Part shown: in pieces, positions 1-64,000 of the stretch
Layout: every line of letters starts with the position of its first letter
Position numbering within the stretch: the stretch's first letter is position 1
Source: Streptomyces spectabilis
GTDB taxonomy: Bacteria; Actinomycetota; Actinomycetes; Streptomycetales; Streptomycetaceae
DNA length: 64,000 nt
Assembly: GCF_008704795.1 (NCBI RefSeq)
Contig: NZ_CP023690.1
Location: 806,001-870,000 of the forward strand
Direction of reading: 5' to 3'
Notes under the pieces: model-generated
What the model was told of the DNA's origin: nothing
Databases searched by the model: none
The model's input: only the letters and a program-made list of their open reading frames with translations
Translations under genes and position numbers: made by a program

Positions 1-1
1 C

Positions 2-1372
2 ATGGCAGCACCCGCGTCCTCCGCACCGGCACCCGCCCCCGCACCCGGGCGGCCCTGGTACCGGCAGCTCTACTTCTGGGTCCTGACCGCCATCGTCACC
101 GGGGTGCTCACCGGCTGGCTGTGGCCTTCGGTCGGCACCGCCCTGGAGCCAGTGGGCACCACCTTCGTCTCCGCCATCAAGATGCTCATCGCGCCGATCG
201 TCTTCCTCACCGTCGTGGCGGGCATCGGCGGCGTCGACAGCCTGGGCCGCGTCGGTCGCGTGGGCCTGAAGTCACTGCTCTACTTCCAGGCGGGAACGCT
301 CGCCGCCCTGCTCGTGGGCCTGCTGGCCGTCAACCTGTTCCAGCCCGGCGCGGGCGTCCACGCCGACCCGGGGGCACTCCGCCTGGAGGGCGACGCGCGT
401 CAGTACGTCAAGGACGGGCAGGACCAGGACTGGTGGCACTTCCTCACCGACATCGTCCCCGACAGCGCCGTCGGCGCCTTCGCCGAGGGCAACATCCTCC
501 AGGTCATCTTTCTGTCGGTGCTCTTCGGCGTCGCCCTCAAGGCCGTCGGACCGATCGGCGAACCGCTCGTCGAGGGCGTCCACCGCCTCAGCGCCGTCGC
601 CTTCAAGATCCTGCACTATGTGATGCTGGCCGCTCCCGTGGGCGCCTTCGGCGCGATGGCGTACACCATCGGCGCGTACGGGATCTCCACACTCACCAGC
701 CTCGGGCAGCTCATCGGGCTCTTCTACGGCACGTCCGCGTTCTTCGTGATCGTGGTGCTCGGCGCGGTCACCGCCGCCCTCAGGATCAACATCTTCCGGC
801 TGCTCCGCCATCTGCGCGAGGAGTTCGTCCTCGTCCTCGGCACCTCGTCGTCCGAGAGCGCCCTGCCACGTCTGATGCAGAAGCTCGAAGGGCTCGGCAT
901 CCGGCGCGACATCGTCGGCCTGACGGTGCCCACGGGCTACTCCTTCAACCTGGACGGCAGCTCGATCTATCTGTCCCTGGCCGCCGTCTACATCGCCCAG
1001 GCGACCGACACCCCGCTGAGCGTCGGCCAGCAGCTCGGCCTGCTCGCCGTCATGATCCTGACGTCGAAGGGGTCCGGCGGGATCACCGGGGCCGGGTTCA
1101 TCGCCCTGGCCGCGACGCTGTCCACGGTGGGCACGGTCCCCGCGGCGGGCATCATGCTCATCTTCGGCATCGACAAGTTCATGTCCGAGTGCCGTGCCCT
1201 GACCAACCTCGCGGGCAACAGCGTGGCCACGCTCGTCGTCGCCCGCTGGGAGAACGACCTCGACGCGGCGCGCGTCAACGAGGTGCTGAGAGCCCGTGCC
1301 CCGCATCCCGCCCCGGCCGCGGACGCCGGGGACCAGGGCGAGGTCCCGGTGGAGGTGCCGAGCAAGGCCTGA
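2..1372 (+). CDS. dctA: C4-dicarboxylate/Na+ (or H+) symporter, DctA family
   Basis: This 456-residue inner-membrane carrier probably imports succinate, fumarate and malate with cations (DAACS family). An Ala/Pro-rich N-terminus of about 18 residues precedes the first helix. The serine-rich re-entrant motif [12 protein letters not shown] lies near residues 280-291, and [20 protein letters not shown], typical of glutamate/dicarboxylate carriers, near 313-332. Length fits the family. The ATG sits at base 2, so an upstream start or ribosome site cannot be judged. It ends about 107 bases before nadE on the same strand. Substrate choice between dicarboxylates and glutamate is inferred from overall similarity to DctA. 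Confidence 0.88.
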
Positions 1373-1479
1373 GCCGCCTGGCGGCGGGCGCCGTCGGGCC
1401 TTCCTCTAGAGTGCTTGCGTCCCCTGGACGCGCCCGGCCCCGGCCGACGACGCGTGCCGCCCCCGACCGAGGAACGACC

Positions 1480-2310
1480 GTGACCGACTTGGCGCCCATA
1501 TCCCCGCAGCAGGAGATCGCCCGGGATCTCCAGGTGAGCCCGTCCTTCGAGGTGGAGCGGGAGATCGAGCGCCGGGTGGCGTTCCTCGCCGACCAGCTGA
1601 CCTCCACGGGTCTGCGCTCGCTGGTGCTCGGCATCAGCGGCGGCGTGGACTCCACGACCGCGGGGCGGCTGTGCCAGCTCGCCGTCGAGCGGGCCCGCGC
1701 CACCGGGCACGACGCCACGTTCTTCGCGATGCGGCTGCCGTACGGCACCCAGGCCGACGAGCAGGACGCACAGCTGGCGCTCGACTTCATCCGGCCCGAC
1801 CGGCTCCTGACCGTCGACGTGCGGCCCGCGAGCGACGCCGCCCTCGACGCCGCCCTCGCCGCGGGCACGGCCTTCCGCGACGCGCACCACCAGGACTTCG
1901 TCCACGGCAACATCAAGGCGCGCCAGCGCATGATCGCCCAGTACGCGGTCGCGGGCGCGCAGGAGGGCCTGGTCGTGGGCACCGACCACGCGGCCGAGGC
2001 GGTCTCCGGCTTCTTCACAAAGTTCGGCGACGGCGCGGCCGACGTGGTGCCGCTCACCGGCCTCACCAAGCGACGCGTCCGCGCCCTGGCCGACGCCCTG
2101 GGCGCGCCGGCCTCCCTGGTGTGGAAGACCCCGACCGCGGACCTGGAGACGCTGAGCCCGGGCAAGCCCGACGAGGACGCGCTGGGCGTCACGTACGACG
2201 ACATCGACGACTTCCTCGAAGGCAAGCCGGTCGCCGAGCCCGCCGCCACGGCCATCGTCCGCCGCTACCGCCTCACCGAGCACAAGCGTCAGCTGCCGAT
2301 CGCGCCCTGA
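1480..2310 (+). CDS. nadE: Ammonia-dependent NAD+ synthetase
   Basis: This cytosolic enzyme converts deamido-NAD+ to NAD+ with ATP and ammonia, the last step of NAD synthesis. The protein has 276 residues from GTG, the usual length of the short NadE form without a glutaminase domain. The PP-loop SGGVDS lies near residues 51-56, and the conserved [15 protein letters not shown] and KTPTADL segments follow. The GTG is chosen because a GAGGAAC ribosome site lies just upstream and homology starts with [16 protein letters not shown]. The frame stays open far upstream through dctA, but that part is antisense-like shadow. It converges on the alkylsulfatase gene across a strong hairpin. Confidence 0.93.
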
Positions 2311-2363
2311 GCCCCGCCTCGCCTCGCCTCGCCGGTGGTGTCGTCAGCTCTGATGCCACGCGC

Positions 2364-2403
2364 GTGGGTGCGGCCCGGACACAGGAGTCCGGGCCGCACC
2401 CAC
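2364..2403. terminator. Bidirectional hairpin terminator
   Basis: A perfect 17-bp inverted repeat (arms 2364-2380 and 2387-2403, loop ACAGGA) lies between the convergent nadE and alkylsulfatase genes. It has no U tract, as is common in Streptomyces. Confidence 0.85.
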
Positions 2404-2431
2404 TTCGTCACCGCGTGGCGCGGCGGACTCG

Positions 2432-4597
2432 TCAGCTCCGTACGCGCGGAGTGACGATCGGGAACTTCGGGTCGGGCAGCGTCAGCGTGCCGAAGACGGC
2501 GTCCGTCGCCGCCTGGGCGTCCGCGCCCTCAAGCGTGATCTTCTTGTCGTCGACCGCCTGGTTGAAGTTCTCCTTGTAGCCGGGCTTCTCGGCCAGCTCG
2601 TCGAGCGCCTTGCGGCTCAGCCTGATCGTGGCGTCCGGCGTCTTGACGAAGCGGTCACCGCCCTCCACGAAGACCAGCACGCCGTTGCGGAGCGTCGTGG
2701 TGCACTTGTCCCCCGTCTCGGCTCCGGTCTCGGCGTCGAGGAAGACCCAGTCGAGCGCGATCGGAGTGCGGTGCCGCTCGGCCGCCGTCGGCCCGTCCAC
2801 GCTGCGCGCGAGCGCGGAGAAGTACTGCTCCAGGGTCGTGCTGCGGATCAGGTCCACGGAGGACTGGCTGGTGATCAGCGGCTGCGGGCCGTTCACGACC
2901 TCCTGGGCGCCGGTGAGGTAGGCGTTGCGCCAGGTCGCGTTCTCCCTGCCGTAGCCGAGCTGGGTGAAGACCTTGGCCTGGAGCTCCTTGGCCCGCGTGA
3001 CCTGGGCCTCGGGGTACGAGACACCCTCTTCGGCCGCCCCGAAGATGACGTGGTTGAGGATCTCGGCGGCCCAGCGGAAGCCGTCCGGCGTGTCGCCCTC
3101 GTAGGCCTGCCGGGCCGTGTCCACCACGGCTTCGACGCCGCCCATCGCCTTCACGTAGGCCGCGCCCGCCGTGGTGGGCGGCAGCTCCCACAGGTGGGCC
3201 GGGTTGCCGTCGTACCAGCCCATGTAGCGCTGGTAGACCGCCTTCAGGTTGTGGCTCATCGAGCCGTAGTAGCCGCGGTTGTACCAGTGGTCGCCCAGGC
3301 CCGGGGGGAGCTCCTTGAGCTGCTCGGCGATCTCGATGCCCGTGTAACCGGAGTTGATGAGGCGCAGGGACTGGTCGTTGAGGTAGCCGTACATGTCGCG
3401 CTGCTTGTTGAGGAATTCGAGGATGCGCCTGTTGGACGGCTTCTCGCCCGGCTCTTCGTGCTCGACCTCGGCCCACATCGGCCAGTGGTGCGAGGCGAAG
3501 AGGACGTCGGTGTGCTCGCCGAAGGTCTGGATCGCCTCGGTGAGGTACTTCGACCAGGCGTGTGCGTCCCGCACCTGGGCGCCGCGCAGGCTCAGGATGT
3601 TGTGCATGGTGTGCGTGGCGTTCTCCGCGACGCACAGCGTCCGGGCGTCCGGGAGGTAGATGTTCATCTCCGCCGGGGCCTCGGTGCCGGGCGTGAGCTG
3701 GAAGACGATCGAGAAGCCGGAGTCCTCGAACTCGTACGCGTACAGCTCCGGCCGCCAGGGGATGACGTACGAGTCGTTCCAGTCCTTCTTCGCGACCGGC
3801 TGGTGGTCGGGGCCGCCGATGTAGACGGTCGGCGGGACCAGCGTCACCTCGCCGGTGGAGACCGTCAGGCCCAGGCCCGAACCGCACTGCCCCGTGGGGC
3901 CCTTGTCCAGCTGCGCCGCGTACATGAACTGCGCGCGCCGGGCCATCGCAGGACCCGCGTAGATGTTCTCGCTGACCGCGTGCTCCAGGAAGCCCTCAGG
4001 GGCGACGACGGGCACGCCCGGCTCCAGGGGGTCACCCGCCTCGTGGAAGATGCCGCGTGCGCCACCGAAGTGGTCGACGTGGCAGTGGGTGTAGATCAGG
4101 CCCTTGACCGGCCGCTGCTCCCTGGTCAGCTCCGTCTTGTCGCGGAACAGCTTCAGGGCGGCCTGTGCGGTCTCGTAGCAGGCCAGCGGGTCGATGATGA
4201 TCAGGCCCTGGGCGTACTCGACGATCGTCATGTTCGACAGGTCGTAGCCGCGCACCTGGTAGACGCGGTACTCGGGACACGACGTGACCTGGAACAGCCC
4301 CGAGACGGCCGTCAACTCGCCCTGCCGATGCAGACTGCCGTTGACCGACGGCATCTCCGTCCGCAGCTCGGGGGCGAGGAATGCGTACGAGGTGAAGTCC
4401 CAGACCACCTTCTCGCTGTCCTTGCGGGACACGATGACGGGGACGTCGGGCGGGGCGAGCTGGAACCTGCTGGCGTCGGCGAAGTCCTTGCCGTTCTTCT
4501 CGTCGGCGGCGTCAGCCTCTTCGGCAGCCTTGCGGTTCGCCTCGGCGACTGCGGCCGAGGGCTCGATCGGCGCGGTGTGCCCGGGCTTTACAGGCAT
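2432..4597 (-). CDS. Alkyl sulfatase, metallo-beta-lactamase fold (SdsA1/BDS1 type)
   Basis: This enzyme probably hydrolyses alkyl sulfates such as SDS to alcohol and sulfate. The protein has 721 residues from ATG at 4597, which follows a GAGGGG ribosome site; an in-frame start 25 codons upstream lacks one. The zinc-binding HCHVDHFGG signature is near residues 170-178. An alkylsulfatase dimerisation domain follows in the middle (YNRGYYGSMSHNLKAVYQRY), then a C-terminal SCP2-like domain (about 590-721) that binds the hydrophobic tail. No clear secretion signal is visible, unlike the periplasmic Pseudomonas SdsA1, so location is uncertain. It is monocistronic and separated from nadE by a terminator. 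Confidence 0.9.
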   Translation of the reverse strand: MPVKPGHTAPIEPSAAVAEANRKAAEEADAADEKNGKDFADASRFQLAPPDVPVIVSRKDSEKVVWDFTSYAFLAPELRTEMPSVNGSLHRQGELTAVSGLFQVTSCPEYRVYQVRGYDLSNMTIVEYAQGLIIIDPLACYETAQAALKLFRDKTELTREQRPVKGLIYTHCHVDHFGGARGIFHEAGDPLEPGVPVVAPEGFLEHAVSENIYAGPAMARRAQFMYAAQLDKGPTGQCGSGLGLTVSTGEVTLVPPTVYIGGPDHQPVAKKDWNDSYVIPWRPELYAYEFEDSGFSIVFQLTPGTEAPAEMNIYLPDARTLCVAENATHTMHNILSLRGAQVRDAHAWSKYLTEAIQTFGEHTDVLFASHHWPMWAEVEHEEPGEKPSNRRILEFLNKQRDMYGYLNDQSLRLINSGYTGIEIAEQLKELPPGLGDHWYNRGYYGSMSHNLKAVYQRYMGWYDGNPAHLWELPPTTAGAAYVKAMGGVEAVVDTARQAYEGDTPDGFRWAAEILNHVIFGAAEEGVSYPEAQVTRAKELQAKVFTQLGYGRENATWRNAYLTGAQEVVNGPQPLITSQSSVDLIRSTTLEQYFSALARSVDGPTAAERHRTPIALDWVFLDAETGAETGDKCTTTLRNGVLVFVEGGDRFVKTPDATIRLSRKALDELAEKPGYKENFNQAVDDKKITLEGADAQAATDAVFGTLTLPDPKFPIVTPRVRS

Positions 4598-4804
4598 GAC
4601 GAAATCCCCTCCACGACGGCGTGCGGAAACCATTCTGCAAACGATCGTGACGCTATGCGCACGATCCGTCACTCACAAGAGAGGTGAACGAGCCAACGGT
4701 GACAGAGGGGCGGTTGACACCCGGTGAACTCGGCGGACAGTGCCTGGGGTGAAAGCCGTACGCCGCGCGGGTGAAGGAGCGCGTACCCGCACGCGTCGTG
4801 GGCA
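4598..4804. promoter_or_regulatory. Intergenic region between divergent genes
   Basis: About 200 bases separate the divergent alkylsulfatase and EF-hand genes. A TTGACA hexamer at 4714-4719 on the plus strand could be a -35 box for the EF-hand gene, but no good -10 follows at the right distance. No other structure is seen. Confidence 0.3.
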
Positions 4805-5173
4805 GTGAGCCTCATTCGCTCACACAGGAGAAGAGGCAGTGGTGCGCGCCCCGCGCGGGATCCGCTGGTCGTGGCCGCGCACGCCGCGCACGAGCGGGTC
4901 TACGCGTCCATGGACGCGGAGGGCGACGGGCGCGTGACCTTGGAGGAGTACGCGGCCTGGGCCGGGGGCCCGGCCTTCGACGAGGTCTGCCGACCCGCGC
5001 TGGGCTCCCTGTTCGACCTGGCCGACGGCGACGGCCGCGTGAGCCGTGACGAGTACCTCGCGTCCATCCGCGCCTACGTGATCAGCAGCGGCCCCACGGG
5101 AGTCGACGCCCTGTACGCGACCCCCGGCGCACCGTCGGCCCGCCGAGACGGCGTCGCGCCCACTGGGACTTGA
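4805..5173 (+). CDS. Small EF-hand calcium-binding protein, possibly 5'-truncated
   Basis: The reading frame (122 residues from GTG) encodes two EF-hand segments. The first loop, DAEGDGRVTLEE (near residues 36-47), has the canonical acidic positions 1, 3, 5 and 12. The second, LADGDGRVSRDE, appears two residues short and has Leu instead of Asp at position 1, so it may not bind calcium. Streptomyces relatives usually have four EF-hands and about 170 residues, so this looks like the C-terminal half. The assigned GTG has no nearby ribosome site. The good site AGGAGAAGAGG (4827-4837) serves GTG codons at 4839 and 4842, which are in another frame. A frameshift or decayed gene is possible. Confidence 0.55.
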   Translation: MSLIRSHRRRGSGARPARDPLVVAAHAAHERVYASMDAEGDGRVTLEEYAAWAGGPAFDEVCRPALGSLFDLADGDGRVSRDEYLASIRAYVISSGPTGVDALYATPGAPSARRDGVAPTGT

Positions 5174-5179
5174 TGGGGC

Positions 5180-5218
5180 GCGGGTCGGTCCCGTGCGGTG
5201 GGCACGGGACCGACCCGC
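5180..5218. terminator. Bidirectional hairpin terminator
   Basis: A perfect 17-bp inverted repeat (arms 5180-5196 and 5202-5218) with a 5-base loop sits between the convergent EF-hand and SulP genes. Confidence 0.85.
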
Positions 5219-5242
5219 TCTGTCAGAGCCGTGGGTGAGGGG

Positions 5243-6808
5243 TCAACGCCTCGCTCCCGCAGGCTCCTTGCTCTCTTCGGGGTCCGCCGTGTCACCGGCG
5301 GGCGGTTCTCGGTCTGCCGCCGCCACCGTCTTCTCGTGACGTTCGGACCACACCGTGAGGGCCGTCGAGCAGGCGTGGTCCAGGTGGCGAAGGCCCGTCA
5401 GGTCGAGTTCGGTCCTGCGGTCGCCGGGGAGTGCCTCCAGCTGGTCGAGGATCTTCGGAAGGCGCAGGAACGTGGCGTTGCCGACCACGCGGACGCGGAT
5501 CGTGCCGGTGCCTTCGAGGCCCTCGACCTCCAGGTGCACGTGGGAGGTGTCCCAGGCCGTCTTGACGATGGCGAGCGCCAGGCCGATGAGGACGCCCTCG
5601 AACATGTTGGTCGCCACGATCGCGAGCGCGGTGACCGCGAGGACGAGGGCCTCGCCGCGGTGCTCGCGCCACAGCGGCCCGAACGCCTTGACGGGGATGA
5701 GCTTCCAGCCCGCGTGGATCAGGACTCCGGCGAGCGCCGCCACCGGTATGACGCCGAGCGCCGCGGGGAAGGCCGCGGCGAAGGCCAGGAGCCACACGCC
5801 GTGCAGCACCCGGGACGCCTTGGTCCTGGCCCCGGCCTGCACGTTGGCGGCGCTGCGCACGATCACCGCGGTCATCGGAAGGGCGCCGAGCGCCCCGCAC
5901 ACCGCGTTGCCCGCGCCCTGGGCCATCAGCTCCTTGTCGTAGTCGGTGCGCGGACCGTCGTGCATGCGGTCCACGGCCGCCGCGCTGAACAGCGACTCGG
6001 CGGACGCGATCAGGGTGAAGGCGAGCACGGTGCCGATCGCGCCCGCGAGGGCGCCGCCTTCCACGAGGGCGGAGAACGCGTCGCCGCCGGGCGGCTGCAC
6101 CGCGTCCACCAACCCCTGCACCTCGACCTTCGCCACCGGCAGGTCGAAGGCGAAGACGGCGAGCGTGGCCAGGGCGACCGCGGCGAGCGGCCCGGGCAGC
6201 ACCTGGGCGGCCTTCCGCCACCGCGGCCACAGCACCAAGACGGCGATGGTGCCGGTGCCGACGGCGAACGCGGCCAGGGCGTCGCCGGAGCCGGCCGTGT
6301 CGGCGGCGAGCCGGGGCAGTTCGGCCAGCTTGTCGAGGCCGGACGCGGGCGCCTTGGCGTCGACGAGCGCGTACAGCTGTCCGGCGATGAGGACGAGGCC
6401 GATGCCCGCGAGCATCCCCTGGACCACCGCCACGGATATCGCGCGGAACCAGCGGCCGAGGCGCAGCGCTCCCATCGCCAGCTGGAGGAGCCCGGCGATC
6501 AGCACCAGGGCGCCGAGCGCCGCGATGCCGTACTCCCGCACGGCCTCGTACACGAGGACGGTCAGACCGGCGGCGGGGCCGCTGACCTGGAGGCTGCTGC
6601 CGGGCAGCAGACCGGTCAGGAGGCCGCCGACGATGCCGGTGACCAGACCCAGCTCGGCCGGTACGCCGGAGGCGACGGCCACCCCGACGCACAGGGGGAC
6701 GGCGACGAGGAAGACCACGATCGACGCGGTGAAGTCCGCGCGCAGTGTGGAGAGGTCACGCACTGGGGGCCTTTTCATGGTCGGTACGTCAGCTTTCATG
6801 GGTTTCAC
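5243..6808 (-). CDS. SulP family anion transporter (bicarbonate or sulfate), with STAS-like tail
   Basis: This 521-residue membrane transporter starts with the family signature region ADFTASIVVFLVAVPLCVGVA and has about 10-12 hydrophobic segments. A STAS-like C-terminal domain follows (about residues 420-500, containing TELDLTGLRHLDHACS). The carbonic anhydrase gene lies immediately upstream on the same strand with a 15-base gap. In bacteria, SulP carriers encoded next to or fused with carbonic anhydrases are usually read as bicarbonate transporters, so bicarbonate is more likely than sulfate here. The GTG at 6808 follows GGGGAA; ATG codons at 6799 and 6778 are alternative starts. Confidence 0.85.
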   Translation of the reverse strand: MKPMKADVPTMKRPPVRDLSTLRADFTASIVVFLVAVPLCVGVAVASGVPAELGLVTGIVGGLLTGLLPGSSLQVSGPAAGLTVLVYEAVREYGIAALGALVLIAGLLQLAMGALRLGRWFRAISVAVVQGMLAGIGLVLIAGQLYALVDAKAPASGLDKLAELPRLAADTAGSGDALAAFAVGTGTIAVLVLWPRWRKAAQVLPGPLAAVALATLAVFAFDLPVAKVEVQGLVDAVQPPGGDAFSALVEGGALAGAIGTVLAFTLIASAESLFSAAAVDRMHDGPRTDYDKELMAQGAGNAVCGALGALPMTAVIVRSAANVQAGARTKASRVLHGVWLLAFAAAFPAALGVIPVAALAGVLIHAGWKLIPVKAFGPLWREHRGEALVLAVTALAIVATNMFEGVLIGLALAIVKTAWDTSHVHLEVEGLEGTGTIRVRVVGNATFLRLPKILDQLEALPGDRRTELDLTGLRHLDHACSTALTVWSERHEKTVAAADREPPAGDTADPEESKEPAGARR

Positions 6809-6823
6809 CGGTGTTCCCCGCGC

Positions 6824-7426
6824 TCACAGCGGGAGGAACAGGTCGGTCTCGGCGTGATGGGCCGCCACCAGGCCGGTGTGGACCTCGTAGTACCAGCCGT
6901 GCAGACGGACGTCGCCGCTCTCCAGGCGCTCGCGGACGCACGGGTAGCCGCGCAGGCGTGCCAGCTGTTCGCGCACGTGGCGCTGGACGGCGGCGGCGAC
7001 CGCGGGCCCGTCGTCGGCGGGCAGTTCGCTGGACAGCTGGCGGTCGAGCCAGTCCCGTACGGCGGGCAGCTCGGCGAGGTCCTCGCCGCGGGCCTTGGCG
7101 CCGACGGCGCCGCAGTGCGAGTGGCCGCAGACGACGATGTCGGCGACGCCCAGGACGCGCATCGCGTACTCGATGGTGGCGCCTTCCGAGCTGGCGGGCC
7201 GGTCCGCCTCGTAGGGGGGCACCGCGTTGCCCGCGGTGCGCAGCTCGAAGAGGTCGCCGGGGCGGGCGCCGGTGATCAGGGAGGGTACGACCCGGGAGTC
7301 GGAGCAGGTGATGAAGAGGGCGAGCGGGGACTGCCCGGCGGCGAGCCGTCCGAACGTCTCCTGTTCCTCGCGGCGTTCGGCGATGCGGGCGGTCATGCCG
7401 CGGGCGTGCGTGATGAAGGTCTCCAT
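6824..7426 (-). CDS. Beta-class carbonic anhydrase
   Basis: This enzyme interconverts CO2 and bicarbonate in the cytosol. The protein has 200 residues from ATG at 7426, with AGGAGA about 10 bases upstream. Zinc ligands are visible in CSDSR (Cys, with the Asp-Arg dyad) and CGHSHCGAV (His, Cys), as in beta-class enzymes. A longer open frame extends upstream to 7831, but it is low-complexity Arg/Pro sequence outside the family. Its stop lies 15 bases before the SulP transporter, so the two are probably cotranscribed and act together in bicarbonate handling. Confidence 0.93.
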   Translation of the reverse strand: METFITHARGMTARIAERREEQETFGRLAAGQSPLALFITCSDSRVVPSLITGARPGDLFELRTAGNAVPPYEADRPASSEGATIEYAMRVLGVADIVVCGHSHCGAVGAKARGEDLAELPAVRDWLDRQLSSELPADDGPAVAAAVQRHVREQLARLRGYPCVRERLESGDVRLHGWYYEVHTGLVAAHHAETDLFLPL

Positions 7427-7494
7427 GGCGAAGACGTCTCCTGGGGTGTCGGTGTGGGGTGTGCGGTCGGCGGGGAGGGTTCCCGGCTGTCCGC

Positions 7495-7932
7495 TCAGGA
7501 GCGCGAAACGCAGTGCAGGAGGAGCAGTTGGGCGCCCGATCTGGCGGGCGTGGCCGCGTCGGGTCGGGGACCGGTGGGTCCGCGGGCCGCGCGGGCGTCG
7601 GCGGGGTCGGCCGTGGCGGAGCGTGCCCGCGCGGCGGCGGCCCGGAGGGGTGCCTGGGCGGTGTGCGCACGGCCGCGGACGAAGTGAGGGGGAGGGTGGG
7701 GGACTTCGCCGTCTCTGAGCGTGCGTTCCCGTGTTTCCATGGCGGCCGGGGGTGGTCCCGGCGCGGCCAGACTGGACGGGGCCGCCGCGTCGGGGGCCGC
7801 CCCCGCGACGGCGGGCGCGGCGCCGCCCCACAGGAGGGACAGCAGGACGATCACGGTGGTGGCGGCCCAGCGGCGCGCTCGCGTTGCCGGGCCCGCTCGG
7901 CCGGCCGGGCGGTCGGTCGTGTGGTGCCTCAT
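7495..7932 (-). CDS. Putative secreted or leader-type protein upstream of carbonic anhydrase
   Basis: This 145-residue frame begins with a basic stretch and a hydrophobic segment ending AAPAVAG (about residues 20-45), like a signal peptide. A Pro/Arg-rich region follows, then a C-terminus reading QLLLLHCVSRS. It ends 68 bases before the carbonic anhydrase gene. I see no ribosome site before the ATG at 7932, which lowers confidence. The short Leu-rich tail with one Cys codon so close to a transporter operon recalls the 'putative leader peptides' annotated before sulfur-related genes in actinobacteria, but no short start codon is in frame. I do not recognise the protein. Confidence 0.4.
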   Translation of the reverse strand: MRHHTTDRPAGRAGPATRARRWAATTVIVLLSLLWGGAAPAVAGAAPDAAAPSSLAAPGPPPAAMETRERTLRDGEVPHPPPHFVRGRAHTAQAPLRAAAARARSATADPADARAARGPTGPRPDAATPARSGAQLLLLHCVSRS

Positions 7933-8050
7933 CGTCGTCAGGAGGTGTCGGGCGCGCGGCGGCGCGCGGGACGGCCGGTCACGAGGAGCGGGGCGCAGGC
8001 CTTGCTCTCCGCGTGCGGCGGGGCAGTCGTGGCGGCGCGCGGGTGCCCGT

Positions 8051-8617
8051 TCAACTGCCGCCCGCTTCCTGAGGAGTGGTCACCGCGGTCAGCTCGCTGA
8101 TCTCGGACAGCGTCATGCCGAGCTGCTCGTGCAGGAAGCGCACGATCGTCCAGTGCGGCAGCGCGCCCTCGTCGAAGGGGCCGAACTCCCTCACGTACAG
8201 CGGGATCCAGCGCAGCGCCTCCTCTATCGCCTGCTCCCTGCCCGGCTCGCGCTGGTAGTCCTCGTACGCGATGCTGCGGTGCTCGATGAAGAACCCGCCG
8301 GGCAGGCGCTGGGCGCACAGGGCGCGGTACTCGCGGGTCTGCAGGATCAGGTAGTGCCAGATCTCGTCGATCTCCTGCTCCACGGGGAGGAAGAGACCGC
8401 TGAGCCGGTCCGGGTGGCGGGAGACGAGGTAGAGGTAGCGCAGACACTCGGTGACCTGGCGCTCGACGTACTCCTGCGGGGCGTCGGTCGCCGCGGCGAA
8501 GTGCGCCACCACCTCGGCGTGCAGGCCGTCGCCGAGGAGGGCGGCGAGGTCCGCGGCGGACACGTGGTCGACGGCGGGCGCGAGGGGGGCGGCGGACGCG
8601 ATCGGCTGCGTGGTCAT
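8051..8617 (-). CDS. GRDP-like (glycine-rich domain-containing protein-like) cytosolic protein
   Basis: This 188-residue soluble protein contains IDEIWHYLILQTREYRALC (near residues 84-102) followed by FIEH. This recalls the (V/I)DE(V/I)WH...H/L..T..Y...C signature of the GRDP-like/DUF1399 family, whose function is unknown. The ATG at 8617 follows GGGAGC. The gene is 34 bases downstream of the PaaK-like adenylating enzyme and in the same transcription unit as the GCIS-repeat peptide, so a role in modifying or handling that peptide is possible. There are no transmembrane segments and no signal peptide. The family call rests on motif reading only. Confidence 0.7.
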   Translation of the reverse strand: MTTQPIASAAPLAPAVDHVSAADLAALLGDGLHAEVVAHFAAATDAPQEYVERQVTECLRYLYLVSRHPDRLSGLFLPVEQEIDEIWHYLILQTREYRALCAQRLPGGFFIEHRSIAYEDYQREPGREQAIEEALRWIPLYVREFGPFDEGALPHWTIVRFLHEQLGMTLSEISELTAVTTPQEAGGS

Positions 8618-8651
8618 GGTGCTCCCGGGAGGCGTGGCGAGGTGCGGGGGG

Positions 8652-9899
8652 TCAGGTGTCCTTGGCGAGCCAGGCGTATTTGCCCGAGCCGCCGATGGGG
8701 ATGTGCGCCCGGTGGTCCAGGGCGGTGTCCCGTCCGGTGAGTGCGGCGACGCCGTGGCGCAGCGCGTCGGCCTCGACGGGTGCGAGCGGGGCGCCGTCGA
8801 AGGTCGTGTAGTGCAGCAGCGCGCGGGACGGGTCGCGGGCGTCGAGCTGGTGGACGAAGACGCGGGGCGACGCGGCGGTGACCACGTCGTCGAGGTCCCC
8901 TTGCGCCACGGGGCCGTGCGGGGTCTTCAGGAGTTCCTTCTCGCGGCCGCAGAACCGTGTGATGCGGGCCGGGTCGGGCGAGCCGTCGGCGGTGCGCACG
9001 CAGTCGCCGGAGCGGTAACGCACCAGCGGCATGTGCGGGTTGCGCACGCTGGTCACGATGAGGTGGTGGATGCGGCTGCCCGGCTCCACGGGGATCAGCT
9101 CGACACTCATCCGGTCCAGGTACGGCCGGTAGGCGCCGGTGCGGTCGCTGTAGAAGAGGTAGCCGAGTTCGGTGCTGCCGAACAGGTCGACGACCGGGCA
9201 GGAGAAGTGGTGCTGGAGGTAGCGCCGCACGTTGAGCGGCGCGTACTCGTACGCGTGCACGATGCTCGCGGGCCGCGGGAAGGACGCCCACAGGCCCCAG
9301 TCGACGGCCTTGCGCACCAGGTGCGCGAGATGGGGTCCGGAGCAGTCCAGGTGGTACCGGCCGCGGGGGTGAGCGGCCTGTGCGGTACGGATCTCCTCGA
9401 TCATGCGCTCGACGTCCGCGCGGTCCCACAGGGCCGGGTCGCGGCGCAGGTTGACGTAGAACGTCCGCTCGTCCAGACGCCGCTGGTCGAGGTCCGGCAA
9501 CGGGTCGGGCTCGGCCTCGGGCCCGCCGCGCTTGCGGGCGTTGACGCGGGCGACGTGCTCGGTGGCGAGGACGGTGGTGAGGGAGACCCGGCGGCATCCC
9601 TCGTGCCAGGTGTCGGCGATGTCGGGGTGCTCGCTCCACAGCCGGTAGTAGGAGTTGAGCAGGAAGTACGGGGGCCGGATGATCTGCATCCGCGCGTGGT
9701 TGGTGCCCGTGGAGAGCACGAACTCCGCTTCGCCGGCGGCGAGGGCGGCCGCCAGGGTGGGGGTCATCCAGTTGTCGGGAAAGCCACGGGCTATCTCCGG
9801 CTTCTCCAGAATGGGGAAGTGGCCACGCTCGACGTACGGCCGGTAGATCGGTATGTCCTTGACCTGGGCGATGACGTCGGAACTGGGCTGACCGTTCAT
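8652..9899 (-). CDS. Adenylate-forming enzyme, PaaK / coenzyme F390 synthetase-like
   Basis: The enzyme probably activates a carboxylate as an acyl-adenylate. The protein has 415 residues from ATG at 9899, which follows GAAGGGTGG; the frame upstream of that is low-complexity. Core motifs are LSTGTNHARMQI (a variant of the phosphate-binding A3 loop, near residue 70), FGSTELGYLFY (A5-like) and YRSGDCVRT (A7/A8-like, Asp binding ribose). It lacks phosphopantetheine and condensation domains. Length and order match stand-alone PaaK/F390-synthetase relatives. It follows the GCIS-repeat peptide gene by 95 bases, across a hairpin, and precedes the GRDP-like gene. The substrate could be the peptide C-terminus or a small acid; this is inference. 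Confidence 0.8.
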   Translation of the reverse strand: MNGQPSSDVIAQVKDIPIYRPYVERGHFPILEKPEIARGFPDNWMTPTLAAALAAGEAEFVLSTGTNHARMQIIRPPYFLLNSYYRLWSEHPDIADTWHEGCRRVSLTTVLATEHVARVNARKRGGPEAEPDPLPDLDQRRLDERTFYVNLRRDPALWDRADVERMIEEIRTAQAAHPRGRYHLDCSGPHLAHLVRKAVDWGLWASFPRPASIVHAYEYAPLNVRRYLQHHFSCPVVDLFGSTELGYLFYSDRTGAYRPYLDRMSVELIPVEPGSRIHHLIVTSVRNPHMPLVRYRSGDCVRTADGSPDPARITRFCGREKELLKTPHGPVAQGDLDDVVTAASPRVFVHQLDARDPSRALLHYTTFDGAPLAPVEADALRHGVAALTGRDTALDHRAHIPIGGSGKYAWLAKDT

Positions 9900-9936
9900 G
9901 ACCACCCTTCGGGGCTGCGGGGTACGTGGGGGGGCT

Positions 9937-9966
9937 GGCCCGGCACGCCCGGAGGCGTGCCGGGCC
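9937..9966 (-). terminator. Hairpin between peptide gene and adenylating enzyme (attenuator-like)
   Basis: A perfect 13-bp inverted repeat (arms 9937-9949 and 9954-9966, 4-base loop) lies between the stop of the 50-residue peptide and the start of the PaaK-like gene. Partial terminators or processing hairpins at this place are common in RiPP operons, where they keep the precursor transcript in excess of the enzyme transcript. Confidence 0.75.
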
Positions 9967-9994
9967 GGTAGTAGCAAGGGCAACTAACGGGTAC

Positions 9995-10147
9995 TCAGGA
10001 AATACAGCCGGACTTCACCGAGGCGCTGATGCAGCCGGACTTGTCCGCGCTGATGCAGCCTTCCTTTCCGGACACCTTCGGCGAGTTCAGGGCGGTCCAC
10101 TGGTTCCAGACATCGTCCTTGGCCATCTTCGCGATGAGCTTTTCCAC
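9995..10147 (-). CDS. Putative RiPP precursor peptide with three GCIS repeats
   Basis: A 50-residue frame from GTG at 10147, preceded by GGAGGTGCGAC (ribosome site GGAGGT). It starts MEKLIAKMAKDDVWNQW, a likely helical leader. After LNSPKVSGKE come three copies of Gly-Cys-Ile-Ser at residues 30-33, 38-41 and 47-50, each preceded by Lys-Glu or Lys-Ser. The last Ser is the C-terminus. The first two copies use TGC ATC AGC, the third TGT ATT TCC, so the repeat is kept at protein level rather than by a recent DNA duplication. Downstream lie a hairpin, an adenylating enzyme and a GRDP-like protein. This layout (short leader plus repetitive Cys/Ser core before enzymes) is typical of ribosomally made, modified peptides. 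I do not recognise the family. Confidence 0.75.
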   Translation of the reverse strand: MEKLIAKMAKDDVWNQWTALNSPKVSGKEGCISADKSGCISASVKSGCIS

Positions 10148-10453
10148 GTCGCACCTCCAGGGAAGGGTGGGGTTGCGCGGCGGGGCTGTCGCCCGTTCAC
10201 CGCCGCAATCGAAAGTAAAAGCAACACCAAGTCGAAGTCAAAGGCGAGCAATGCGCCACTGGCTCAAAAGCCGTCGGGAGCAGCGACTTTGGCTTGATCC
10301 TTTGGGGCGCGCGGGGCGCTATTCACCTTCTCTTCACCAATGTGACAGGAAATGTGCACGGGTGGAGCCAGGGGTCAAAAGGGATCAACCAACTGGAGCG
10401 AACTCAAGGGCGCTTACAGCGGAACGTTCACCGAAAAGGGGGTGATCCGGGGG
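10148..10453. promoter_or_regulatory. Upstream region of the GCIS-repeat peptide operon, with candidate promoter
   Basis: This 306-base gap is noticeably richer in A/T than its surroundings. On the minus strand TTGACT (10236-10241) and TACTTT (10212-10217) are separated by 18 bases and make a plausible promoter about 65 bases before the peptide start. TTCACC occurs twice near 10322-10338 and might be an operator. A near-palindrome CCGGGGGTTAACGCCCGG (10447-10464) overlaps the methyltransferase stop. No other gene is seen here. Confidence 0.5.
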
Positions 10454-11302
10454 TTAACGCCCGGTGGGCTCCGCGCGCCAGAGGAAGACTTCGGTACTCG
10501 GGGCGCGCTCGGCGAAGCGGCCCGACGGGGAGGTCGCCCGCAGCAGGTCGCGCAGGTCCGACTCGAAGGCGCGGCGGCGCGGCCCGAAGAGGTGCGGGGC
10601 CGAGAACGACATCGAGAACACCCCGGCCACGACGTCGTCGTCCGTGCGCTCCAGCGCCTGCCCGCCGGGAACGACGAGGCGCTCGGGCCCCAAGAGACCC
10701 GCCCGGGCGAACACCGCGGCCTCGCCGCCCGGCGTCCCCTGCGGCAGCACGCCGCGACCCGCCCGCCTGACCGGCCCCAGATAGCGCCTGACCAGCTCGT
10801 CCATCGCGGCGTACGGCACCGGCGGGTGCGGCAGACCCGCGACGGACCGGTCCTCCGTCTTCAGGTCCGAGAGGTGCGCGAGGGCGCCGCCGGGGCGCAG
10901 CATGCCCCGTGCCGCCCACGCCACCAGGTCGCGGTCCATCCAGTGGAAGGACTGGGCGAAGGCCACCACGGTGAAGGTGCCGAGACCGGCGGGCAGGTCT
11001 TCGGCCCGGGCCTGCACCCAGACGGCCTTTTCGGCCACTCCCTGCTCGGCAGCCCCGCGCCGGGCCTCGGCGATCATCCCGCCGTCGGGGTCGAGCCCGA
11101 CGATCTCAGCGAAGGCGTGCGCGAGCCGCAGCGCGATGGTGCCGGGGCCGCAGCCCACGTCGAGCAGGCGCCCCCGCCCGTCGAGCCCCAACGCCTCGGT
11201 GAGGGCGTCCGCGAGGCCGGGCGCGTACGGGAGTCGTCCACGCCGGTAGTACGCGGCCGTACCGGAGAACAAGGTGTCGTCCCATTGCCATCCGGACGCC
11301 AT
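10454..11302 (-). CDS. Class I SAM-dependent methyltransferase
   Basis: The protein has 282 residues from ATG at 11302. The SAM-binding motif I LLDVGCGPGTIAL is near residues 44-56, the acidic loop GLDPDGGMI follows at 68-76, and FAQSFHWMD at 117-125 is typical of UbiE/SmtA-like small-molecule methyltransferases. The substrate is unknown. It lies 306 bases upstream of the GCIS-repeat peptide gene on the same strand, but a separate promoter is likely in between, so participation in that locus is only a possibility. A GAAGGGCGG ribosome site lies about 11 bases before the start. Confidence 0.82.
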   Translation of the reverse strand: MASGWQWDDTLFSGTAAYYRRGRLPYAPGLADALTEALGLDGRGRLLDVGCGPGTIALRLAHAFAEIVGLDPDGGMIAEARRGAAEQGVAEKAVWVQARAEDLPAGLGTFTVVAFAQSFHWMDRDLVAWAARGMLRPGGALAHLSDLKTEDRSVAGLPHPPVPYAAMDELVRRYLGPVRRAGRGVLPQGTPGGEAAVFARAGLLGPERLVVPGGQALERTDDDVVAGVFSMSFSAPHLFGPRRRAFESDLRDLLRATSPSGRFAERAPSTEVFLWRAEPTGR

Positions 11303-11465
11303 GTCGGCGCACCGCCCTTCGCGGGAGATCCGAGCGCGGAAGCGTCGATGATTCCACGGCGGGGGCGGGGCAGCGACCTCATTTCCGCGTGGCGCGCGCC
11401 CGGTGGCGGGGAGCGCCCGCCGCAGTGCGCGCGGCGGGTCCGCGCGGCGGGCGCGCGCCGAGGGC

Positions 11466-12659
11466 TCACACGAAGGGCGTGATCCGCTCCTCGACGCCGA
11501 GGAGCAGCTTGCCGTAGATCTCCCTGCCCACCGCGGGCGTGGCGACCGCGTGCCGCCCGGCGGTGCTGGCGTCCCGCCAGATCCGCTGGAGCGGGTTGGC
11601 GTCGGCGAAGGAACCGCCGCCGTGCACGTTGAGCAGGGTGTTGATCGCTTCGAGGACGTTCTTGATGGCGTGTCCGCTGTCCGCGCGGACCCGGGCGCGG
11701 ATCAGCACGTCGAGGTCGCCGCCGCGGGCGGCGGCCTCGTCGATGTCCGCGGCCGCGCGGCGCACGTGCAGCTGCGCCGTGTCGATCTTCATGGCGGCCT
11801 CCGCCACCTCCAGCTGCACGGCCACCGAATCCGCCTGCGTCTCGTAGTACGTGTACGAGATCGGCTTGGTCCCGGCCTTCTCGGTGACCAGCTTCAACGC
11901 GGCGCGGCCCAGGCCGATCTGGGGCCCGGCGAGGCCCAGGGCGAGCAGCGGTGAGAGCGAGGAGCGGAACAGGCCGGTGTCCCCGTGCACCGTCGGCAGC
12001 GCGCCGTCGATCGCCCGGGGCACGGAGATGACCCGGTGCTCGGGCACGAAGACGTCCTCGGCGATCAGGCAGTTGCTGCCGGTGCCGCGCATTCCGGCGA
12101 CGTGCCAGACGTCCTGTATCTCCACGTCCGTGCGCGGCACCAGGGCCATCGCCTGGTCGACCACCTCGCCGTCCTCATCGGTGAGCGGCAGGCCGAGGAC
12201 GGCCCACGTGGAGTGCCAGGCACCGGAGTTGTAGTACCAGCGGCCTGACACCCGCCAGCCGCCGTCGACCCGGCGGCTGGTGGCGGTGGGACCGAAGACG
12301 CCGGTGACCCGCGCGTCGGTGCCCGCGCCGAAGACTTCCTCCTGGGCCTGGAGGGGGAACAGCGCGGCCAGCCAGTTGCAGGTGTTGACCACGGCCACCA
12401 CCCAGGAGGTGGAGCCGTCGCCCTCGGCCAGCTCGGCCGACACGTCCACCAGGGTGCGCATGTCGGTCTCGTATCCGCCGAAGCGCCGCGGCACGGTCAG
12501 TTTGAAGAGCCCGGCGTCCGTCAGCGCGTCGATCACTTCGTCGGTGATCCTGCGCTCCGCCTCGATCCTGGGGGCGTGCTCGCACAGCAGGGGCCGCAGC
12601 GCGGCGGCACGCGCCACGAACTCGGCGGTGGTCGGGACGGTGGTGTCGGTGGTGGTCAT
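11466..12659 (-). CDS. Flavin-dependent monooxygenase, acyl-CoA dehydrogenase fold (group D oxygenase component)
   Basis: This enzyme is likely the oxygenase half of a two-component flavin monooxygenase that hydroxylates an aromatic or polyketide substrate with reduced flavin. It shows the acyl-CoA dehydrogenase-like order: helical N-terminus, beta domain (WRVSGRWYYNSGAWHSTWAV, WHVAGMRGTGS), and C-terminal helices ending LLNVHGGGSFADANPLQRIWRD, as in HsaA and related hydroxylases. The start is taken at 12659, where GGAG lies 6 bases upstream. An in-frame ATG at 12707 overlaps the reductase stop as ATGA and is the alternative (413 residues). The upstream gene encodes the matching flavin reductase. 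Confidence 0.85.
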   Translation of the reverse strand: MTTTDTTVPTTAEFVARAAALRPLLCEHAPRIEAERRITDEVIDALTDAGLFKLTVPRRFGGYETDMRTLVDVSAELAEGDGSTSWVVAVVNTCNWLAALFPLQAQEEVFGAGTDARVTGVFGPTATSRRVDGGWRVSGRWYYNSGAWHSTWAVLGLPLTDEDGEVVDQAMALVPRTDVEIQDVWHVAGMRGTGSNCLIAEDVFVPEHRVISVPRAIDGALPTVHGDTGLFRSSLSPLLALGLAGPQIGLGRAALKLVTEKAGTKPISYTYYETQADSVAVQLEVAEAAMKIDTAQLHVRRAAADIDEAAARGGDLDVLIRARVRADSGHAIKNVLEAINTLLNVHGGGSFADANPLQRIWRDASTAGRHAVATPAVGREIYGKLLLGVEERITPFV

Positions 12660-12703
12660 GTCTGTCTCCATGGTGTGCACACGTGTCAGGGAAGAGGTGC
12701 CGG

Positions 12704-13186
12704 TCATGCGACCGGGGCGAACGCGGAGTGCGTGCCGAAGGTGCGGTGGCCGTAGACCAGCGGCGCCGCCGTGGCCGTGCGGGCGTGGACGACCGTCCCG
12801 AGCAGCAGTCGGTGGTCACCGCCCGCGACGGCCGACGTCAGCTCGCACACGAGCCAGCCCGGCGCGTCCGGCAGCCGGGGAAGGTCGTGGTCGTACTCCC
12901 AGCGGACCGAGTCGAAGCGGTTCGCGGACCGGCCCGCGAAGCGCAGCGCCAGCGCCTTCTGCTCCGCTCCGAGCACGTTCACGCCGAACCGCCCGGTGGT
13001 CTGGATGCGGGCGAGCAGGCCCGACGCGCGGTCCAGGGCCACCGACACCATCGGTGGGCGCAGCGAGAGCGAGGCGAAGGCGCTGACGGTCGATCCGTGC
13101 GGCGTCCCGCCCTCGGCGGCGGTCACGACGGTCACCGGGGCGCAGACCCCGGCCATCAGATCCCGGAAGTCCTGTTCGGTCATCAT
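12704..13186 (-). CDS. Flavin reductase, HpaC/HsaB-like
   Basis: This 160-residue reductase supplies FMNH2 or FADH2 to the adjacent monooxygenase. It belongs to the flavin reductase-like FMN-binding family: early VTVVTA, then GSTVSAFASLSLRPPMVSVALDR (residues 31-53) and a C-terminal HRLLLGTVVHA. The start has two adjacent ATG codons (13186 and 13183) after GGAGGGGA. The stop lies at the upstream start of the oxygenase frame, which supports cotranscription. The divergent GntR gene and the inverted repeat between them suggest local control. Confidence 0.88.
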   Translation of the reverse strand: MMTEQDFRDLMAGVCAPVTVVTAAEGGTPHGSTVSAFASLSLRPPMVSVALDRASGLLARIQTTGRFGVNVLGAEQKALALRFAGRSANRFDSVRWEYDHDLPRLPDAPGWLVCELTSAVAGGDHRLLLGTVVHARTATAAPLVYGHRTFGTHSAFAPVA

Positions 13187-13201
13187 GGCGTCCCCTCCAA
13201 T

Positions 13202-13231
13202 CCATCATGATGATTACGGTGATCATGATGG
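13202..13231. promoter_or_regulatory. Inverted repeat, candidate GntR operator
   Basis: Arms CCATCATGAT (13202-13211) and ATCATGATGG (13222-13231) form a perfect 10-bp inverted repeat with a 10-base spacer. It sits just upstream of the flavin reductase start and divergent from the GntR regulator. Confidence 0.6.
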
Positions 13232-13287
13232 AGGCTTTGAAAGTGCGTCAAGGGGTGCGATGCTATTGACCATAATCAATTCGTTCC

Positions 13288-13323
13288 GTGGATCGCTCAG
13301 TGGATCGCTCAGTGGATCGCTCC
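13288..13323. repeat. Three tandem 12-bp repeats
   Basis: The unit GTGGATCGCTCA occurs three times end to end (13288-13299, 13300-13311, 13312-13323, the last with one change) in the 5' leader of the GntR gene. Function unknown; it may be a regulator site or slippage product. Confidence 0.8.
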
Positions 13324-13352
13324 ATGGACCGTCACGAGGATGGGGAGGTCCT

Positions 13353-14069
13353 GTGGGGGCCGCAGACGACACCAGAGGGAGCATGGAGCCGCCCGCCCTG
13401 CGGCGCGGCGATTGGGAGCGCCCCGCGCCCTCCCGCGCCGAGGTCGCCGCCCAGCGCATCGCGGCCATGGTCGCGGACACGGAGCCGGGCGAGCGCCTGG
13501 GCACCAAGGAGGAGCTCCGCGCCGCGTGCGGGGTGTCGGTCGGCACGTTCAACGAGACCCTGCGGCTGCTCCAGTCGCGCGGGCTCGTCACCGTCCGCCC
13601 CGGCCCGGGCGGCGGCCTCTTCGCCGCCGAGCAGTCCGCCCTGCGGCGCCTCGGCAACTCCGTGCTCGCCCTGGACGCCGACGCCGACACCGACGGGGCG
13701 GACGGCAAGCGCGCGGAGGAGGCCCGGCGCATCCGGGACGCGCTGGTTCCGCTCCTGGTCGAGGACGCCCTCTGGCACGCCTCGCCGGCCGATGTCGCCG
13801 CGCTCCGGGAGGAGTTGACGGACCTTGCCGAGGCCGCGCGGCAGACCGACACGGCCGCGTTCGCCGCCGCCGACCACCGGCTGCGCACCCGGCTCGCGGC
13901 CGTCAGCCCCAACTCCCTGCTGCGCTCGCTGTACGCGACACTGCTGCCGGTCGCCGAGCCCGACACCGCCGAGCGGCTCCAGAGCCGGTACGAGCACCAC
14001 GCCGCGCTCCTCGACGCCCTTGAGGTCCGCGACCGTGCGCGGGCGCTCGACCTGGCGCGGTCCGACTGA
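13353..14069 (+). CDS. GntR/FadR family transcriptional regulator
   Basis: A DNA-binding regulator of 238 residues. A winged helix-turn-helix with LGTKEELRAACGVSVGTFNE and LVTVRPGPGGG occupies roughly residues 20-95. A helical FCD-type ligand domain follows (HLR-rich part ADHRLRTRLAAVSPNSLLRS). The GTG at 13353 is chosen because GGGGAGG lies 4-5 bases upstream; an ATG at 13383 is the alternative. It is divergent from the flavin reductase/monooxygenase pair and probably represses it in response to a substrate. Three 12-bp repeats precede it. Confidence 0.85.
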   Translation: MGAADDTRGSMEPPALRRGDWERPAPSRAEVAAQRIAAMVADTEPGERLGTKEELRAACGVSVGTFNETLRLLQSRGLVTVRPGPGGGLFAAEQSALRRLGNSVLALDADADTDGADGKRAEEARRIRDALVPLLVEDALWHASPADVAALREELTDLAEAARQTDTAAFAAADHRLRTRLAAVSPNSLLRSLYATLLPVAEPDTAERLQSRYEHHAALLDALEVRDRARALDLARSD

Positions 14070-14254
14070 GCCGAGCTCACGAGTCCCGCCCATGTTGGGC
14101 ACACCTCGTTCACATTTTCCGGTCATTGAGGGGCGCCAAAGCGCCATCCCCGTATGAAACCGTCCCTCCTGACACACAGCCGGTGCCAGAGTCCCCGTGC
14201 GGCGCCCAACAGGGCGCCGGTGGATGAACTACCTGACACCAAGGAGTTCTTTTC

Positions 14255-14716
14255 GTGGGGAAGAAAACCGCGACGCTGCTCGCGACCGCAGCTCTGGCCT
14301 CCATCACCCTCGTGGGCCAGGCGAACGCCGCCCCCTCACACCACGCCGCCACCCCCGCTTCCAGCGCGACCACCCCGGGGCCCCTCGCCAACCAGGTGCG
14401 GTACGCGCCGTTCACCCTCAACCACAACCAGTCCGTGAGCTCCAACACCGCCCGCCTCGTCATGCAGTCCGACGGCAACCTCGTCATCTACGACGAGTTC
14501 AACCGGGCCAGATGGGCCACCGGCACCGTCGGCCGGGGCTGGACCATGCGCTTCCAGGAAGACGGCAACCTCGTCGTCTACACCCGCAGCGGCCGTGCCG
14601 CCTGGGCGTCGAACACTGACGGCCACCCGGGCTCGCGCCTCGTCATCCAGGACGACGGCAACGTCGTCATCTATGACGGCAGCCGAGCGATCTGGGCGTC
14701 AGGCACCGACCACTAG
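14255..14716 (+). CDS. Secreted bulb-type (mannose-binding) lectin domain protein
   Basis: The protein has 153 residues with an N-terminal signal peptide ending near QANAAPS (residue 25). A single B-lectin beta-prism follows, with three sugar-site motifs of the QxDxNxVxY type: QSDGNLVIY, QEDGNLVVY and QDDGNVVIY. All three match the consensus, so mannose-type binding is plausible. GTG at 14255 follows AAGGAG by 8 bases. Small secreted B-lectins of this type are common in Streptomyces; some are bacteriocin-like (LlpA-type proteins have two domains, this has one). It is monocistronic. Confidence 0.9.
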   Translation: MGKKTATLLATAALASITLVGQANAAPSHHAATPASSATTPGPLANQVRYAPFTLNHNQSVSSNTARLVMQSDGNLVIYDEFNRARWATGTVGRGWTMRFQEDGNLVVYTRSGRAAWASNTDGHPGSRLVIQDDGNVVIYDGSRAIWASGTDH

Positions 14717-14944
14717 CGTCTGACACCTCTCGCCACACCACCGGCCGGGTCCTCACGGGCCCGGCCGGTCCCGGCTCCTGAAGGAGACGGGCAGACGACC
14801 TCCCGTCGAACACCCCGCATACGGGTCATGCACGTTCCGCGCCGCCTACAACCACAGCCCTCGTCCCCCGTGTCGAACTCCGTGCCGGTGCGCCGGTCCC
14901 GCCGGTGACACCGATCCCGCACCCATCGAACCCACGGAGTTCAC

Positions 14945-15787
14945 GTGCACTCGCGTTCCCGCATCCCGATCGTCCGCCTCGCCGCCACCGCAGCGCTCGC
15001 CCTGGCCACCCTCGCCGTCGGCGTGCCGTCCGCCCAGGCTTCGGACACCGCCCCGGCCGCGCGCCCCGCGCCGGACGACCCCTTCGTCGTGACCCTCTCC
15101 ACCAACGTCTCCACCACCGACTTCACCCACCGCAAGGTCAAGCTCAGCGGCACCGTGACCCGCGCCGACGGCACCCCGGTGGCGGGCGCGCCGGTCAAGC
15201 TCCTGAAGACCGTCCTCTACGACACCTGGAACCCGTGGGGCGACCCCATCGACCCCATCGAGCGGGAGACCCTTCCGCTCGGCACCCTCCACACCGACGC
15301 CCAGGGGAGGTTCGCGGTCTCCAACGTCCCCGCGGACCGCTGGCTGGACCGGGACAGCATCCATCTGTTCCCGCGCCACCAGGTCGAGTTCCAGGCCTCG
15401 TACGACCCGGGCGACCCCTCGGACGGCCACTTCTACTACGCCGACACCACGGTCGAGGTCCGGCCGGTCACCAGCGCCCTCACCTACAAGGTCAACAAGA
15501 CCAAGGTGCGCGCCGGAGACACTCTCGTCGTCACCGGCAAGGTCACCTGGCCCGCCGGGCACGGCCCGGTCAAGGGCACCCGCGTCCTGCTCCGGACCTA
15601 CTACGAGTCCGCGTACGACGCGAAGACCACCACCGACGCGCGGGGCAACTTCACCGTCCGCGCCAAGATCCGGGGCTACGACCGCGACTTCGTGCTCTTC
15701 TCCGCGCCCAAGGACTACTACGTCGCGGGCGCGAGCAAGAAGCTGCCGGTCAAGAACGTCACGCCGCGGCCGGCGCCCGCGACCTGA
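14945..15787 (+). CDS. Secreted protein with Ig-like/carboxypeptidase-regulatory-like repeats
   Basis: A 280-residue exported protein of unknown function. The signal peptide ends near SAQAS (residue 32). Two beta-sandwich segments follow, each opening VKLSGTVTRADGTPVAGAPVKLL (about 55-77) or LVVTGKVTWPAGHGPVKGTRVLL (about 196-218) and closing with a TDAxGxF motif (TDAQGRFAV, TDARGNFTV), typical of bacterial Ig-like or carboxypeptidase-regulatory-like domains. It lacks an LPXTG motif or membrane anchor, so it is probably released. GTG at 14945 follows GGAG. It may be a surface or matrix adhesin; this is inference. Confidence 0.75.
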   Translation: MHSRSRIPIVRLAATAALALATLAVGVPSAQASDTAPAARPAPDDPFVVTLSTNVSTTDFTHRKVKLSGTVTRADGTPVAGAPVKLLKTVLYDTWNPWGDPIDPIERETLPLGTLHTDAQGRFAVSNVPADRWLDRDSIHLFPRHQVEFQASYDPGDPSDGHFYYADTTVEVRPVTSALTYKVNKTKVRAGDTLVVTGKVTWPAGHGPVKGTRVLLRTYYESAYDAKTTTDARGNFTVRAKIRGYDRDFVLFSAPKDYYVAGASKKLPVKNVTPRPAPAT

Positions 15788-15944
15788 GCACCGTTCCCGC
15801 GGGGCCGCGGGGCCATGTCATGGTTTGACACAGATCACACGGATCCGTACGGCGGATTCCGATTGCCGACGGCGGCCGGGAGCAGGAGAAAGGACAGGAG
15901 CGGCCGCACCGCCGCGCCCCTGCCCCCGAACGTACGGAGGTCCC

Positions 15945-16823
15945 ATGACCCGCGCCATCGCCGTCGGAGTGGACGGATCCGCCGAGAGCCTGGCCGCAGC
16001 CGACTGGGCGGCGGCCGAAGCCGCGCTGCGCGGCGCGCCCCTGCGGATCGTGCACGCCTGGCTCCCGCAGTCGACCGACGTGACCATCGCCCGGAGCAAG
16101 GACGAGCTGGCCACGGCCGCCGACGCCTTCGTGCGGGAGGCCGTGACGCGCGTGTCCGGGCGCCACCCGGACCTCACGATCACCTCCGAGGTCGTCCAGG
16201 CCACCCCCGTCGACACGCTCCTCGGGGAGGCCGAGCGGTCCGGGATGCTGGTGCTCGGCTCGCGCGGGCACGGTGCCCTCCTCGGCTTCCTGCTCGGCTC
16301 GTACGGACAGCAGGTGATCGCCGACGCGGCGGGTCCCGTGGTGTCCGTACGAGCCGGTACGGGGACGGGAGCGGCCGGGCCCGACGGTGCGGGTGAGGTC
16401 GTCGTGGGGCAGCACGGGGAGCCCGAGGACAGCGAGGCCGTGCTGCGGTTCGCCTTCGAGGCCGCGGCCGCCCACGGCGCGGCCCTGCGCGCGGTGCGGG
16501 CCTGGACCCTGCCGCCGCTGTACGCCTACAACACCGGCGTACTGGACGTCGCGGACCAGGCCGGCGGCCTCGAACCCCTCGAACAGCAGGCGCTGACACG
16601 GGCGCTCGCCCCGTGGCGCGAGCGGTTCCCCGACGTGCCCGTGACCGAGCACGTCGAGATCGGCAGCGCCGGCCAGGTCCTCCTCTCGGCCACCGCCGAC
16701 GCGGGCCTCCTCGTGGTCGGCCGCAAGACGCACCGCTCCCCCATCGGCACGCGCATCGGCTCCGTGGCCCACGCGGCACTGCACCACGCGGGCTGCCCGG
16801 TCGCGGTCGTTCCCCCGGCCTGA
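15945..16823 (+). CDS. Universal stress protein, tandem UspA domains
   Basis: A 292-residue cytosolic protein of two UspA domains (about 1-140 and 150-292). The first domain has the ATP-binding G-2x-G-9x-G(S) pattern in GSRGHGALLGFLLGS; the second, GRKTHRSPIGTRIGS, is degenerate. Such proteins help survival in hypoxia or stationary phase. ATG at 15945 follows ACGGAGG. It ends 11 bases before the convergent hydrolase gene, with no obvious terminator between. Confidence 0.92.
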   Translation: MTRAIAVGVDGSAESLAAADWAAAEAALRGAPLRIVHAWLPQSTDVTIARSKDELATAADAFVREAVTRVSGRHPDLTITSEVVQATPVDTLLGEAERSGMLVLGSRGHGALLGFLLGSYGQQVIADAAGPVVSVRAGTGTGAAGPDGAGEVVVGQHGEPEDSEAVLRFAFEAAAAHGAALRAVRAWTLPPLYAYNTGVLDVADQAGGLEPLEQQALTRALAPWRERFPDVPVTEHVEIGSAGQVLLSATADAGLLVVGRKTHRSPIGTRIGSVAHAALHHAGCPVAVVPPA

Positions 16824-16833
16824 GCCGCGCCCC

Positions 16834-18447
16834 TCAGCAGGTGGTGCCGTCCGGCACCTCGCGCAGGCCGACCAGGTAGTCGTCCACGCGCTTGGTGACA
16901 CACGCGCCGGCCCGGCCGTAGGCGGTGTGCCCCGGAGCCTCGTACGTCAGGAGCATGCCGCCGGGGAACTGCTCCGCCACGCTCTCGGCCTCCTCGTACG
17001 GCGTGGCCGGGTCGCCGGTGGTGCCGACCACGAGGACCGGCGGCACTCCATCGGCCGCCACCCTGCGGGGCCGCTGCGTGCCCGACGGCAGGTCCTTGCA
17101 CGCCAGGACGCTCAGCACGCTCGACACGCCGTACAGGCCCGCCTTCCCCTCCGCGCGCTCCAGCGCGTCCCAGTAGGGCTCGGCGGTGCGGGGGTAGGCG
17201 GTGTCGGCGCAGGAGACGGCGAGGATGGCGGCGTCGCTGTTGTCGACGGCGCCGTCGGACTCGCGTTCGCCGCGTTCGCCCTTGCCCCGGAGGCGGGCGG
17301 CAGGCCCCGGCTCCTCGGCCTCGGAGAGTTCCGCCAGCTTCGTCCCGTCGCCCCGGGCCCCCGCGCGCAGTGCCGCGGAGAGCGGCTTCCAGTCGTCTTC
17401 GGGCGCGTACATCGCCAGCGAGACGGCGTCGACGACGTCCGTCGTGCCGAGGCCTTCCTCCTCGCCGTCGACGGGCAGCGGTTCGTGCTCCGTACGCTCG
17501 TACAGGTCCTCGATCAGGCGGCGGATCTCGCCGGGGCTCTCACCGGGGCATCCGCTGCCGACGACCTCCGCGCACCGCTTCGCGTAGTCGTCGACGGCCC
17601 TGCGGAAGCCGGTCCCTTCGCTGAGGGCGCGCTGCGCCCAGCCGAGGGAGGGGTCGACCGCGCCGTCCAGGACCATGGCGCGCACCCGGCGCGGGAACTG
17701 CTCGGCGTACCGGGTGCCCAGGTGCGTGCCGTACGACCAGCCGACGTAGGTCAGCTTCCGCTCGCCGAGGGCCGCGCGCAGCACGTCAAGGTCGCGGGCC
17801 ACGTCCTGGGTGCCGACGTGGCGCAGCAGGCCGCGGCTGCCCTTGCGGCAGGCGGTGGCCTCGGCGCGGGCGTCGGCGAGGGCCTGGGCGCGCGCGGCGG
17901 CGGTACGGGGGACGGGAGGCTGCTCCTCGGCGGCGTCCTCCTGCTCGTCCTCTTCTTCCGGGCAGTCGAGCGCGGGGCGGCTGCCCGCGACGCCGCGCGG
18001 GTCGAAGGAGACGATGTCGAAGCCGGCCCGCGCCTTCGCGCCGAACGACTCGGCCCCGCCGTCCTTGAGGTCGGCCACACCGGACTCGCCCGGGCCTCCC
18101 GGGTTGTACACGAGGGTGCCGACGCGCCGCTCCTCGTCGTCGGTCGCGGCCCTGGCCACCGGCAGGACGAAGGTCTTCCCGTCGCCCGGGTGCGCGTAGT
18201 CCCTGGGCACGGTGAGCCGGGCGCACTCCACGTCCCCGCACTCCCGCCACGTGAGCTTCTGCCGGTAGAAGCGCTGGAGTTCGGGCCGGGCGGCGGGGTC
18301 GGCGTCCGCGTGCTGCCGCGCGGAGCCGCGACTGCCCTCCGTGGTGCAGCCCGCGAGCGGCAGGGCCGTGAGGACCGCGAGGGGCAGGGCGAGCACGCGC
18401 ATCCGCGCGCTGTGCCGCAAGGACTTCAAGGACTTCCGGGACTTCAA
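16834..18447 (-). CDS. Secreted lipoprotein alpha/beta-hydrolase, tripeptidyl aminopeptidase (TAP/SlpD) family
   Basis: An exported peptidase of 537 residues from TTG at 18447, with AGGAG 7 bases upstream; ATG at 18402 is a second choice. A lipobox LPLAGC lies near residue 33, so the mature protein is probably lipid-anchored outside the cell. The fold is shown by NPGGPGESG, FDPRG and the nucleophile motif GWSYGTHLG; the C-terminal TAP domain has VVGTTGDPATPYEEA (catalytic Asp) and GHTAYG (His). It probably removes tripeptides from peptide N-termini. A highly acidic Glu/Asp/Gln insertion lies in the middle. A second member of the family is at 41994-43466. Confidence 0.88.
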   Translation of the reverse strand: MKSRKSLKSLRHSARMRVLALPLAVLTALPLAGCTTEGSRGSARQHADADPAARPELQRFYRQKLTWRECGDVECARLTVPRDYAHPGDGKTFVLPVARAATDDEERRVGTLVYNPGGPGESGVADLKDGGAESFGAKARAGFDIVSFDPRGVAGSRPALDCPEEEDEQEDAAEEQPPVPRTAAARAQALADARAEATACRKGSRGLLRHVGTQDVARDLDVLRAALGERKLTYVGWSYGTHLGTRYAEQFPRRVRAMVLDGAVDPSLGWAQRALSEGTGFRRAVDDYAKRCAEVVGSGCPGESPGEIRRLIEDLYERTEHEPLPVDGEEEGLGTTDVVDAVSLAMYAPEDDWKPLSAALRAGARGDGTKLAELSEAEEPGPAARLRGKGERGERESDGAVDNSDAAILAVSCADTAYPRTAEPYWDALERAEGKAGLYGVSSVLSVLACKDLPSGTQRPRRVAADGVPPVLVVGTTGDPATPYEEAESVAEQFPGGMLLTYEAPGHTAYGRAGACVTKRVDDYLVGLREVPDGTTC

Positions 18448-18554
18448 GGGGGTGCTCCTGTGTTTCGGTACACCACAGGGTCCCTGATCACTGCATATGG
18501 TGTCGCGTCCGGAGCGGTCGGCGAGGCGGCCGAAGGGCATCAGGAAGGCGGCGA

Positions 18555-18785
18555 TCAGGCACGAGACTCCAGATCGGCAAGGAGCACGGCCGCGATCTCG
18601 GACTGCGGCTGCGGGTCCATCAGTTCCTCGTGTCGGAACCCGATCCGGGAGACGTGGACCGCGCCCTCGACGTGGGGTGCCCAGCTCTCCGCCCGTGCCC
18701 GGAGTTCGTCCTCGGTGATGCCCTTCGTGCCGACGAACAACCGGACGGGGTCGGTGAAGCGGGTGGGGACGTAGCGCCGGGCCAG
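18555..18785 (-). pseudogene. C-terminal fragment of an alpha/beta-hydrolase or NRPS-type thioesterase
   Basis: The minus strand reads LARRYVPTRFTDPVRLFVGT, then GITEDELRARAESWAPHVEG and a tail containing GFRHEELMDPQPQSEIAAVL before a stop. The His-Glu-Glu-Leu-Met segment followed by a short helix resembles the end of thioesterase domains of NRPS/PKS systems or related hydrolases. The homologous-looking part starts abruptly at about 18785, where an MFS fragment on the other strand begins. There is no start codon with a ribosome site, so it is a remnant (76 residues). Confidence 0.6.
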
Positions 18786-18790
18786 GCCCG

Positions 18791-22536
<3,746 letters not shown>

Positions 22537-23025
22537 CTACCTCTTCCGGCCGGACCGCAGGAGGTCACGCCCGTCGCGCAGCAGGCCGGGGGCCAGGCTC
22601 CGGTGCTTCTTGGCCAGCGGCGGCCAGACGCGCCCCGCCAAGGGGCGGTCGTAGCGCAGGAACGTGGCCAGTGACACGTGGTCGTCGTCGGCCTGGACGA
22701 CGAGGTGACCGGTCAGGAACCACGACCGGGCCTCCAGCCTGATCCAGTCCGCACCGCGGTCGGCGATCTCCCATCCGGCCACGCGGCCCCGTGCCGCCCG
22801 GAGCCGCAGACCGAGCAGCACCCGCCAGACGAACTGCCCCGAGCGGCCCGCCACATCCTCGAAGAGGGCCTTCGCCCACTCCTCCGGCGACCGGCCGGGC
22901 ACCCCGCCGCTCAGCGTGAAAAGGTCCACGTAGTCGGGCCGTTCCATGGTGCTCAAGGCCAGGATCGGCGCGGGCACCGGCTGCTCCTGGCGGACGTCAC
23001 CGTCTGTTCCTGATGCGACGTTCAT
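22537..23025 (-). CDS. DUF2867-like protein
   Basis: A 162-residue cytosolic protein from ATG at 23025 with AAGGAGC upstream. It reads PDYVDLFTL, then WAKALFEDV, LLGLRLR and a C-terminal half with AGWEIADRGADWIRLEARSW and HVSLATFLRYDRPLAGRVWP. This is the layout of DUF2867 proteins (SRPBCC-like fold), whose role is unknown but which often sit beside oxidoreductases. It is the first gene of the minus-strand unit DUF2867-P450-glucosidase and faces the TetR gene across a palindromic operator. Confidence 0.72.
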   Translation of the reverse strand: MNVASGTDGDVRQEQPVPAPILALSTMERPDYVDLFTLSGGVPGRSPEEWAKALFEDVAGRSGQFVWRVLLGLRLRAARGRVAGWEIADRGADWIRLEARSWFLTGHLVVQADDDHVSLATFLRYDRPLAGRVWPPLAKKHRSLAPGLLRDGRDLLRSGRKR

Positions 23026-23078
23026 ACGTGCTCCTTCAGGTCGGTCCACGGAGTGGCATGCCACGGGTAAAGTAACGT

Positions 23079-23096
23079 ACATACATGCCTGTATGT
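23079..23096. promoter_or_regulatory. Palindromic TetR operator
   Basis: ACATACATGCCTGTATGT (arms ACATACA and TGTATGT, 4-base spacer) lies between the divergent DUF2867 and TetR genes, 16 bases before the TetR start. Its position suits repression of both directions. Confidence 0.75.
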
Positions 23097-23111
23097 AAGT
23101 GAGGGTGGGCG

Positions 23112-23747
23112 ATGACACAGCAGAAGAAGGCGGACGGCCGGCGCAGCCAGGCGGATCGGCGCGCGCAGACCCGCGGCGCCTTGCTGGAGGCGGCCGCTCG
23201 CGGCCTGTCGACGTACGGATACGCCAACTTGTCGCTGGCGCGCGTGGCCGACGAGGCCGGGTACACGCGCGGCGCGCTCTACCACCTCTTCGCCAACAAG
23301 GAAGCCCTGGCTCTCGCCGTGGTGGAGTGGGTCGGGCAGACCTGGAACGACGAGGTCGGCCGACCGGCCATGGAGGAGCCCGACCCCGTCGACGCGCTCA
23401 TCGCGCTCGCGCGCGGGCACGCCGTCTACTGCCGCCGCGACGTCGCCCAGGTCATGATGACGCTGCGCGTCGAATTCACCGGGCAGGACCACCCCGTCGG
23501 CCGGGCCGTCGCGGAGGCCGTCGAACGGCTGGGCGCCGACTGCGCGGGCCTGGTCGCCGCCGGACGCGCCAGCGGCGCGATCCCTCCGGGGCCGCCGCCC
23601 GAGATGACGGCCTCCGTCTTCCTCGGCGTCGTCGAGGCGGTCGGGATCGAACTGGCCGGACAAGCCCCGTACGACACACAGCTCGCCGAGCGGGCGGTCC
23701 GGGGCGTGCTGGGCCTTTCGCCCCGCGCCGAGCCGACCACCCGCTAG
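23112..23747 (+). CDS. TetR family transcriptional regulator
   Basis: A 211-residue repressor. The N-terminal helix-turn-helix covers about residues 20-66: TRGALLEAAARGLSTYGYAN, then LARVADEAGYTRGALYHLFANKE with the typical GxLYxxFxxKE recognition end. The C-terminal ligand domain is poorly conserved and contains one Cys (CRRD) and a hydrophobic FLGVVEAVGIELAG. It is divergent from the DUF2867/P450/glucosidase operon, and the palindrome at 23079-23096 fits its operator. The ligand is unknown. Confidence 0.92.
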   Translation: MTQQKKADGRRSQADRRAQTRGALLEAAARGLSTYGYANLSLARVADEAGYTRGALYHLFANKEALALAVVEWVGQTWNDEVGRPAMEEPDPVDALIALARGHAVYCRRDVAQVMMTLRVEFTGQDHPVGRAVAEAVERLGADCAGLVAAGRASGAIPPGPPPEMTASVFLGVVEAVGIELAGQAPYDTQLAERAVRGVLGLSPRAEPTTR

Positions 23748-23799
23748 ATCACGCTTTGTCACCTGGCGGCCGGGCCGGTGGCGCGGGCTACGATCCGGT

Positions 23800-24207
23800 A
23801 TGCGAGCCTCTGGAACCTTCAATGTCGCCGACTTCACCCCGGTCTCCGCGCCGAACCCGGGGATCGAGACCGCCGTGCCCGTGGCTGTCGCCACGATGGC
23901 CAAGCAGTACGAGGGCGAGGTCGTCGGGCACTCCACGACCTTGTTCACCGCCGCGGCCGACCAGGCCACCGGCACCGGTACGTACGTCGCCCTGGAGTCC
24001 TTCGAGGGGGCGCTCCACACGCGGAGCGGCACCTTCAACTTCGCGCACTCCGGGACCACCGTGGACAGCCGCAAGCAGGGCGGGTACTTCGTCATCGTCC
24101 CGGGCAGCGGTACGGGCGACCTGGCGGGGATCAGCGGGACCGGAGGCGTCGCGATCGACGAGGACGGCACACACCGGCTCTGGTTCGACTACGAAATCGG
24201 CCAGTAG
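23800..24207 (+). CDS. DUF3224 family protein
   Basis: A 135-residue beta-barrel protein (AOC/dirigent-like fold) of unknown function. It has the family pattern: YEGEVVGHSTTLFTAA near residues 37-52, GTYVALESFEGALHTRSGTF (60-79), and a final GTGGVAIDEDGTHRLWFDYE. It is one of the small soluble DUF3224 proteins common in actinobacteria. It has no signal peptide. It lies downstream of TetR on the same strand and may be cotranscribed (52-base gap), but nothing else links them. Confidence 0.88.
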   Translation: MRASGTFNVADFTPVSAPNPGIETAVPVAVATMAKQYEGEVVGHSTTLFTAAADQATGTGTYVALESFEGALHTRSGTFNFAHSGTTVDSRKQGGYFVIVPGSGTGDLAGISGTGGVAIDEDGTHRLWFDYEIGQ

Positions 24208-24245
24208 CGCGGCGAATCACCGACGGAAGCGGCCGGGGCCTCCGC

Positions 24246-25088
24246 TCACACCTTGCGCCACCGCGCACTCGCCCATGAGAAGACACCGAAGGCCATCAGC
24301 GCCACGGCCAGGGCGACGAGCAGCCACGGCCCGGCCGCGGTGTGGCTGAAGGAACGCAGGGTGTCGTCCATTCCCTTGGCCTCGCCGGGTTCGTGCCGCA
24401 CGGCGGCCACGAGGAGGAACCCGCCGGCCGTCGCGAAGGCGCACCCCCGGCCGCAGCCGCCGACCACCCCGAGCACGTCGACGGCCCGGCGCACCGGGGC
24501 GGACATCTCCCCCATCCGCAGCCGTCGGCGGTACTTGCGCAGCGCGGCCCTGCCGATCATCCACAGGCCCGCGGCCACCACGCCGAGCCCCGCGGCTCCG
24601 ACGATCCACTGTCCGCCCCGCCAGTCGAGGACGGTGGCGGTGACGTCGTCGACCTGACGGTCGGAGGAGCCGCTGCCGCTTCCCTTGTCTCCCGTGACGT
24701 AGGCGAGGACCAGATAGCTGACCACTCCGTAGAAGACGAACCGGCCCGCTGACAGCAGGCGTTTGCCCGGCTTGCGCCCCTCGGGACCGACCTGCCCGAA
24801 CAGGGCCTCCGAGAGGCGCCACAGCGCCATACCCACCAGGCCGAGCCCGAGGAGCCACAGCAGGGCTTCCCCGAAAGGCTTCTGGGCGAGTTCCGTCAGC
24901 GCCCCGCCCCGGTCGGCCTGCTTCCCGTCGTCGTCGGAGAGCGCGATGCGCAACGCCACCACGCCGACCAGCACATAGATCGCGCCGCGCGCCACGAATC
25001 CGGCCCGCGCCGCGACCTCCACCACCCGGCCACGGGCCACCCTTCGTGCCCGGCCTGCCCCATTTCGCACTGCCCCATCAAAGCCCAT
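24246..25088 (-). CDS. DUF1206 membrane protein
   Basis: A 280-residue integral membrane protein with six hydrophobic helices arranged as three two-helix repeats, each starting with a helix of the type AARAGFVARGAIYVLVGVVA (residues 23-42), RLLSAGRFVFYGVVSYLVLA (about 103-122) and CGRGCAFATAGGFLLVAAV (about 206-224). This three-repeat pattern is the DUF1206 signature. Function is unknown. ATG at 25088 is chosen over an in-frame start 43 codons upstream because the extra part is low-complexity and hydrophilic; the ribosome site is weak at both. Confidence 0.85.
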   Translation of the reverse strand: MGFDGAVRNGAGRARRVARGRVVEVAARAGFVARGAIYVLVGVVALRIALSDDDGKQADRGGALTELAQKPFGEALLWLLGLGLVGMALWRLSEALFGQVGPEGRKPGKRLLSAGRFVFYGVVSYLVLAYVTGDKGSGSGSSDRQVDDVTATVLDWRGGQWIVGAAGLGVVAAGLWMIGRAALRKYRRRLRMGEMSAPVRRAVDVLGVVGGCGRGCAFATAGGFLLVAAVRHEPGEAKGMDDTLRSFSHTAAGPWLLVALAVALMAFGVFSWASARWRKV

Positions 25089-25409
25089 GGGGGCCGAATC
25101 CCCCGGGACCTCCCACCCATGCCCTCGACGTGCCAAAGAGGGACGCGGGCCACTCGAGGCAGGGCGACCATTCGGCACACAATGGTCCAGACCATCAGAT
25201 TTCGCTTGACTATGCATGCGCTCGCAACTCTACGCGAGTAGCCACGCCCCGCCTCTTGCGACGGTCATGACCCATCTGCCAGATTCACCACAGCCTTTGA
25301 TGGCATGCACGCGACAGGAATATCCATCTTTCGCGTGTACTCCTGGTCGCATACCTATGCGGCTCAGTCCTCACGAAGGACGCCCAACCCCCACACAATG
25401 GAGACGAAC
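25089..25409. promoter_or_regulatory. Intergenic region between divergent DUF1206 and protease genes
   Basis: This 320-base stretch is relatively A/T-rich and must carry promoters for both divergent genes. I find no convincing -35/-10 pair, operator palindrome or further gene. Confidence 0.3.
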
Positions 25410-26147
25410 GTGCGAATATCCAGACTTCTCCCGGCACTCGCGGCCGTCGCACTGACCGTACTGGGGCTCGCCCCCACCGCCGCCGCACAGGCCTCGGCGG
25501 CCGAGCGCGCACCCTCCGCCCCGTCCACCACATCGGTCCAGCCGATCATCGGCGGCGGCTACGCGAGCAACGCCCCCTGGGCGGCCCGGCTCTTCTCCAA
25601 CGGGCGCCAGACGTGCACCGCCACGATCATCGCCCCGACCTGGATCCTCACCGCCAAGCACTGCGTCAGCGGCGGCGGCCTCTCCTTCCGCATCGGCAGC
25701 CTCGACCAGACCACGGGCGGCACCACCGCCAACGGCGTCAGCGTCACGAACCACTCCTCGTCGGACCTGTCCCTGGTCAAGCTCGACCGCTCCGTGTCGG
25801 CCACCTACTCACCGCTCGGCCAGCCGGGTTCGGTGACCGTGGGCCAGTCCGTGCAGGTCTACGGCTGGGGCGCGACCTCCCAGTGCGGCCAGGAGATCAA
25901 CTGTCAGTCCCGGCTCCTGAAGGTCGCCAACGTCACCGTCACCGGTGGCTGCCGCGACGCCTACCAGGGCCAGGCCATCTGCGCCCGCCGGGGCAACGGC
26001 ATCACCGCGGGCGGCGACTCGGGCGGCCCCATGATGGCGGGCGGCGTCCAGGTCGGCGTGGCCTCCACGAGTGACCGCCAGACCACCACCGCGTACACGA
26101 ACGTGACGGCGTACCGCTCCTGGATCCAGAGCGTGGCCGGCGTCTGA
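25410..26147 (+). CDS. Secreted trypsin-like serine protease (S1 family)
   Basis: A 245-residue exported protease. The signal peptide ends near AQASA (about residue 30), followed by a short propeptide and IIGGGYASNAPWAARLF, where the mature N-terminus IIGG should be freed. The catalytic triad is visible: His in TAKHC, Asp in SSDLSLVKLD, Ser in GGDSGGPM. The residue six before the Ser is Gly/Thr rather than Asp, so classical trypsin Arg/Lys specificity is not assured. GTG at 25410 is chosen because GGAG lies 6 bases upstream; ATG at 25398 is the alternative. Confidence 0.9.
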   Translation: MRISRLLPALAAVALTVLGLAPTAAAQASAAERAPSAPSTTSVQPIIGGGYASNAPWAARLFSNGRQTCTATIIAPTWILTAKHCVSGGGLSFRIGSLDQTTGGTTANGVSVTNHSSSDLSLVKLDRSVSATYSPLGQPGSVTVGQSVQVYGWGATSQCGQEINCQSRLLKVANVTVTGGCRDAYQGQAICARRGNGITAGGDSGGPMMAGGVQVGVASTSDRQTTTAYTNVTAYRSWIQSVAGV

Positions 26148-26155
26148 GCGAACCT

Positions 26156-26183
26156 CCCCTCCGCGCGGCGCCGCGCGGAGGGG
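26156..26183. terminator. Bidirectional hairpin terminator
   Basis: A perfect 14-bp palindrome with no spacer (arms 26156-26169 and 26170-26183) lies between the convergent protease and MEDS/HATPase genes. Confidence 0.8.
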
Positions 26184-26208
26184 GCACGGCCCTGTCGCCG
26201 CCCCCGGG

Positions 26209-27174
26209 TCAGCGACGGAAGTACAGGCGTACGACCGAGCCGTCCGGGCCGAGCCGCTCGGTCATCAGGTCGCTCAACTGCCGTACGATCCACAGGCCGT
26301 GTCCGCTCGCCGCGCGCGGTGCCGGTGGCAGATGGCCCGGGAACGCGGGCACGCGCGGGACACTGCCGTAGCCGCCGTCGGCGATCTCGCAGATCAGATA
26401 CTCGGGCTCGCTCCACAGCCGCAGCACCCCGCGCCCGCCGCCGAAGCGGATGGCGTTGAGCACCGTCTCGTGCACGGCGACGACCAGGTCCTGCACGCGG
26501 CCCTCGGCGAGCGCACGGCCGCGGGCGAACTCGGTGGCGGCGGCGCGCGCCACGGCCGTCCGGCCCCGTTCGAAGGGGATCTCGGTGGACGTGCCGCCGG
26601 GCGACACGGCTGACTCGTCCAGCTCGCGCTCCGCCTCGTCGCACTCGGCGTAGAAGTCGGCCGGGGGCTCGTAGCGATCGCTGTGGAGCAATCCGCTCTC
26701 GCCGACGGCGAGTTCGGGGTGGGTGCGGCGCGCGGTGCTGATGACCTCGTCCGGCAGGACCCGGGTGTCGTACGGGCACAGGATCCAGTGTCCCGAGTCG
26801 GCGAAGGCGACGTTCAGGAGCGACTCATAGCGCATCCACTCGCGGACCTCGAAGGTGGTGCGCCCCGTCCACACCGGTTCGCCGATCACGCGCACGCGGC
26901 GGGCGCCGCCCCGCTCGCGGGCGGTGCAGTACGCGTGGTACCGGCCGAGGGTGCGCGACGGGTAGTGGTACCAGTCGAGGCAGTCGATGAACTCCACCTC
27001 GCGCGCGGCCCCGCCGAGCGCGTCCCGCAGCAGGCCGATGTTGTCGCCCGCGACGACGGCGAGGAGCGCGTCCCCCGCCTCCAGGCCCTCGTGGACGTAT
27101 CCGAGGGTGCCCTCCAGGAATTCCTCGTCCGCGCCGTAGCACAGCGCCTGATGGACGAAGCCCGTTCGCGTCAT
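26209..27174 (-). CDS. MEDS-domain anti-sigma-type regulator with HATPase domain
   Basis: A 321-residue regulator. The N-terminal half (about 1-165) is a MEDS (DcmR sensory) domain with [20 protein letters not shown] and [12 protein letters not shown]; the C-terminal part (about 190-321) is an RsbW-like HATPase with [14 protein letters not shown] (N box) and [14 protein letters not shown] (G box). Such proteins in Streptomyces act as anti-sigma factors or serine kinases toward STAS antagonists. Its ATG overlaps the stop of the upstream MEDS-STAS gene by 4 bases (ATGA), so the two products probably work together. Confidence 0.87.
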
Positions 27175-28061
27175 AGCTCCTCATCCCCCCTGTCGACCTC
27201 CAGGCCGGGGACCACGTCCCAGCCCGTGACCCGCATGACGCGGTGGACGTGCGGGGCGACCCCGGTGAGGAGGAGGCCGCCGCCCCGCTCCCGCAGCCGC
27301 AGGCCCGTGTGGACCAGCAGACGCAGGGCACCCACGTCGATGAACGACACGTCGCGCAGGCTGAGCCGGGTGCGGCCGCCGTCGGCACGGCCCGCGGCGC
27401 GCGCGGCCTCGCCGTGCAGGGCCCGCGCCACGGCCGTGACGTTGGTGTCGTCCACCTCCCCGGACAGGGCGAGACCGGGCGGGGCGAACGTACGGGTGAT
27501 GCTGAGCAGTTCGTCCCGCCAGAGGTGGTCGGCCACGGCCCGGCCCTGGTGCAGGCCCTCCACCGGCGCCCACTCGTGGACCTCGAAGACGCGGCGGTCG
27601 TAACTGCAGACCGCGAGCACGGGCAGGGCCTGAAAGACCGGGTCGAGCAGGCGCTCGGCGTCCTGGAGCTCCTTGAAGGCGTCGTCACCCGGGCCGCGGA
27701 CGACCTCGAGCGCGACGCGAAGGCCGAGGTAGCCCTCGGCCACGGCGTCCTCCGCCTCCCGGCGCACCCGTTCGTCGAGGTCCCACAGCGACTCCGGCGT
27801 GCCGAACCGGGCGTCGAACCGCAGCCGCCCCGTGCTCAACGCGTCGGCCACGTCGCACCCGTGACCGCGCAGGAAGCCGAGCGCGATGTCGGGCGGCGCG
27901 CTCGGCGAGGCGAGGACGAGACCCCGGTGACCGCTGGCCAGGCCGTCCAGGAGGAACGCGGCGAGCATCACCTCGCGCTCCTCCTGAGTGTCGTATCCGA
28001 GCAGGAGGTGGTCACCGCACCTCATCTGCCCGACGGCTCTGAGTACCGGTTCCATCTCCAT
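27171..28061 (-). CDS. MEDS-STAS fusion, anti-sigma factor antagonist
   Basis: A 296-residue protein. The MEDS domain (about 10-175) has [20 protein letters not shown] and ends with VCSYDRRVF; the STAS domain (about 195-290) has [12 protein letters not shown] and [16 protein letters not shown]. In typical antagonists the phosphorylated residue is Ser or Thr at the position after Asp in D(S/T)S; here the segment is FIDVGAL, so phosphorylation may be lost. ATG at 28061 is preferred (AAGGGGG upstream); a GTG at 28070 is too close to that site. It is the first gene of a coupled pair with the MEDS-HATPase. Confidence 0.83.
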
Positions 28062-28186
28062 CCGACCCACCCCCCTTGCGCCGCACCCCCACCGCGACTA
28101 CGCGGTGTGCCGGGACGGTTACACGCTACGCCGGAAACGGAGCCGCCGTAGCGGATATGGTGATCCACACCTCACGAGGGGGAGAC

Positions 28187-30277
28187 ATGTCCGCCTCAGC
28201 GCGCAACGGCAACGACCGCCTCGGCAATCTGCCCGTGGAACCCGACGCCTTCGTCGGCCGGGAGGGCGAACTGGCCCGTATCGACGGCCTGTTGGGCCGC
28301 ACTCGGCTGGTGACCCTTACCGGGCCCGGCGGGGTGGGAAAGTCCCGGCTCGCGGTGCGCGCAGCCGACGGGGTCCGGGGCCGCTTCCCCGGTGGGGTGT
28401 GGCTGGTCGAGCTGTCCGCGCTCACCGATCCCGCGCTCGTGCCCGTCGCGGTCGCGCGGGCCCTCGGCCTCGCCGACGAGCCGACCCGCCCCGCGCTCGC
28501 GGCCGCCGCCGCGCGGCTGGGCGGCAAACCGGTGCTCCTGGTCCTGGACACCTGCGAGCATCTGCTGCCCGCGTGCGCCCGCGTGGCCTCCGCGCTGCTC
28601 GCCCGCGTGCCGCGGTCACGCATCCTCGCGACCAGCAGGCAGCCGCTCGCCGTGCGCGGCGAACACGTCCTCGCGGTCGGGCCCCTGCCGGTCGGCGACT
28701 CCGCGGCGGGCGGGGACGCGGTGGCGCTGTTCGCGGCGCGGGCCGTCGCGGCAGTACCGTCCTTCACCCTCACCGACGCCAACCGCCCCCAGGTCACGGC
28801 GGTCTGTGAGCGCCTGGACGGCATTCCGCTGGCCGTGGAACTGGCCGCGGTGCGGCTGCGCGGCATGTCCTTGGAACATCTTCTCGCAGCTCTCGACGCC
28901 CGCTTCGAGACGCTCACCACCAAGCCCCCCACCCGCCCCGCCCGCCATCAGGCCCTGCGGACGGCGATCGGCTGGAGCCACGAACTGTGCACCCCGCTGG
29001 AGCGCCTGCTGTGGGCCAGGCTCTCGGCGTTCGCGGGGAACTGGGACCTGGAGGCCGCCGAGTTCGTGTGCCACGGCGGCCCGCTGAGCGCCGAGCGCGT
29101 CATGGAGCACCTGACCGCGCTCGCCGACAAGTCGATCGTGACGCGGGAGCCGGGCGGGGGCGGCCCGCGCTACCGGATGCTCGACACCCTCCGCGAGTTC
29201 GGCGCCCTGTGGCTGGCCGAGCTGGGCGAGAGCGACGACGTCCGGCGCCGCCACCGCGACTACTACCGCTGGCTCGTCCGGCGCGCCGAGGCCGAGTGGC
29301 TCGGCCCCGGCCAGCGCGCCTGGGCCGACCACATGAGCGCCGAGCACGCCAACCTCCGCCGCGCCCTCGACGCCTGCCTGGCCGACCCCGACCCCACGCT
29401 CGGCCTCGAACTCGCGGGCACGCTGTGGTTCTTCTGGTTCGCCGCCGGTCACGCCGAGGAGGGCCGCGCGTACCTGGCGCGCGCCCTCGGCCGGGGCAGC
29501 GGCACGAGCGCCGAGCGGACCCTGGCCACGTGGGCCCACCGCCTCATCACCCTCACCCCGGACGACCTCGACGCCGCCGAGGACGTCGCCGCGGAGTACG
29601 TACGCCTCGCCGCCGCGCGGGGCCTGCCCCCGGCGGCGCGGATCCTGCCGCTGACCGGGGCCAGCCTGGCCGCGCGCGGCGAGTCCGCCCGCTCGGCCGT
29701 CCTGCACGGCGTGCCGGGCCCCGGCCCCGCGGGCGGCGGCGGTGCCACCTTCTTCAAGCTCACCAGCCATGCAGTGCAGGCGTATCTGCTGGCCGGTCAG
29801 GGCGCCCCGGCCCGTGCCGTCACGGCCGCCGAGCGGCTGAGCGCCGAGTGCGACAAGCACGGGGAGCTGTGGATGCGGGCGTGGGGCGACTACTACCTGG
29901 GCCTGGCCCGGCTCGGCCTCGGGGACGCCGAGTCCGCCGCCGACTGCGCGCGGGCCGCCCTCGCCGCCAAGTGGCGCATCCACGACCACCTCGGCACCGC
30001 CGCGGCCGTCGATCTCCTGGTGTGCGTCGAGGCCGCGCGCGGGCGGCCCGAGCGCGCCGCCCGTCTGCTCGGAGCCGCCGCCGAGCTGTGGCGCCGGGTG
30101 GGGCTCGCGCGGTTCGGGGACGCCGAGGCCACCGTCTTCCAGCGGGAGCAGCGGCGCAGGCTCCGCGGGGAACTGGGTGACGCGCGGTTCGGCCGCCTCC
30201 TCGGCGAGGGCCTGGCCCTGGACACCTCCGAGACCGTGGCGTTCGCCCTCGCCGAGGTGCCGGAGGCCGGGCCCTGA
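28187..30277 (+). CDS. NB-ARC-type ATPase with TPR-like region, regulator-like (no DNA-binding domain)
   Basis: A 696-residue cytosolic STAND ATPase. FVGREGELARIDGLL (near residue 22), the P-loop TGPGGVGKSRLA (about 44-55) and Walker B LLVLDTCEHL (about 116-125) are followed by ILATSRQPL and a GIPLAVELAAVRLRG motif. The C-terminal half is alpha-helical and TPR-like. It resembles the ATPase core of AfsR/LuxR-type regulators but has neither an N-terminal OmpR/BTAD-type domain nor a C-terminal LuxR helix-turn-helix. It could sense a ligand and act through a partner. ATG at 28187 follows GGGGGAG. Confidence 0.85.
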   Translation: MSASARNGNDRLGNLPVEPDAFVGREGELARIDGLLGRTRLVTLTGPGGVGKSRLAVRAADGVRGRFPGGVWLVELSALTDPALVPVAVARALGLADEPTRPALAAAAARLGGKPVLLVLDTCEHLLPACARVASALLARVPRSRILATSRQPLAVRGEHVLAVGPLPVGDSAAGGDAVALFAARAVAAVPSFTLTDANRPQVTAVCERLDGIPLAVELAAVRLRGMSLEHLLAALDARFETLTTKPPTRPARHQALRTAIGWSHELCTPLERLLWARLSAFAGNWDLEAAEFVCHGGPLSAERVMEHLTALADKSIVTREPGGGGPRYRMLDTLREFGALWLAELGESDDVRRRHRDYYRWLVRRAEAEWLGPGQRAWADHMSAEHANLRRALDACLADPDPTLGLELAGTLWFFWFAAGHAEEGRAYLARALGRGSGTSAERTLATWAHRLITLTPDDLDAAEDVAAEYVRLAAARGLPPAARILPLTGASLAARGESARSAVLHGVPGPGPAGGGGATFFKLTSHAVQAYLLAGQGAPARAVTAAERLSAECDKHGELWMRAWGDYYLGLARLGLGDAESAADCARAALAAKWRIHDHLGTAAAVDLLVCVEAARGRPERAARLLGAAAELWRRVGLARFGDAEATVFQREQRRRLRGELGDARFGRLLGEGLALDTSETVAFALAEVPEAGP

Positions 30278-30481
30278 GCCCGCCCCGGCGCGAACCGCCC
30301 CTGGGGTCACCCCGCGTGCGCCCCGGGTCGTGCGCACTCCCCCCGCTCACCCGATCGAGCGACACCCTTTCCCTGACGGGGCTGTTGAGGGGGTTGTACC
30401 GTCCCACCGTGCTACCGCGGAGCTCGGCACGGCCCAAGCAACCACGACGACCGCACACGACTGCCGAGGTGAGCAGCCGCC

Positions 30482-30988
30482 ATGAGTGAGCCCTGGCAAC
30501 AGGACATCCTGCGCCGCCGACCAGCGCTCCCCGTGTCGCGCCGCACGGGGTGGTCCTCGCGCAGCCGCGTCCTCGCCGGACACACCGTCGTGGAGCTGCG
30601 CGGGGAGATCGACCTCGACGCCGACGCCGAACTCCGCCTCTATCTGGACGGGATGACCTGTCGGCCGTTCGTCCGCCTCGTGGTCGACCTGCGCCCGGTG
30701 ACGTTCATCGACTGCGTCGGCCTCTCCCTCCTCGTCCGGGCCCATCGACGGGTGCGGGAGCGCGCGGGCAGGCTCCTGCTCGTGGGCAGCGACCCGCTGC
30801 TGCTGCGGACGCTGCGCATCACCGGCCTCGACCGGCCGCTGCCGGCCCACCCCACCCTCGACCACGCGCTGGCCGCGGGTGAGGCGTCGCCGCCTGCCGT
30901 CGAGGACGTCATGGGCGCCACCGGGAGCGAGGGGCCGTCCGTGGTGTCCCAGGGGTACGGCGAGACTCCTCAGGACCCGACCGTGTGA
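30482..30988 (+). CDS. STAS domain protein, anti-sigma factor antagonist
   Basis: A 168-residue cytosolic protein. The STAS domain (about 30-130) has TVVELRGEIDLDADAELRLY and LVVDLRPVTFIDCVGLSLLV. The usual phosphorylatable Ser (DSSG) is replaced by Cys in IDCVG, so it may not be phosphorylated or may respond differently. A polar tail of about 35 residues follows. It might pair with HATPase anti-sigma factors such as the one at 26209-27174. The start follows GAGGTGAGC. It lies 210 bases before the small-gene/AAA+ cluster on the same strand. Confidence 0.87.
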   Translation: MSEPWQQDILRRRPALPVSRRTGWSSRSRVLAGHTVVELRGEIDLDADAELRLYLDGMTCRPFVRLVVDLRPVTFIDCVGLSLLVRAHRRVRERAGRLLLVGSDPLLLRTLRITGLDRPLPAHPTLDHALAAGEASPPAVEDVMGATGSEGPSVVSQGYGETPQDPTV

Positions 30989-31198
30989 TCCGGTGGGGTG
31001 CGTCGCCGCACCCCACCCACAACAACGTCCCCGGATGACACCGGTGCCACTGTGGGCCCGTTCATCCCTTTCGGCACTCCAGAAATCGCACAAGGAGTCG
31101 CCTTGATTCCCGGGAATAACGCGGTACAAGAAAAGGCTTTCGCCGCTACACTCGCTCACCTGGATATCCGGCTTGGGGATTTCGGGGGAGGATCACAC

Positions 31199-31621
31199 AT
31201 GGCCGATGATCCACGCTCACAAGATTCGACCGCACGGCAAGGACGCCGTCGCCCATGGGCGCGGGAAGTCCCGCCGGAGGCCGCGGAAGCCATCGTCGGA
31301 GTTCTGCAACTCCTCGGCGGCGTCGCGATCAAAATCGCTCAAGTGCCGCGCCCGTTGCAGCTCAAGAAGCTCACCTTCGACGAGGTCGTCCGCTATTTCG
31401 TGGAGGAGCGTCCGGACGTGCCTCAGGTGCACCACGGCGCTCTCCTCACCCGGCAGGGGCTTTCCTACGGATTCCCCTGCCTCCAGGTGTTCGTCGACCG
31501 CGACAACAAGCCCTGCCTGCAGCCCTCCGGGGAGCCGTACGGCAGGTTCATGGTGGCGAGGGAGCTGGACGGTGAACTCCGGGGGATGTTCGGCGGCCGG
31601 GAACTCATCATCTTCGAGTAG
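31199..31621 (+). CDS. Conserved cytosolic protein, first gene of the AAA+ cluster
   Basis: A 140-residue protein from ATG at 31199 with GGGGGAGG 8 bases upstream. Sequence parts are PPEAAEAIVGVLQLLGGVAI (residues 25-44), then KIAQVPRPLQLKKLTFDEVV, and a C-terminal half with YGRFMVARELDGELRGMFGG ending in an acidic Phe-Glu. I do not recognise a family. There is no signal or strong transmembrane helix, though residues 29-45 could be an amphipathic or membrane-associated helix. It starts the run 140-aa, 48-aa, 119-aa, 98-aa, AAA+ ATPase on one strand. Confidence 0.75.
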   Translation: MADDPRSQDSTARQGRRRPWAREVPPEAAEAIVGVLQLLGGVAIKIAQVPRPLQLKKLTFDEVVRYFVEERPDVPQVHHGALLTRQGLSYGFPCLQVFVDRDNKPCLQPSGEPYGRFMVARELDGELRGMFGGRELIIFE

Positions 31622-31658
31622 CACCGCACCCGGGGGCGGGGCAGTACGGGAGGAATCG

Positions 31659-31805
31659 ATGGGGAAATGGGCGGCCGCGGCCGCCGGATTGGCCGTCGCG
31701 GTGCCGTTGCTCGTCGCGGTGTTCCGTGCGCGCAGGAGGAGGAAGCGACGGGAAACAGAGATCGACCAAGCGGAGCTGAACCGCTGGTTCCGGCGTCACC
31801 GCTGA
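31659..31805 (+). CDS. Small single-pass membrane protein (48 residues)
   Basis: ATG at 31659 follows GGGAGGA, and 48 codons encode one hydrophobic helix (WAAAAAGLAVAVPLLVAVF, about residues 4-22) followed by a strongly basic patch (RARRRRKRRE) and a short acidic-basic tail ending NRWFRRHR. It predicts an inside-positive C-terminus. The gene lies 37 bases after the 140-residue gene. Family unknown. Confidence 0.65.
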   Translation: MGKWAAAAAGLAVAVPLLVAVFRARRRRKRRETEIDQAELNRWFRRHR

Positions 31806-31917
31806 TACCGGGGCGGCCCCGCACGACGAGTTTCGTAGCCACATACGAACGACAACACGTAGCCACACACGAACGACAACAGCAGAGAAACGAACAGCAT
31901 CGGGGGGAAAGACACCA

Positions 31918-32277
31918 ATGGATCCACTCTCCCTCATCGCCGCGATCGCCTTCTTCGGCTATATCGCGGTGGTGATCGTCTCCATCACCGTGGAAATCAT
32001 CACGGAATGGTTCCGGGCGCGCGGCAAGATCAAGGCGGACAACGCCAACGCGATCGCCTTCTCGCTCGCCGAGCGCATCGCCAACAAGGACTACGCGAAG
32101 GTGGGCGGGGTGTTCGACAAGACCCCGGCGGCCGCGACGACGCGGGTCGTACAGGGCTTCTTCGACGAGCGGACCGGTCGGGTGATCGAGGCACGGGCGC
32201 TCGCCAGCACCCGTCAGCCCGGTGCCGACGTGGTGCGCCACCACGCGGCGGGCCGCGGACTCGTCGTCTACACCTGA
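31918..32277 (+). CDS. Single-pass membrane protein, paralogue of the next gene (119 residues)
   Basis: The protein starts MDPLSLIAAIAFFGYIAVVI, a transmembrane helix over about residues 5-27. A cytosolic part has EWFRARGKIKADNANAIAFS, LAERIANKDYAKVGGVFD and RVVQGFFDERTGRVIEARAL. The next protein matches it position by position (MxPxSL, W(F/I)xAR, L(A/S)ER(I/L), DY..V.G.F, C-terminal Thr), so the two come from a duplication. No known family is recognised. It probably forms a membrane complex with its paralogue and the AAA+ ATPase; that is inference from gene order. Confidence 0.78.
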   Translation: MDPLSLIAAIAFFGYIAVVIVSITVEIITEWFRARGKIKADNANAIAFSLAERIANKDYAKVGGVFDKTPAAATTRVVQGFFDERTGRVIEARALASTRQPGADVVRHHAAGRGLVVYT

Positions 32278-32286
32278 GGGGCTGCG

Positions 32287-32583
32287 GTGGAACCCATCAG
32301 CCTCCTCCTGCTCCTGATGGCGGGAGGCTTCGCCGCCGGAGCCGTCATCGCCCTGGTGACCTGGGACATGGTGGACAACTGGATCTCCGCGCGGGCCGTG
32401 CGGGGCGGCTATGCGGAGATCCTGTCCGAGCGCCTCACCACCGGCGACTACCACATCGTCGCAGGCATCTTCAGCCCGTACGGCGTCAGGGCGGCGACCC
32501 AGGTCTGGGACGCCCACGCCCTCGACCCCGAACTCGCCCGCAGGCTCCGCACGTCGAGGGGTGTGATCCGTGTCCAGACATGA
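32287..32583 (+). CDS. Single-pass membrane protein, paralogue of the previous gene (98 residues)
   Basis: GTG at 32287 follows GAGGGG, only 9 bases after the previous stop. The N-terminus MEPISLLLLLMAGGFAAGAV is a membrane helix; the cytosolic part has NWISARAVRGGYAEILSERL, TTGDYHIVAGIFSPYG and ends RGVIRVQT. It is shorter than its neighbour because the central loop is reduced. Its 3' end overlaps the AAA+ ATPase start by 14 bases, so translation is probably coupled. Confidence 0.8.
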   Translation: MEPISLLLLLMAGGFAAGAVIALVTWDMVDNWISARAVRGGYAEILSERLTTGDYHIVAGIFSPYGVRAATQVWDAHALDPELARRLRTSRGVIRVQT

Positions 32584-33769
32584 GCGCGGCCTCGAAGAGC
32601 ACGGCACGGACAACGGCTCCTGGTCCACGCCCCGGCTCTTCCTGAGCGGATTCCCCGCGGACGTTCCGGACCGGGAGCTGGTGAAGTTCAGGGTGCGTCT
32701 GTTCGCCATGCTCGGCGAGATCGTCAACCACTACCGGCCCGACCCCTTCACCCTGAGCGCCGGATACGGCACGCTGCCGCCGCGCCCCGGCCAGGAGCCC
32801 GCGCGGTGGCCCGCGGAGGAGGAGCCGCAGACACCCGCGTTCTCCACGGTCGATCCGCTGTACACCTTCGACCAGCTGGTCCTGCCCGAGGAGACGGTCG
32901 ACAGGCTGCTCGACTGCGTCTCGCTCGTCGAGGTGGCCCCGCTCGTCTTCGACACCTGGAACCTGCGCTCGATCGAGCCCCATCCGTCCACGGCGGTCAA
33001 CTTCCGGGGCCCGCCCGGCACCGGCAAGACCATGGCCGCCCACGCCATCGCGCACCGGCTCGGCCGGCGCATCCTCAGCTGCCGCCTCTCGGACCTGGAG
33101 AGCAAGTACCACGGCGACGGTCCCAAGAACCTCGCCGCGCTGTTCGCCGCGGCCAAGGAGCAGCACGCGGTCCTCTTCGTCGACGAGGCCGAGTCGCTGC
33201 TCTCGCGCCGGTTCGCCCAGCCCCAGCAGGCCGCCGAGAGCGCCATCAACTCCATGCGGACCGAGCTCCTCATGGCGCTCGACACCTTCCAGGGCCTGGT
33301 GATCTTCGCGAGCAACCTGCCGCACAGCTACGACGCGGCCGTCGAATCCCGGCTGCTGCACGTCGACTTCGTCCTGCCCGACCACGCGGCCCGGCGCCGG
33401 ATCTGGCAGACCCATCTGCCCGCCGAGCTGCCCGTGCACGACGACGTCTCGCTGGAGGAGCTGGCCGACGTCGGCGACGTCTCGGGCCGGGACATCAAGC
33501 TGGCGGTCATCCTCGCCGCGGTCGGCACGGCCCGTCGCCGCCAGGACGCCGTCACCCGGGACAGCCTGCTCACCGCCCTCAAGGAACAGCGCACTCCCCC
33601 GCCCTCGCCACCGGCGCCGGACGAGTCGGGTGCCGAACTCTCCGACGAGGGCAAGCGGTCGGTCGCCGAACAGCTGCGCCGACGCCTCGCGGACGCGAAG
33701 GCCGACAGCGGCGCGGGGCACGAGGGCGCGAGCGGCACGGACGGAGGTGACGCGGAGACCCCGGCCTGA
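32570..33769 (+). CDS. AAA+ ATPase, cytosolic, with acidic C-terminal tail
   Basis: A 399-residue ATPase from GTG at 32570 (GAGGGG 8 bases upstream). The N-terminal part (1-140) is specific to this protein. The AAA+ module has Walker A GPPGTGKT (about 146-153), ESKYHGDGPKNLAALFAAAK, Walker B VLFVDEAES (about 202-210), sensor-1 IFASN and an arginine-finger type SRLLHVDF. A lid domain follows. The last 60 residues are Ser/Gly/Asp/Glu-rich and probably disordered. The core resembles the FtsH/Vps4/katanin class without protease or extra domains. As the last gene after two membrane proteins, it may remodel or regulate a membrane assembly. Confidence 0.88.
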   Translation: MSRHERGLEEHGTDNGSWSTPRLFLSGFPADVPDRELVKFRVRLFAMLGEIVNHYRPDPFTLSAGYGTLPPRPGQEPARWPAEEEPQTPAFSTVDPLYTFDQLVLPEETVDRLLDCVSLVEVAPLVFDTWNLRSIEPHPSTAVNFRGPPGTGKTMAAHAIAHRLGRRILSCRLSDLESKYHGDGPKNLAALFAAAKEQHAVLFVDEAESLLSRRFAQPQQAAESAINSMRTELLMALDTFQGLVIFASNLPHSYDAAVESRLLHVDFVLPDHAARRRIWQTHLPAELPVHDDVSLEELADVGDVSGRDIKLAVILAAVGTARRRQDAVTRDSLLTALKEQRTPPPSPPAPDESGAELSDEGKRSVAEQLRRRLADAKADSGAGHEGASGTDGGDAETPA

Positions 33770-33798
33770 GCCGGGCCGGGACACATATGCGCACGACG

Positions 33799-33826
33799 GC
33801 CCGCGGGCCCGGCCGGACCCGCGGGC
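33799..33826. terminator. Hairpin terminator
   Basis: GCCCGCGGG (33799-33807) pairs with CCCGCGGGC (33818-33826) across a 10-base loop, between the convergent AAA+ and subtilase genes. Confidence 0.65.
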
Positions 33827-35041
33827 TCAGCCGTTGTCCTCCTCGGGGTCGTCCGGCGTGAGCGAGGGGCCCAGGTACAGCAGGCGGTTGGGCGAGCCGG
33901 GGCCGACCGTGAGGACGTCGGGCGTGGCAGCGTCGATGATCCGCTGCTTGAGGACGGCCGGGGTGCTCGCCGCGTCGTCGTCCAGGGCGAGCAGGACGGC
34001 CCCGGTGGTGTAGGGAGCGGCGAAGGACGTGCCGTTGACCGTGGCGGACCCGCCGCCCATCCGCGCGGCGAGGACCTGGTGCCCGGGGGCGTAGAGGCTC
34101 ACGCAGCGGCCGTAGTTGCTGGTGGCGGACTGGATGTCGCCGCGCGTGCTGTTGCCGACCGCCAGGACGCTCGCCGCGCGCGCGGGCGAGCGAAGGCAGG
34201 CGTTGCCGCCCTGGTTGCCCGCGGCGGCGACGGTCAGGATGCCGTGGTCCTTCGCGAGCTTGTCGACGGCCGCGTCGGTGGTCGGGAACAGCGGCGAGCT
34301 GAGCGAGGAGTTCACCACCGCCGCCGGGACCGCGTTCTTCGCGACCCACTCGTAGCCCGCGAGCAGGCCCTCGCTGGTGCCCCTGTTCTCGCAGTTGAGA
34401 ACCCGCACCGACACCAGTCTGGCCTTCCGCGCCACCCCGTGGACGGCACCGCCCGCGAGGGAGGCGACGCTGGTGCCGTGGCCGTAACAGTCCTTGCCGT
34501 CACCGCCGAAGGCGTCGTAGCCCAGCGTCGCCCGGCCCTCGAAGTCCGCGTGGTCGAAGTCGATGCCGCTGTCGAGGATGTACGCGGTCGTGCCCTCGCC
34601 GTCCTCACCGGGTGTGAAGGTTCCGTCGAGCGGCAGCCGGCGCTGGTCGATCCGGTCCAGGCCCCACGACGCGGTGGGGTCCGCCACGCGTCTCCAGGTC
34701 GTGCTGCGCGGGCCGGAGATGATGCCGACCTGCTCCACCGCCGCCACGCCCGGAAGGCGCCGTACGGTGCGCAGCTGCCGCGGGGTCAGGTCGGCGGAGA
34801 AGCCGTTGAGCACCTCGCGGAAGGTCTGCCGCACCGGGAGGCGCCACTGCTCCGCCGCGCGGTCGGACGGCACGCTCGGATCCAGAGTGACGATGTACCG
34901 GCCGGGCAGGGCGTGGTCCGCCTCGTGCAGGGGGGCGGGTGCCCGCTGTCCGGCCGTCGCCCCGGGGGCGGTCACGAGGCCGGTCGCGAGGGCTGCGGTG
35001 GCGAGGGCGGTGGCGGCGACGCGCCGGGGTGGTCGGGGCAT
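33827..35041 (-). CDS. Secreted subtilisin-like serine protease (S8 family)
   Basis: A 404-residue exported protease. A signal peptide (about 1-31, ending ATAGQ) is followed by an inhibitor-I9-type propeptide (RYIVTLDPSVPSDRAAEQW, about 48-66) and the catalytic domain from about residue 125. Catalytic residues are Asp in YILDSGIDFDHA, His in CYGHGTSVASL, Ser in NGTSFAAPYTTGA; the oxyanion Asn is in AAAGNQGG. The order is that of proteinase-K-like streptomycete subtilases. It ends in an acidic tail with no C-terminal extra domain. ATG at 35041 follows GGAG. Confidence 0.93.
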   Translation of the reverse strand: MPRPPRRVAATALATAALATGLVTAPGATAGQRAPAPLHEADHALPGRYIVTLDPSVPSDRAAEQWRLPVRQTFREVLNGFSADLTPRQLRTVRRLPGVAAVEQVGIISGPRSTTWRRVADPTASWGLDRIDQRRLPLDGTFTPGEDGEGTTAYILDSGIDFDHADFEGRATLGYDAFGGDGKDCYGHGTSVASLAGGAVHGVARKARLVSVRVLNCENRGTSEGLLAGYEWVAKNAVPAAVVNSSLSSPLFPTTDAAVDKLAKDHGILTVAAAGNQGGNACLRSPARAASVLAVGNSTRGDIQSATSNYGRCVSLYAPGHQVLAARMGGGSATVNGTSFAAPYTTGAVLLALDDDAASTPAVLKQRIIDAATPDVLTVGPGSPNRLLYLGPSLTPDDPEEDNG

Positions 35042-35532
35042 GAGGTGCTCCAGGTGAGGGGGCTGGTGCGGACCGCACGGCCGACAGGCCGCTCTGTATC
35101 TCTCACCGGGGCGCGCCCGGGTCTACCCGCCATCCCTCCGATGGCGCACGCCCCCTTGGCCCACAGGGCGGCAGCGCCCTGCGCCACGCGTGCGACCGAG
35201 GAGCGGGACGGGCGCCCGTACGGCCAGGAGCGGGATCCGGCCTTGCTGGGGCGGGCATCGACAGGGGCGTCGGCGGGGTCTCGCGCACGGCCGCGAACGG
35301 GCGGCGGCCGTCCTCGGCGCCCGTACCGCCGACGATCGCGGGCGCAGCGCCCTGCACGACGAGCCGCGCCACATCCGGCACGCGGCGCTGACCGACCCGT
35401 CCGACGGCTGAGCGCCCTGCCGCGCCTCCGCGACGCACGGTGCCTTTGGGGTGACACCCCCGGGATCCCCGCCGCTCCCGGGGCCCGGCCCTTTAAGATT
35501 CCACCGTTCCGCCGCACAGCCAGGAGGTGCCG
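35042..35532. other. Intergenic region with possible gene remnant
   Basis: About 490 bases with no convincing gene. One plus-strand frame ending at 35411 finishes with GRSALHDEPRHIRHAALTDP, which reads like the C-terminus of a real protein, but nothing upstream in that frame looks coding, so it may be a decayed gene. No terminator or operator stands out. The 5' part must hold the subtilase promoter. Confidence 0.4.
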
Positions 35533-36039
35533 ATGTCCGCACCGGAGAAGCCCCGCCTGCTGGTCTCCTTCGACCAGTACCTGCCGTATGTGTCCTCCGA
35601 GCAGACCGGAGCACTGTGGAAGCTGGCGGAGGAGCGGCGGCAGCTCGACGCCAACCTCATCAGACTGCCTCCCGACGGCGGTGTGGCGGCCCATGTGGAG
35701 CACGCCCTGGACGTCCTCCTGCTCGTCGTCGCGGGCGACGGCCAGCTGGACTCCGACGGCGAGCAGCTCGCCCTTGCCGCCGGGTCCGTGGTGTGGCTGC
35801 CGCGCTCGTCCCGGCGCGCGCTCGGCGCCGGGGCACACGGCCTGGTCTATCTGACCGTGCACACGCGCCGCCCCGGCATGAGCGTCGTCGGCACCGCGGC
35901 CTCGGCCGTCACCGTACGCGAGGGCGGCGAGGCCCCGTGCTCCCTGGACCGGGTCTGCCCGGAGTGCGGCACGATGCGGGCCGAGCCGGGGGCGCCCTTC
36001 TGCGCGTGGTGCGGCGAGCGGGTGTCCGCCGCGGGCTGA
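35533..36039 (+). CDS. Cupin domain protein with C-terminal zinc ribbon
   Basis: A 168-residue protein. The N-terminal three quarters form a cupin-like sensor domain (HVEHALDVLLLVVAGDGQLD, then LALAAGSVVWLPRSSRRAL), lacking the usual triple-His metal set. The C-terminal 30 residues have CPECG and CAWCG, a four-Cys zinc ribbon. ATG at 35533 follows AGGAGG by 5 bases. Cupin-plus-ribbon proteins of this size are reminiscent of small redox- or ligand-sensing factors, but I cannot assign a role. It converges on the giant propeller gene with a 20-base gap. Confidence 0.72.
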   Translation: MSAPEKPRLLVSFDQYLPYVSSEQTGALWKLAEERRQLDANLIRLPPDGGVAAHVEHALDVLLLVVAGDGQLDSDGEQLALAAGSVVWLPRSSRRALGAGAHGLVYLTVHTRRPGMSVVGTAASAVTVREGGEAPCSLDRVCPECGTMRAEPGAPFCAWCGERVSAAG

Positions 36040-36059
36040 TTCCGGTTCCGGCACACGGC

Positions 36060-39000
36060 TCAGGACTGCTCCGGCAGGTCGGCCGGGGTGCGGCCCAGGA
36101 CGAGCTGGTCGAAGAGGGCGCCGCCGCCGATGGTGCGCAGGCTGAGGCTCCGGACGCGGAAGTCGGCCTGGGTGCGGGTGAGTTCCCACAGGTCCAGGCG
36201 TACGGTCGTCCAGGCTCGCGGTGGGGTGGGGAAGTTGACCTGGGCCAGGACCGCGGCGTCCGGCCAGGTGGAGGAGCCGGCGAGGACCACCACGGCGGGG
36301 GCGTTCCAGGCGAGGCCGAGCCGCAGGCCCATGACGCTCGTGGCGGACCCGGTCGCCTTCCAGGCGAACTGGAAGTACCGGTACTGGCCCGGCTCGGGGT
36401 GCTCCGCGATCTGGAAGTCCCACTCGGGGATCACATGGCCGAACGGCGCGAAGTACTGGGGGTGCGCGACGGCTTCCGAGACGCCGTCGGTGACGTCGAG
36501 GCGGACGCAGGTGCCTCCCTCGGGGCGGGCGTCGCCCCGCTGGAACGAGAGCGCACCGTGGAAGAGCGTCCGCAGATCGCTCTCCCGGTCCTCGAAGAGG
36601 GTCGCCCGGCACTGCTTGTCGATGACGTCCCGGTGGGAGTTGCCCAGGACCGCGCCGTGGAAGGCCAGTTCACCCATGCGGAGGTTGCCCACGGGCCAGG
36701 CGCTGCCGCCGGTCGTCACGAACCGGAACCAGGACGCCACCAGCGGCGTGGTGAACAGGTGCGTGTGCACGGCTCGGTCGGACAGGAGCATCGGCCCGTC
36801 GACCCAGCGTCCGGCGCGGGTGTCCCACCACTGGAGCCGGACGTCGCGCAGCCATGACTCGGGGTGCGCGGGGTCCTCGGCGATCGTGACGCCGTCGAGG
36901 CGCAGCAGGGTCCGGTAGGTGTCGACGGTCAGCTCGAACTTGCCGTGCCAGCCGCTGTCCACGGAGTTGATGACCCACCAGGGCAGCCAGGGCCTCGCGG
37001 GCGCCGTGCCGCTGCCGTCGAGCAGGATGGCGGTGTCGTTCTGCTGCGAGAGGTAGATCTCCTGGTCCCGGTCGAGGAGCCGGGTGCGGAAGACGACTCC
37101 CGTCCGTTTGAGCAGGTTGTCCGTCAGAGGGTGCGGGGTGGCGGCGGAGTTGCCCCAGGTGCGGCGCACCAGCGGGGTCGGGTCCGGGGCCCGCAGTCTG
37201 GGCCGGATGTCCTGCTCGGTCGGGGTGAGCCTGCTCTGCCAGCGCGGCCGCAGGTCGGGGCGGTAGCGGACGACGGTGCCCATCCAGGTCGCGGCGAGGA
37301 GGTCGCCGCCGGGCAGCCAGGCCGGGACCGGCAGCGCCTTCAGGTCGGCCGTGCCGACGACGGCGCCCTGACGGGTCAGGACGGCCAGGGTGCCCAGCTC
37401 GCTGCCGACGGCGACACGGGTGCCGTCGGGCGAGACTCGGGGGCGGCGCAGCAGGTCGTCGCCGGTGTACGTCCACAGGAGCCCGCCGTCGGCGCCGAAG
37501 ACCTTCAGCTGCCGGTCCTTGGTGACGGCGATGAGGGATCCGTCGCCGGAGACAGAGACCTCGTCGGCGGCGGCCGGGACGGTGTTGCGCAGGGCTCCGC
37601 CCCGGATGACGTAGAGTCGGCCGCCCTCGGTGTCCGACCAGATCACGACGGTGCTCCGGTCGCGGCTGACCACGCCGCCGCCGAAGGCGCCGATGTCGGC
37701 GACGTGCAGCGACCACAGCGTCGCCCCGTCCGCCGCCGCGAGACCGGTGATCCGGCCGCCCGCGAAGGTGATCAGGGTGGCGTTGTCGGCGGCGAGGAGC
37801 CGCAGCGGTGCGCGCCGGTGCTCGGCCCACCACTGGTGCGCCCAGCGCTCGGCGCCGGAGCTGTCCCAGAGGGCCAGGCCGAGATCGCCGCAGGTGGCGA
37901 CCCAGGAGCCGTCGGGTGCCACGGCGAAGTTGTTCAGGCCGAGGTCGTAGCCCCATTCGCCGCGCGCCCAGTTGGTGGCCCGCTTGGGCAGCCCGAACAG
38001 GGCGAAACGGCGCCGGGCCGTGCCCGACGCCGGGTCCAGGAGGTACAGGTGGTAGCCCTCGGCGCTGAGCACGTCGAAGCCCTGCGCGGCGAACCCGCCC
38101 GCGTGGGCGACGGGACCGTAGGCGAAGTGGTGCCCGACGCGCTGCCGCCAGGTCGTGCGGCCGGTGGCGAGGTCGATGCCGTGGACGTTGTGGTCCCAGT
38201 TGAAGGTGGTGAGCGCCGCGCTCCTGCCGTCCGCCGCGACGGCGATGTCGCGGACGTGCGGGCCGAAGGCGTCCTCTGACGCCGTCGGCAGCGGGCCGTG
38301 CACCACCGGTACGACGGCGTAGAGCCTGCCGGGCACGGAGCGCAGGTCGGCGGTGAACTCGTCGCCGAGCAGCGTGGTGACGGGCTTGCCGGTGAGCAGG
38401 TCGACCACCTGATGCAGCAGGGGCAGGCGCACCTTGATCCTGGCCATGACGGGGATCCGGTGGGCGCACAGCAGGCCCACGCGCCAGGCGAGGCCCGGCT
38501 CCCAGTCGAGCAGGGTGTTGTTGACGACCCAGAGGTAGCGGACGCCGCCCGCGGTCCATTCGCTGAGGTGCACTTCCGGGTTGTCGACGCACTCGGAGGA
38601 GGGCGTCACGGCGCTCAGTGCGGTGCGCAGCGTGGCGGCCTGCTCCAGGAAGAGCGTGCGCAGTGCCGCGTAGGCGGCGTCGTTGTTCTGGATGGGCTGC
38701 TGGTAGGCGTCCTTGTTCTGCTGCTGGGTCTTCTCCACGTGGTCGAAGCCGATGGGGAGCCGGGTGGAGCCGGTGACCCGGTCCGGGTGGCAGGTGGCGT
38801 CGGCGAACACCGGTACGCCGGCTGCCGCGACGGCCGCCGCCAGGGGCGGGTCGAGCTCCACGGTCTGGCCCACGACGAGCACCGCCTGGTAGCGGCTCAG
38901 CACCTCGGCGTCGGCGTCCTCGGCGCACACGAAGGACGCCGGGCGCTGCGCGTACAAGCACGCGCAGTACGCCTCGTAGAGCCGCTGGAAGTAGACGCCC

Positions 39001-41795
39001 GCGTACTGCCCTTCGTTGAACTCGATGCGCTGCATGCGGGTGGACACGACGATGGCGACGGGGTCGGTGCTCCGCGCCCCCGCGGTGACCGGGCCGAGGC
39101 GGGCGCACAGGTCGAACAGGGCGCGCAGGACGGAGGTCTTGCCCGCGCTGCCGCTGCGCGGGTCGCCCGGGACGCCGCCGCTGCCGCCTGCGCGCTCGTC
39201 CTGGGCGTCGGCTCCCTCCAGGTGCTCGGCCCCGATGTCGGTGACCATGCCCGTGCCGTGCGCGCCTCGCATCACCTGCTGGAGGAGCGTCGGCATGATC
39301 ATTCCGCCGGTGCCGTCGTCGTTCCCCAGCTCGGGGTGGCCCCAGGCGGGTCGGCCCGGTCGGCGGTAGAAGTCGACCATGTGCCGGGTGACCAGCGGTG
39401 CCTGGATCTGCTCCGCCTGGAAGTGCAGGTCGACCTCGTCGGCGCCGGTGAACACGAGCTGCGGCGGGGCCTGCCGTTCGCGGTAGGGGCCGGTGATCGC
39501 GCCGACGCCGTTCGGCATGAGCGACTTCAGGACGGTGCGGAAGTGGTCCGCGGCCGCGCGCTTGTGGGCGAAGGTCCGGTCGCTGACGGTGTCCAGGACG
39601 GCCGACCAGGCTCCGTTCGCCGTCTGCGCCTGGGCCAGGGCCTTTCGGTAGGCGGCCAGCTCGGCGGGGTCCTTCGCGGCGGCCTCGCCGATGGCGCCCG
39701 CCCACTGCCACCAGTTGGCGCCCCAGGTCCAGCCCCTGAAGGCGGCGTACGGCAGGAACTTCTCGGTGACCGCCGTCAGGTCGGCGTCGAGCTGCGGCAG
39801 GGTCCGGCGTTCGAAGTTCTTCGGGGTGCCCTTGGGGAGGAAGGGCACGTAGGCGTCGTTCGCCAGCAGGATGGCCTGGGTCTCCATCCCGTACGCGCCA
39901 TAGGCGGCGACGGCGCGGCGGCGCGGGTCCTCGACCAGGGCCTTGGCGGGGGCGACGCCGTCGCGGGCCTGCGTCAGACGAGCCACCAGGTCGAGGCCGA
40001 TGCCCTGGTGGATGCCCTGGTCGGCGCGGACCTCCCCGTAGGCGCCGGGCTCGGCGCGGTCCACGAAGAGGTTGATGCCGAGCGTGCGCGCCCGCGCCAC
40101 GTACGCCGCGGTCGTCTCCGGCGCGTCCCTGAACTCCGGCAGGTCGCCGCCCCCGCGGACCTGGTGCGTCGCCCGGGGGTCCGCCGGGAAGCCCTGGGCG
40201 TAGATGTCGCCGTACTGCGTGATGTGGTAGCCGGGCCGCTCGGCGAGGCCCGGTCCGATCTCCAGGTGCTGCGGGGCGACGGTGAAGCCCTGAACGTCGG
40301 CGTCGAGCAGGTGCCGGCCCGGTTCCAGGCCACGGGTGACGTCCGCGCCGAAGGCCAGCGTGCCGGTGCCGTCCGATCCCAGGGTGACGACCTGCGCGGC
40401 GACCTCCTGGCCTGCGCGCAGGAGCCGGACGCGGACGGACGCGGGCAGTTGCGTCCCCGCCGCCGCCCGGGCGCAGACCGTGATCTTCTCGGCGGACGCG
40501 CCCTCGGTGCTGCCGAGCGGTTCGCCCCGGCCGTAGTGGAAGCGGTTCGACGGGGTCCAGATCGACACCGTGCCGCGTGCGTTCGGCTGACGCACCTCGA
40601 CGATGCCGTCGACGGCGTACTCGCTGTAGCGGCCGTCGGTGTCGGCCGTCACCCGCAGCTGGTACAGGCCCCGGGCGTCGGCGGGCGGGGTGACTCCACC
40701 GGCGGTGAGCGGCAGTTCGGTGAACTCCGGTACGCCGAGGGGCCGCAGCCACACCTTGAGACGGGGCCTGCTCGGCCAGCGCCCCGGGTCGTGGGCGATG
40801 GTCAGCGGCATCCGCGCCCCGGCCGTCCAGACGTCCGCGTCGTACGTCACCGTCAGCCGCTCGACGTCGGCGGAGGTCCGGGCGATCAGTGCCCCGGTGT
40901 CCAGGTCGTAGCGCTCGAAGAGGGTCACGTGGTCCCGGCGCGCGAGCGGGGTCACCTGGTCCGAGCGGCGGACGAGGAACTCCCTGCCGCGGACCCTGAG
41001 GTCCGTGACGTCGTGGTCGGTGTCGGGCAGGGCGAGGACGCGGGTGCCGGTCCTGGTCCCGTCGAGGTCGTGGATCTGTACCTCGCGGCCGCCGGTCAGG
41101 ACGTAGAGGTGGCCGTCGTCGGACACGTCGTAGCCGCTGAGGACAAAGCCGACGGGCTTGGCCCGCACCGGGTTCCCCACGGGCGTGCCGTCGAACGTGC
41201 ACATCCGGATCACCCCGGACTGCCACGCGGTGACGAGCAGCCCCCGCTCCTCCGCCACGCGCAGGCCGACCGTCTGTCTGCGGTCCGTGGGGTCGCTGCT
41301 CAACCGGCTCAGGTCGATGGTGTCCACCACCATCCCGCCCGGCCTGGCCGGATTCAGCCGAAGCACCCGCAGGGCGTGCTGGTCCATCGCGTAGAAGTCG
41401 CCGGACGGGCCCGCTTCCACCGCGGGAGGGGCGAAGTAGCCGTCCGTGTCGTTGACCGTGAACTCGTCGAAGGTGCCGAGGGGGCGGAAGTCGGCGTCCC
41501 AGAACGCCACCCGGTGGTTGAAGTGGTGCTCCGCGGTGGCGATCGTGCCCGCGCCGTTGGCCGTCACCGCGAGCAGCGAGTTCCCCGCCTTGCCCACGCG
41601 GGTGGTCGATCCGTCCGGGGCGAGCCGCAGGACCACGCTGGCGGGGAAGGCGGAGCTCGCCACGTACACGTTCCCGTCCCTGCCGATGCCGAGGCGGGCC
41701 GCCCACGGCTCGAACTTCGGGTCGTGCCGGGGAATGATCTGCTGCAGCGTCCTCGTCGTTCCCACGCGGCCTACCCCCTTGTGGTCGCCCCGCAT
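36060..41795 (-). CDS. Giant protein (about 1,911 residues): beta-propellers with glycoside-hydrolase-like core
   Basis: The N-terminus has no signal peptide. Residues about 1-300 carry NHL/six-bladed propeller repeats (LGIGRDGNVYVASSA, LLAVTANGAGTIATAEHHF). A beta-sandwich region follows (to about 520). Then comes a TIM-barrel-like stretch beginning YHITQYGDIYAQGF (about 523) and a GATase-like segment (FNEGQYAGVYFQRLYEAYCA at about 926, YQAVLVVGQTVELDPPL), the domain order of GH42-type glycosidases. A PQQ/WD-type propeller (about 1195-1520) and a C-terminal jelly-roll region (to 1911) end it. ATG at 41795 follows a G-rich stretch; GTG at 41765 is an alternative. Catalytic residues cannot be assigned. 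Such a long cytosolic multi-propeller protein is unusual. Confidence 0.75.
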   Translation of the reverse strand: MRGDHKGVGRVGTTRTLQQIIPRHDPKFEPWAARLGIGRDGNVYVASSAFPASVVLRLAPDGSTTRVGKAGNSLLAVTANGAGTIATAEHHFNHRVAFWDADFRPLGTFDEFTVNDTDGYFAPPAVEAGPSGDFYAMDQHALRVLRLNPARPGGMVVDTIDLSRLSSDPTDRRQTVGLRVAEERGLLVTAWQSGVIRMCTFDGTPVGNPVRAKPVGFVLSGYDVSDDGHLYVLTGGREVQIHDLDGTRTGTRVLALPDTDHDVTDLRVRGREFLVRRSDQVTPLARRDHVTLFERYDLDTGALIARTSADVERLTVTYDADVWTAGARMPLTIAHDPGRWPSRPRLKVWLRPLGVPEFTELPLTAGGVTPPADARGLYQLRVTADTDGRYSEYAVDGIVEVRQPNARGTVSIWTPSNRFHYGRGEPLGSTEGASAEKITVCARAAAGTQLPASVRVRLLRAGQEVAAQVVTLGSDGTGTLAFGADVTRGLEPGRHLLDADVQGFTVAPQHLEIGPGLAERPGYHITQYGDIYAQGFPADPRATHQVRGGGDLPEFRDAPETTAAYVARARTLGINLFVDRAEPGAYGEVRADQGIHQGIGLDLVARLTQARDGVAPAKALVEDPRRRAVAAYGAYGMETQAILLANDAYVPFLPKGTPKNFERRTLPQLDADLTAVTEKFLPYAAFRGWTWGANWWQWAGAIGEAAAKDPAELAAYRKALAQAQTANGAWSAVLDTVSDRTFAHKRAAADHFRTVLKSLMPNGVGAITGPYRERQAPPQLVFTGADEVDLHFQAEQIQAPLVTRHMVDFYRRPGRPAWGHPELGNDDGTGGMIMPTLLQQVMRGAHGTGMVTDIGAEHLEGADAQDERAGGSGGVPGDPRSGSAGKTSVLRALFDLCARLGPVTAGARSTDPVAIVVSTRMQRIEFNEGQYAGVYFQRLYEAYCACLYAQRPASFVCAEDADAEVLSRYQAVLVVGQTVELDPPLAAAVAAAGVPVFADATCHPDRVTGSTRLPIGFDHVEKTQQQNKDAYQQPIQNNDAAYAALRTLFLEQAATLRTALSAVTPSSECVDNPEVHLSEWTAGGVRYLWVVNNTLLDWEPGLAWRVGLLCAHRIPVMARIKVRLPLLHQVVDLLTGKPVTTLLGDEFTADLRSVPGRLYAVVPVVHGPLPTASEDAFGPHVRDIAVAADGRSAALTTFNWDHNVHGIDLATGRTTWRQRVGHHFAYGPVAHAGGFAAQGFDVLSAEGYHLYLLDPASGTARRRFALFGLPKRATNWARGEWGYDLGLNNFAVAPDGSWVATCGDLGLALWDSSGAERWAHQWWAEHRRAPLRLLAADNATLITFAGGRITGLAAADGATLWSLHVADIGAFGGGVVSRDRSTVVIWSDTEGGRLYVIRGGALRNTVPAAADEVSVSGDGSLIAVTKDRQLKVFGADGGLLWTYTGDDLLRRPRVSPDGTRVAVGSELGTLAVLTRQGAVVGTADLKALPVPAWLPGGDLLAATWMGTVVRYRPDLRPRWQSRLTPTEQDIRPRLRAPDPTPLVRRTWGNSAATPHPLTDNLLKRTGVVFRTRLLDRDQEIYLSQQNDTAILLDGSGTAPARPWLPWWVINSVDSGWHGKFELTVDTYRTLLRLDGVTIAEDPAHPESWLRDVRLQWWDTRAGRWVDGPMLLSDRAVHTHLFTTPLVASWFRFVTTGGSAWPVGNLRMGELAFHGAVLGNSHRDVIDKQCRATLFEDRESDLRTLFHGALSFQRGDARPEGGTCVRLDVTDGVSEAVAHPQYFAPFGHVIPEWDFQIAEHPEPGQYRYFQFAWKATGSATSVMGLRLGLAWNAPAVVVLAGSSTWPDAAVLAQVNFPTPPRAWTTVRLDLWELTRTQADFRVRSLSLRTIGGGALFDQLVLGRTPADLPEQS

Positions 41796-41940
41796 GCGGC
41801 ACCCCCGTGGTGGTTGCCGGGGATATCGATCAGGCTCGCATGGGGCGATCGGGGCCGTTGTCACCCGATGGGGTGACGTTGCAAGTTGGCCGATATTGCG
41901 CGCGGCAGTACGACTGCTCTTGCGCGCGGCGGTACGACGG

Positions 41941-41972
41941 CCCGGAGGCGGCCCCGGTGGGCCGCCTCCGGG
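41941..41972 (-). terminator. Hairpin terminator of the TAP-type hydrolase
   Basis: A perfect 14-bp inverted repeat (arms 41941-41954 and 41959-41972, loop CGGT) lies just downstream of the minus-strand hydrolase gene and upstream of the giant gene. Confidence 0.82.
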
Positions 41973-41993
41973 CGGGTCACGTGGGCCCGGGCG

Positions 41994-43466
41994 TCAGGGC
42001 TTCGGGGCGGGTGTGGCCGGGCAGGTGGCATCGCGTGCCGGCAGCTTGCCGGTGAGCAGGTAGCGGCTGCCGTGCTTGTCGACGCAGGAGTTGGCGTCGA
42101 ACAGGAACTGGCCGTGGTTGCCGCCGCCCGCGACGACCAGGCGCGAGCCCTTCAGGGCCGTGTGCATCCGGCGCGCGCCCGCCAGCGGCGTCGCCGCGTC
42201 GTCCTTGGCCTGGAGCAGCAGCGGGGGCGGCACCTTCACCGCACCGATCTTCACCGGCGTTGTGGGCCTGGCCTTCCAGAACGCGCAGGGGGCGCTGTAC
42301 CAGGTGTTCAGCCAGCCGAACAGGGGCGCCTTGCGGGCCGAGGCGCGCGTGTCCGCGCGCCAGGTCTTCCAGTCCCGGGGCCAGGGGTCGTCCACGCACG
42401 AGTAGGCGAGCATGGCCGGGTTGACTCCGCCTTCGGCGAGCTGGTCGGTGGCCGAGAGCAGCCCGCCCGCGTCGCCGCGCCGGTAGTCGGACACGGACCG
42501 CGCCAGGTCGCCCCACATCAGGTCGGTGTACATGGCGGAGGCCAGCAGGTCGTCCAACTCGGCGCTCCCGGCCCGCCCTCCGGCCGGCCGGGCGTCGAGC
42601 TTCTTGCGGGTCGCTTCCCAGGCGGCGGCCACCTTCGCGCGACTGGTGCCCAGGTGGTAGGTGCGGTCGTGCTCGGCGGTCCAGGCGAAGAACTGCTCGG
42701 CGCGGTGCTGCAGCGCGGTGTTCTGCTGGAACTGGGACGTGTAGGAGCTCGCGGTCGGGTCCATCACGCTGTCCAGGACCATCCGCCCGGTGCGCTTCGG
42801 GAAGAGCGTCGCGTACGTGGCCCCGAGGCGGGTGCCGTACGAGTAGCCGAGGTAGTCGAGCTTGGACTTGCCGAGCGCGGCCCGGATGCGGTCCATGTCC
42901 CGGGCTGCGTTCTCGGTGGTCATGTGCGGCAGGAGGGCGCGGGAGTGCTTCTGGCACTGCTCGGCGACCTTGCGGGCGACGGTCAGCCGCTTCTTCTCCT
43001 GGCCGGCGTTCGCGGGCGTGTAGGGAAGGGCCGGGTGCTTGGTGAGCTTGCCGGTGTCGCCGCAGGAGACCGGGGTGCTGGCGCCGATGCCGCGCGGGTC
43101 GAAGCTGACGACGTTGTACTTCTCCGCGACCTTCTGGGGCAGCGAGCTCCACACCAGCTTGGCGACGCCGATGCCGGACTCGCCGGGGCCTCCCGGGTTG
43201 ACCACGAGGGTGCGCGGGGCGTTGCCCGCGCCCGCGATGGACAGCGTCAGCTTGATCTGGCGGCCGTCCGGCTTCTTGTGGTCGAGCGGCACCTTGAGCG
43301 TGGAGCAGTAGGTGCCGCGCGGCGCGTCGGTCCCGGCGGGACAGGTGCCCCAGCGCGGTCCTGCCGCCGGGGCCGCGGCGTGCGCCGTCGCGGGCATCCC
43401 CACGGCGAGCAGGCTCAGGGCCCCGGCGACGGCGGCGGTGCCGCCGACGATGCGCTTCGGTCTCAT
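41994..43466 (-). CDS. Secreted alpha/beta-hydrolase, tripeptidyl aminopeptidase family
   Basis: A 490-residue exported peptidase from ATG at 43466 (GGGAAGA upstream; a TTG at 43484 is less likely). The signal peptide ends near AHAAA (about residue 31). Motifs: NPGGPGESGIG, SFDPRGIG, nucleophile GYSYGTRLG, then the C-terminal TAP domain with LLLQAKDDAATPLAGARRMH (catalytic Asp) and GGGNHGQF (His). It is a soluble secreted relative of the lipoprotein at 16834-18447, with no lipobox here. Likely role: cutting tripeptides from extracellular proteins, in keeping with the nearby proteases. Confidence 0.9.
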   Translation of the reverse strand: MRPKRIVGGTAAVAGALSLLAVGMPATAHAAAPAAGPRWGTCPAGTDAPRGTYCSTLKVPLDHKKPDGRQIKLTLSIAGAGNAPRTLVVNPGGPGESGIGVAKLVWSSLPQKVAEKYNVVSFDPRGIGASTPVSCGDTGKLTKHPALPYTPANAGQEKKRLTVARKVAEQCQKHSRALLPHMTTENAARDMDRIRAALGKSKLDYLGYSYGTRLGATYATLFPKRTGRMVLDSVMDPTASSYTSQFQQNTALQHRAEQFFAWTAEHDRTYHLGTSRAKVAAAWEATRKKLDARPAGGRAGSAELDDLLASAMYTDLMWGDLARSVSDYRRGDAGGLLSATDQLAEGGVNPAMLAYSCVDDPWPRDWKTWRADTRASARKAPLFGWLNTWYSAPCAFWKARPTTPVKIGAVKVPPPLLLQAKDDAATPLAGARRMHTALKGSRLVVAGGGNHGQFLFDANSCVDKHGSRYLLTGKLPARDATCPATPAPKP

Positions 43467-43625
43467 GTGCTGTCTTCCCGTCAACTCGATGGCTCTCGGC
43501 AGGGAGGACGGTGGAAACAGGTGCCGGGTTTCCCGAGAAAAGTCGAGAAAAGTGTTGTCCCCAGGACCTCCGCCCGGTCTCCCCTACGTCGGACCTACCG
43601 ACGACCACCACAGAGCGGAGCGGAC

Positions 43626-44225
43626 ATGCACCTGGGCAACGAGACCACCGACGAGGGGCGCGGCCGGCACGGACGGAGCCGTCGCGGGCCGAAGGTACGC
43701 GTTCTGGCGGGCGGGGCCGCGGCGGCCGCCGCGCTCGCGTCGGTGGGTACGTTCGCGCTGGCGGACACCTCCGGCGCCGAGAAGCCGAGCGCCGCCCCAC
43801 GGGCCGAGAAGCCGCACAAGCGCCCGGCGCTCAGCAAGACCGCGCGGTACCAGAAGCAGCTCCTGTCCCTCGTCAACGCCGAGCGGGCGAAGGCGGGTTG
43901 CAGGCCGTTGCGGCTCGACCGCCGGGTGCAGGCCGCCGCGCAGGCCCACGCGAAGGACATGGCGGCGCGGAACTACTACGAGCACACCAGCCCCGAGGGC
44001 AGGAGCGCGGGCGACCGCATGCGCAAGGAGGGCTACCGGGCCGGGGCATGGGGCGAGAACATACACAAGGGGCCGAAGGGCCCCAAGACCGCCATGCGTG
44101 ACTGGATGCGCAGCTCGGGGCACCGCGCCAACATCCTCAACTGCGCGTACAAGGACTTCGGCGCCGGTGTGAGCCTGAAGGCCAACGGCCCCTGGTGGGT
44201 GCAGAACTTCGCCACCAAGCTCTGA
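43626..44225 (+). CDS. Secreted CAP/SCP-domain protein
   Basis: A 199-residue protein. After a basic N-terminus, a hydrophobic signal-like segment (about 24-47) and a Pro/Lys-rich linker comes a CAP domain (about 75-199) with LLSLVNAERAKAGCRPLRLD, YEHTSPEGRSAGDRM, WGENIHKG, DWMRSSGHRANILN and GAGVSLKANGPWWVQNFA. The His/Glu set of the CAP cleft (HTSP, GEN, GHRANIL) is complete. Such extracellular proteins may bind lipids or cell-wall material. ATG at 43626 follows GGAGC. It is divergent from the TAP-type hydrolase. Confidence 0.9.
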   Translation: MHLGNETTDEGRGRHGRSRRGPKVRVLAGGAAAAAALASVGTFALADTSGAEKPSAAPRAEKPHKRPALSKTARYQKQLLSLVNAERAKAGCRPLRLDRRVQAAAQAHAKDMAARNYYEHTSPEGRSAGDRMRKEGYRAGAWGENIHKGPKGPKTAMRDWMRSSGHRANILNCAYKDFGAGVSLKANGPWWVQNFATKL

Positions 44226-44240
44226 CGCCGGGGCACACCG

Positions 44241-44289
44241 GCCCGGTGCGGTCAGGACCGTGCGGACAGGTCCTGAACCCGCACCGGGC
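44241..44289. terminator. Bidirectional hairpin terminator
   Basis: A 19-bp stem (arms 44241-44259 and 44269-44289, one 2-base bulge) lies between the convergent CAP and dihydroxyacetone kinase genes. Confidence 0.8.
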
Positions 44290-44309
44290 AGGTGCCGGGC
44301 GGGGCCGGG

Positions 44310-46055
44310 TCAGATCGTCGTCAGGTGGCCCGGTGCCGGAAGGCGCGTGGCCCACGTCGGCTCGTACACCTCGGCCAGGGTCGTGAAGAGCAGGGCGACG
44401 GCGAGCGCGCCCGGGTCCGGGACGCCGATGGCGTGGTCGCCGACGTAGCTCGCGCGGCCGCGCCGGGGGCGCAGCGAGGCCGTCGAGAGGGCGCCGCGGA
44501 TGGCGGCCTGTGCCGCGGTGGTCAGCGGGGCCTCCGCGAGCTCGCCCGCGGGCTCCCCGCCGGGCACGGCGGCCAGGGACTCGGCGGCGGGCACCAGCGC
44601 GTCGACCAGCGTGCAGTCGCCGACGCGGGCGCCGCCCACGCGGTTGATGGCCGCGCTCGCGGCCGCCGCGGCCTCCGCCAGTGCCGCGACGGAGGGCGCC
44701 TGCCCGTCGCCGGGCTCGGCGGACGCCAGGTCCTTGAAGAGCAGCCCGAAGAGCGGGCCGCTCGTACCGCCGACGTCGTTGAGGAACGCCTCGGCCAGCG
44801 CGGCCGTGCCCTCGATGCCCGTCTCGTCGGCGAGGCGCACCGCGCGCCGCACGCCGCCGGAGAGGTTGTCGCCGAAGTCGCCGTCGCCGACGAGCTGGTC
44901 GAGCTTGGTGAGGTTGTCGCGGACCTGCGCCACGACCTCGGCGTACCGGTCGAGCACGATCCGGCCGCTCGGCGTACGGGCGGCAGCGGGCGCGGTGGCC
45001 GCCGCGGGGCGCCGCGCCGTGGTGTCGTCCGCCGGTGCGGCCTCGGTGCCCGCCGCGCGCACGGTCCGGGGCAGCGTCAGCGGGGTCTCGGTCGGCGCCG
45101 TCCACAGGTCGACCCAGCCCTCGTCGAGGCGGGTGAGGGTGAGCGAGAACCCGGCCATGTCGAGGGCGGCGGTGTAGGTGCCCGCGATGGTCACGGCGGG
45201 GCGCAGGCCGCGCTCGACGAGCCGGTCGTGCAGGAGCGAGCTGACGGCGTGCAGTTCGAGTTCGGTGGTGGCGCCGAGGCCGTTGACGAGCGCGAGCACC
45301 TCGTCGGAGCCCTCGGGCAGCGAGTCGAGCAGGTCGTCGGTCATCCGCCGCACCAGGTCGTCGACGGCGGGCCGGGCGATGGTGCGGGTGCCGCGCTCGC
45401 CGTGGATGCCGACGCCGTAGTCGAGGTCGCCGGGCTCCAGGGTGAAGGCGGGAGCGGTCGTCGTGGGCGAGGTCTGGGCGCGGGCCGCCACGGCGACGCT
45501 GCGCGACTGCGCCACGACGCGGGTGCCGAGCTCCTGGAGCTCCGCGAGGGAGGCGCCCCGGTCCGCCGCGGCGCCGAGCAGCTTCTCCACGACCACCGTG
45601 GCCGCCGTGCCCCGGCGGCCCGTCGCGCTGTCGGCGCTGTCGGTGGCGAGGTCGTCGTCGACCAGGACGGTCGCGACCGGGATGCCGTCGTGGCGCAGCC
45701 GCTCCGCCGCGATCTGGAAGTTGATGACGTCGCCCGTGTAGTTCTTGACGACCAGCAGCACGCCCTCGCTCTTGGCGACGGCCGCGCTCGCCTCGTAGAT
45801 CTGCCGGTTGTGCGGGGACGCGAACACCTCGCCGGGGCAGACCGCGTCCAGGCCGCCGCGCCCGAGGAGACCGGTGTGCAGCGGCTCGTGCCCGGAGCCG
45901 CCGCCGGACACCAGGGCGACACGACGGCCGGGGTCCGCGGCGCGGGCCCGCAGATACAGCGGGGCGCTGTTGACCTCGACGATGCCGGGGTGGGCCAGGG
46001 CGAGGCCGCGCGCGGCCATCAGCACGGGGGCGGATTCCGGCAGGAAGTAGCTCAT
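44310..46055 (-). CDS. Dihydroxyacetone kinase, fused DhaK-DhaL
   Basis: A 581-residue ATP-dependent kinase. The DhaK half (about 1-335) has GGGSGHEPLHTGLLG, NYTGDVINF and the substrate-binding His in DYGVGIHGERG; the DhaL half (about 375-581) has LVGDGDFGDNLSGG (Mg-nucleotide Asp residues) and GARVGDCTLVDAL. A linker rich in Ala/Thr joins them. Fused DAKs use ATP directly, unlike the PTS-dependent three-subunit enzyme. Substrates may be dihydroxyacetone or another triose or tetrose sugar. It is divergent from an XRE regulator across a double inverted repeat. Confidence 0.93.
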   Translation of the reverse strand: MSYFLPESAPVLMAARGLALAHPGIVEVNSAPLYLRARAADPGRRVALVSGGGSGHEPLHTGLLGRGGLDAVCPGEVFASPHNRQIYEASAAVAKSEGVLLVVKNYTGDVINFQIAAERLRHDGIPVATVLVDDDLATDSADSATGRRGTAATVVVEKLLGAAADRGASLAELQELGTRVVAQSRSVAVAARAQTSPTTTAPAFTLEPGDLDYGVGIHGERGTRTIARPAVDDLVRRMTDDLLDSLPEGSDEVLALVNGLGATTELELHAVSSLLHDRLVERGLRPAVTIAGTYTAALDMAGFSLTLTRLDEGWVDLWTAPTETPLTLPRTVRAAGTEAAPADDTTARRPAAATAPAAARTPSGRIVLDRYAEVVAQVRDNLTKLDQLVGDGDFGDNLSGGVRRAVRLADETGIEGTAALAEAFLNDVGGTSGPLFGLLFKDLASAEPGDGQAPSVAALAEAAAAASAAINRVGGARVGDCTLVDALVPAAESLAAVPGGEPAGELAEAPLTTAAQAAIRGALSTASLRPRRGRASYVGDHAIGVPDPGALAVALLFTTLAEVYEPTWATRLPAPGHLTTI

Positions 46056-46195
46056 CGGTCGGTTCTCCGTAGATCGGCTCTGATCGGGGGCGGCGTCGGG
46101 CGACCGAGGCCGGTGCCGTCACCGCACGGCACACCACGTCGGCCACGCCCCACGCCGGACGTGCGCCCACCCTGGCCGCCGGACGGCGCCCAAGG

Positions 46196-46231
46196 CCGGA
46201 ACTGGCGCGTTCCGGAACCCGGACGTTCCGG
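46196..46231. promoter_or_regulatory. Two overlapping inverted repeats, candidate regulator operator
   Basis: CCGGAAC-N6-GTTCCGG occurs twice, at 46196-46215 and 46212-46231, sharing a central GTTCCGG/CCGGAAC junction. It lies between the divergent kinase and XRE regulator genes and is a good candidate operator for the XRE protein. Confidence 0.7.
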
Positions 46232-46338
46232 TCACGACTTCAGCATGCGATCCTGCCACCAGCACCGAAGGGGCTCCCTGGCACCCGCCGTGCCGGAAAA
46301 CCCCTGATCAGCCCCACCTTCTTTGCGAGATCTTTACC

Positions 46339-47145
46339 ATGACCCAGGCTCGACGCGAGGACCTCGGCCGCATGCTCCGCGCCTGGCGCAGGGCGCGGGA
46401 TCCCGCGCTCGCGCTCGGCTCCGCGCCCGCGCGCCGGCACCGCACCTACCTCACGCAGCTCGACATGGCCCTGGAGCTCGGCGTCTCCGAGCGCTGGTAC
46501 CGGGCCCTGGAGAAGGGCGAGGACCGCCGGTACGGCCGCGAGATGATCGCCGGGGTCTGCCGGATCCTGGACCTCCCCGCGCAGCAGGCCGCCGCCCTCC
46601 ACCGGATCACCGGGCACGAGCCCCCGGCCCCGGGGCCGACGGCGCGCACCGGCCTCGACCCGGCGCTCGTCCAGCTCATGCGCCGGCAGCGGCACGTCAG
46701 CTACCTCTGCGACCAGGCGTGGGACGTGCTCGACGCCAACGCGGTCGCCGCCCGGCACTGCCCTTGGCTCGTCCGCCCCGGCGCCAACGTCATGACCTGG
46801 GCGTTCTCCCCCGAGGCCCGCTATCAGCTGCGCGAGTGGGAGGGCCGCTGGGCCGCGCCCCTGCTCACCCGCCTCCGCCTGGCCTGGCAGCGCTGGCCGG
46901 ACAACGCGCGCCTCGACGAGGTCGTCCGGGAGGTGCGCGCGCAGCCGGGCGTCGCGGCGCTCTGGGACTCCCCCGCCCCCGCCGCTCCGGAGCCGCCTCC
47001 GGGCGACGACGTCCGCCCGATGTTCTTCCCCCTGGTCGCCCCCGACCCCGTCGGCGTACGCGTCCTGGCCTGTGGCCCGTACGACGACGTGACGGTCCGC
47101 TGGCACCTGGTGATGCCGGTGGACACGACGCTGGTCTTCCCGTGA
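46339..47145 (+). CDS. XRE family regulator with MmyB-like ligand-binding domain
   Basis: A 268-residue repressor-type protein. The N-terminal helix-turn-helix (about 15-75) has YLTQLDMALELGVSERWYRA and LEKGEDRRYGREMIAGVCRI. The C-terminal MLTR/MmyB ligand domain (about 105-268) has RHVSYLCDQAWDVLDANAVA and a long acidic-basic tail ending in the VDTTLVFP segment. Such regulators usually control an adjacent gene, here the divergent dihydroxyacetone kinase, probably by binding the double inverted repeat. ATG at 46339 is assigned; the ribosome site upstream is weak (GAGA). Confidence 0.88.
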   Translation: MTQARREDLGRMLRAWRRARDPALALGSAPARRHRTYLTQLDMALELGVSERWYRALEKGEDRRYGREMIAGVCRILDLPAQQAAALHRITGHEPPAPGPTARTGLDPALVQLMRRQRHVSYLCDQAWDVLDANAVAARHCPWLVRPGANVMTWAFSPEARYQLREWEGRWAAPLLTRLRLAWQRWPDNARLDEVVREVRAQPGVAALWDSPAPAAPEPPPGDDVRPMFFPLVAPDPVGVRVLACGPYDDVTVRWHLVMPVDTTLVFP

Positions 47146-47255
47146 ACCCGGTGCGCCCGTGAGCACAGGGCACACAGTGGCCGATCAATAGGCCCATCAG
47201 CACGCATATCGGCACATTCGACAGGGCCCATGCGGCCGAAAACCCACCCCGCCTG

Positions 47256-47274
47256 CTAGGTTAGGGTGACCTTA
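47256..47274. promoter_or_regulatory. Iron box (DmdR/IdeR-type) before fprA
   Basis: CTAGGTTAGGGTGACCTTA matches the actinobacterial iron-box consensus TTAGGTTAGGCTAACCTAA at about 15 of 19 positions. It lies 51 bases before the FprA start. Confidence 0.65.
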
Positions 47275-47324
47275 GTTTACGGTTGCCGTCGAGTCAGTCG
47301 TCACCGCTCGAAGGGAACCTGAGC

Positions 47325-48689
47325 ATGCACCGCCCCCTGCGGGTAGCCATCGTCGGAGCCGGACCCGCTGGGATCTACGCCGCCGACGCGCTGCTGAAGT
47401 CCGACGTGGCCGCCGACCCCGGCGTGTCCATCGACCTCTTCGAGCGGATGCCCGCCCCGTTCGGCCTGATCCGTTACGGCGTGGCCCCCGACCACCCGCG
47501 GATCAAGGGCATCATCACGGCCCTGCACCAGGTGCTCGACAAGCCGCAGATCCGCCTCTTCGGCAACGTCGACTACCCGCGCGACATCAACCTGGACGAC
47601 CTGCGCGCCTTCTACGACGCGGTGATCTTCTCCACCGGCGCCACGGCCGACCGCGCCCTCGACATCCCCGGCATCGACCTCGACGGCTCCTACGGCGCGG
47701 CCGACTTCGTCTCCTGGTACGACGGCCACCCTGACGTCCCGCGGACCTGGCCGCTGCACGCGGAGAAGGTCGCCGTCCTCGGCGTCGGCAACGTGGCCCT
47801 CGACGTGGCGCGCGTCCTCGCCAAGACCGCCGAGGAGCTCCTTCCGACGGAGATCCCGGCGAACGTCCACGACGGCCTCAAGGCCAACAGGGCCCGCGAG
47901 ATCCACGTCTTCGGCCGACGCGGCCCCGCCCAGGCCAAGTTCAGCCCGATGGAGCTGCGGGAGCTGGACCATTCGCCCAACATCGAGGTCATCGTCGACC
48001 CCGAGGACATCGACTACGACGACGGCTCGATCGCGACCCGCCGCGGCAACAAGCAGGCCGACATGGTCGCCAAGACCCTGGAGAACTGGGCGATCCGCGA
48101 CGTCGGCGACCGTCCCCACAAGCTCTTCCTGCACTTCTTCGAGTCGCCCGTCGAGATCCTGGGCGAGGACGGCGCGGTCGTCGGCCTGCGGACCGAGCGC
48201 ACCGAGCTCGACGGCACCGGCAACGTCAAGGGCACCGGCACCTTCAAGGACTGGGACGTCACCGCGGTCTACCGCGCCGTGGGCTACCTCTCCGACGCGC
48301 TGCCCAAGCTCCCCTGGGACGTCGAGTCCGGCACGGTCCCGGACGCCGGCGGCCGCGTGATCGAGGAGTCCGGGGCGCATCTGACGTCCACGTACGTCAC
48401 GGGCTGGATCCGGCGCGGCCCCGTCGGCCTCATCGGTCACACCAAGGGCGACGCCAACGAGACGGTCGCGAACCTCCTGGACGACCACGCGAACGGCCGT
48501 CTGCCGGAGCCCGCCGCGCCCGCCCCGGAGGCCGTGGACGCCTTCCTCGGCGAGCGGAACGTCCGCTTCACGACGTGGGAGGGCTGGTACCGCCTCGACG
48601 CCGCCGAGAAGGCGCTCGGCGAGCCGCAGGGCCGGGAGCGCGTGAAGATCGTCGAGCGCGAGGACATGCTCCGGGAGAGCGGGGCCTGA
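47325..48689 (+). CDS. fprA: Ferredoxin/flavodoxin-NADP+ reductase, FprA type
   Basis: A 454-residue FAD enzyme passing electrons between NADPH and ferredoxin. GAGPAGIYAADALL (residues 8-21) binds FAD; GVGNVALDVARVL (about 155-167) binds NADP; FGRRGPAQAKFSP and HLTSTYVTGWIRRGPVGLIG are family landmarks. The length matches mycobacterial FprA and adrenodoxin reductase. ATG at 47325 is chosen, as the frame upstream is not conserved. An iron box upstream suggests DmdR/IdeR-controlled, low-iron expression. It could serve P450s or iron metabolism. Confidence 0.93.
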   Translation: MHRPLRVAIVGAGPAGIYAADALLKSDVAADPGVSIDLFERMPAPFGLIRYGVAPDHPRIKGIITALHQVLDKPQIRLFGNVDYPRDINLDDLRAFYDAVIFSTGATADRALDIPGIDLDGSYGAADFVSWYDGHPDVPRTWPLHAEKVAVLGVGNVALDVARVLAKTAEELLPTEIPANVHDGLKANRAREIHVFGRRGPAQAKFSPMELRELDHSPNIEVIVDPEDIDYDDGSIATRRGNKQADMVAKTLENWAIRDVGDRPHKLFLHFFESPVEILGEDGAVVGLRTERTELDGTGNVKGTGTFKDWDVTAVYRAVGYLSDALPKLPWDVESGTVPDAGGRVIEESGAHLTSTYVTGWIRRGPVGLIGHTKGDANETVANLLDDHANGRLPEPAAPAPEAVDAFLGERNVRFTTWEGWYRLDAAEKALGEPQGRERVKIVEREDMLRESGA

Positions 48690-48696
48690 CGTCGCC

Positions 48697-48756
48697 GCTG
48701 CCCGCCGGCTCAAGGCGCCTCAACGTCTTGAGGCGCCTCAGGAGGCGGCGGGCAGC
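48697..48756. terminator. Nested hairpins, bidirectional terminator
   Basis: An outer 11-bp stem (48697-48707 with 48746-48756) encloses an inner 11-bp stem (48713-48723 with 48728-48738). It lies between the convergent fprA and YncE-like genes and overlaps the latter's stop. Confidence 0.75.
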
Positions 48757-49760
48757 AGCACCGAGGAGTCCGGTTCCGACCCGGTGCCGAAGCCGCCGAC
48801 GACGGCGAGCCGTTCCAGGTCGACCACGGCGACGCGGTCGGTGCCGAGCAGGGACACGTACGCCAGCGGCTCCGCGGGGTGCAGCGACACGGCGGCCGGT
48901 TTCCCGTCGAGCTTCAGGGAACGGATCGGCCGCAGGTCGGTGCTCCACACGCTGAGGGTGTCGGCCACGACGTCCGTCACCAACAGCCGGTCGTCGTCGA
49001 GGGTGTAGACCCGCAACGGATCGCCGCCCGTCTTGCGGCTGTGCCGCACCTTCATGGTCCGCGCGTCGACGGCGACAAGCGCCGCGCTCTTCCGCGCGCC
49101 GACGAACAGCGTCCTCTCGTCCCGGCTCAGACAACTGCTCTCCGGCAGCTGACCGGGCGTCACCAGGAGGGGCGGAACGGCGGCGTCGTAGGGGCGCACG
49201 AGGCTCACCGTGTGCGACAACAGGCCGGTGACATAGGCGCGTTCGCCGTCGCGGCTGAGCGTGAACAGATGGGTCTTCACGCCGTGCGTGGGCACCGCCC
49301 TGGACGGGGCCTCGTCGGTGGCCGGGGCGTCGAAGCCCAGCAGGACCGCCTTCTCCTCACTCAGGGCGTACAGCCGGTCCTCGCGGTCGATCCCCATGCC
49401 GTGGATGCGGCGGAACGGCCGCGTGTCGATGGTCCGGGCCAGGGAGCGCCCGACGAGGTCGATGACGAACACCGCGGCACCGCCCTCGCCCGCGGTGGAG
49501 GACATGCGGACCCCGTAGTGCCCGACGTACGCGAACCGTCCGCGCGAGTCGACGACCATCTCGTGCGGGTAGTCGGGCAGGCCCACCGTCTCCAGGCGCC
49601 GTCCCGAGGCGACGTCGTAGAAGCTGACCGCGTGGCTGCTCTTCTCCACCACCACGAGCGTGTCGCCCGCCGCCCGGGAAGCACCCCGGGCCGAGGTGGC
49701 GAACCCGCTCGCCAACGTCCCCGCGCCCGCCGCCTTGATCACCGTACGACGCGTCACCAC
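48738..49760 (-). CDS. Tat-exported YncE-like beta-propeller protein
   Basis: A 340-residue exported protein. The N-terminus TRRTVIKAAGAGTLASGFA carries a twin-arginine signal. The rest is a seven-bladed propeller of the YncE/surface-layer type with repeats such as GRFAYVGHYGVR, TVSLVRPYD, RTLFVGARKSAALVAVD and PLAYVSLLGTDRVAVVDL. No catalytic or cofactor residues stand out. It may bind DNA or sugars as suggested for YncE, which is inference. GTG codons at 49760 and 49757 are the possible starts, after GAGGG. Confidence 0.83.
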   Translation of the reverse strand: MVTRRTVIKAAGAGTLASGFATSARGASRAAGDTLVVVEKSSHAVSFYDVASGRRLETVGLPDYPHEMVVDSRGRFAYVGHYGVRMSSTAGEGGAAVFVIDLVGRSLARTIDTRPFRRIHGMGIDREDRLYALSEEKAVLLGFDAPATDEAPSRAVPTHGVKTHLFTLSRDGERAYVTGLLSHTVSLVRPYDAAVPPLLVTPGQLPESSCLSRDERTLFVGARKSAALVAVDARTMKVRHSRKTGGDPLRVYTLDDDRLLVTDVVADTLSVWSTDLRPIRSLKLDGKPAAVSLHPAEPLAYVSLLGTDRVAVVDLERLAVVGGFGTGSEPDSSVLLPAAS

Positions 49761-49920
49761 AGACCCTCACTCCTCGCCTCGATCGCTCGACGCGCACGAG
49801 CCTGGTGGACGAGGGCCGGGGGCGTCCAGTTCCACGACGGCCGCGAGGGTCAGAACGTGCAGGCTCCGGCGCGCGGCGGGCTGCCCGGGTGGGTCCCGGG
49901 CAGCCCGCCAGTGGTGTGCG

Positions 49921-50436
49921 TCAGATGCCGAACGGCGCGGCGTAGCGGACGGTTCCGCCGGACAGCTGGTGGTCGGCGTCGAGGGTGAGGGCCATCACGG
50001 CCTCGTCCGGGACGTCGATGGTCAGCCGGATGCCGTGGGCGGAGGCGCGGCCGAAGCCGAACCGCGGATAGTAGTCCGGGTGTCCGAGGACGACGACGAA
50101 GTGCTCGCCCTTGTCCTTGGCCGCCTCGAGCGCCGCGCGAATGGCGGCGGAGCCGGCGCCGGTCTTCTGGTACTCGGGCCGCACGGCGACGGGGGCCAGG
50201 CACAGGGCCGGGGTGTCGTCGATGTGGCAGCGGGTCAGCAGCGCGTGCCCGACGAGCTCGCCGTCGTCGTCGGTGGCGACGATGGACAGGCCCTCGATCC
50301 AGGAGGAGTCGGCACGGAGCGCGTCGACGAGGTCGGCCTCCAGCGGGGTCTCGAAGGCGGCGCGGTTGATGGCGCGGATGGTGGGGATGTCGGCGCTGGT
50401 CTCGGCTCGGGTGAGCCACTGACGACGGGTGCTCAT
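49921..50436 (-). CDS. GNAT family N-acetyltransferase (YhbS-like)
   Basis: A 171-residue acetyl-CoA-dependent acetyltransferase. The CoA-binding motif VRPEYQKTGAGSAAIRAALE (about residues 87-106) has the Q-x-x-G-x-G pattern, followed by LGHPDYYPRFGFGRAS, typical of the YhbS/COG3153 branch. The acceptor is unknown. It starts MSTRRQWLTRAETSADIPTI at 50436. It lies downstream of rsgA on the same strand, separated by 148 bases with a small hairpin (50495-50517). Confidence 0.9.
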   Translation of the reverse strand: MSTRRQWLTRAETSADIPTIRAINRAAFETPLEADLVDALRADSSWIEGLSIVATDDDGELVGHALLTRCHIDDTPALCLAPVAVRPEYQKTGAGSAAIRAALEAAKDKGEHFVVVLGHPDYYPRFGFGRASAHGIRLTIDVPDEAVMALTLDADHQLSGGTVRYAAPFGI

Positions 50437-50494
50437 GGTGAGATCACGTTCCGTTTCGATGTCAAGGTGAGTTCGTGTCGTTGATCAGGGGCTC

Positions 50495-50517
50495 CCCGTA
50501 CGGCGACGGCGTACGGG
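50495..50517 (-). terminator. Short hairpin between rsgA and GNAT gene
   Basis: A 7-bp stem CCCGTAC/GTACGGG (50495-50501 and 50511-50517) with a 9-base loop lies downstream of rsgA. It is modest and could be a terminator or chance. Confidence 0.45.
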
Positions 50518-50583
50518 AAGCGGGAGGTGGCCGGTCGGGTGGTGGAGGGCGGTCCCCTGGCTCGGGGCGCCGGTGACACCGGT

Positions 50584-51687
50584 CTACTGCTGCTGGTCGA
50601 AGAAGCGCCGGGTGGCCCGCTGATGACGGGTGATCGACTTGTGGAAATCCGATCGTTTGCCGGTGGGCCGCGCCGCTTCACGGGCGGCGGCCCAGGCGCT
50701 CTCGCGCTGGAGCTTGCGGTATCCGGCCAGGCGGCGCTCGCTCAACTGCCCGTCGGCGATGGCTTCCTGGACGGCGCACCCGGGCTCGGATTCATGGGTG
50801 CAGTCACGGAAGGCGCAGCCTCGCGCGTGCTCGTGGATCTCGGCGAAGACCTGGTCCACGCCGTCGGCGGCGCCCTGGAGGCCGATGCCGCGCAGACCGG
50901 GGGTGTCGATCAGGACGCCGCCGCCGGGCAGGACCAGCAGTTCGCGGTGGACGGTGGTGTGCCGGCCCTTGCCGTCCGCCGCCCGCACCGCGCAGGTGTC
51001 CATGCGGTCCTGGCCCAACAGGGCGTTGGCCAAGGTGGACTTGCCCGCCCCGGAGGGGCCGAGCAGGACGGTCGTACCGGTGACGGTGGCGGTCAGGACG
51101 TCCAGGCCCTCACCCGTCGTGGAGCTGGTGGCGACGATGTCGATGCCGGGCGCGAGGCCGCCGACCTCGGCGTGGACGGCGGCGCTGTCATCGGCCAGAT
51201 CGAGCTTGGTCAGGGCGATGACGGGGCGCGCGCCGCTGTCCCAGGCGAGCGCGAGCAGGCGCTCGATCCGGCCCGCCTTGAGCACGTCGGCCAGCGAGAC
51301 GGCGACCACGACGGTGTCGACGTTCGCGGCGAGGACCTGCCCGCGGGAGGTGCGGTCGGCGCCCGCGCGGGTGATCGCACCGCGCCGGGGCAGCAGCGCC
51401 ACCAGGTCGGGCTCCGGGCCCTGGCGCAGGGCCACCCAGTCGCCGGTGCACACGGCGTGCGCCGGGTCGCCGCGCTCCAGGCCGCGGCTCGCGGCCCGTA
51501 CGGGACCGGTGGCGGTCAGGACATCACAGCGGCCGCGGTCCACGCGCACCACGCGGGCCGGGGCGAGACCGGCCGCGGCGTGCTCGGTGAACAGCGCGTC
51601 GAACGAGGCGTCCCAGCCCAGCGCGGACAGCGCCGACGACGGAGAGGACTGCGGGGACGGAAAAGAGGATGAAACCAGGGAATGCAC
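50584..51687 (-). CDS. rsgA: Ribosome small-subunit-dependent GTPase A
   Basis: A 367-residue circularly permuted GTPase that checks 30S subunit maturation. The N-terminal OB-like part is followed by G4 TKLD (about 155-158), then G1 GPSGAGKSTLANALLG (about 208-223) and G3-like DTPGLRG (about 259), the permuted order of RsgA/YjeQ. A C-terminal zinc knuckle has CAFRDCTHESEPGCAV. GTG at 51687 follows AAGGG. A short peptide frame and a hairpin lie in its leader and might control it. Confidence 0.93.
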   Translation of the reverse strand: MHSLVSSSFPSPQSSPSSALSALGWDASFDALFTEHAAAGLAPARVVRVDRGRCDVLTATGPVRAASRGLERGDPAHAVCTGDWVALRQGPEPDLVALLPRRGAITRAGADRTSRGQVLAANVDTVVVAVSLADVLKAGRIERLLALAWDSGARPVIALTKLDLADDSAAVHAEVGGLAPGIDIVATSSTTGEGLDVLTATVTGTTVLLGPSGAGKSTLANALLGQDRMDTCAVRAADGKGRHTTVHRELLVLPGGGVLIDTPGLRGIGLQGAADGVDQVFAEIHEHARGCAFRDCTHESEPGCAVQEAIADGQLSERRLAGYRKLQRESAWAAAREAARPTGKRSDFHKSITRHQRATRRFFDQQQ

Positions 51688-51731
51688 GTGGAACCCTTGC
51701 GAGAAGGGGCCCCATCAGAACGCGGGAACAT

Positions 51732-51766
51732 CCACCGGGTGAGCGGATTCGCTCACAGCGCGGGTG
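51732..51766 (-). promoter_or_regulatory. Leader hairpin upstream of rsgA
   Basis: Inner arms TGAGCG/CGCTCA (51740-51745, 51750-51755) and outer CCACC/GGTGG pairing give a stem-loop between a short peptide frame and rsgA. It could act as an attenuator. Confidence 0.45.
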
Positions 51767-51781
51767 GAAGGGATACGACGG

Positions 51782-51853
51782 TCAGACCGGGGCCCGGGAC
51801 GTGAGGATGGTCCGGCGGGCGCTGCGCACGGCAGCGGTCTTCACCGCAGTCAT
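51782..51853 (-). CDS. Short leader-type peptide upstream of rsgA
   Basis: A 23-codon frame (MTAVKTAAVRSARRTILTSR, then three more residues) starts at ATG 51853 directly after GGAGGTGAGG, a strong ribosome site. It is basic and has no recognisable family. It ends about 95 bases before rsgA, with a hairpin between. Ribosomes translating it could influence rsgA expression. No Cys, Trp or similar run indicates an amino-acid attenuator. The opposite strand also has a short frame, but with a poor start. Confidence 0.45.
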   Translation of the reverse strand: MTAVKTAAVRSARRTILTSRAPV

Positions 51854-52016
51854 CAACCTCACCTCCCTCATCGCTCAATACCAGGTCAAACGCGAACGAA
51901 GCGAATATTAACACACTGGTGTGCGACTCCACGGATCAGGTGGCCCCGTCCCGCGAAATCTCCAGGGGCACGGAAGTCGGTGCACTGGATCGCGCCGTCG
52001 TGGGCACTCTGACTAC

Positions 52017-52100
52017 ATGAAGATCCTCTTTCTCTTGGCACTCATCGGTATCGCGATCACGCTCTGGTCCATGCGGTCGAGCAAGCGCAAGCAGCAGTGA
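52017..52100 (+). CDS. Small single-helix membrane peptide (27 residues)
   Basis: A frame of 27 codons reads MKILFLLALIGIAITLW followed by a basic tail SMRSSKRKQQ. A hydrophobic helix with positive tail is a typical bacterial micro-membrane protein. The ATG has no clear ribosome site, so support is only the composition and its place just before the nitroreductase gene (13-base gap). Confidence 0.42.
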   Translation: MKILFLLALIGIAITLWSMRSSKRKQQ

Positions 52101-52113
52101 GTGATCTGCCGAT

Positions 52114-52734
52114 ATGGAGTTCTCCGAGGTTGTCCGGCGCCGGCGCATGGTCCGGTACTACTCCGACAGGCCGTTGGACCCCGCGGTGGTCGAGCGGATC
52201 CTCGCCTCCGCCCTGCGCGCGCCGTCGGCGGGCTTCTCGCAGGGCTGGGCGTTCCTCGCGCTGACCGACCCCGCCGACCGCGCCCGCTTCTGGCCGTTCG
52301 TGCCGACGCGGGTCGAGCAGACTCCGTCGATGCAGCAGGCTCCGCTGGTCGTGGTTCCGCTGGCCCACAAGGCGGCCTATCTCGAACGCTACGCCCAGCC
52401 CGACAAGGGCTGGGAGGACCGCGCCGAAGCCCGCTGGCCCGCCCCCTACTGGCACATCGACACGGGCATGGCCGCGCTGCTGATGCTCCTGACCGCGGTC
52501 GACGAGGGCCTGGGCGCCTGCTTCTTCGGCATCATGCCCGAGCATCTGGGGCCGTTCCGGGCCGAGTTCGGGATCCCTGACGAGTACGCCCCCATCGGCG
52601 GGGTCACGGTGGGCTATCGCGCCGACGACCTGCCCGCTCAGAGTTCCCGTATCGACGCGCGGCGGCGTGGCGTGGAGGAAGTCGTCCACCGCGGGCACTG
52701 GGGTCGGCGGGCACGGCCCTCGGCGGACTCCTGA
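52114..52734 (+). CDS. Nitroreductase family flavoprotein
   Basis: A 206-residue FMN-dependent oxidoreductase. The family N-terminus EVVRRRRMVRYYSDRPLDPA with RAPSAGFSQGWAFL (FMN-phosphate loop) is near residues 5-50; MLLTAVDEGLGACFFGIMPE (about 122-141) and VTVGYRADD are the conserved later parts. It uses NAD(P)H to reduce nitro compounds or quinones, or acts as a specialised dehydrogenase; the substrate is unknown. ATG at 52114 is the family start; a ribosome site is not obvious. Confidence 0.9.
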   Translation: MEFSEVVRRRRMVRYYSDRPLDPAVVERILASALRAPSAGFSQGWAFLALTDPADRARFWPFVPTRVEQTPSMQQAPLVVVPLAHKAAYLERYAQPDKGWEDRAEARWPAPYWHIDTGMAALLMLLTAVDEGLGACFFGIMPEHLGPFRAEFGIPDEYAPIGGVTVGYRADDLPAQSSRIDARRRGVEEVVHRGHWGRRARPSADS

Positions 52735-52758
52735 TCCGCCTCGTTGCCCGGAGATCGG

Positions 52759-55518
52759 TCAGGCCGCCGGGCAGTCGAAGCGGTCGCCCCACTTCTTGGG
52801 GTTGAGGGTCTTCGTCATCGCGCCGCACACCGCTTTCGCGCGGCCGTCGCCGCTCAGCACGAAGACCAGCTTGTCGGGGGTGAACCGGCCGCCGCCCGCC
52901 GCGCCGGCCGCGTCGACGCGGCCGGTGGCGCCGTTGAACCCGCCCCCGCCCAGGCCCTGGTAGAGGACGGACTGCACCTGGCTGGGCCCGAGGCGGTCGT
53001 CGTTGCCGCCGAGGGCGGCGCGGGCCTCGTCCACCGCCTCGGAGAGATAGCGCAGGGCGTCCCAGGCGAGCACGGGGTGGCCGTCCGCGCGCATGTCCTC
53101 GCCCCACTGGTGCCGCTCGTTCTCGCGGTCGTACGCGCGCAGGAACTCCTGGGCCTCGATGGCCGAACGGCCCGCCGCCCGCTGGAGTTCGGGGGCGCTG
53201 CCGTGCGCGATGTAGTACAGCGCGAGGCCGGGGAAGCGGCGCTGCGGGTGCTGGCCCTGGAGCAGGGAGTTGGTGACGTCGTCGCCGCCGAGCACGGTCA
53301 GGCGGGGGCATTCGCCGCTGAGGCGGTTCATCTCGTCGAGGAAGGCAGTGAACTCGTTCGCGCGCGCCGTCCACACCACCGCCGTGCGCGGGGTCTTCAC
53401 GACGGCCTGGCACACGTGCCGGGCGAGGTCGGGGGCGCTGGTGGCGAGCGAGCCGCGCACGGCGCCCGGCACGCGCGCGCCGCCCGTGTCGTCCTGCGGG
53501 GTGTGCTCCCACACGGTCGTCGGCACCCGGCCCGCGGACTTCAGGAACTCCCTCGCCAGGTCGTTGCTGTAGACGTCGGTGGGGTCGGCGACCAGTTCGA
53601 TCCGCTGGGCCGTGCCCGGCCCGGCGGCGACCGTCCTGGCCTGCCGCATGAAGGCGGCCATGACCTGGGCGAGCCGGGCGTTGGTGGGCGCCATCTGGAA
53701 GTAGTACGGGCGGCCGGTGCGCAGCAGTTCCGCGGCGGTGCCGGAGGTGCCGACCATCGGGATGCCCGCCTTGTTGAGCACCTTGATGGCGTCCAGGGTG
53801 CCCGGCCTGCTCTGCCCGAAGCCGACGACACCCACGACGGACGTGTCGCGCCGGGCGAGCTGGGCGATCTGCTGGGCCACCTTCTCGGCGTCCTGGAAGC
53901 GGTCCCCCGCGTTGGCGGTCAGGACGCGCAGGGGTACGCGGTCGTGGCTGGACCGGGCGAGCTGGTTGATCCGGGCCTGGGCCAGGGCGAGGCCGCGCAG
54001 CTCGGGCAGGGTGCCGCCGCGCACCGGGTCCTGGGCGCCGCGGCCGCCGCTGAGCGGGCCGAGGTAGACGACCGTGCGCGGCCGCGCGCCGCCGTTCCCC
54101 GCGGCCTCCTTGTCGCGGGTCGCCGTGTCGACCTCGCTGTTCTGAGCCTCGATCATCTTCAGGGCGTCGCGCACGCCCTGGTCGTCCTTGCTCCGGCCGA
54201 AGCCCTTGGCGCCCTCGGCCACGCCCACGCAGGTGCCGTCGGTCCCCAGGAAGGTCTTCCCCGCGCAGTCGTCCCGGTCGTCGCGGTCCAGGGGCCGCCA
54301 GGCGAAGAGCCCGGCGAGGACGACGAGGACCAGGGCCACGCTTCCGGCCGTGCTCACCACCTCGACGCCCGGCGAGAAGCGGTGGGCGGGCGGCACGAGC
54401 CGGGGCTGGTGCCGCAGCCAGTACGCGGCCCGCTCGTCCGGCGGCTCGTCCTCCGCCGGAGCCGGCACGGTCATCCCGCTCGGCCGCCCCGTCCGCATCC
54501 CGCTCTCCAGGATGAGGTCGAGCTCGGCGCCCGCGTGGGCCAGGTCGGACGGCTCGATGTCCGGGACGCGTGCGGCGAGCGACCGGACACCGGCCGCCAC
54601 CACGAACACGGACGTGGTGCCGAGGTCCGCGGACGCCGTCCGCAGCTCCCGCACGAAGCGCTGGGTGCGCGAGTCCGCCGGGCCCAGCTCCTCGAAGAGC
54701 ACCACGAACCGTGTCGAGCGGCGCCGCCTCCAGGGGTTGAACCGGCGCGGTCGCGCGGCCGCGTCCAGGTCGGCGAGCAGCGCGTGCATCAGGACGCGGT
54801 CGACCTGCTCGGGGTCGGGCGCGTCCGGGTCGTCGTGGTCGCGCGGTACGAGGTCGAGTGCGGAGCGGAAGAAGTCCGTGGGCGGACTGCCGTGCTGCTG
54901 CCGGTACCACTGCGCGTACCAGCGGCGGTTGCGGCCGTGGCCCAGGATCCGGCGGGTGGCGCGCATCCCGAACAGCGCGCAGGGCAGTTGCTGGAAGAGG
55001 GGGCCCGAGAAGAAGTTCCACAGCAGCTCGATGAAGCCCGCGCCGCTGGTCTGGTCCCCGCCGCCGAGGCGCCACAGGGCCGCGGAGAGCGGTGACCACT
55101 GGCGGTGGTCGGCGTAGCAGTGGTCGCGCAGGGCGCGGTGGCGCCGCTCCACGGGCCCCTCGAAGCGCGGGGCGCTCAGGACGGCGTGCAGCAGCCGGTA
55201 GCCGGGCAGCTTCAGGCGTCCGGAGCCGCGCGGCATGGAGTCCGTCAGCTGCTGGGTGATCTGCTCGAACAGCTCCAGGTGCGGCGCGTCGTGGCCCTCG
55301 GGGGCCGGGGTGACGTAAGCGTGCGGTGCCAGCATCACGTTGTCCCCGCGCAGTCGTGCGCGCAGCCCTGCCACGATGCGGCGCCCCGCGAACCCGCCGC
55401 CGGACTCGGTGAGCAGGACGGCCGGAAGGCGGCTGCGCCCGCGCCTCGGCTGCACCACCAGCCTGTCGAACGCGCCGATGAAGCGGTCCATGCCTGCGTA
55501 CGGTGGAATGCGGTCCAT
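52759..55518 (-). CDS. Membrane-anchored fusion: cytosolic NTPase-like domain plus periplasmic Leu/Ile/Val-binding domain
   Basis: A 919-residue protein. Residues 1-385 are cytosolic, with LLTESGGGFAGRRIVAGL near 34-51 in the place of a degenerate P-loop (no Lys-Ser/Thr) and TRFVVLFEELG, Walker-B-like, near 290. One transmembrane helix follows (VALVLVVLAGLFA, about 395-410). The outer part (about 440-919) is a type 1 periplasmic-binding fold of branched-chain amino-acid type (TVVYLGPLSGG, VVGVVGFGQSRPGTLDAIKV, IPMVGTSGTAAELL, VYSNDLAREFL). No ABC permease or ATPase is near. It probably senses a ligand outside and signals inside. Confidence 0.78.
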   Translation of the reverse strand: MDRIPPYAGMDRFIGAFDRLVVQPRRGRSRLPAVLLTESGGGFAGRRIVAGLRARLRGDNVMLAPHAYVTPAPEGHDAPHLELFEQITQQLTDSMPRGSGRLKLPGYRLLHAVLSAPRFEGPVERRHRALRDHCYADHRQWSPLSAALWRLGGGDQTSGAGFIELLWNFFSGPLFQQLPCALFGMRATRRILGHGRNRRWYAQWYRQQHGSPPTDFFRSALDLVPRDHDDPDAPDPEQVDRVLMHALLADLDAAARPRRFNPWRRRRSTRFVVLFEELGPADSRTQRFVRELRTASADLGTTSVFVVAAGVRSLAARVPDIEPSDLAHAGAELDLILESGMRTGRPSGMTVPAPAEDEPPDERAAYWLRHQPRLVPPAHRFSPGVEVVSTAGSVALVLVVLAGLFAWRPLDRDDRDDCAGKTFLGTDGTCVGVAEGAKGFGRSKDDQGVRDALKMIEAQNSEVDTATRDKEAAGNGGARPRTVVYLGPLSGGRGAQDPVRGGTLPELRGLALAQARINQLARSSHDRVPLRVLTANAGDRFQDAEKVAQQIAQLARRDTSVVGVVGFGQSRPGTLDAIKVLNKAGIPMVGTSGTAAELLRTGRPYYFQMAPTNARLAQVMAAFMRQARTVAAGPGTAQRIELVADPTDVYSNDLAREFLKSAGRVPTTVWEHTPQDDTGGARVPGAVRGSLATSAPDLARHVCQAVVKTPRTAVVWTARANEFTAFLDEMNRLSGECPRLTVLGGDDVTNSLLQGQHPQRRFPGLALYYIAHGSAPELQRAAGRSAIEAQEFLRAYDRENERHQWGEDMRADGHPVLAWDALRYLSEAVDEARAALGGNDDRLGPSQVQSVLYQGLGGGGFNGATGRVDAAGAAGGGRFTPDKLVFVLSGDGRAKAVCGAMTKTLNPKKWGDRFDCPAA

Positions 55519-55738
55519 CGGTCCCCCATGACGCGCCGTCTACTGCTGCGGCCCCCGTGTAGCCAGCACGTGTCAATTGTAGGGGAACTGGCGTGTTTTC
55601 AGGGGTGGTTGGGGACTCACGAAGCCGTGTCGGCGGGCGGGGGCACGTAGGCGGCGGGGGCCGCGTCGGCCGGGGATCAGCCGTCCGCGAGCGACCCCTC
55701 CTTCACCTTCAGGTCGGCCTCCTTCGGATCGGCGACGG
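55519..55738. other. Intergenic region
   Basis: About 220 bases between two minus-strand genes, containing the promoter of the membrane-anchored gene. One minus-strand frame ends with VADPKEADLKVKEGSLADG at 55677; it overlaps the YceI gene end in another frame and could be a decayed continuation. No clear structure otherwise. Confidence 0.3.
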
Positions 55739-56284
55739 TCAGGACGTGCGTACTGCCGTCACGTCGAACTCCAGCGTCACCTTCGGGCCGACCATGAGGG
55801 CGGTCATGCTGTTCCAGTTCACGCCCCAGTCGCGGCGGTTGATCGTGGCACTGCCCGTGAAGCCGACCCGGAAGTCGCCCTCGGGGGCGGGCGCGGCGGT
55901 GGTCAGCTCGACGTCCAGGGTGACGGGTGCGGTCACGCCCCGGATGGTCAGATCGCCCGCGACCTTGTAGCGGGCGCCGTCGACGTGGCGCACATGGGCC
56001 GAGGTGAAGGTGATGGCCGGGTGGTTGTCCACGTCGAGGAACTTCCCGCACAGCAGGTCGTCGCGCTGCTGGTTGCGGGTCTGGATGCTCCTGGCGTGGA
56101 TCGTGAGCTGGGCGCTGGACCGCGACGGATCGCCGCCGTCCAGTCGGGCGCCGCCCCCGAACTCGGCGAACTGCCCGCGCACCCGCGTGGACATCGTGTG
56201 CCGGGCGACGAACCCGATCCGGGTGTGCGCGGGGTCGATGACGTACTCACCGGTCAGCTCGCTGAGTTCGGTGCTGATGGACAT
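55739..56284 (-). CDS. YceI family lipid-binding protein
   Basis: A 181-residue lipocalin-like protein. It begins LTGEYVIDPAHTRIGFVARH (about 9-28), has FAEFGGGARLDGGDPSRSSA, then NQQRDDLLCGKFLDVDNHPA and ends WNSMTALMVGPKVTLEFDVT, all YceI landmarks. YceI proteins bind isoprenoid quinones or amides. It has no signal peptide, as is usual in actinobacteria. ATG at 56284 follows AGGAG. Confidence 0.92.
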   Translation of the reverse strand: MSISTELSELTGEYVIDPAHTRIGFVARHTMSTRVRGQFAEFGGGARLDGGDPSRSSAQLTIHARSIQTRNQQRDDLLCGKFLDVDNHPAITFTSAHVRHVDGARYKVAGDLTIRGVTAPVTLDVELTTAAPAPEGDFRVGFTGSATINRRDWGVNWNSMTALMVGPKVTLEFDVTAVRTS

Positions 56285-56424
56285 GGCGGGACTCCTGGAG
56301 AGGCGCAGGGGCATGGAGGGTGCGGGCCCGCTGTCGGCGGGGGCGTGCCGCTCCCAGGAGTACGACGAGACAGCCCGGCGGAACGTGAGGTCGCGGGCTC
56401 GCGCTCCGCTGGGCCGCATGGCCC

Positions 56425-57087
56425 CTACGGGCGGCTGCCTCGGGCACTGAGCCTGCGGATCGGCCCGATCAGCCCCCGGTACACCGGCCGCACCACCCGG
56501 CCGGGAAGGTAGCGGTGCCGTTCCTCCTGCCAGACCCTTCCGCGGCTGTGGGCGGCGATGGGATTCCACCGGTCGGGGTCCGGCGGCGCGGAGGTGTGGA
56601 ACGTGATGCGGCAGAGGTGCTTGGTGCTGACGAAGCCGTACTGGCTGGGGCTGACCAGGCGCACCGGCGCGCCGTGGTCGCCGTCCAGCGGCCGCCCGTC
56701 GAGCCGATCGGCGATGAGCACGTCCTCGGCCAGGGCGTCCTGGAGCAAGGCGACCGACCGGTAGCCGTCGAAGCCTTCGAACACGACGTGGGTGATCGCG
56801 GCGCCCGCCGGGACCAGCGGTTCGACCCGGGTGCGGTAGAAGGCGTCGAACGCGACTCCCTCCCACACCAGACCGGTCGCCGACCATCCGGCGACGCAGT
56901 GGAAGTCGGCTCCGAGCTCCTGGCGCGGCAGCTCCGCGAGGTCCTTCGCGGTGAGGGTCACGGCCTCGCTCAGGGCTCCCCCGATCTCGATCACCGGGTC
57001 CGCCGGGACGGGAGGCGGCGGCCGGTGAAGGTGCGAACCGAAGCGCGGGAATCCGTCGACGGCACGTTGGCCTGGGGGAAGCGTCAT
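56425..57087 (-). CDS. Molybdopterin-dependent oxidoreductase (sulfite oxidase-like)
   Basis: A 220-residue protein of the sulfite-oxidase molybdopterin fold. The Mo-ligand Cys is in DFHCVAGWSATGLVWEGVAF (about 60-79), followed by GYRSVALLQDALAEDVLIAD and HGAPVRLVSPSQYGFVSTKH. No Mo-dimerisation, haem or signal segments are present, so it is of the YedY-like minimal type, possibly cytosolic. ATG at 57087 follows GAGGAGG. It lies between the small Cys-containing protein and YceI on the same strand. Confidence 0.88.
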   Translation of the reverse strand: MTLPPGQRAVDGFPRFGSHLHRPPPPVPADPVIEIGGALSEAVTLTAKDLAELPRQELGADFHCVAGWSATGLVWEGVAFDAFYRTRVEPLVPAGAAITHVVFEGFDGYRSVALLQDALAEDVLIADRLDGRPLDGDHGAPVRLVSPSQYGFVSTKHLCRITFHTSAPPDPDRWNPIAAHSRGRVWQEERHRYLPGRVVRPVYRGLIGPIRRLSARGSRP

Positions 57088-57218
57088 GTCGGTCCTCCTC
57101 TGAGCGCGGATCACACGGTGTCGCTTGAGAGGCGCGGCCATCACGGCTACGCGTACGGGTCGCGCGCCACAGTCTTCCCGTCGCGGTCCTGTGCGTCGAT
57201 GGCCCGGCGGCGCCCGAC

Positions 57219-57413
57219 TCAGAGGCCCAGGTCGGCGGCGAGGCAGTTGAAGGTCTTCCAGGAGCCTTCGGGGTGGTAGGTGTGGCGTGCGGGGTCGTCC
57301 GGTGTCGCCGCCTCTTCCTCGACCATGTCCTCGAAGCGGATGCGCTCGGGCAGTTTCCCGAAGCGCTCCTGCCGTGCGGCGGCGGCACTGTCGGTGGCGT
57401 TCTGGCCTTCCAT
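57219..57413 (-). CDS. Small conserved-looking acidic protein (64 residues)
   Basis: ATG at 57413 follows GGAG, and 64 codons encode a soluble protein with RQERFGKLPERIRFEDMVEE in the middle and GSWKTFNCLAADLGL at the end. No family recognised. It has a single Cys near the C-terminus. It precedes the molybdopterin oxidoreductase gene by 131 bases on the same strand and may be expressed with it. Confidence 0.65.
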   Translation of the reverse strand: MEGQNATDSAAAARQERFGKLPERIRFEDMVEEEAATPDDPARHTYHPEGSWKTFNCLAADLGL

Positions 57414-57607
57414 GGTCGAACTCCGTTCGGTCACGTGCACCAGCGGGTGTGCCGACTCTCCCACGGAGGCGCGTCACCGGTCAAGGGAGTGACTCCGTCG
57501 AAGACCCCTCCCTGACCTGCGGTTCGACCCGGGCCATAAAGTGGCTGGTCGGCCGCGGCCAGCGGGCCGCGGGCGGTTGTCGCCGATTTCTCAGCAGGGA
57601 GTTCTTC

Positions 57608-58210
57608 TTGTCCATACGTGCAGGCGTGCCGTCGTACGCCACCTCCGTCAGGCCCTCCCTCGTGGTGGCCGCTCTCGCCGTCGCGGCGTCCCTGGTGGTC
57701 GGGGCCCCGGCCCACGCGGCGGACGGCGGCGGGGCGCGGGGCGCCGCTCCGGCCGCGTCCACGGTGTCCGCTCCCGCGCGGACCGTGATCACAGAGGGGC
57801 AGGTGAAGGAGGCCGGGCCCGGCGGCACGCTCCTGTATCCGAGCGTCACCAGCTGTCTGACCCTCACGGTCCAGCTGCGCTCGGGCGGTGCGGTGGGCGC
57901 GCACGCGAGCCTCTTCCAGGTGCCGGGCGAGCTGCGCTCGGACCGGATCCTGGACCGGATCAAGAGCGTGACCGGCGGCCGCGCGGTGGCGTCGGTGGCC
58001 GTCCGGGGCGCGGTCGGCGCCTGGCACCCGAGCTACTTCACGAAGGCCATCGAGAGCTACGGCGAGGGCGAGGAAGTGCCCGTGCCCACGGGGCAGGACG
58101 CCGCCGGGATCGCGGGCGTCGTGGCGCGGGGGCTCGGCGTGCCGACCGGCCTGGTGACGGTCACGGACGTGCCCGACGGCGATCAGACCGTCGAAGTCCC
58201 CCGGAGCTGA
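57608..58210 (+). CDS. Secreted protein of unknown function
   Basis: A 200-residue protein from TTG at 57608 (AGGGAG 6 bases upstream). The signal peptide, about residues 15-38, ends APAHAADGG. The mature part is Ala/Val/Gly-rich with single Cys in SVTSCLTLTVQL and a C-terminal DVPDGDQTVEVPRS. A helix-rich region with YFTKAIESYGEG precedes it. No family recognised. It is divergent from the small acidic protein. Confidence 0.7.
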   Translation: MSIRAGVPSYATSVRPSLVVAALAVAASLVVGAPAHAADGGGARGAAPAASTVSAPARTVITEGQVKEAGPGGTLLYPSVTSCLTLTVQLRSGGAVGAHASLFQVPGELRSDRILDRIKSVTGGRAVASVAVRGAVGAWHPSYFTKAIESYGEGEEVPVPTGQDAAGIAGVVARGLGVPTGLVTVTDVPDGDQTVEVPRS

Positions 58211-58226
58211 GGACCCTGAGCGGCCG

Positions 58227-58910
58227 TCAGTCGGCCGCCACCGCCTGACGGTCGCTCAGAGCGCGGGCCTTCGCGTTCTCGATGTGCTGGCGCATCCGCT
58301 TCGCCGCGCCCTCCGCGTCCCCCGACGCCATCGCCTCGTAGACGGCCAGGTGCTCGCGCGCCGGTGACTCGGCCTCGGACGAGCCCAGTTCCGTGAAGAG
58401 ACGGAAGCGCTGGACGTGGCCGCCCAGGGAGCGGTAGGCGCTCTCCAGGAACGGGTTGTCGCACTGGGCCGCGATGCGCAGGTGGAAGCGTTCGTCGGCG
58501 GCCCAGTAGGAGCGGACCGAGGCCGAACGGGGCGCGGCCGCACAGCGCTTGAGCTCCTCGATGCTCTCCTTGAGCTCCGCCAGGAACTCCGGCGTGGTGC
58601 GGCGCGCGGCCTCGTGCACCATCGCCGGTTCCAGGACGAGCCGCGCGTCCATCAGCTTGATCAGCTCGCGCTCGGTGAAGAGCGGGGCGACGCGGTAGCC
58701 CTTGAGCGCCTCGCGCCGTACGAGGCCCGTGTGTTCCAGGCGGGCGAGGGCCTCGCGCAGCGGCGTCTGACTGACGTCCAGGTCGCGGGAGAGCGCCCCG
58801 ATGTTGAGGGGCTGGCCCGGCGACCACAGGCCGTCCATGAACTGCCCCAGCAGCACCTCGTACATCTTGTCGGCCAGGGGTTGCCGTGCCGACGGGCGCG
58901 TCGTAGCCAT
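58227..58910 (-). CDS. GntR family regulator with FCD domain
   Basis: A 227-residue repressor. The winged helix-turn-helix (about 10-75) has LNIGALSRDLDVSQTPLREA and the wing VRREALKGYRV; the FCD domain (about 90-215) has the metal/ligand-binding pattern DERFHLRIAAQCDNPFLESA and HLAVYEAMASGD. It is divergent from the acid-sugar operon and faces the palindrome in the intergenic region; it likely represses the operon until a catabolite binds. Confidence 0.93.
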   Translation of the reverse strand: MATTRPSARQPLADKMYEVLLGQFMDGLWSPGQPLNIGALSRDLDVSQTPLREALARLEHTGLVRREALKGYRVAPLFTERELIKLMDARLVLEPAMVHEAARRTTPEFLAELKESIEELKRCAAAPRSASVRSYWAADERFHLRIAAQCDNPFLESAYRSLGGHVQRFRLFTELGSSEAESPAREHLAVYEAMASGDAEGAAKRMRQHIENAKARALSDRQAVAAD

Positions 58911-58972
58911 CGTGCCTCCTTCGGTGCCCGACCTTAGCGCAGCCCCTCACCCCTCTTGATCACGGCCGAATC

Positions 58973-59004
58973 CTATACTATTTTGCTTCGCGCTATAGTA
59001 TAGC
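58973..59004. promoter_or_regulatory. Palindromic operator upstream of the acid-sugar operon
   Basis: GCTATAGTATAGC (58992-59004) is a palindrome with one central base, and CTATACTAT (58973-58981) repeats its inverted sequence against ATAGTATAG (58995-59003). This A/T-rich site lies 22 bases before the dehydrogenase start and is the likely GntR/FCD operator. Confidence 0.7.
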
Positions 59005-59025
59005 CAGCGATCGTGGAGGATCCCG

Positions 59026-60030
59026 ATGCCTGACGACGGCTCGTACGTGCTCGTGACCACGGCGTATCTCGAACCCGGCGGCGAGGTCGACCAGTTGCTG
59101 CGGACGGCGGGACTCCGCACCCGCTTCGCGCGGCCCGACGACCGGCGCGCGACGGGCCTCTCCTTGCGGGCGGCCGTGGCCGACGCGGGCGCGGTGGGCA
59201 TCGTGGCGGGGACCGACCCCTTCACCGCGGAGGTGATCGAGGCCTCCCCCGGCCTCCGGGTCATCGGCCGCTGCGGCGCCGGATACGACAACGTGGACGT
59301 GGCCGCGGCCACCCGGCGCGGCATCGCCGTGACCCACACCCCCGGCGTGAACCGCCGGTCCGTCGCGGAGTACGTGCTCGGCCTCCTGGTGAGCTGCGCG
59401 CGGGGCATTCCGCGCAGCGTCGCCGACGTACGGACGGGCGGCTGGTCGCAGCCCAGCGGGCGGGAGCTGGCGGGCGCCACGCTCGGCGTCGTCGGGCTCG
59501 GCTCGATCGGCCGGACCGTCGCGCGGCTCGGCCGGGCCCTCGGGATGCGGGTGGTGGGCCACGACCCGTGCCCGGACGCCGGGTTCCTCGCCGAGACCGG
59601 GGTCGAAAGCCTGCCGCTGGAAGCCGTCCTCGCCACGGCGGACTTCGTCACGCTGCACCTCGCCCTCGACGCCTCGACCCGCCATCTGATCGACGGCGCG
59701 GCACTGCGCCGGATGCGGCCGGGCGCGTACCTCATCAACACCGCGCGCGGCGGCGTCGTCGACGAGGAGGCCCTCGCCGACGCGATCGCCGCGGGACATC
59801 TCGCGGGCGCGGCCCTGGATGTGACGGAGCGTGAGCCGCTGCCGTCGGACTCCCGGCTGCGGTCGTTCGACAACGTCCTGGTCACCGGGCACATCGCGGG
59901 CGCGACCGTGCAGGCACGGGCGCGCTCCGGCCGTTCGGCGGCCGAGCAGGTGGTGGCGGTGCTTTCCGGGCGGGCGCCCGAGCACGTCGTCAATCCGGGC
60001 TGGGCCGCGGTGCGGGCGGGGGCACGGTGA
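59026..60030 (+). CDS. D-2-hydroxyacid dehydrogenase (PGDH-like), first gene of acid-sugar operon
   Basis: A 334-residue NAD(P)-dependent dehydrogenase of the D-isomer-specific family. The Rossmann loop GVVGLGSIGRTVARLGRALG is near 156-175; the catalytic Arg is in TARGG, Glu in EREPLP and His in VTGHIAGA. In this operon it probably oxidises a four-carbon hydroxyacid, as LtnD does in the tetronate pathway, or hydroxypyruvate-like metabolites, although LtnD itself is of another fold. ATG at 59026 follows TGGAGGA. Its end overlaps the next start. Confidence 0.88.
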   Translation: MPDDGSYVLVTTAYLEPGGEVDQLLRTAGLRTRFARPDDRRATGLSLRAAVADAGAVGIVAGTDPFTAEVIEASPGLRVIGRCGAGYDNVDVAAATRRGIAVTHTPGVNRRSVAEYVLGLLVSCARGIPRSVADVRTGGWSQPSGRELAGATLGVVGLGSIGRTVARLGRALGMRVVGHDPCPDAGFLAETGVESLPLEAVLATADFVTLHLALDASTRHLIDGAALRRMRPGAYLINTARGGVVDEEALADAIAAGHLAGAALDVTEREPLPSDSRLRSFDNVLVTGHIAGATVQARARSGRSAAEQVVAVLSGRAPEHVVNPGWAAVRAGAR

Positions 60031-60920
60031 TGGCCGCCGGGGCGCGGGCGGCGGGCCCATCGCCGACCGGGTCGCCACGGCACGCTCCGGGACCGCTGCG
60101 GCTCGGCGCCGGGCCGAAGGCGCCGCTCCTGGCGGCCAATCTCAAGTGGCTCTTCACCGAGCTGCCCTTCGAGCGGCGCTTCGAGGCGGCGGCCGCCGCG
60201 GGCTTCGCCGGGGTCGAGTACGCCGCGCCCTATCCGTATCCGCCGACGCGGCTGCGCGCGCTGCTCGGGGACGCGGGCCTTCGCCAAGTGCTCATCAACT
60301 CCCCGGCGGGAGAGCCCGGTTCGCCGGAGCGGTCGGGGGTGGCCTGCCATCCGGGGCGCGCGACGGACTTCCGCGCGGGGATCGAGCGCGGCCTGGAGTA
60401 CGCCACCGAGTTGGGCGCCGGGCTCCTGCACGTGCTGGCCGGGATCGTGCCGCAGGACGTGAGCGGGGAGCGGGCGTTCGCCACGTACGTCACGAACATC
60501 GCCTGGGCGGCCGAGCGCGCGCACGGCACCGGGGTGCGGCTCGTGATCGAGGCGCAGAACGGCCGTGACGCGCCCGGCTACTTCCTGGGCGCCCAGGCCC
60601 GGGCGGCGGCCGTCGCGGAGGCGGTGGGGCGCGACCGGGTGGGCCTGCTGCTCGACCTGTACCACGCGCAGGTCGCCGAGGGGGATCTGATCCGCACGCT
60701 GCGCACGCATCTGCCGTACGCCGCGCACCTCCAGATCGCCGACCCGCCCGACCGCACCGAGCCGGGCACCGGCGAGATCCGGTGGCCGCGCGTCGCCGCC
60801 GCCCTGCGCGAAGCCGGTTACGAGGGCTGGATCGGGTGCGAGTACGCGCCGGTGGAGGGCACCGTGCCGGGGCTCGGCTGGGTGGCGGAGGTCGCGGAGT
60901 CGGCGGAGGTGACGCCATGA
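60027..60920 (+). CDS. otnI: 2-oxo-tetronate (hydroxypyruvate) isomerase-like TIM barrel
   Basis: A 297-residue sugar-phosphate-isomerase/AP-endonuclease-fold protein. AANLKWLFTELPFERRFEAA (about 36-55), RLVIEAQNGRDAPGYFL (about 170-186) and LLLDLYHAQVAEGDLI (about 211-226) with QIADPPDRTEPGTGEI match the Hyi/OtnI family, with metal-binding Glu, Asp/His and Gln/Glu. It converts 2-oxo- to 3-oxo-tetronate. GTG at 60027 or ATG at 60030 overlaps the previous stop, so coupling is likely. An N-terminal extension of about 30 residues is specific. Symbol given by analogy. Confidence 0.82.
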   Translation: MMAAGARAAGPSPTGSPRHAPGPLRLGAGPKAPLLAANLKWLFTELPFERRFEAAAAAGFAGVEYAAPYPYPPTRLRALLGDAGLRQVLINSPAGEPGSPERSGVACHPGRATDFRAGIERGLEYATELGAGLLHVLAGIVPQDVSGERAFATYVTNIAWAAERAHGTGVRLVIEAQNGRDAPGYFLGAQARAAAVAEAVGRDRVGLLLDLYHAQVAEGDLIRTLRTHLPYAAHLQIADPPDRTEPGTGEIRWPRVAAALREAGYEGWIGCEYAPVEGTVPGLGWVAEVAESAEVTP

Positions 60921-61591
60921 GCGGGAGAGACCTCGGCGGGTCCGGTGGCCCCGGTGTCCGCATCGCGCTGATCAGTGCCGCCCCGGCCGCCATCGCGCCC
61001 GCCGCCGCCGGGCTCGCCGCCGCGTTCCCGGCGGCACGGCCGTGGAACCTGCTCGACGACGCGCTGCTCTCCGACGCCGACGCGGCCGGCGGGCTCACCC
61101 CGGCGCTCGCCGACCGGATGCGACGCCTCATCGCGTACGCCGTCGAAGGCGGCGCCCAGGGCGTGTTGCTGACCTGCTCGCTGTACGGGCCGGTCGCCGC
61201 CGACGCCGCCGCGGGGGTTCCGGTGCTCGCCGCCGATGCCGCCGCCTTCGCGTCGGCCCTGGGCGGCGGCCATCGCGAGGTGCTCGTCCTCGCCACGTTC
61301 GCGGCGGCCCTCGACGACACCGTGGCCCGCTTGCGCACGGCCGCGCGCGCCGCCCGCTCCCCCACGCGGATCGTCGGCCAGGTCATCGCGCCCGGAGCCG
61401 TCCCCGACCCCGGTGCCGCGGACGCCGTGCTGCTGGCCCAGTACTCCCTGGCGCCGCACGCCGACGCCCTGGCCGAGGCCCTCGGACTGCCGGTCCACGC
61501 GGGGCCGCACGCGGCGGCCCGCGCGCTGCGCGCCGCCGTGCGGAACGCCACCGGCGGCCTCACGGAAGGAGGCATTCCGTGCTCGGAGTGA
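60917..61591 (+). CDS. Aspartate/glutamate racemase-like protein
   Basis: A 224-residue cytosolic protein. It has RIALISAAPAAIAPAAAGLA (about 13-32), LLTCSLYGPVA (about 75-85) and VLVLATFAAALDDTV (about 115-129), the layout of Asp/Glu/hydantoin-racemase proteins. One Cys is at LLTCS (the usual first catalytic Cys), but the second Cys region reads QVIAPGAV without Cys, so racemase activity may be lost. Its ATG overlaps the isomerase stop (ATGA), and its end overlaps the kinase start. Role in the acid-sugar pathway is unknown. Confidence 0.78.
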   Translation: MSGRDLGGSGGPGVRIALISAAPAAIAPAAAGLAAAFPAARPWNLLDDALLSDADAAGGLTPALADRMRRLIAYAVEGGAQGVLLTCSLYGPVAADAAAGVPVLAADAAAFASALGGGHREVLVLATFAAALDDTVARLRTAARAARSPTRIVGQVIAPGAVPDPGAADAVLLAQYSLAPHADALAEALGLPVHAGPHAAARALRAAVRNATGGLTEGGIPCSE

Positions 61592-62886
61592 TCGCGGACG
61601 ATGTGACCGGGGCGAGCGATGTCGCCCTGAGCCTGCGCGAGGGCGGCCTTCGCACCGTCCTGTACTTCGGCGTGCCGGGCCCCGACGTGACTCCGCCGGA
61701 CGGCTGCGGAGCAGTGGTCATCGCGCTCAAGAGCCGCATGGCCGCACCCGAGCGGGCCGTCGCGTCGTCGCTCGAGGCGCTGCGCCGCCTGCGCGCGCAC
61801 GGGGCGCGGCGGGTCTACTTCAAGTTCTGCTCGACCTTCGACTCCACTGCGGACGGAAATCTCGGGCCGGTCCTCGACGCGCTCGCCGACGCCCTGGACG
61901 TGCCGGTCGTCCTTCTCACGCCCAGCTCGCCGCGGCACGGCCGCACCCAGTACGAAGGACACCTCTTCGTGAACGGCGTGCCGTTGGCCGAGTCCCCGAT
62001 GCGGCACCACCCGGTGACGCCGATGACGGATTCCTCCCTGCCCCGGCTGCTGCGCGCCCAGACGCAGCGGCCGGTCGGGCTCCTCCGGTGGGACACCGTG
62101 CGCGCGGGCGCGGCGGCGGTCCGCGCGGCCGTCGACGAGGCGGCGACGCGCGGCGTGCGCTATCTGCTGGCGGACGCCCTCGACGACGGCGACCTGCGCA
62201 CGCTCGGCAGCGTGGCCGCCGACGCACCGCTGACCGCCGGTGCGGCCGGGCTGGCCGAGGGGCTCGCCCCGGCGGTCCCGGCGGGCGGCGGCGCGGCCGC
62301 GTACGAGGAGGCGGATCCGTCGGCCGTCCACCCCGCGGCCGTGCTCTGCGGCAGCTGCTCGGCGCGCACCCTGGAGCAGCTCGACGCGCTGCGCGCCGCG
62401 GACCGGCCGACGTACCGGCTCGACCCCGTCGCCGAGCCGGATCCCGCCGTCCTGGCCGAGCGGGCCCTCGCCTGGTACGACGCGCTGCCGACCGGCTCGT
62501 CGCGGGGCGCGCCCGCCTTCCACTCCTCCGTGCCGCCCCACGAACTGCGCGCCATCCAGCGGCACTTGGGGGCCGAGCGGGCCGCCGCCGTCCTGGAGGA
62601 GGCCACCGGCCGCGTCGCCGCCGGGCTCGTGGCGCGCGGGGTGCGGCGCGTGATCGCGGCGGGCGGCGAGACGTCTGGCGCCGTGGTGGCCGCGCTCGGC
62701 GTCACCGGCGCCCTGGTCGGCCGGGCCGCCGCGCCCGGTGTGCCCTGGATCCACCCCACGTCGGGGCCCCGGATCGCGCTCCTCCTCAAGTCCGGCAACT
62801 TCGGCGGCCCCGACTTCCTCGCCACCGCCTCCGGACCGCCACAGGACCCCTCCCCGCACGGACGACGTCAAGGAGCCCGCCCATGA
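61579..62886 (+). CDS. otnK: Four-carbon acid sugar kinase, OtnK (DUF1537) family
   Basis: A 435-residue ATP-dependent kinase that phosphorylates 3-oxo-tetronate (DUF1537, shown to be acid-sugar kinases by Zhang et al.). GVIADDVTGASDVALSLREG (about 3-22), then YFKFCSTFDSTADGNLGPVL (about 80-99) and ATP-binding C-terminal part with VIAAGGETSGAV and LLLKSGNFGG are family landmarks. GTG at 61579 follows AGGAGG and overlaps the racemase stop; the end overlaps the aldolase start by 4 bases (ATGA). Symbol given by analogy. Confidence 0.9.
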   Translation: MLGVIADDVTGASDVALSLREGGLRTVLYFGVPGPDVTPPDGCGAVVIALKSRMAAPERAVASSLEALRRLRAHGARRVYFKFCSTFDSTADGNLGPVLDALADALDVPVVLLTPSSPRHGRTQYEGHLFVNGVPLAESPMRHHPVTPMTDSSLPRLLRAQTQRPVGLLRWDTVRAGAAAVRAAVDEAATRGVRYLLADALDDGDLRTLGSVAADAPLTAGAAGLAEGLAPAVPAGGGAAAYEEADPSAVHPAAVLCGSCSARTLEQLDALRAADRPTYRLDPVAEPDPAVLAERALAWYDALPTGSSRGAPAFHSSVPPHELRAIQRHLGAERAAAVLEEATGRVAAGLVARGVRRVIAAGGETSGAVVAALGVTGALVGRAAAPGVPWIHPTSGPRIALLLKSGNFGGPDFLATASGPPQDPSPHGRRQGARP

Positions 62887-64000
62887 CCACCGCCCCCGCA
62901 CCCGCACCCGCTCACCCGTCGCACGCGGCCGGGCGCGCGGCCGTCGTCGCCACCGCCCGCGCCCTGGCCGCACGCGGCCTCGTGCACGGCCGCACCGGCA
63001 ACGTGTCGCTGCGTACCGGCGACGGCCGGATCCTCGTCACCGCGACCGGCGCCGACCTGTCGGCCGTCGGCCCCCGGGACCTGTCGCTTCTCGACGCCGA
63101 CGGCGGCCACCTCGACGGGCCGCCGCCGTCTAAGGAGGCGTTCCTGCACGCCGCCGTGTTGCGCGCCCGCCCCGACGCGCGCGCCGTCGTCCACACGCAC
63201 TCCCCGCACGCCACCGCCGTGTCCTGCCTCAACGGCCTGGACCCCGACGACGCGCTGCCCCCGCTCACCGCCTACTACGCGCTGCGCGTCGGACGGCTAC
63301 CGCTCGTGCCGTACTTCGCGCCCGGCGACCGGCGGCTCGCGGCCGCGGCCGGGGAACGCGCCCGTACGGACGCCGCGCTGCTGCTGCGCCATCACGGCCC
63401 GGTCGTGGCGGCTCCCGGCCTCGACGCGGCGCTCGACGCCGTGGAGGAGCTGGAGCAGACCGCGCGGATATTCCTGCTCCTGCGCGGGGCCGACCACGCC
63501 CGCCTCACCGAGGAGCAGCGCGGCGCGCTGCGGCCCCGACCACCGCGCCCTGTCGCCCTGTTCAGCGCCCTCGCCATCAAGAAGGCCCTGGACGACACCG
63601 TCCTGGAGGCGTTCACCAGCACGACCGGCATCGACGTCGACGGCGTGTACGAGCCCACGAACGTCCTGCTCCGGCAGATCGAGGGCGGCGCGCGGCCCGA
63701 CGTGCTCGTCGGCGTGACCGGAGCCCTGGAGAAACTGGCCGCCTCCGGGGTGCTCAGCGCGCCCTCGCTGCGCCCCCTGGCCCGGGTGGGGATCGGCGTG
63801 GCCGTGCCGCCGGGCGCGCCCGCCGTGGACATCGCCACCACCGAAGCGCTCGTACGGGCGCTGACGTCGGCGCGCTCGGTGGCGTACTCCCGCACCGGCG
63901 CGAGCGGAGTGGCGTTCGCCGCCCTCCTCGAACGGCTCGGCATCGCGGACGAGGTCAACTCCCGCGCCACCGTGGTCGAGAAGGGCTTCACGGCGCTCGC
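62883..64000 (+). CDS. OtnC-type class II aldolase fused in frame to a ModA-like binding domain (3' partial)
   Basis: The frame is open from ATG 62883 to the window end (about 372 codons). Residues 1-210 are a class II aldolase/adducin-fold 3-oxo-tetronate-4-phosphate decarboxylase: GLVHGRTGNVSLRTGDGRIL, HAAVLRARPDARAVVHTHSP (metal His) and LLLRHHGPVVAAPGLD. After LTEEQRGALRPRPP, the next residues VALFSALAIKKALDDTVLEA, DVLVGVTGALEKLAASGVLS and VGIGVAVPPGAPAVD form an SBP_bac_11/ModA-type binding domain with no start codon or signal. It may be a true fusion, or the result of a lost stop or frameshift. Confidence 0.8.
   Translation, partial: MTTAPAPAPAHPSHAAGRAAVVATARALAARGLVHGRTGNVSLRTGDGRILVTATGADLSAVGPRDLSLLDADGGHLDGPPPSKEAFLHAAVLRARPDARAVVHTHSPHATAVSCLNGLDPDDALPPLTAYYALRVGRLPLVPYFAPGDRRLAAAAGERARTDAALLLRHHGPVVAAPGLDAALDAVEELEQTARIFLLLRGADHARLTEEQRGALRPRPPRPVALFSALAIKKALDDTVLEAFTSTTGIDVDGVYEPTNVLLRQIEGGARPDVLVGVTGALEKLAASGVLSAPSLRPLARVGIGVAVPPGAPAVDIATTEALVRALTSARSVAYSRTGASGVAFAALLERLGIADEVNSRATVVEKGFTAL

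Follow-up and report, generated by a model that had tools for sequence, protein, structure and literature searches.

The window, by which we mean the whole 64,000-nucleotide stretch of Streptomyces spectabilis DNA analysed here, encodes on its minus strand a 50-residue peptide that is probably a RiPP-type precursor whose modification involves the PaaK-fold ligase encoded beside it. A more specific reading, which we hold tentatively and at rather less than even chances, is that the cassette represents a new RiPP class with a CoA-independent PaaK-fold ligase as its key maturase. This enzyme would acylate or arylate every K-x-G-C-I-S unit of the precursor, a GRDP-related protein helping, and bicarbonate or another anion may feed the chemistry via a neighbouring carbonic anhydrase and SulP transporter. 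A RiPP precursor had been proposed in the first-pass annotation of this DNA; the selected leader and units, together with linked and co-inherited partners, support that proposal, as a candidate only. We know of no RiPP class that the cassette fits, and no description of it was found in the open-licence literature, among the matches listed, in titles and abstract openings.

The precursor gene

9995..10147, minus strand: precursor peptide gene, with leader residues 1-22 and three K-x-G-C-I-S units (K28-S33, K36-S41 and K45-S50)
10154..10158, minus strand: ribosome binding site GGAGG, six bases 5' of the precursor GTG

Read on the minus strand from 10147 to 9995, the frame opens with a GTG start codon and translates into the 50 residues VEKLIAKMAKDDVWNQWTALNSPKVSGKEGCISADKSGCISASVKSGCIS. 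The frame had been pointed out previously with its strand unstated; it exists, and the strand is minus. The GTG start and ribosome site, also noted then, were found as described, with GGAGG at 10158-10154, six bases upstream of the start codon, and GGAGG-like sites lie 5' of the start codon in precursor relatives too. Translation likewise confirmed the three GCIS blocks, the length of 50 residues, the cysteines at positions 31, 39 and 48 (a spacing of 8-9 residues) and the terminal serine.

The different codons of the third GCIS copy had been taken as a sign of selection on the peptide. The difference is real, copies 1 and 2 having TGC ATC AGC and copy 3 TGT ATT TCC, but it is a weaker argument for selection than was written. 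The Ser codon of unit 3 is TCC in 46 of 49 loci, and the codon difference is therefore old and family-wide.

The precursor family and selection on its units

A phmmer search with the precursor matched 35 proteins, with E-values from 1e-24 to 4e-5 and 100% query coverage in each case, one of them being the window's own cluster. All those with an organism name are from Streptomyces, and those with a source name are mostly labelled hypothetical protein. The alignment of 36 rows has 16 invariant positions, located in the leader (E2, K3, L4, I5, W14, W17, N21 and S22) and in the units; across the larger genome set Q, H, A or R frequently replaces K3, and D can occur at position 2. Of 392 Streptomyces genomes, 49 (roughly an eighth of the sample) gave strong matches to the precursor profile (E < 1e-10), a count that leaves aside 11 further genomes with weak matches only (best E 0.003 to 0.09). 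Among 394 genomes from the class, the profile matched seven at E <= 0.001, namely six Streptomyces and one genome of another family (G620), whose precursor carries two units, ...TKDGCISKKQGCISKG, after the same kind of leader.

The number of units ranges from two (in G620 and L084) to four (in L070, L085 and L086). The C-terminus is GCIS in the 49 automatically aligned loci, save for GRIS in L081, and deviant ends occur in L084 (GCISR) and G620 (GCISKG). In L081 (about 9999-10154) the third unit has decayed to APGRIS, the first two units being intact.

Selection was gauged by a Nei-Gojobori-type count of pN/pS, given as raw values uncorrected for multiple hits, on 49 aligned coding sequences, a set that leaves out two loci recognised by eye (L078 and L084). 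The ratio was 0.04 over the twelve GCIS codons, 0.28 over residues 28-50, 0.53 over leader residues 2-22 and 0.68 over the eight linker positions, and silent changes were common (pS about 0.4). Cysteine is retained at 146 of 147 aligned unit positions, and a lysine stands ahead of units 1, 2 and 3 in 49, 48 and 48 of the 49 rows, respectively. The K-x-G-C-I/V-S unit is held by extreme purifying selection on GCIS, the leader is held moderately and the spacers drift. Constant units between drifting spacers would be expected if enzymes or targets see the unit and the spacers act as cut sites or tethers. Judged by its sequence relatives, the 50-residue frame is a real gene and not a chance one, and it encodes a short precursor with conserved leader and core, as in RiPPs.

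Linked genes and co-inheritance

8652..9899, minus strand: PaaK-fold adenylating enzyme (ligase), 415 aa, ATG start picked by alignment
8051..8617, minus strand: GRDP-related all-helical protein, 188 aa, candidate partner

Gene neighbourhoods were compared over 51 oriented loci, made up of 47 from the genome set, the window and L007-L009 (G102 and L010 were left out, the latter since its contig is as long as that of G361), using a home-made frame picker followed by clustering. Downstream of the precursor and on the same strand, a PaaK-like gene is present in 50 of the 51 loci and a GRDP-related gene in 49; the loci missing partners, L053 and L094, both lie at contig ends. Across the 392 Streptomyces genomes the precursor was found in 49, the PaaK-like gene in 48 (E <= 1e-60, more distant PaaK-like genes falling outside the count) and the GRDP-related gene in 49 (E <= 1e-20), with all three together in 48. 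None of the 48 PaaK-like genes occurs without the precursor, and the one precursor found alone, in G081, is at a contig end. Since the genomes are related, these co-occurrence counts are not independent trials. The ligase is a co-located, co-inherited candidate modifying enzyme, and, on the test that had been set beforehand, the relatives of the peptide are not random frames, GCIS and leader being conserved and the PaaK-like and GRDP-related genes linked. A partial GRDP-related match in a genome with neither precursor nor PaaK-like gene (G303:C17:635896-636249) is perhaps the remnant of a lost cassette. The GRDP-related gene of G163 has an internal stop.

An MFS transporter gene, identified by the Pfam match of one representative, lies 3' of the GRDP-related gene in 33 of the 51 loci; it is not in that position in the other 18 and is absent beside the window cassette. 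No other biosynthetic gene is constantly linked to the cassette over the 51 loci, and no dedicated peptidase was recognised near it when the neighbours were viewed, short of a systematic peptidase scan. The conserved front half and the repeats travel with the ligase and helical-partner genes, so a peptide natural product is probably made from the precursor.

The same linkage bears on a different idea, that of a metal- or thiol-buffering (metallothionein-like) peptide whose cysteines bind metal while the neighbouring genes act elsewhere. The even spacing of the cysteines, 8-9 residues in the window, would suit such a role, but Gly, Ile/Val, Ser and Lys are needed as much as Cys, some relatives have two cysteines only, and the strict linkage to the ligase would go unexplained. 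We consider this highly improbable.

Control signals

10211..10241, minus strand: putative promoter block TTGACT...ACTTGG...CTTTTACTTTC, which begins 94 bases upstream of the start codon
9937..9966, minus strand: perfect 13-bp hairpin, possible attenuator, between the precursor and ligase genes

The pattern TTGA[CA]-N14-20-TTTTACnTTC was found in its strict form 91-112 bases upstream of the start in 29 of 49 loci, 21 of these 29 having CTTGG within the spacer, and looser forms of the block are visible in other loci. The block is absent from L067, L068, L073 and L094, where a SulP gene lies upstream on the same strand and the peptide gene may be transcribed from the SulP side. Of 48 precursor-ligase gaps, 22 contain a perfect stem of at least 8 bp, a feature of 8% of mononucleotide shuffles. 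Stem sequences vary among loci, and no T-run follows the window hairpin at 9937..9966. Such a layout of promoter and hairpin would yield more precursor than enzyme.

In the window and 21 more of the 48 loci, a short frame with Cys codons has a hairpin behind it. This also recalls upstream regulation, for instance by a cysteine-attenuation leader, in which the frame would control the ligase operon and its peptide would serve no purpose of its own. Cysteine-attenuation leaders have a run of consecutive Cys codons and are otherwise free in amino-acid sequence. Here the Cys codons stand 8-9 residues apart, the protein sequence of unit and leader is under selection with silent changes frequent (pS about 0.4), and the downstream genes are unlike those of cysteine synthesis, all of which leaves a regulatory frame only a very slight chance of being correct.

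The PaaK-fold ligase

The PaaK-like label of the first-pass annotation is borne out by the fold and by profile matches to solved structures but not by Pfam, in which no family matched the window ligase at E up to 10. One of 40 ligase relatives gave an AMP-binding match, with an E of 0.05. Lacking the Pfam AMP-binding match, the enzyme is filed here as PaaK-fold, on a divergent branch. Its structural model has a mean pLDDT of 87 and is weak over the stretch that contains the phosphate loop (residues 61-78); compared with PaaK-type ligases it gave a Foldseek E of about 1e-14 and a TM of about 0.6, at 13-19% identity and 6-7 A rmsd. A profile search of PDB sequences returned ClxA first (E 2e-6), followed by AjiA1, PaaK1 and NatL2. 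The motifs STGT, GSTE, YRSGD and GR and a C-terminal GK are invariant in all 40 rows of alignment A3, and we take STGT, GSTE, YRSGD and the C-terminal GK, from their usual roles, to be adenylation-type motifs. The ligase would activate a carboxylate and then transfer it to a peptide side chain.

The CoA-independent PaaK-type ligases NatL2, AjiA1 and ClxA have the fold in common with the window ligase and are among its best profile matches in solved structures. These enzymes join small molecules, whereas the strict partner here is a ribosomal peptide, and identity is 13-19%. In the parts of the source covered, NatL2 (nataxazole) is described as forming an ester between two aryl acids via acyl-AMP and as locked against CoA (PMC7204872). 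NatL2 has a zinc amidohydrolase partner, whereas none was seen at this cassette. If the RiPP-type reading is true, PaaK-fold ligases become a peptide-maturation enzyme family. Profile-based mining is likely to miss them, because the window ligase has no Pfam match and only one of 40 relatives touches AMP-binding.

Proposed maturation and known systems

In the scheme that we propose, the leader would bind the ligase and/or the GRDP-related protein, and the ligase would activate a small carboxylic acid as acyl-AMP. The acid would then be joined to a side chain of each unit, with the Cys thiol as the likeliest site and a possible onward transfer to the adjacent Ser or Lys. The helical GRDP-related protein might present the peptide or perform a second step, a protease encoded elsewhere would cut the loosely conserved linkers, and the short units would then be exported. 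As the exact step, acylation of Cys is possible but doubtful. No known RiPP maturase, leader-binding domain or RRE was matched in the two partner proteins with general profiles, as distinct from dedicated RRE models. RiPPs need not all have a known maturase family or recognition element.

It counts against this scheme that the unit lacks any conserved carboxylate, which leaves only an outside source or the C-terminus for the acid. The missing MFS gene of the window, the degenerate third unit of L081, the internal stop in G163 and the loose superposition of the ligase model weigh against it too. Alternatively, the ligase could activate the peptide's own C-terminus, usually ...GCIS-COOH, and join it to an amine, only the last unit being core. 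The ligase is expected to adenylate a carboxylate as its half-reaction, and a GCIS terminus is found throughout the 49 automatically aligned loci bar L081 (GRIS). The ends GCISR in L084 and GCISKG in G620 do not suit such a reaction, nor does the constraint on the inner units, which is as strong as on the last, and we judge it quite improbable.

LuxE loads an acid on its own Cys as a thioester. The peptide could similarly be a reusable thiol carrier, in which an acid is loaded on the unit Cys as a thioester and offloaded by the GRDP-related protein into a small molecule, the tandem units only raising capacity. Identical units, freely drifting linkers and a variable unit number would all be accounted for, as would the nearly invariant Cys with its following Ser and the PaaK-type fold. 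Such a carrier nonetheless appears unlikely, in that a conserved leader apart from the units is more typical of a processed precursor and no further biosynthetic gene is constantly linked.

The RiPP-type reading has several partial parallels. Cyanobactins and omega-ester peptides are RiPPs with several core copies per precursor, and they have in common with this cassette a leader, tandem near-identical units, drifting spacers and adjoining candidate enzymes. Unlike these multi-core RiPPs, the genes profile-scanned beside the window peptide include no YcaO, radical SAM, ATP-grasp or lanthionine enzyme, and the only strictly linked candidate enzyme is the PaaK-fold ligase. In thiopeptides, side-chain ligases such as NosI are adenylating enzymes that attach an aryl acid to a peptide Cys; NosI would be a precedent, but the precursor and neighbours differ. 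The decRiPPter candidate families of Streptomyces follow the same logic as this cassette in the parts of the source covered, being sparsely distributed and having Cys/Ser-rich precursors in operons with enzymes (PMC7794033). The main text of that source contains none of the terms AMP-binding, adenylat- or phenylacetate, and no such family is named in the parts covered (PMC7794033).

The GRDP-related protein

The model of the 188-residue protein is all-helical, with a mean pLDDT of 80, and gave no structural match of weight. Against PF07173 the window protein gave no match at E up to 10, and the GRDP-like label given earlier depends on a single bridging sequence, L128, with a score of 22.5 bits (the PF07173 cut-off is 22.7) and an alignment to profile A2 at E 1.5e-7. 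The protein is named GRDP-related rather than a PF07173 member, because this only bridge is itself just below the cut-off. Invariant Cys, His, Trp and Asp/Glu residues are present in the alignment, and our guess is that they could form a catalytic or metal site. If the cassette is of RiPP type, it would offer the first testable role for a GRDP-related protein.

Nine distant GRDP-related proteins from further loci in the class (L126, L127, L129, L130, L131, L133, L135, L136 and L137) have a Cys-rich C-terminal tail, for example ...ADCNEPTCCGDGPCC and ...CGSCADEGNCSASGKDGDEN, which gives them the look of a large leader joined to a core. A gene that looks by eye like a small-molecule kinase lies beside the distant GRDP-related gene in L127 and L135.

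Carbonic anhydrase, SulP and other neighbours

6824..7426, minus strand: carbonic anhydrase, conserved part of a 335-codon frame (Pro_CA, E 2e-41), cassette membership unsure
5243..6808, minus strand: SulP-family anion transporter (Sulfate_transp, E 9e-60), cassette membership unsure

A carbonic anhydrase and/or SulP gene is found near the cassette in 37 of the 51 loci, within a stretch of ~20 kb for most. The placement is downstream on the same strand in 22 loci, upstream on the opposite strand in 8 and upstream on the same strand in 7, with none in 14. An anhydrase query gave 2-5 matches per genome in 12 genomes checked, so that few anhydrase genes should lie near the cassette by chance. The four placement states require at least 11 changes on the ligase tree (50 rows). 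Six rows with the upstream, opposite-strand placement fall within a group whose other members are mostly downstream; the anhydrases of these six have 51-55% identity to that of the window, against 68-80% otherwise. The repeated changes of placement hint that these genes are functionally tied to the cassette, but local rearrangement within a shared chromosomal neighbourhood could also produce the pattern. A link to bicarbonate or anion supply is possible.

Upstream of the precursor, the window carries at 10454-13186 (minus strand) a methyltransferase, an HsaA/acyl-CoA-dehydrogenase-type oxygenase and a flavin-reductase-like frame. The first two have relatives in only 4 and 3 of the 51 loci, respectively, and these genes are therefore probably unrelated to the cassette. 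In 11 related loci a protein of about 580 residues, presumably resembling a HypX-type hydrogenase maturation factor, is encoded on the opposite strand ~2.1 kb upstream of the precursor.
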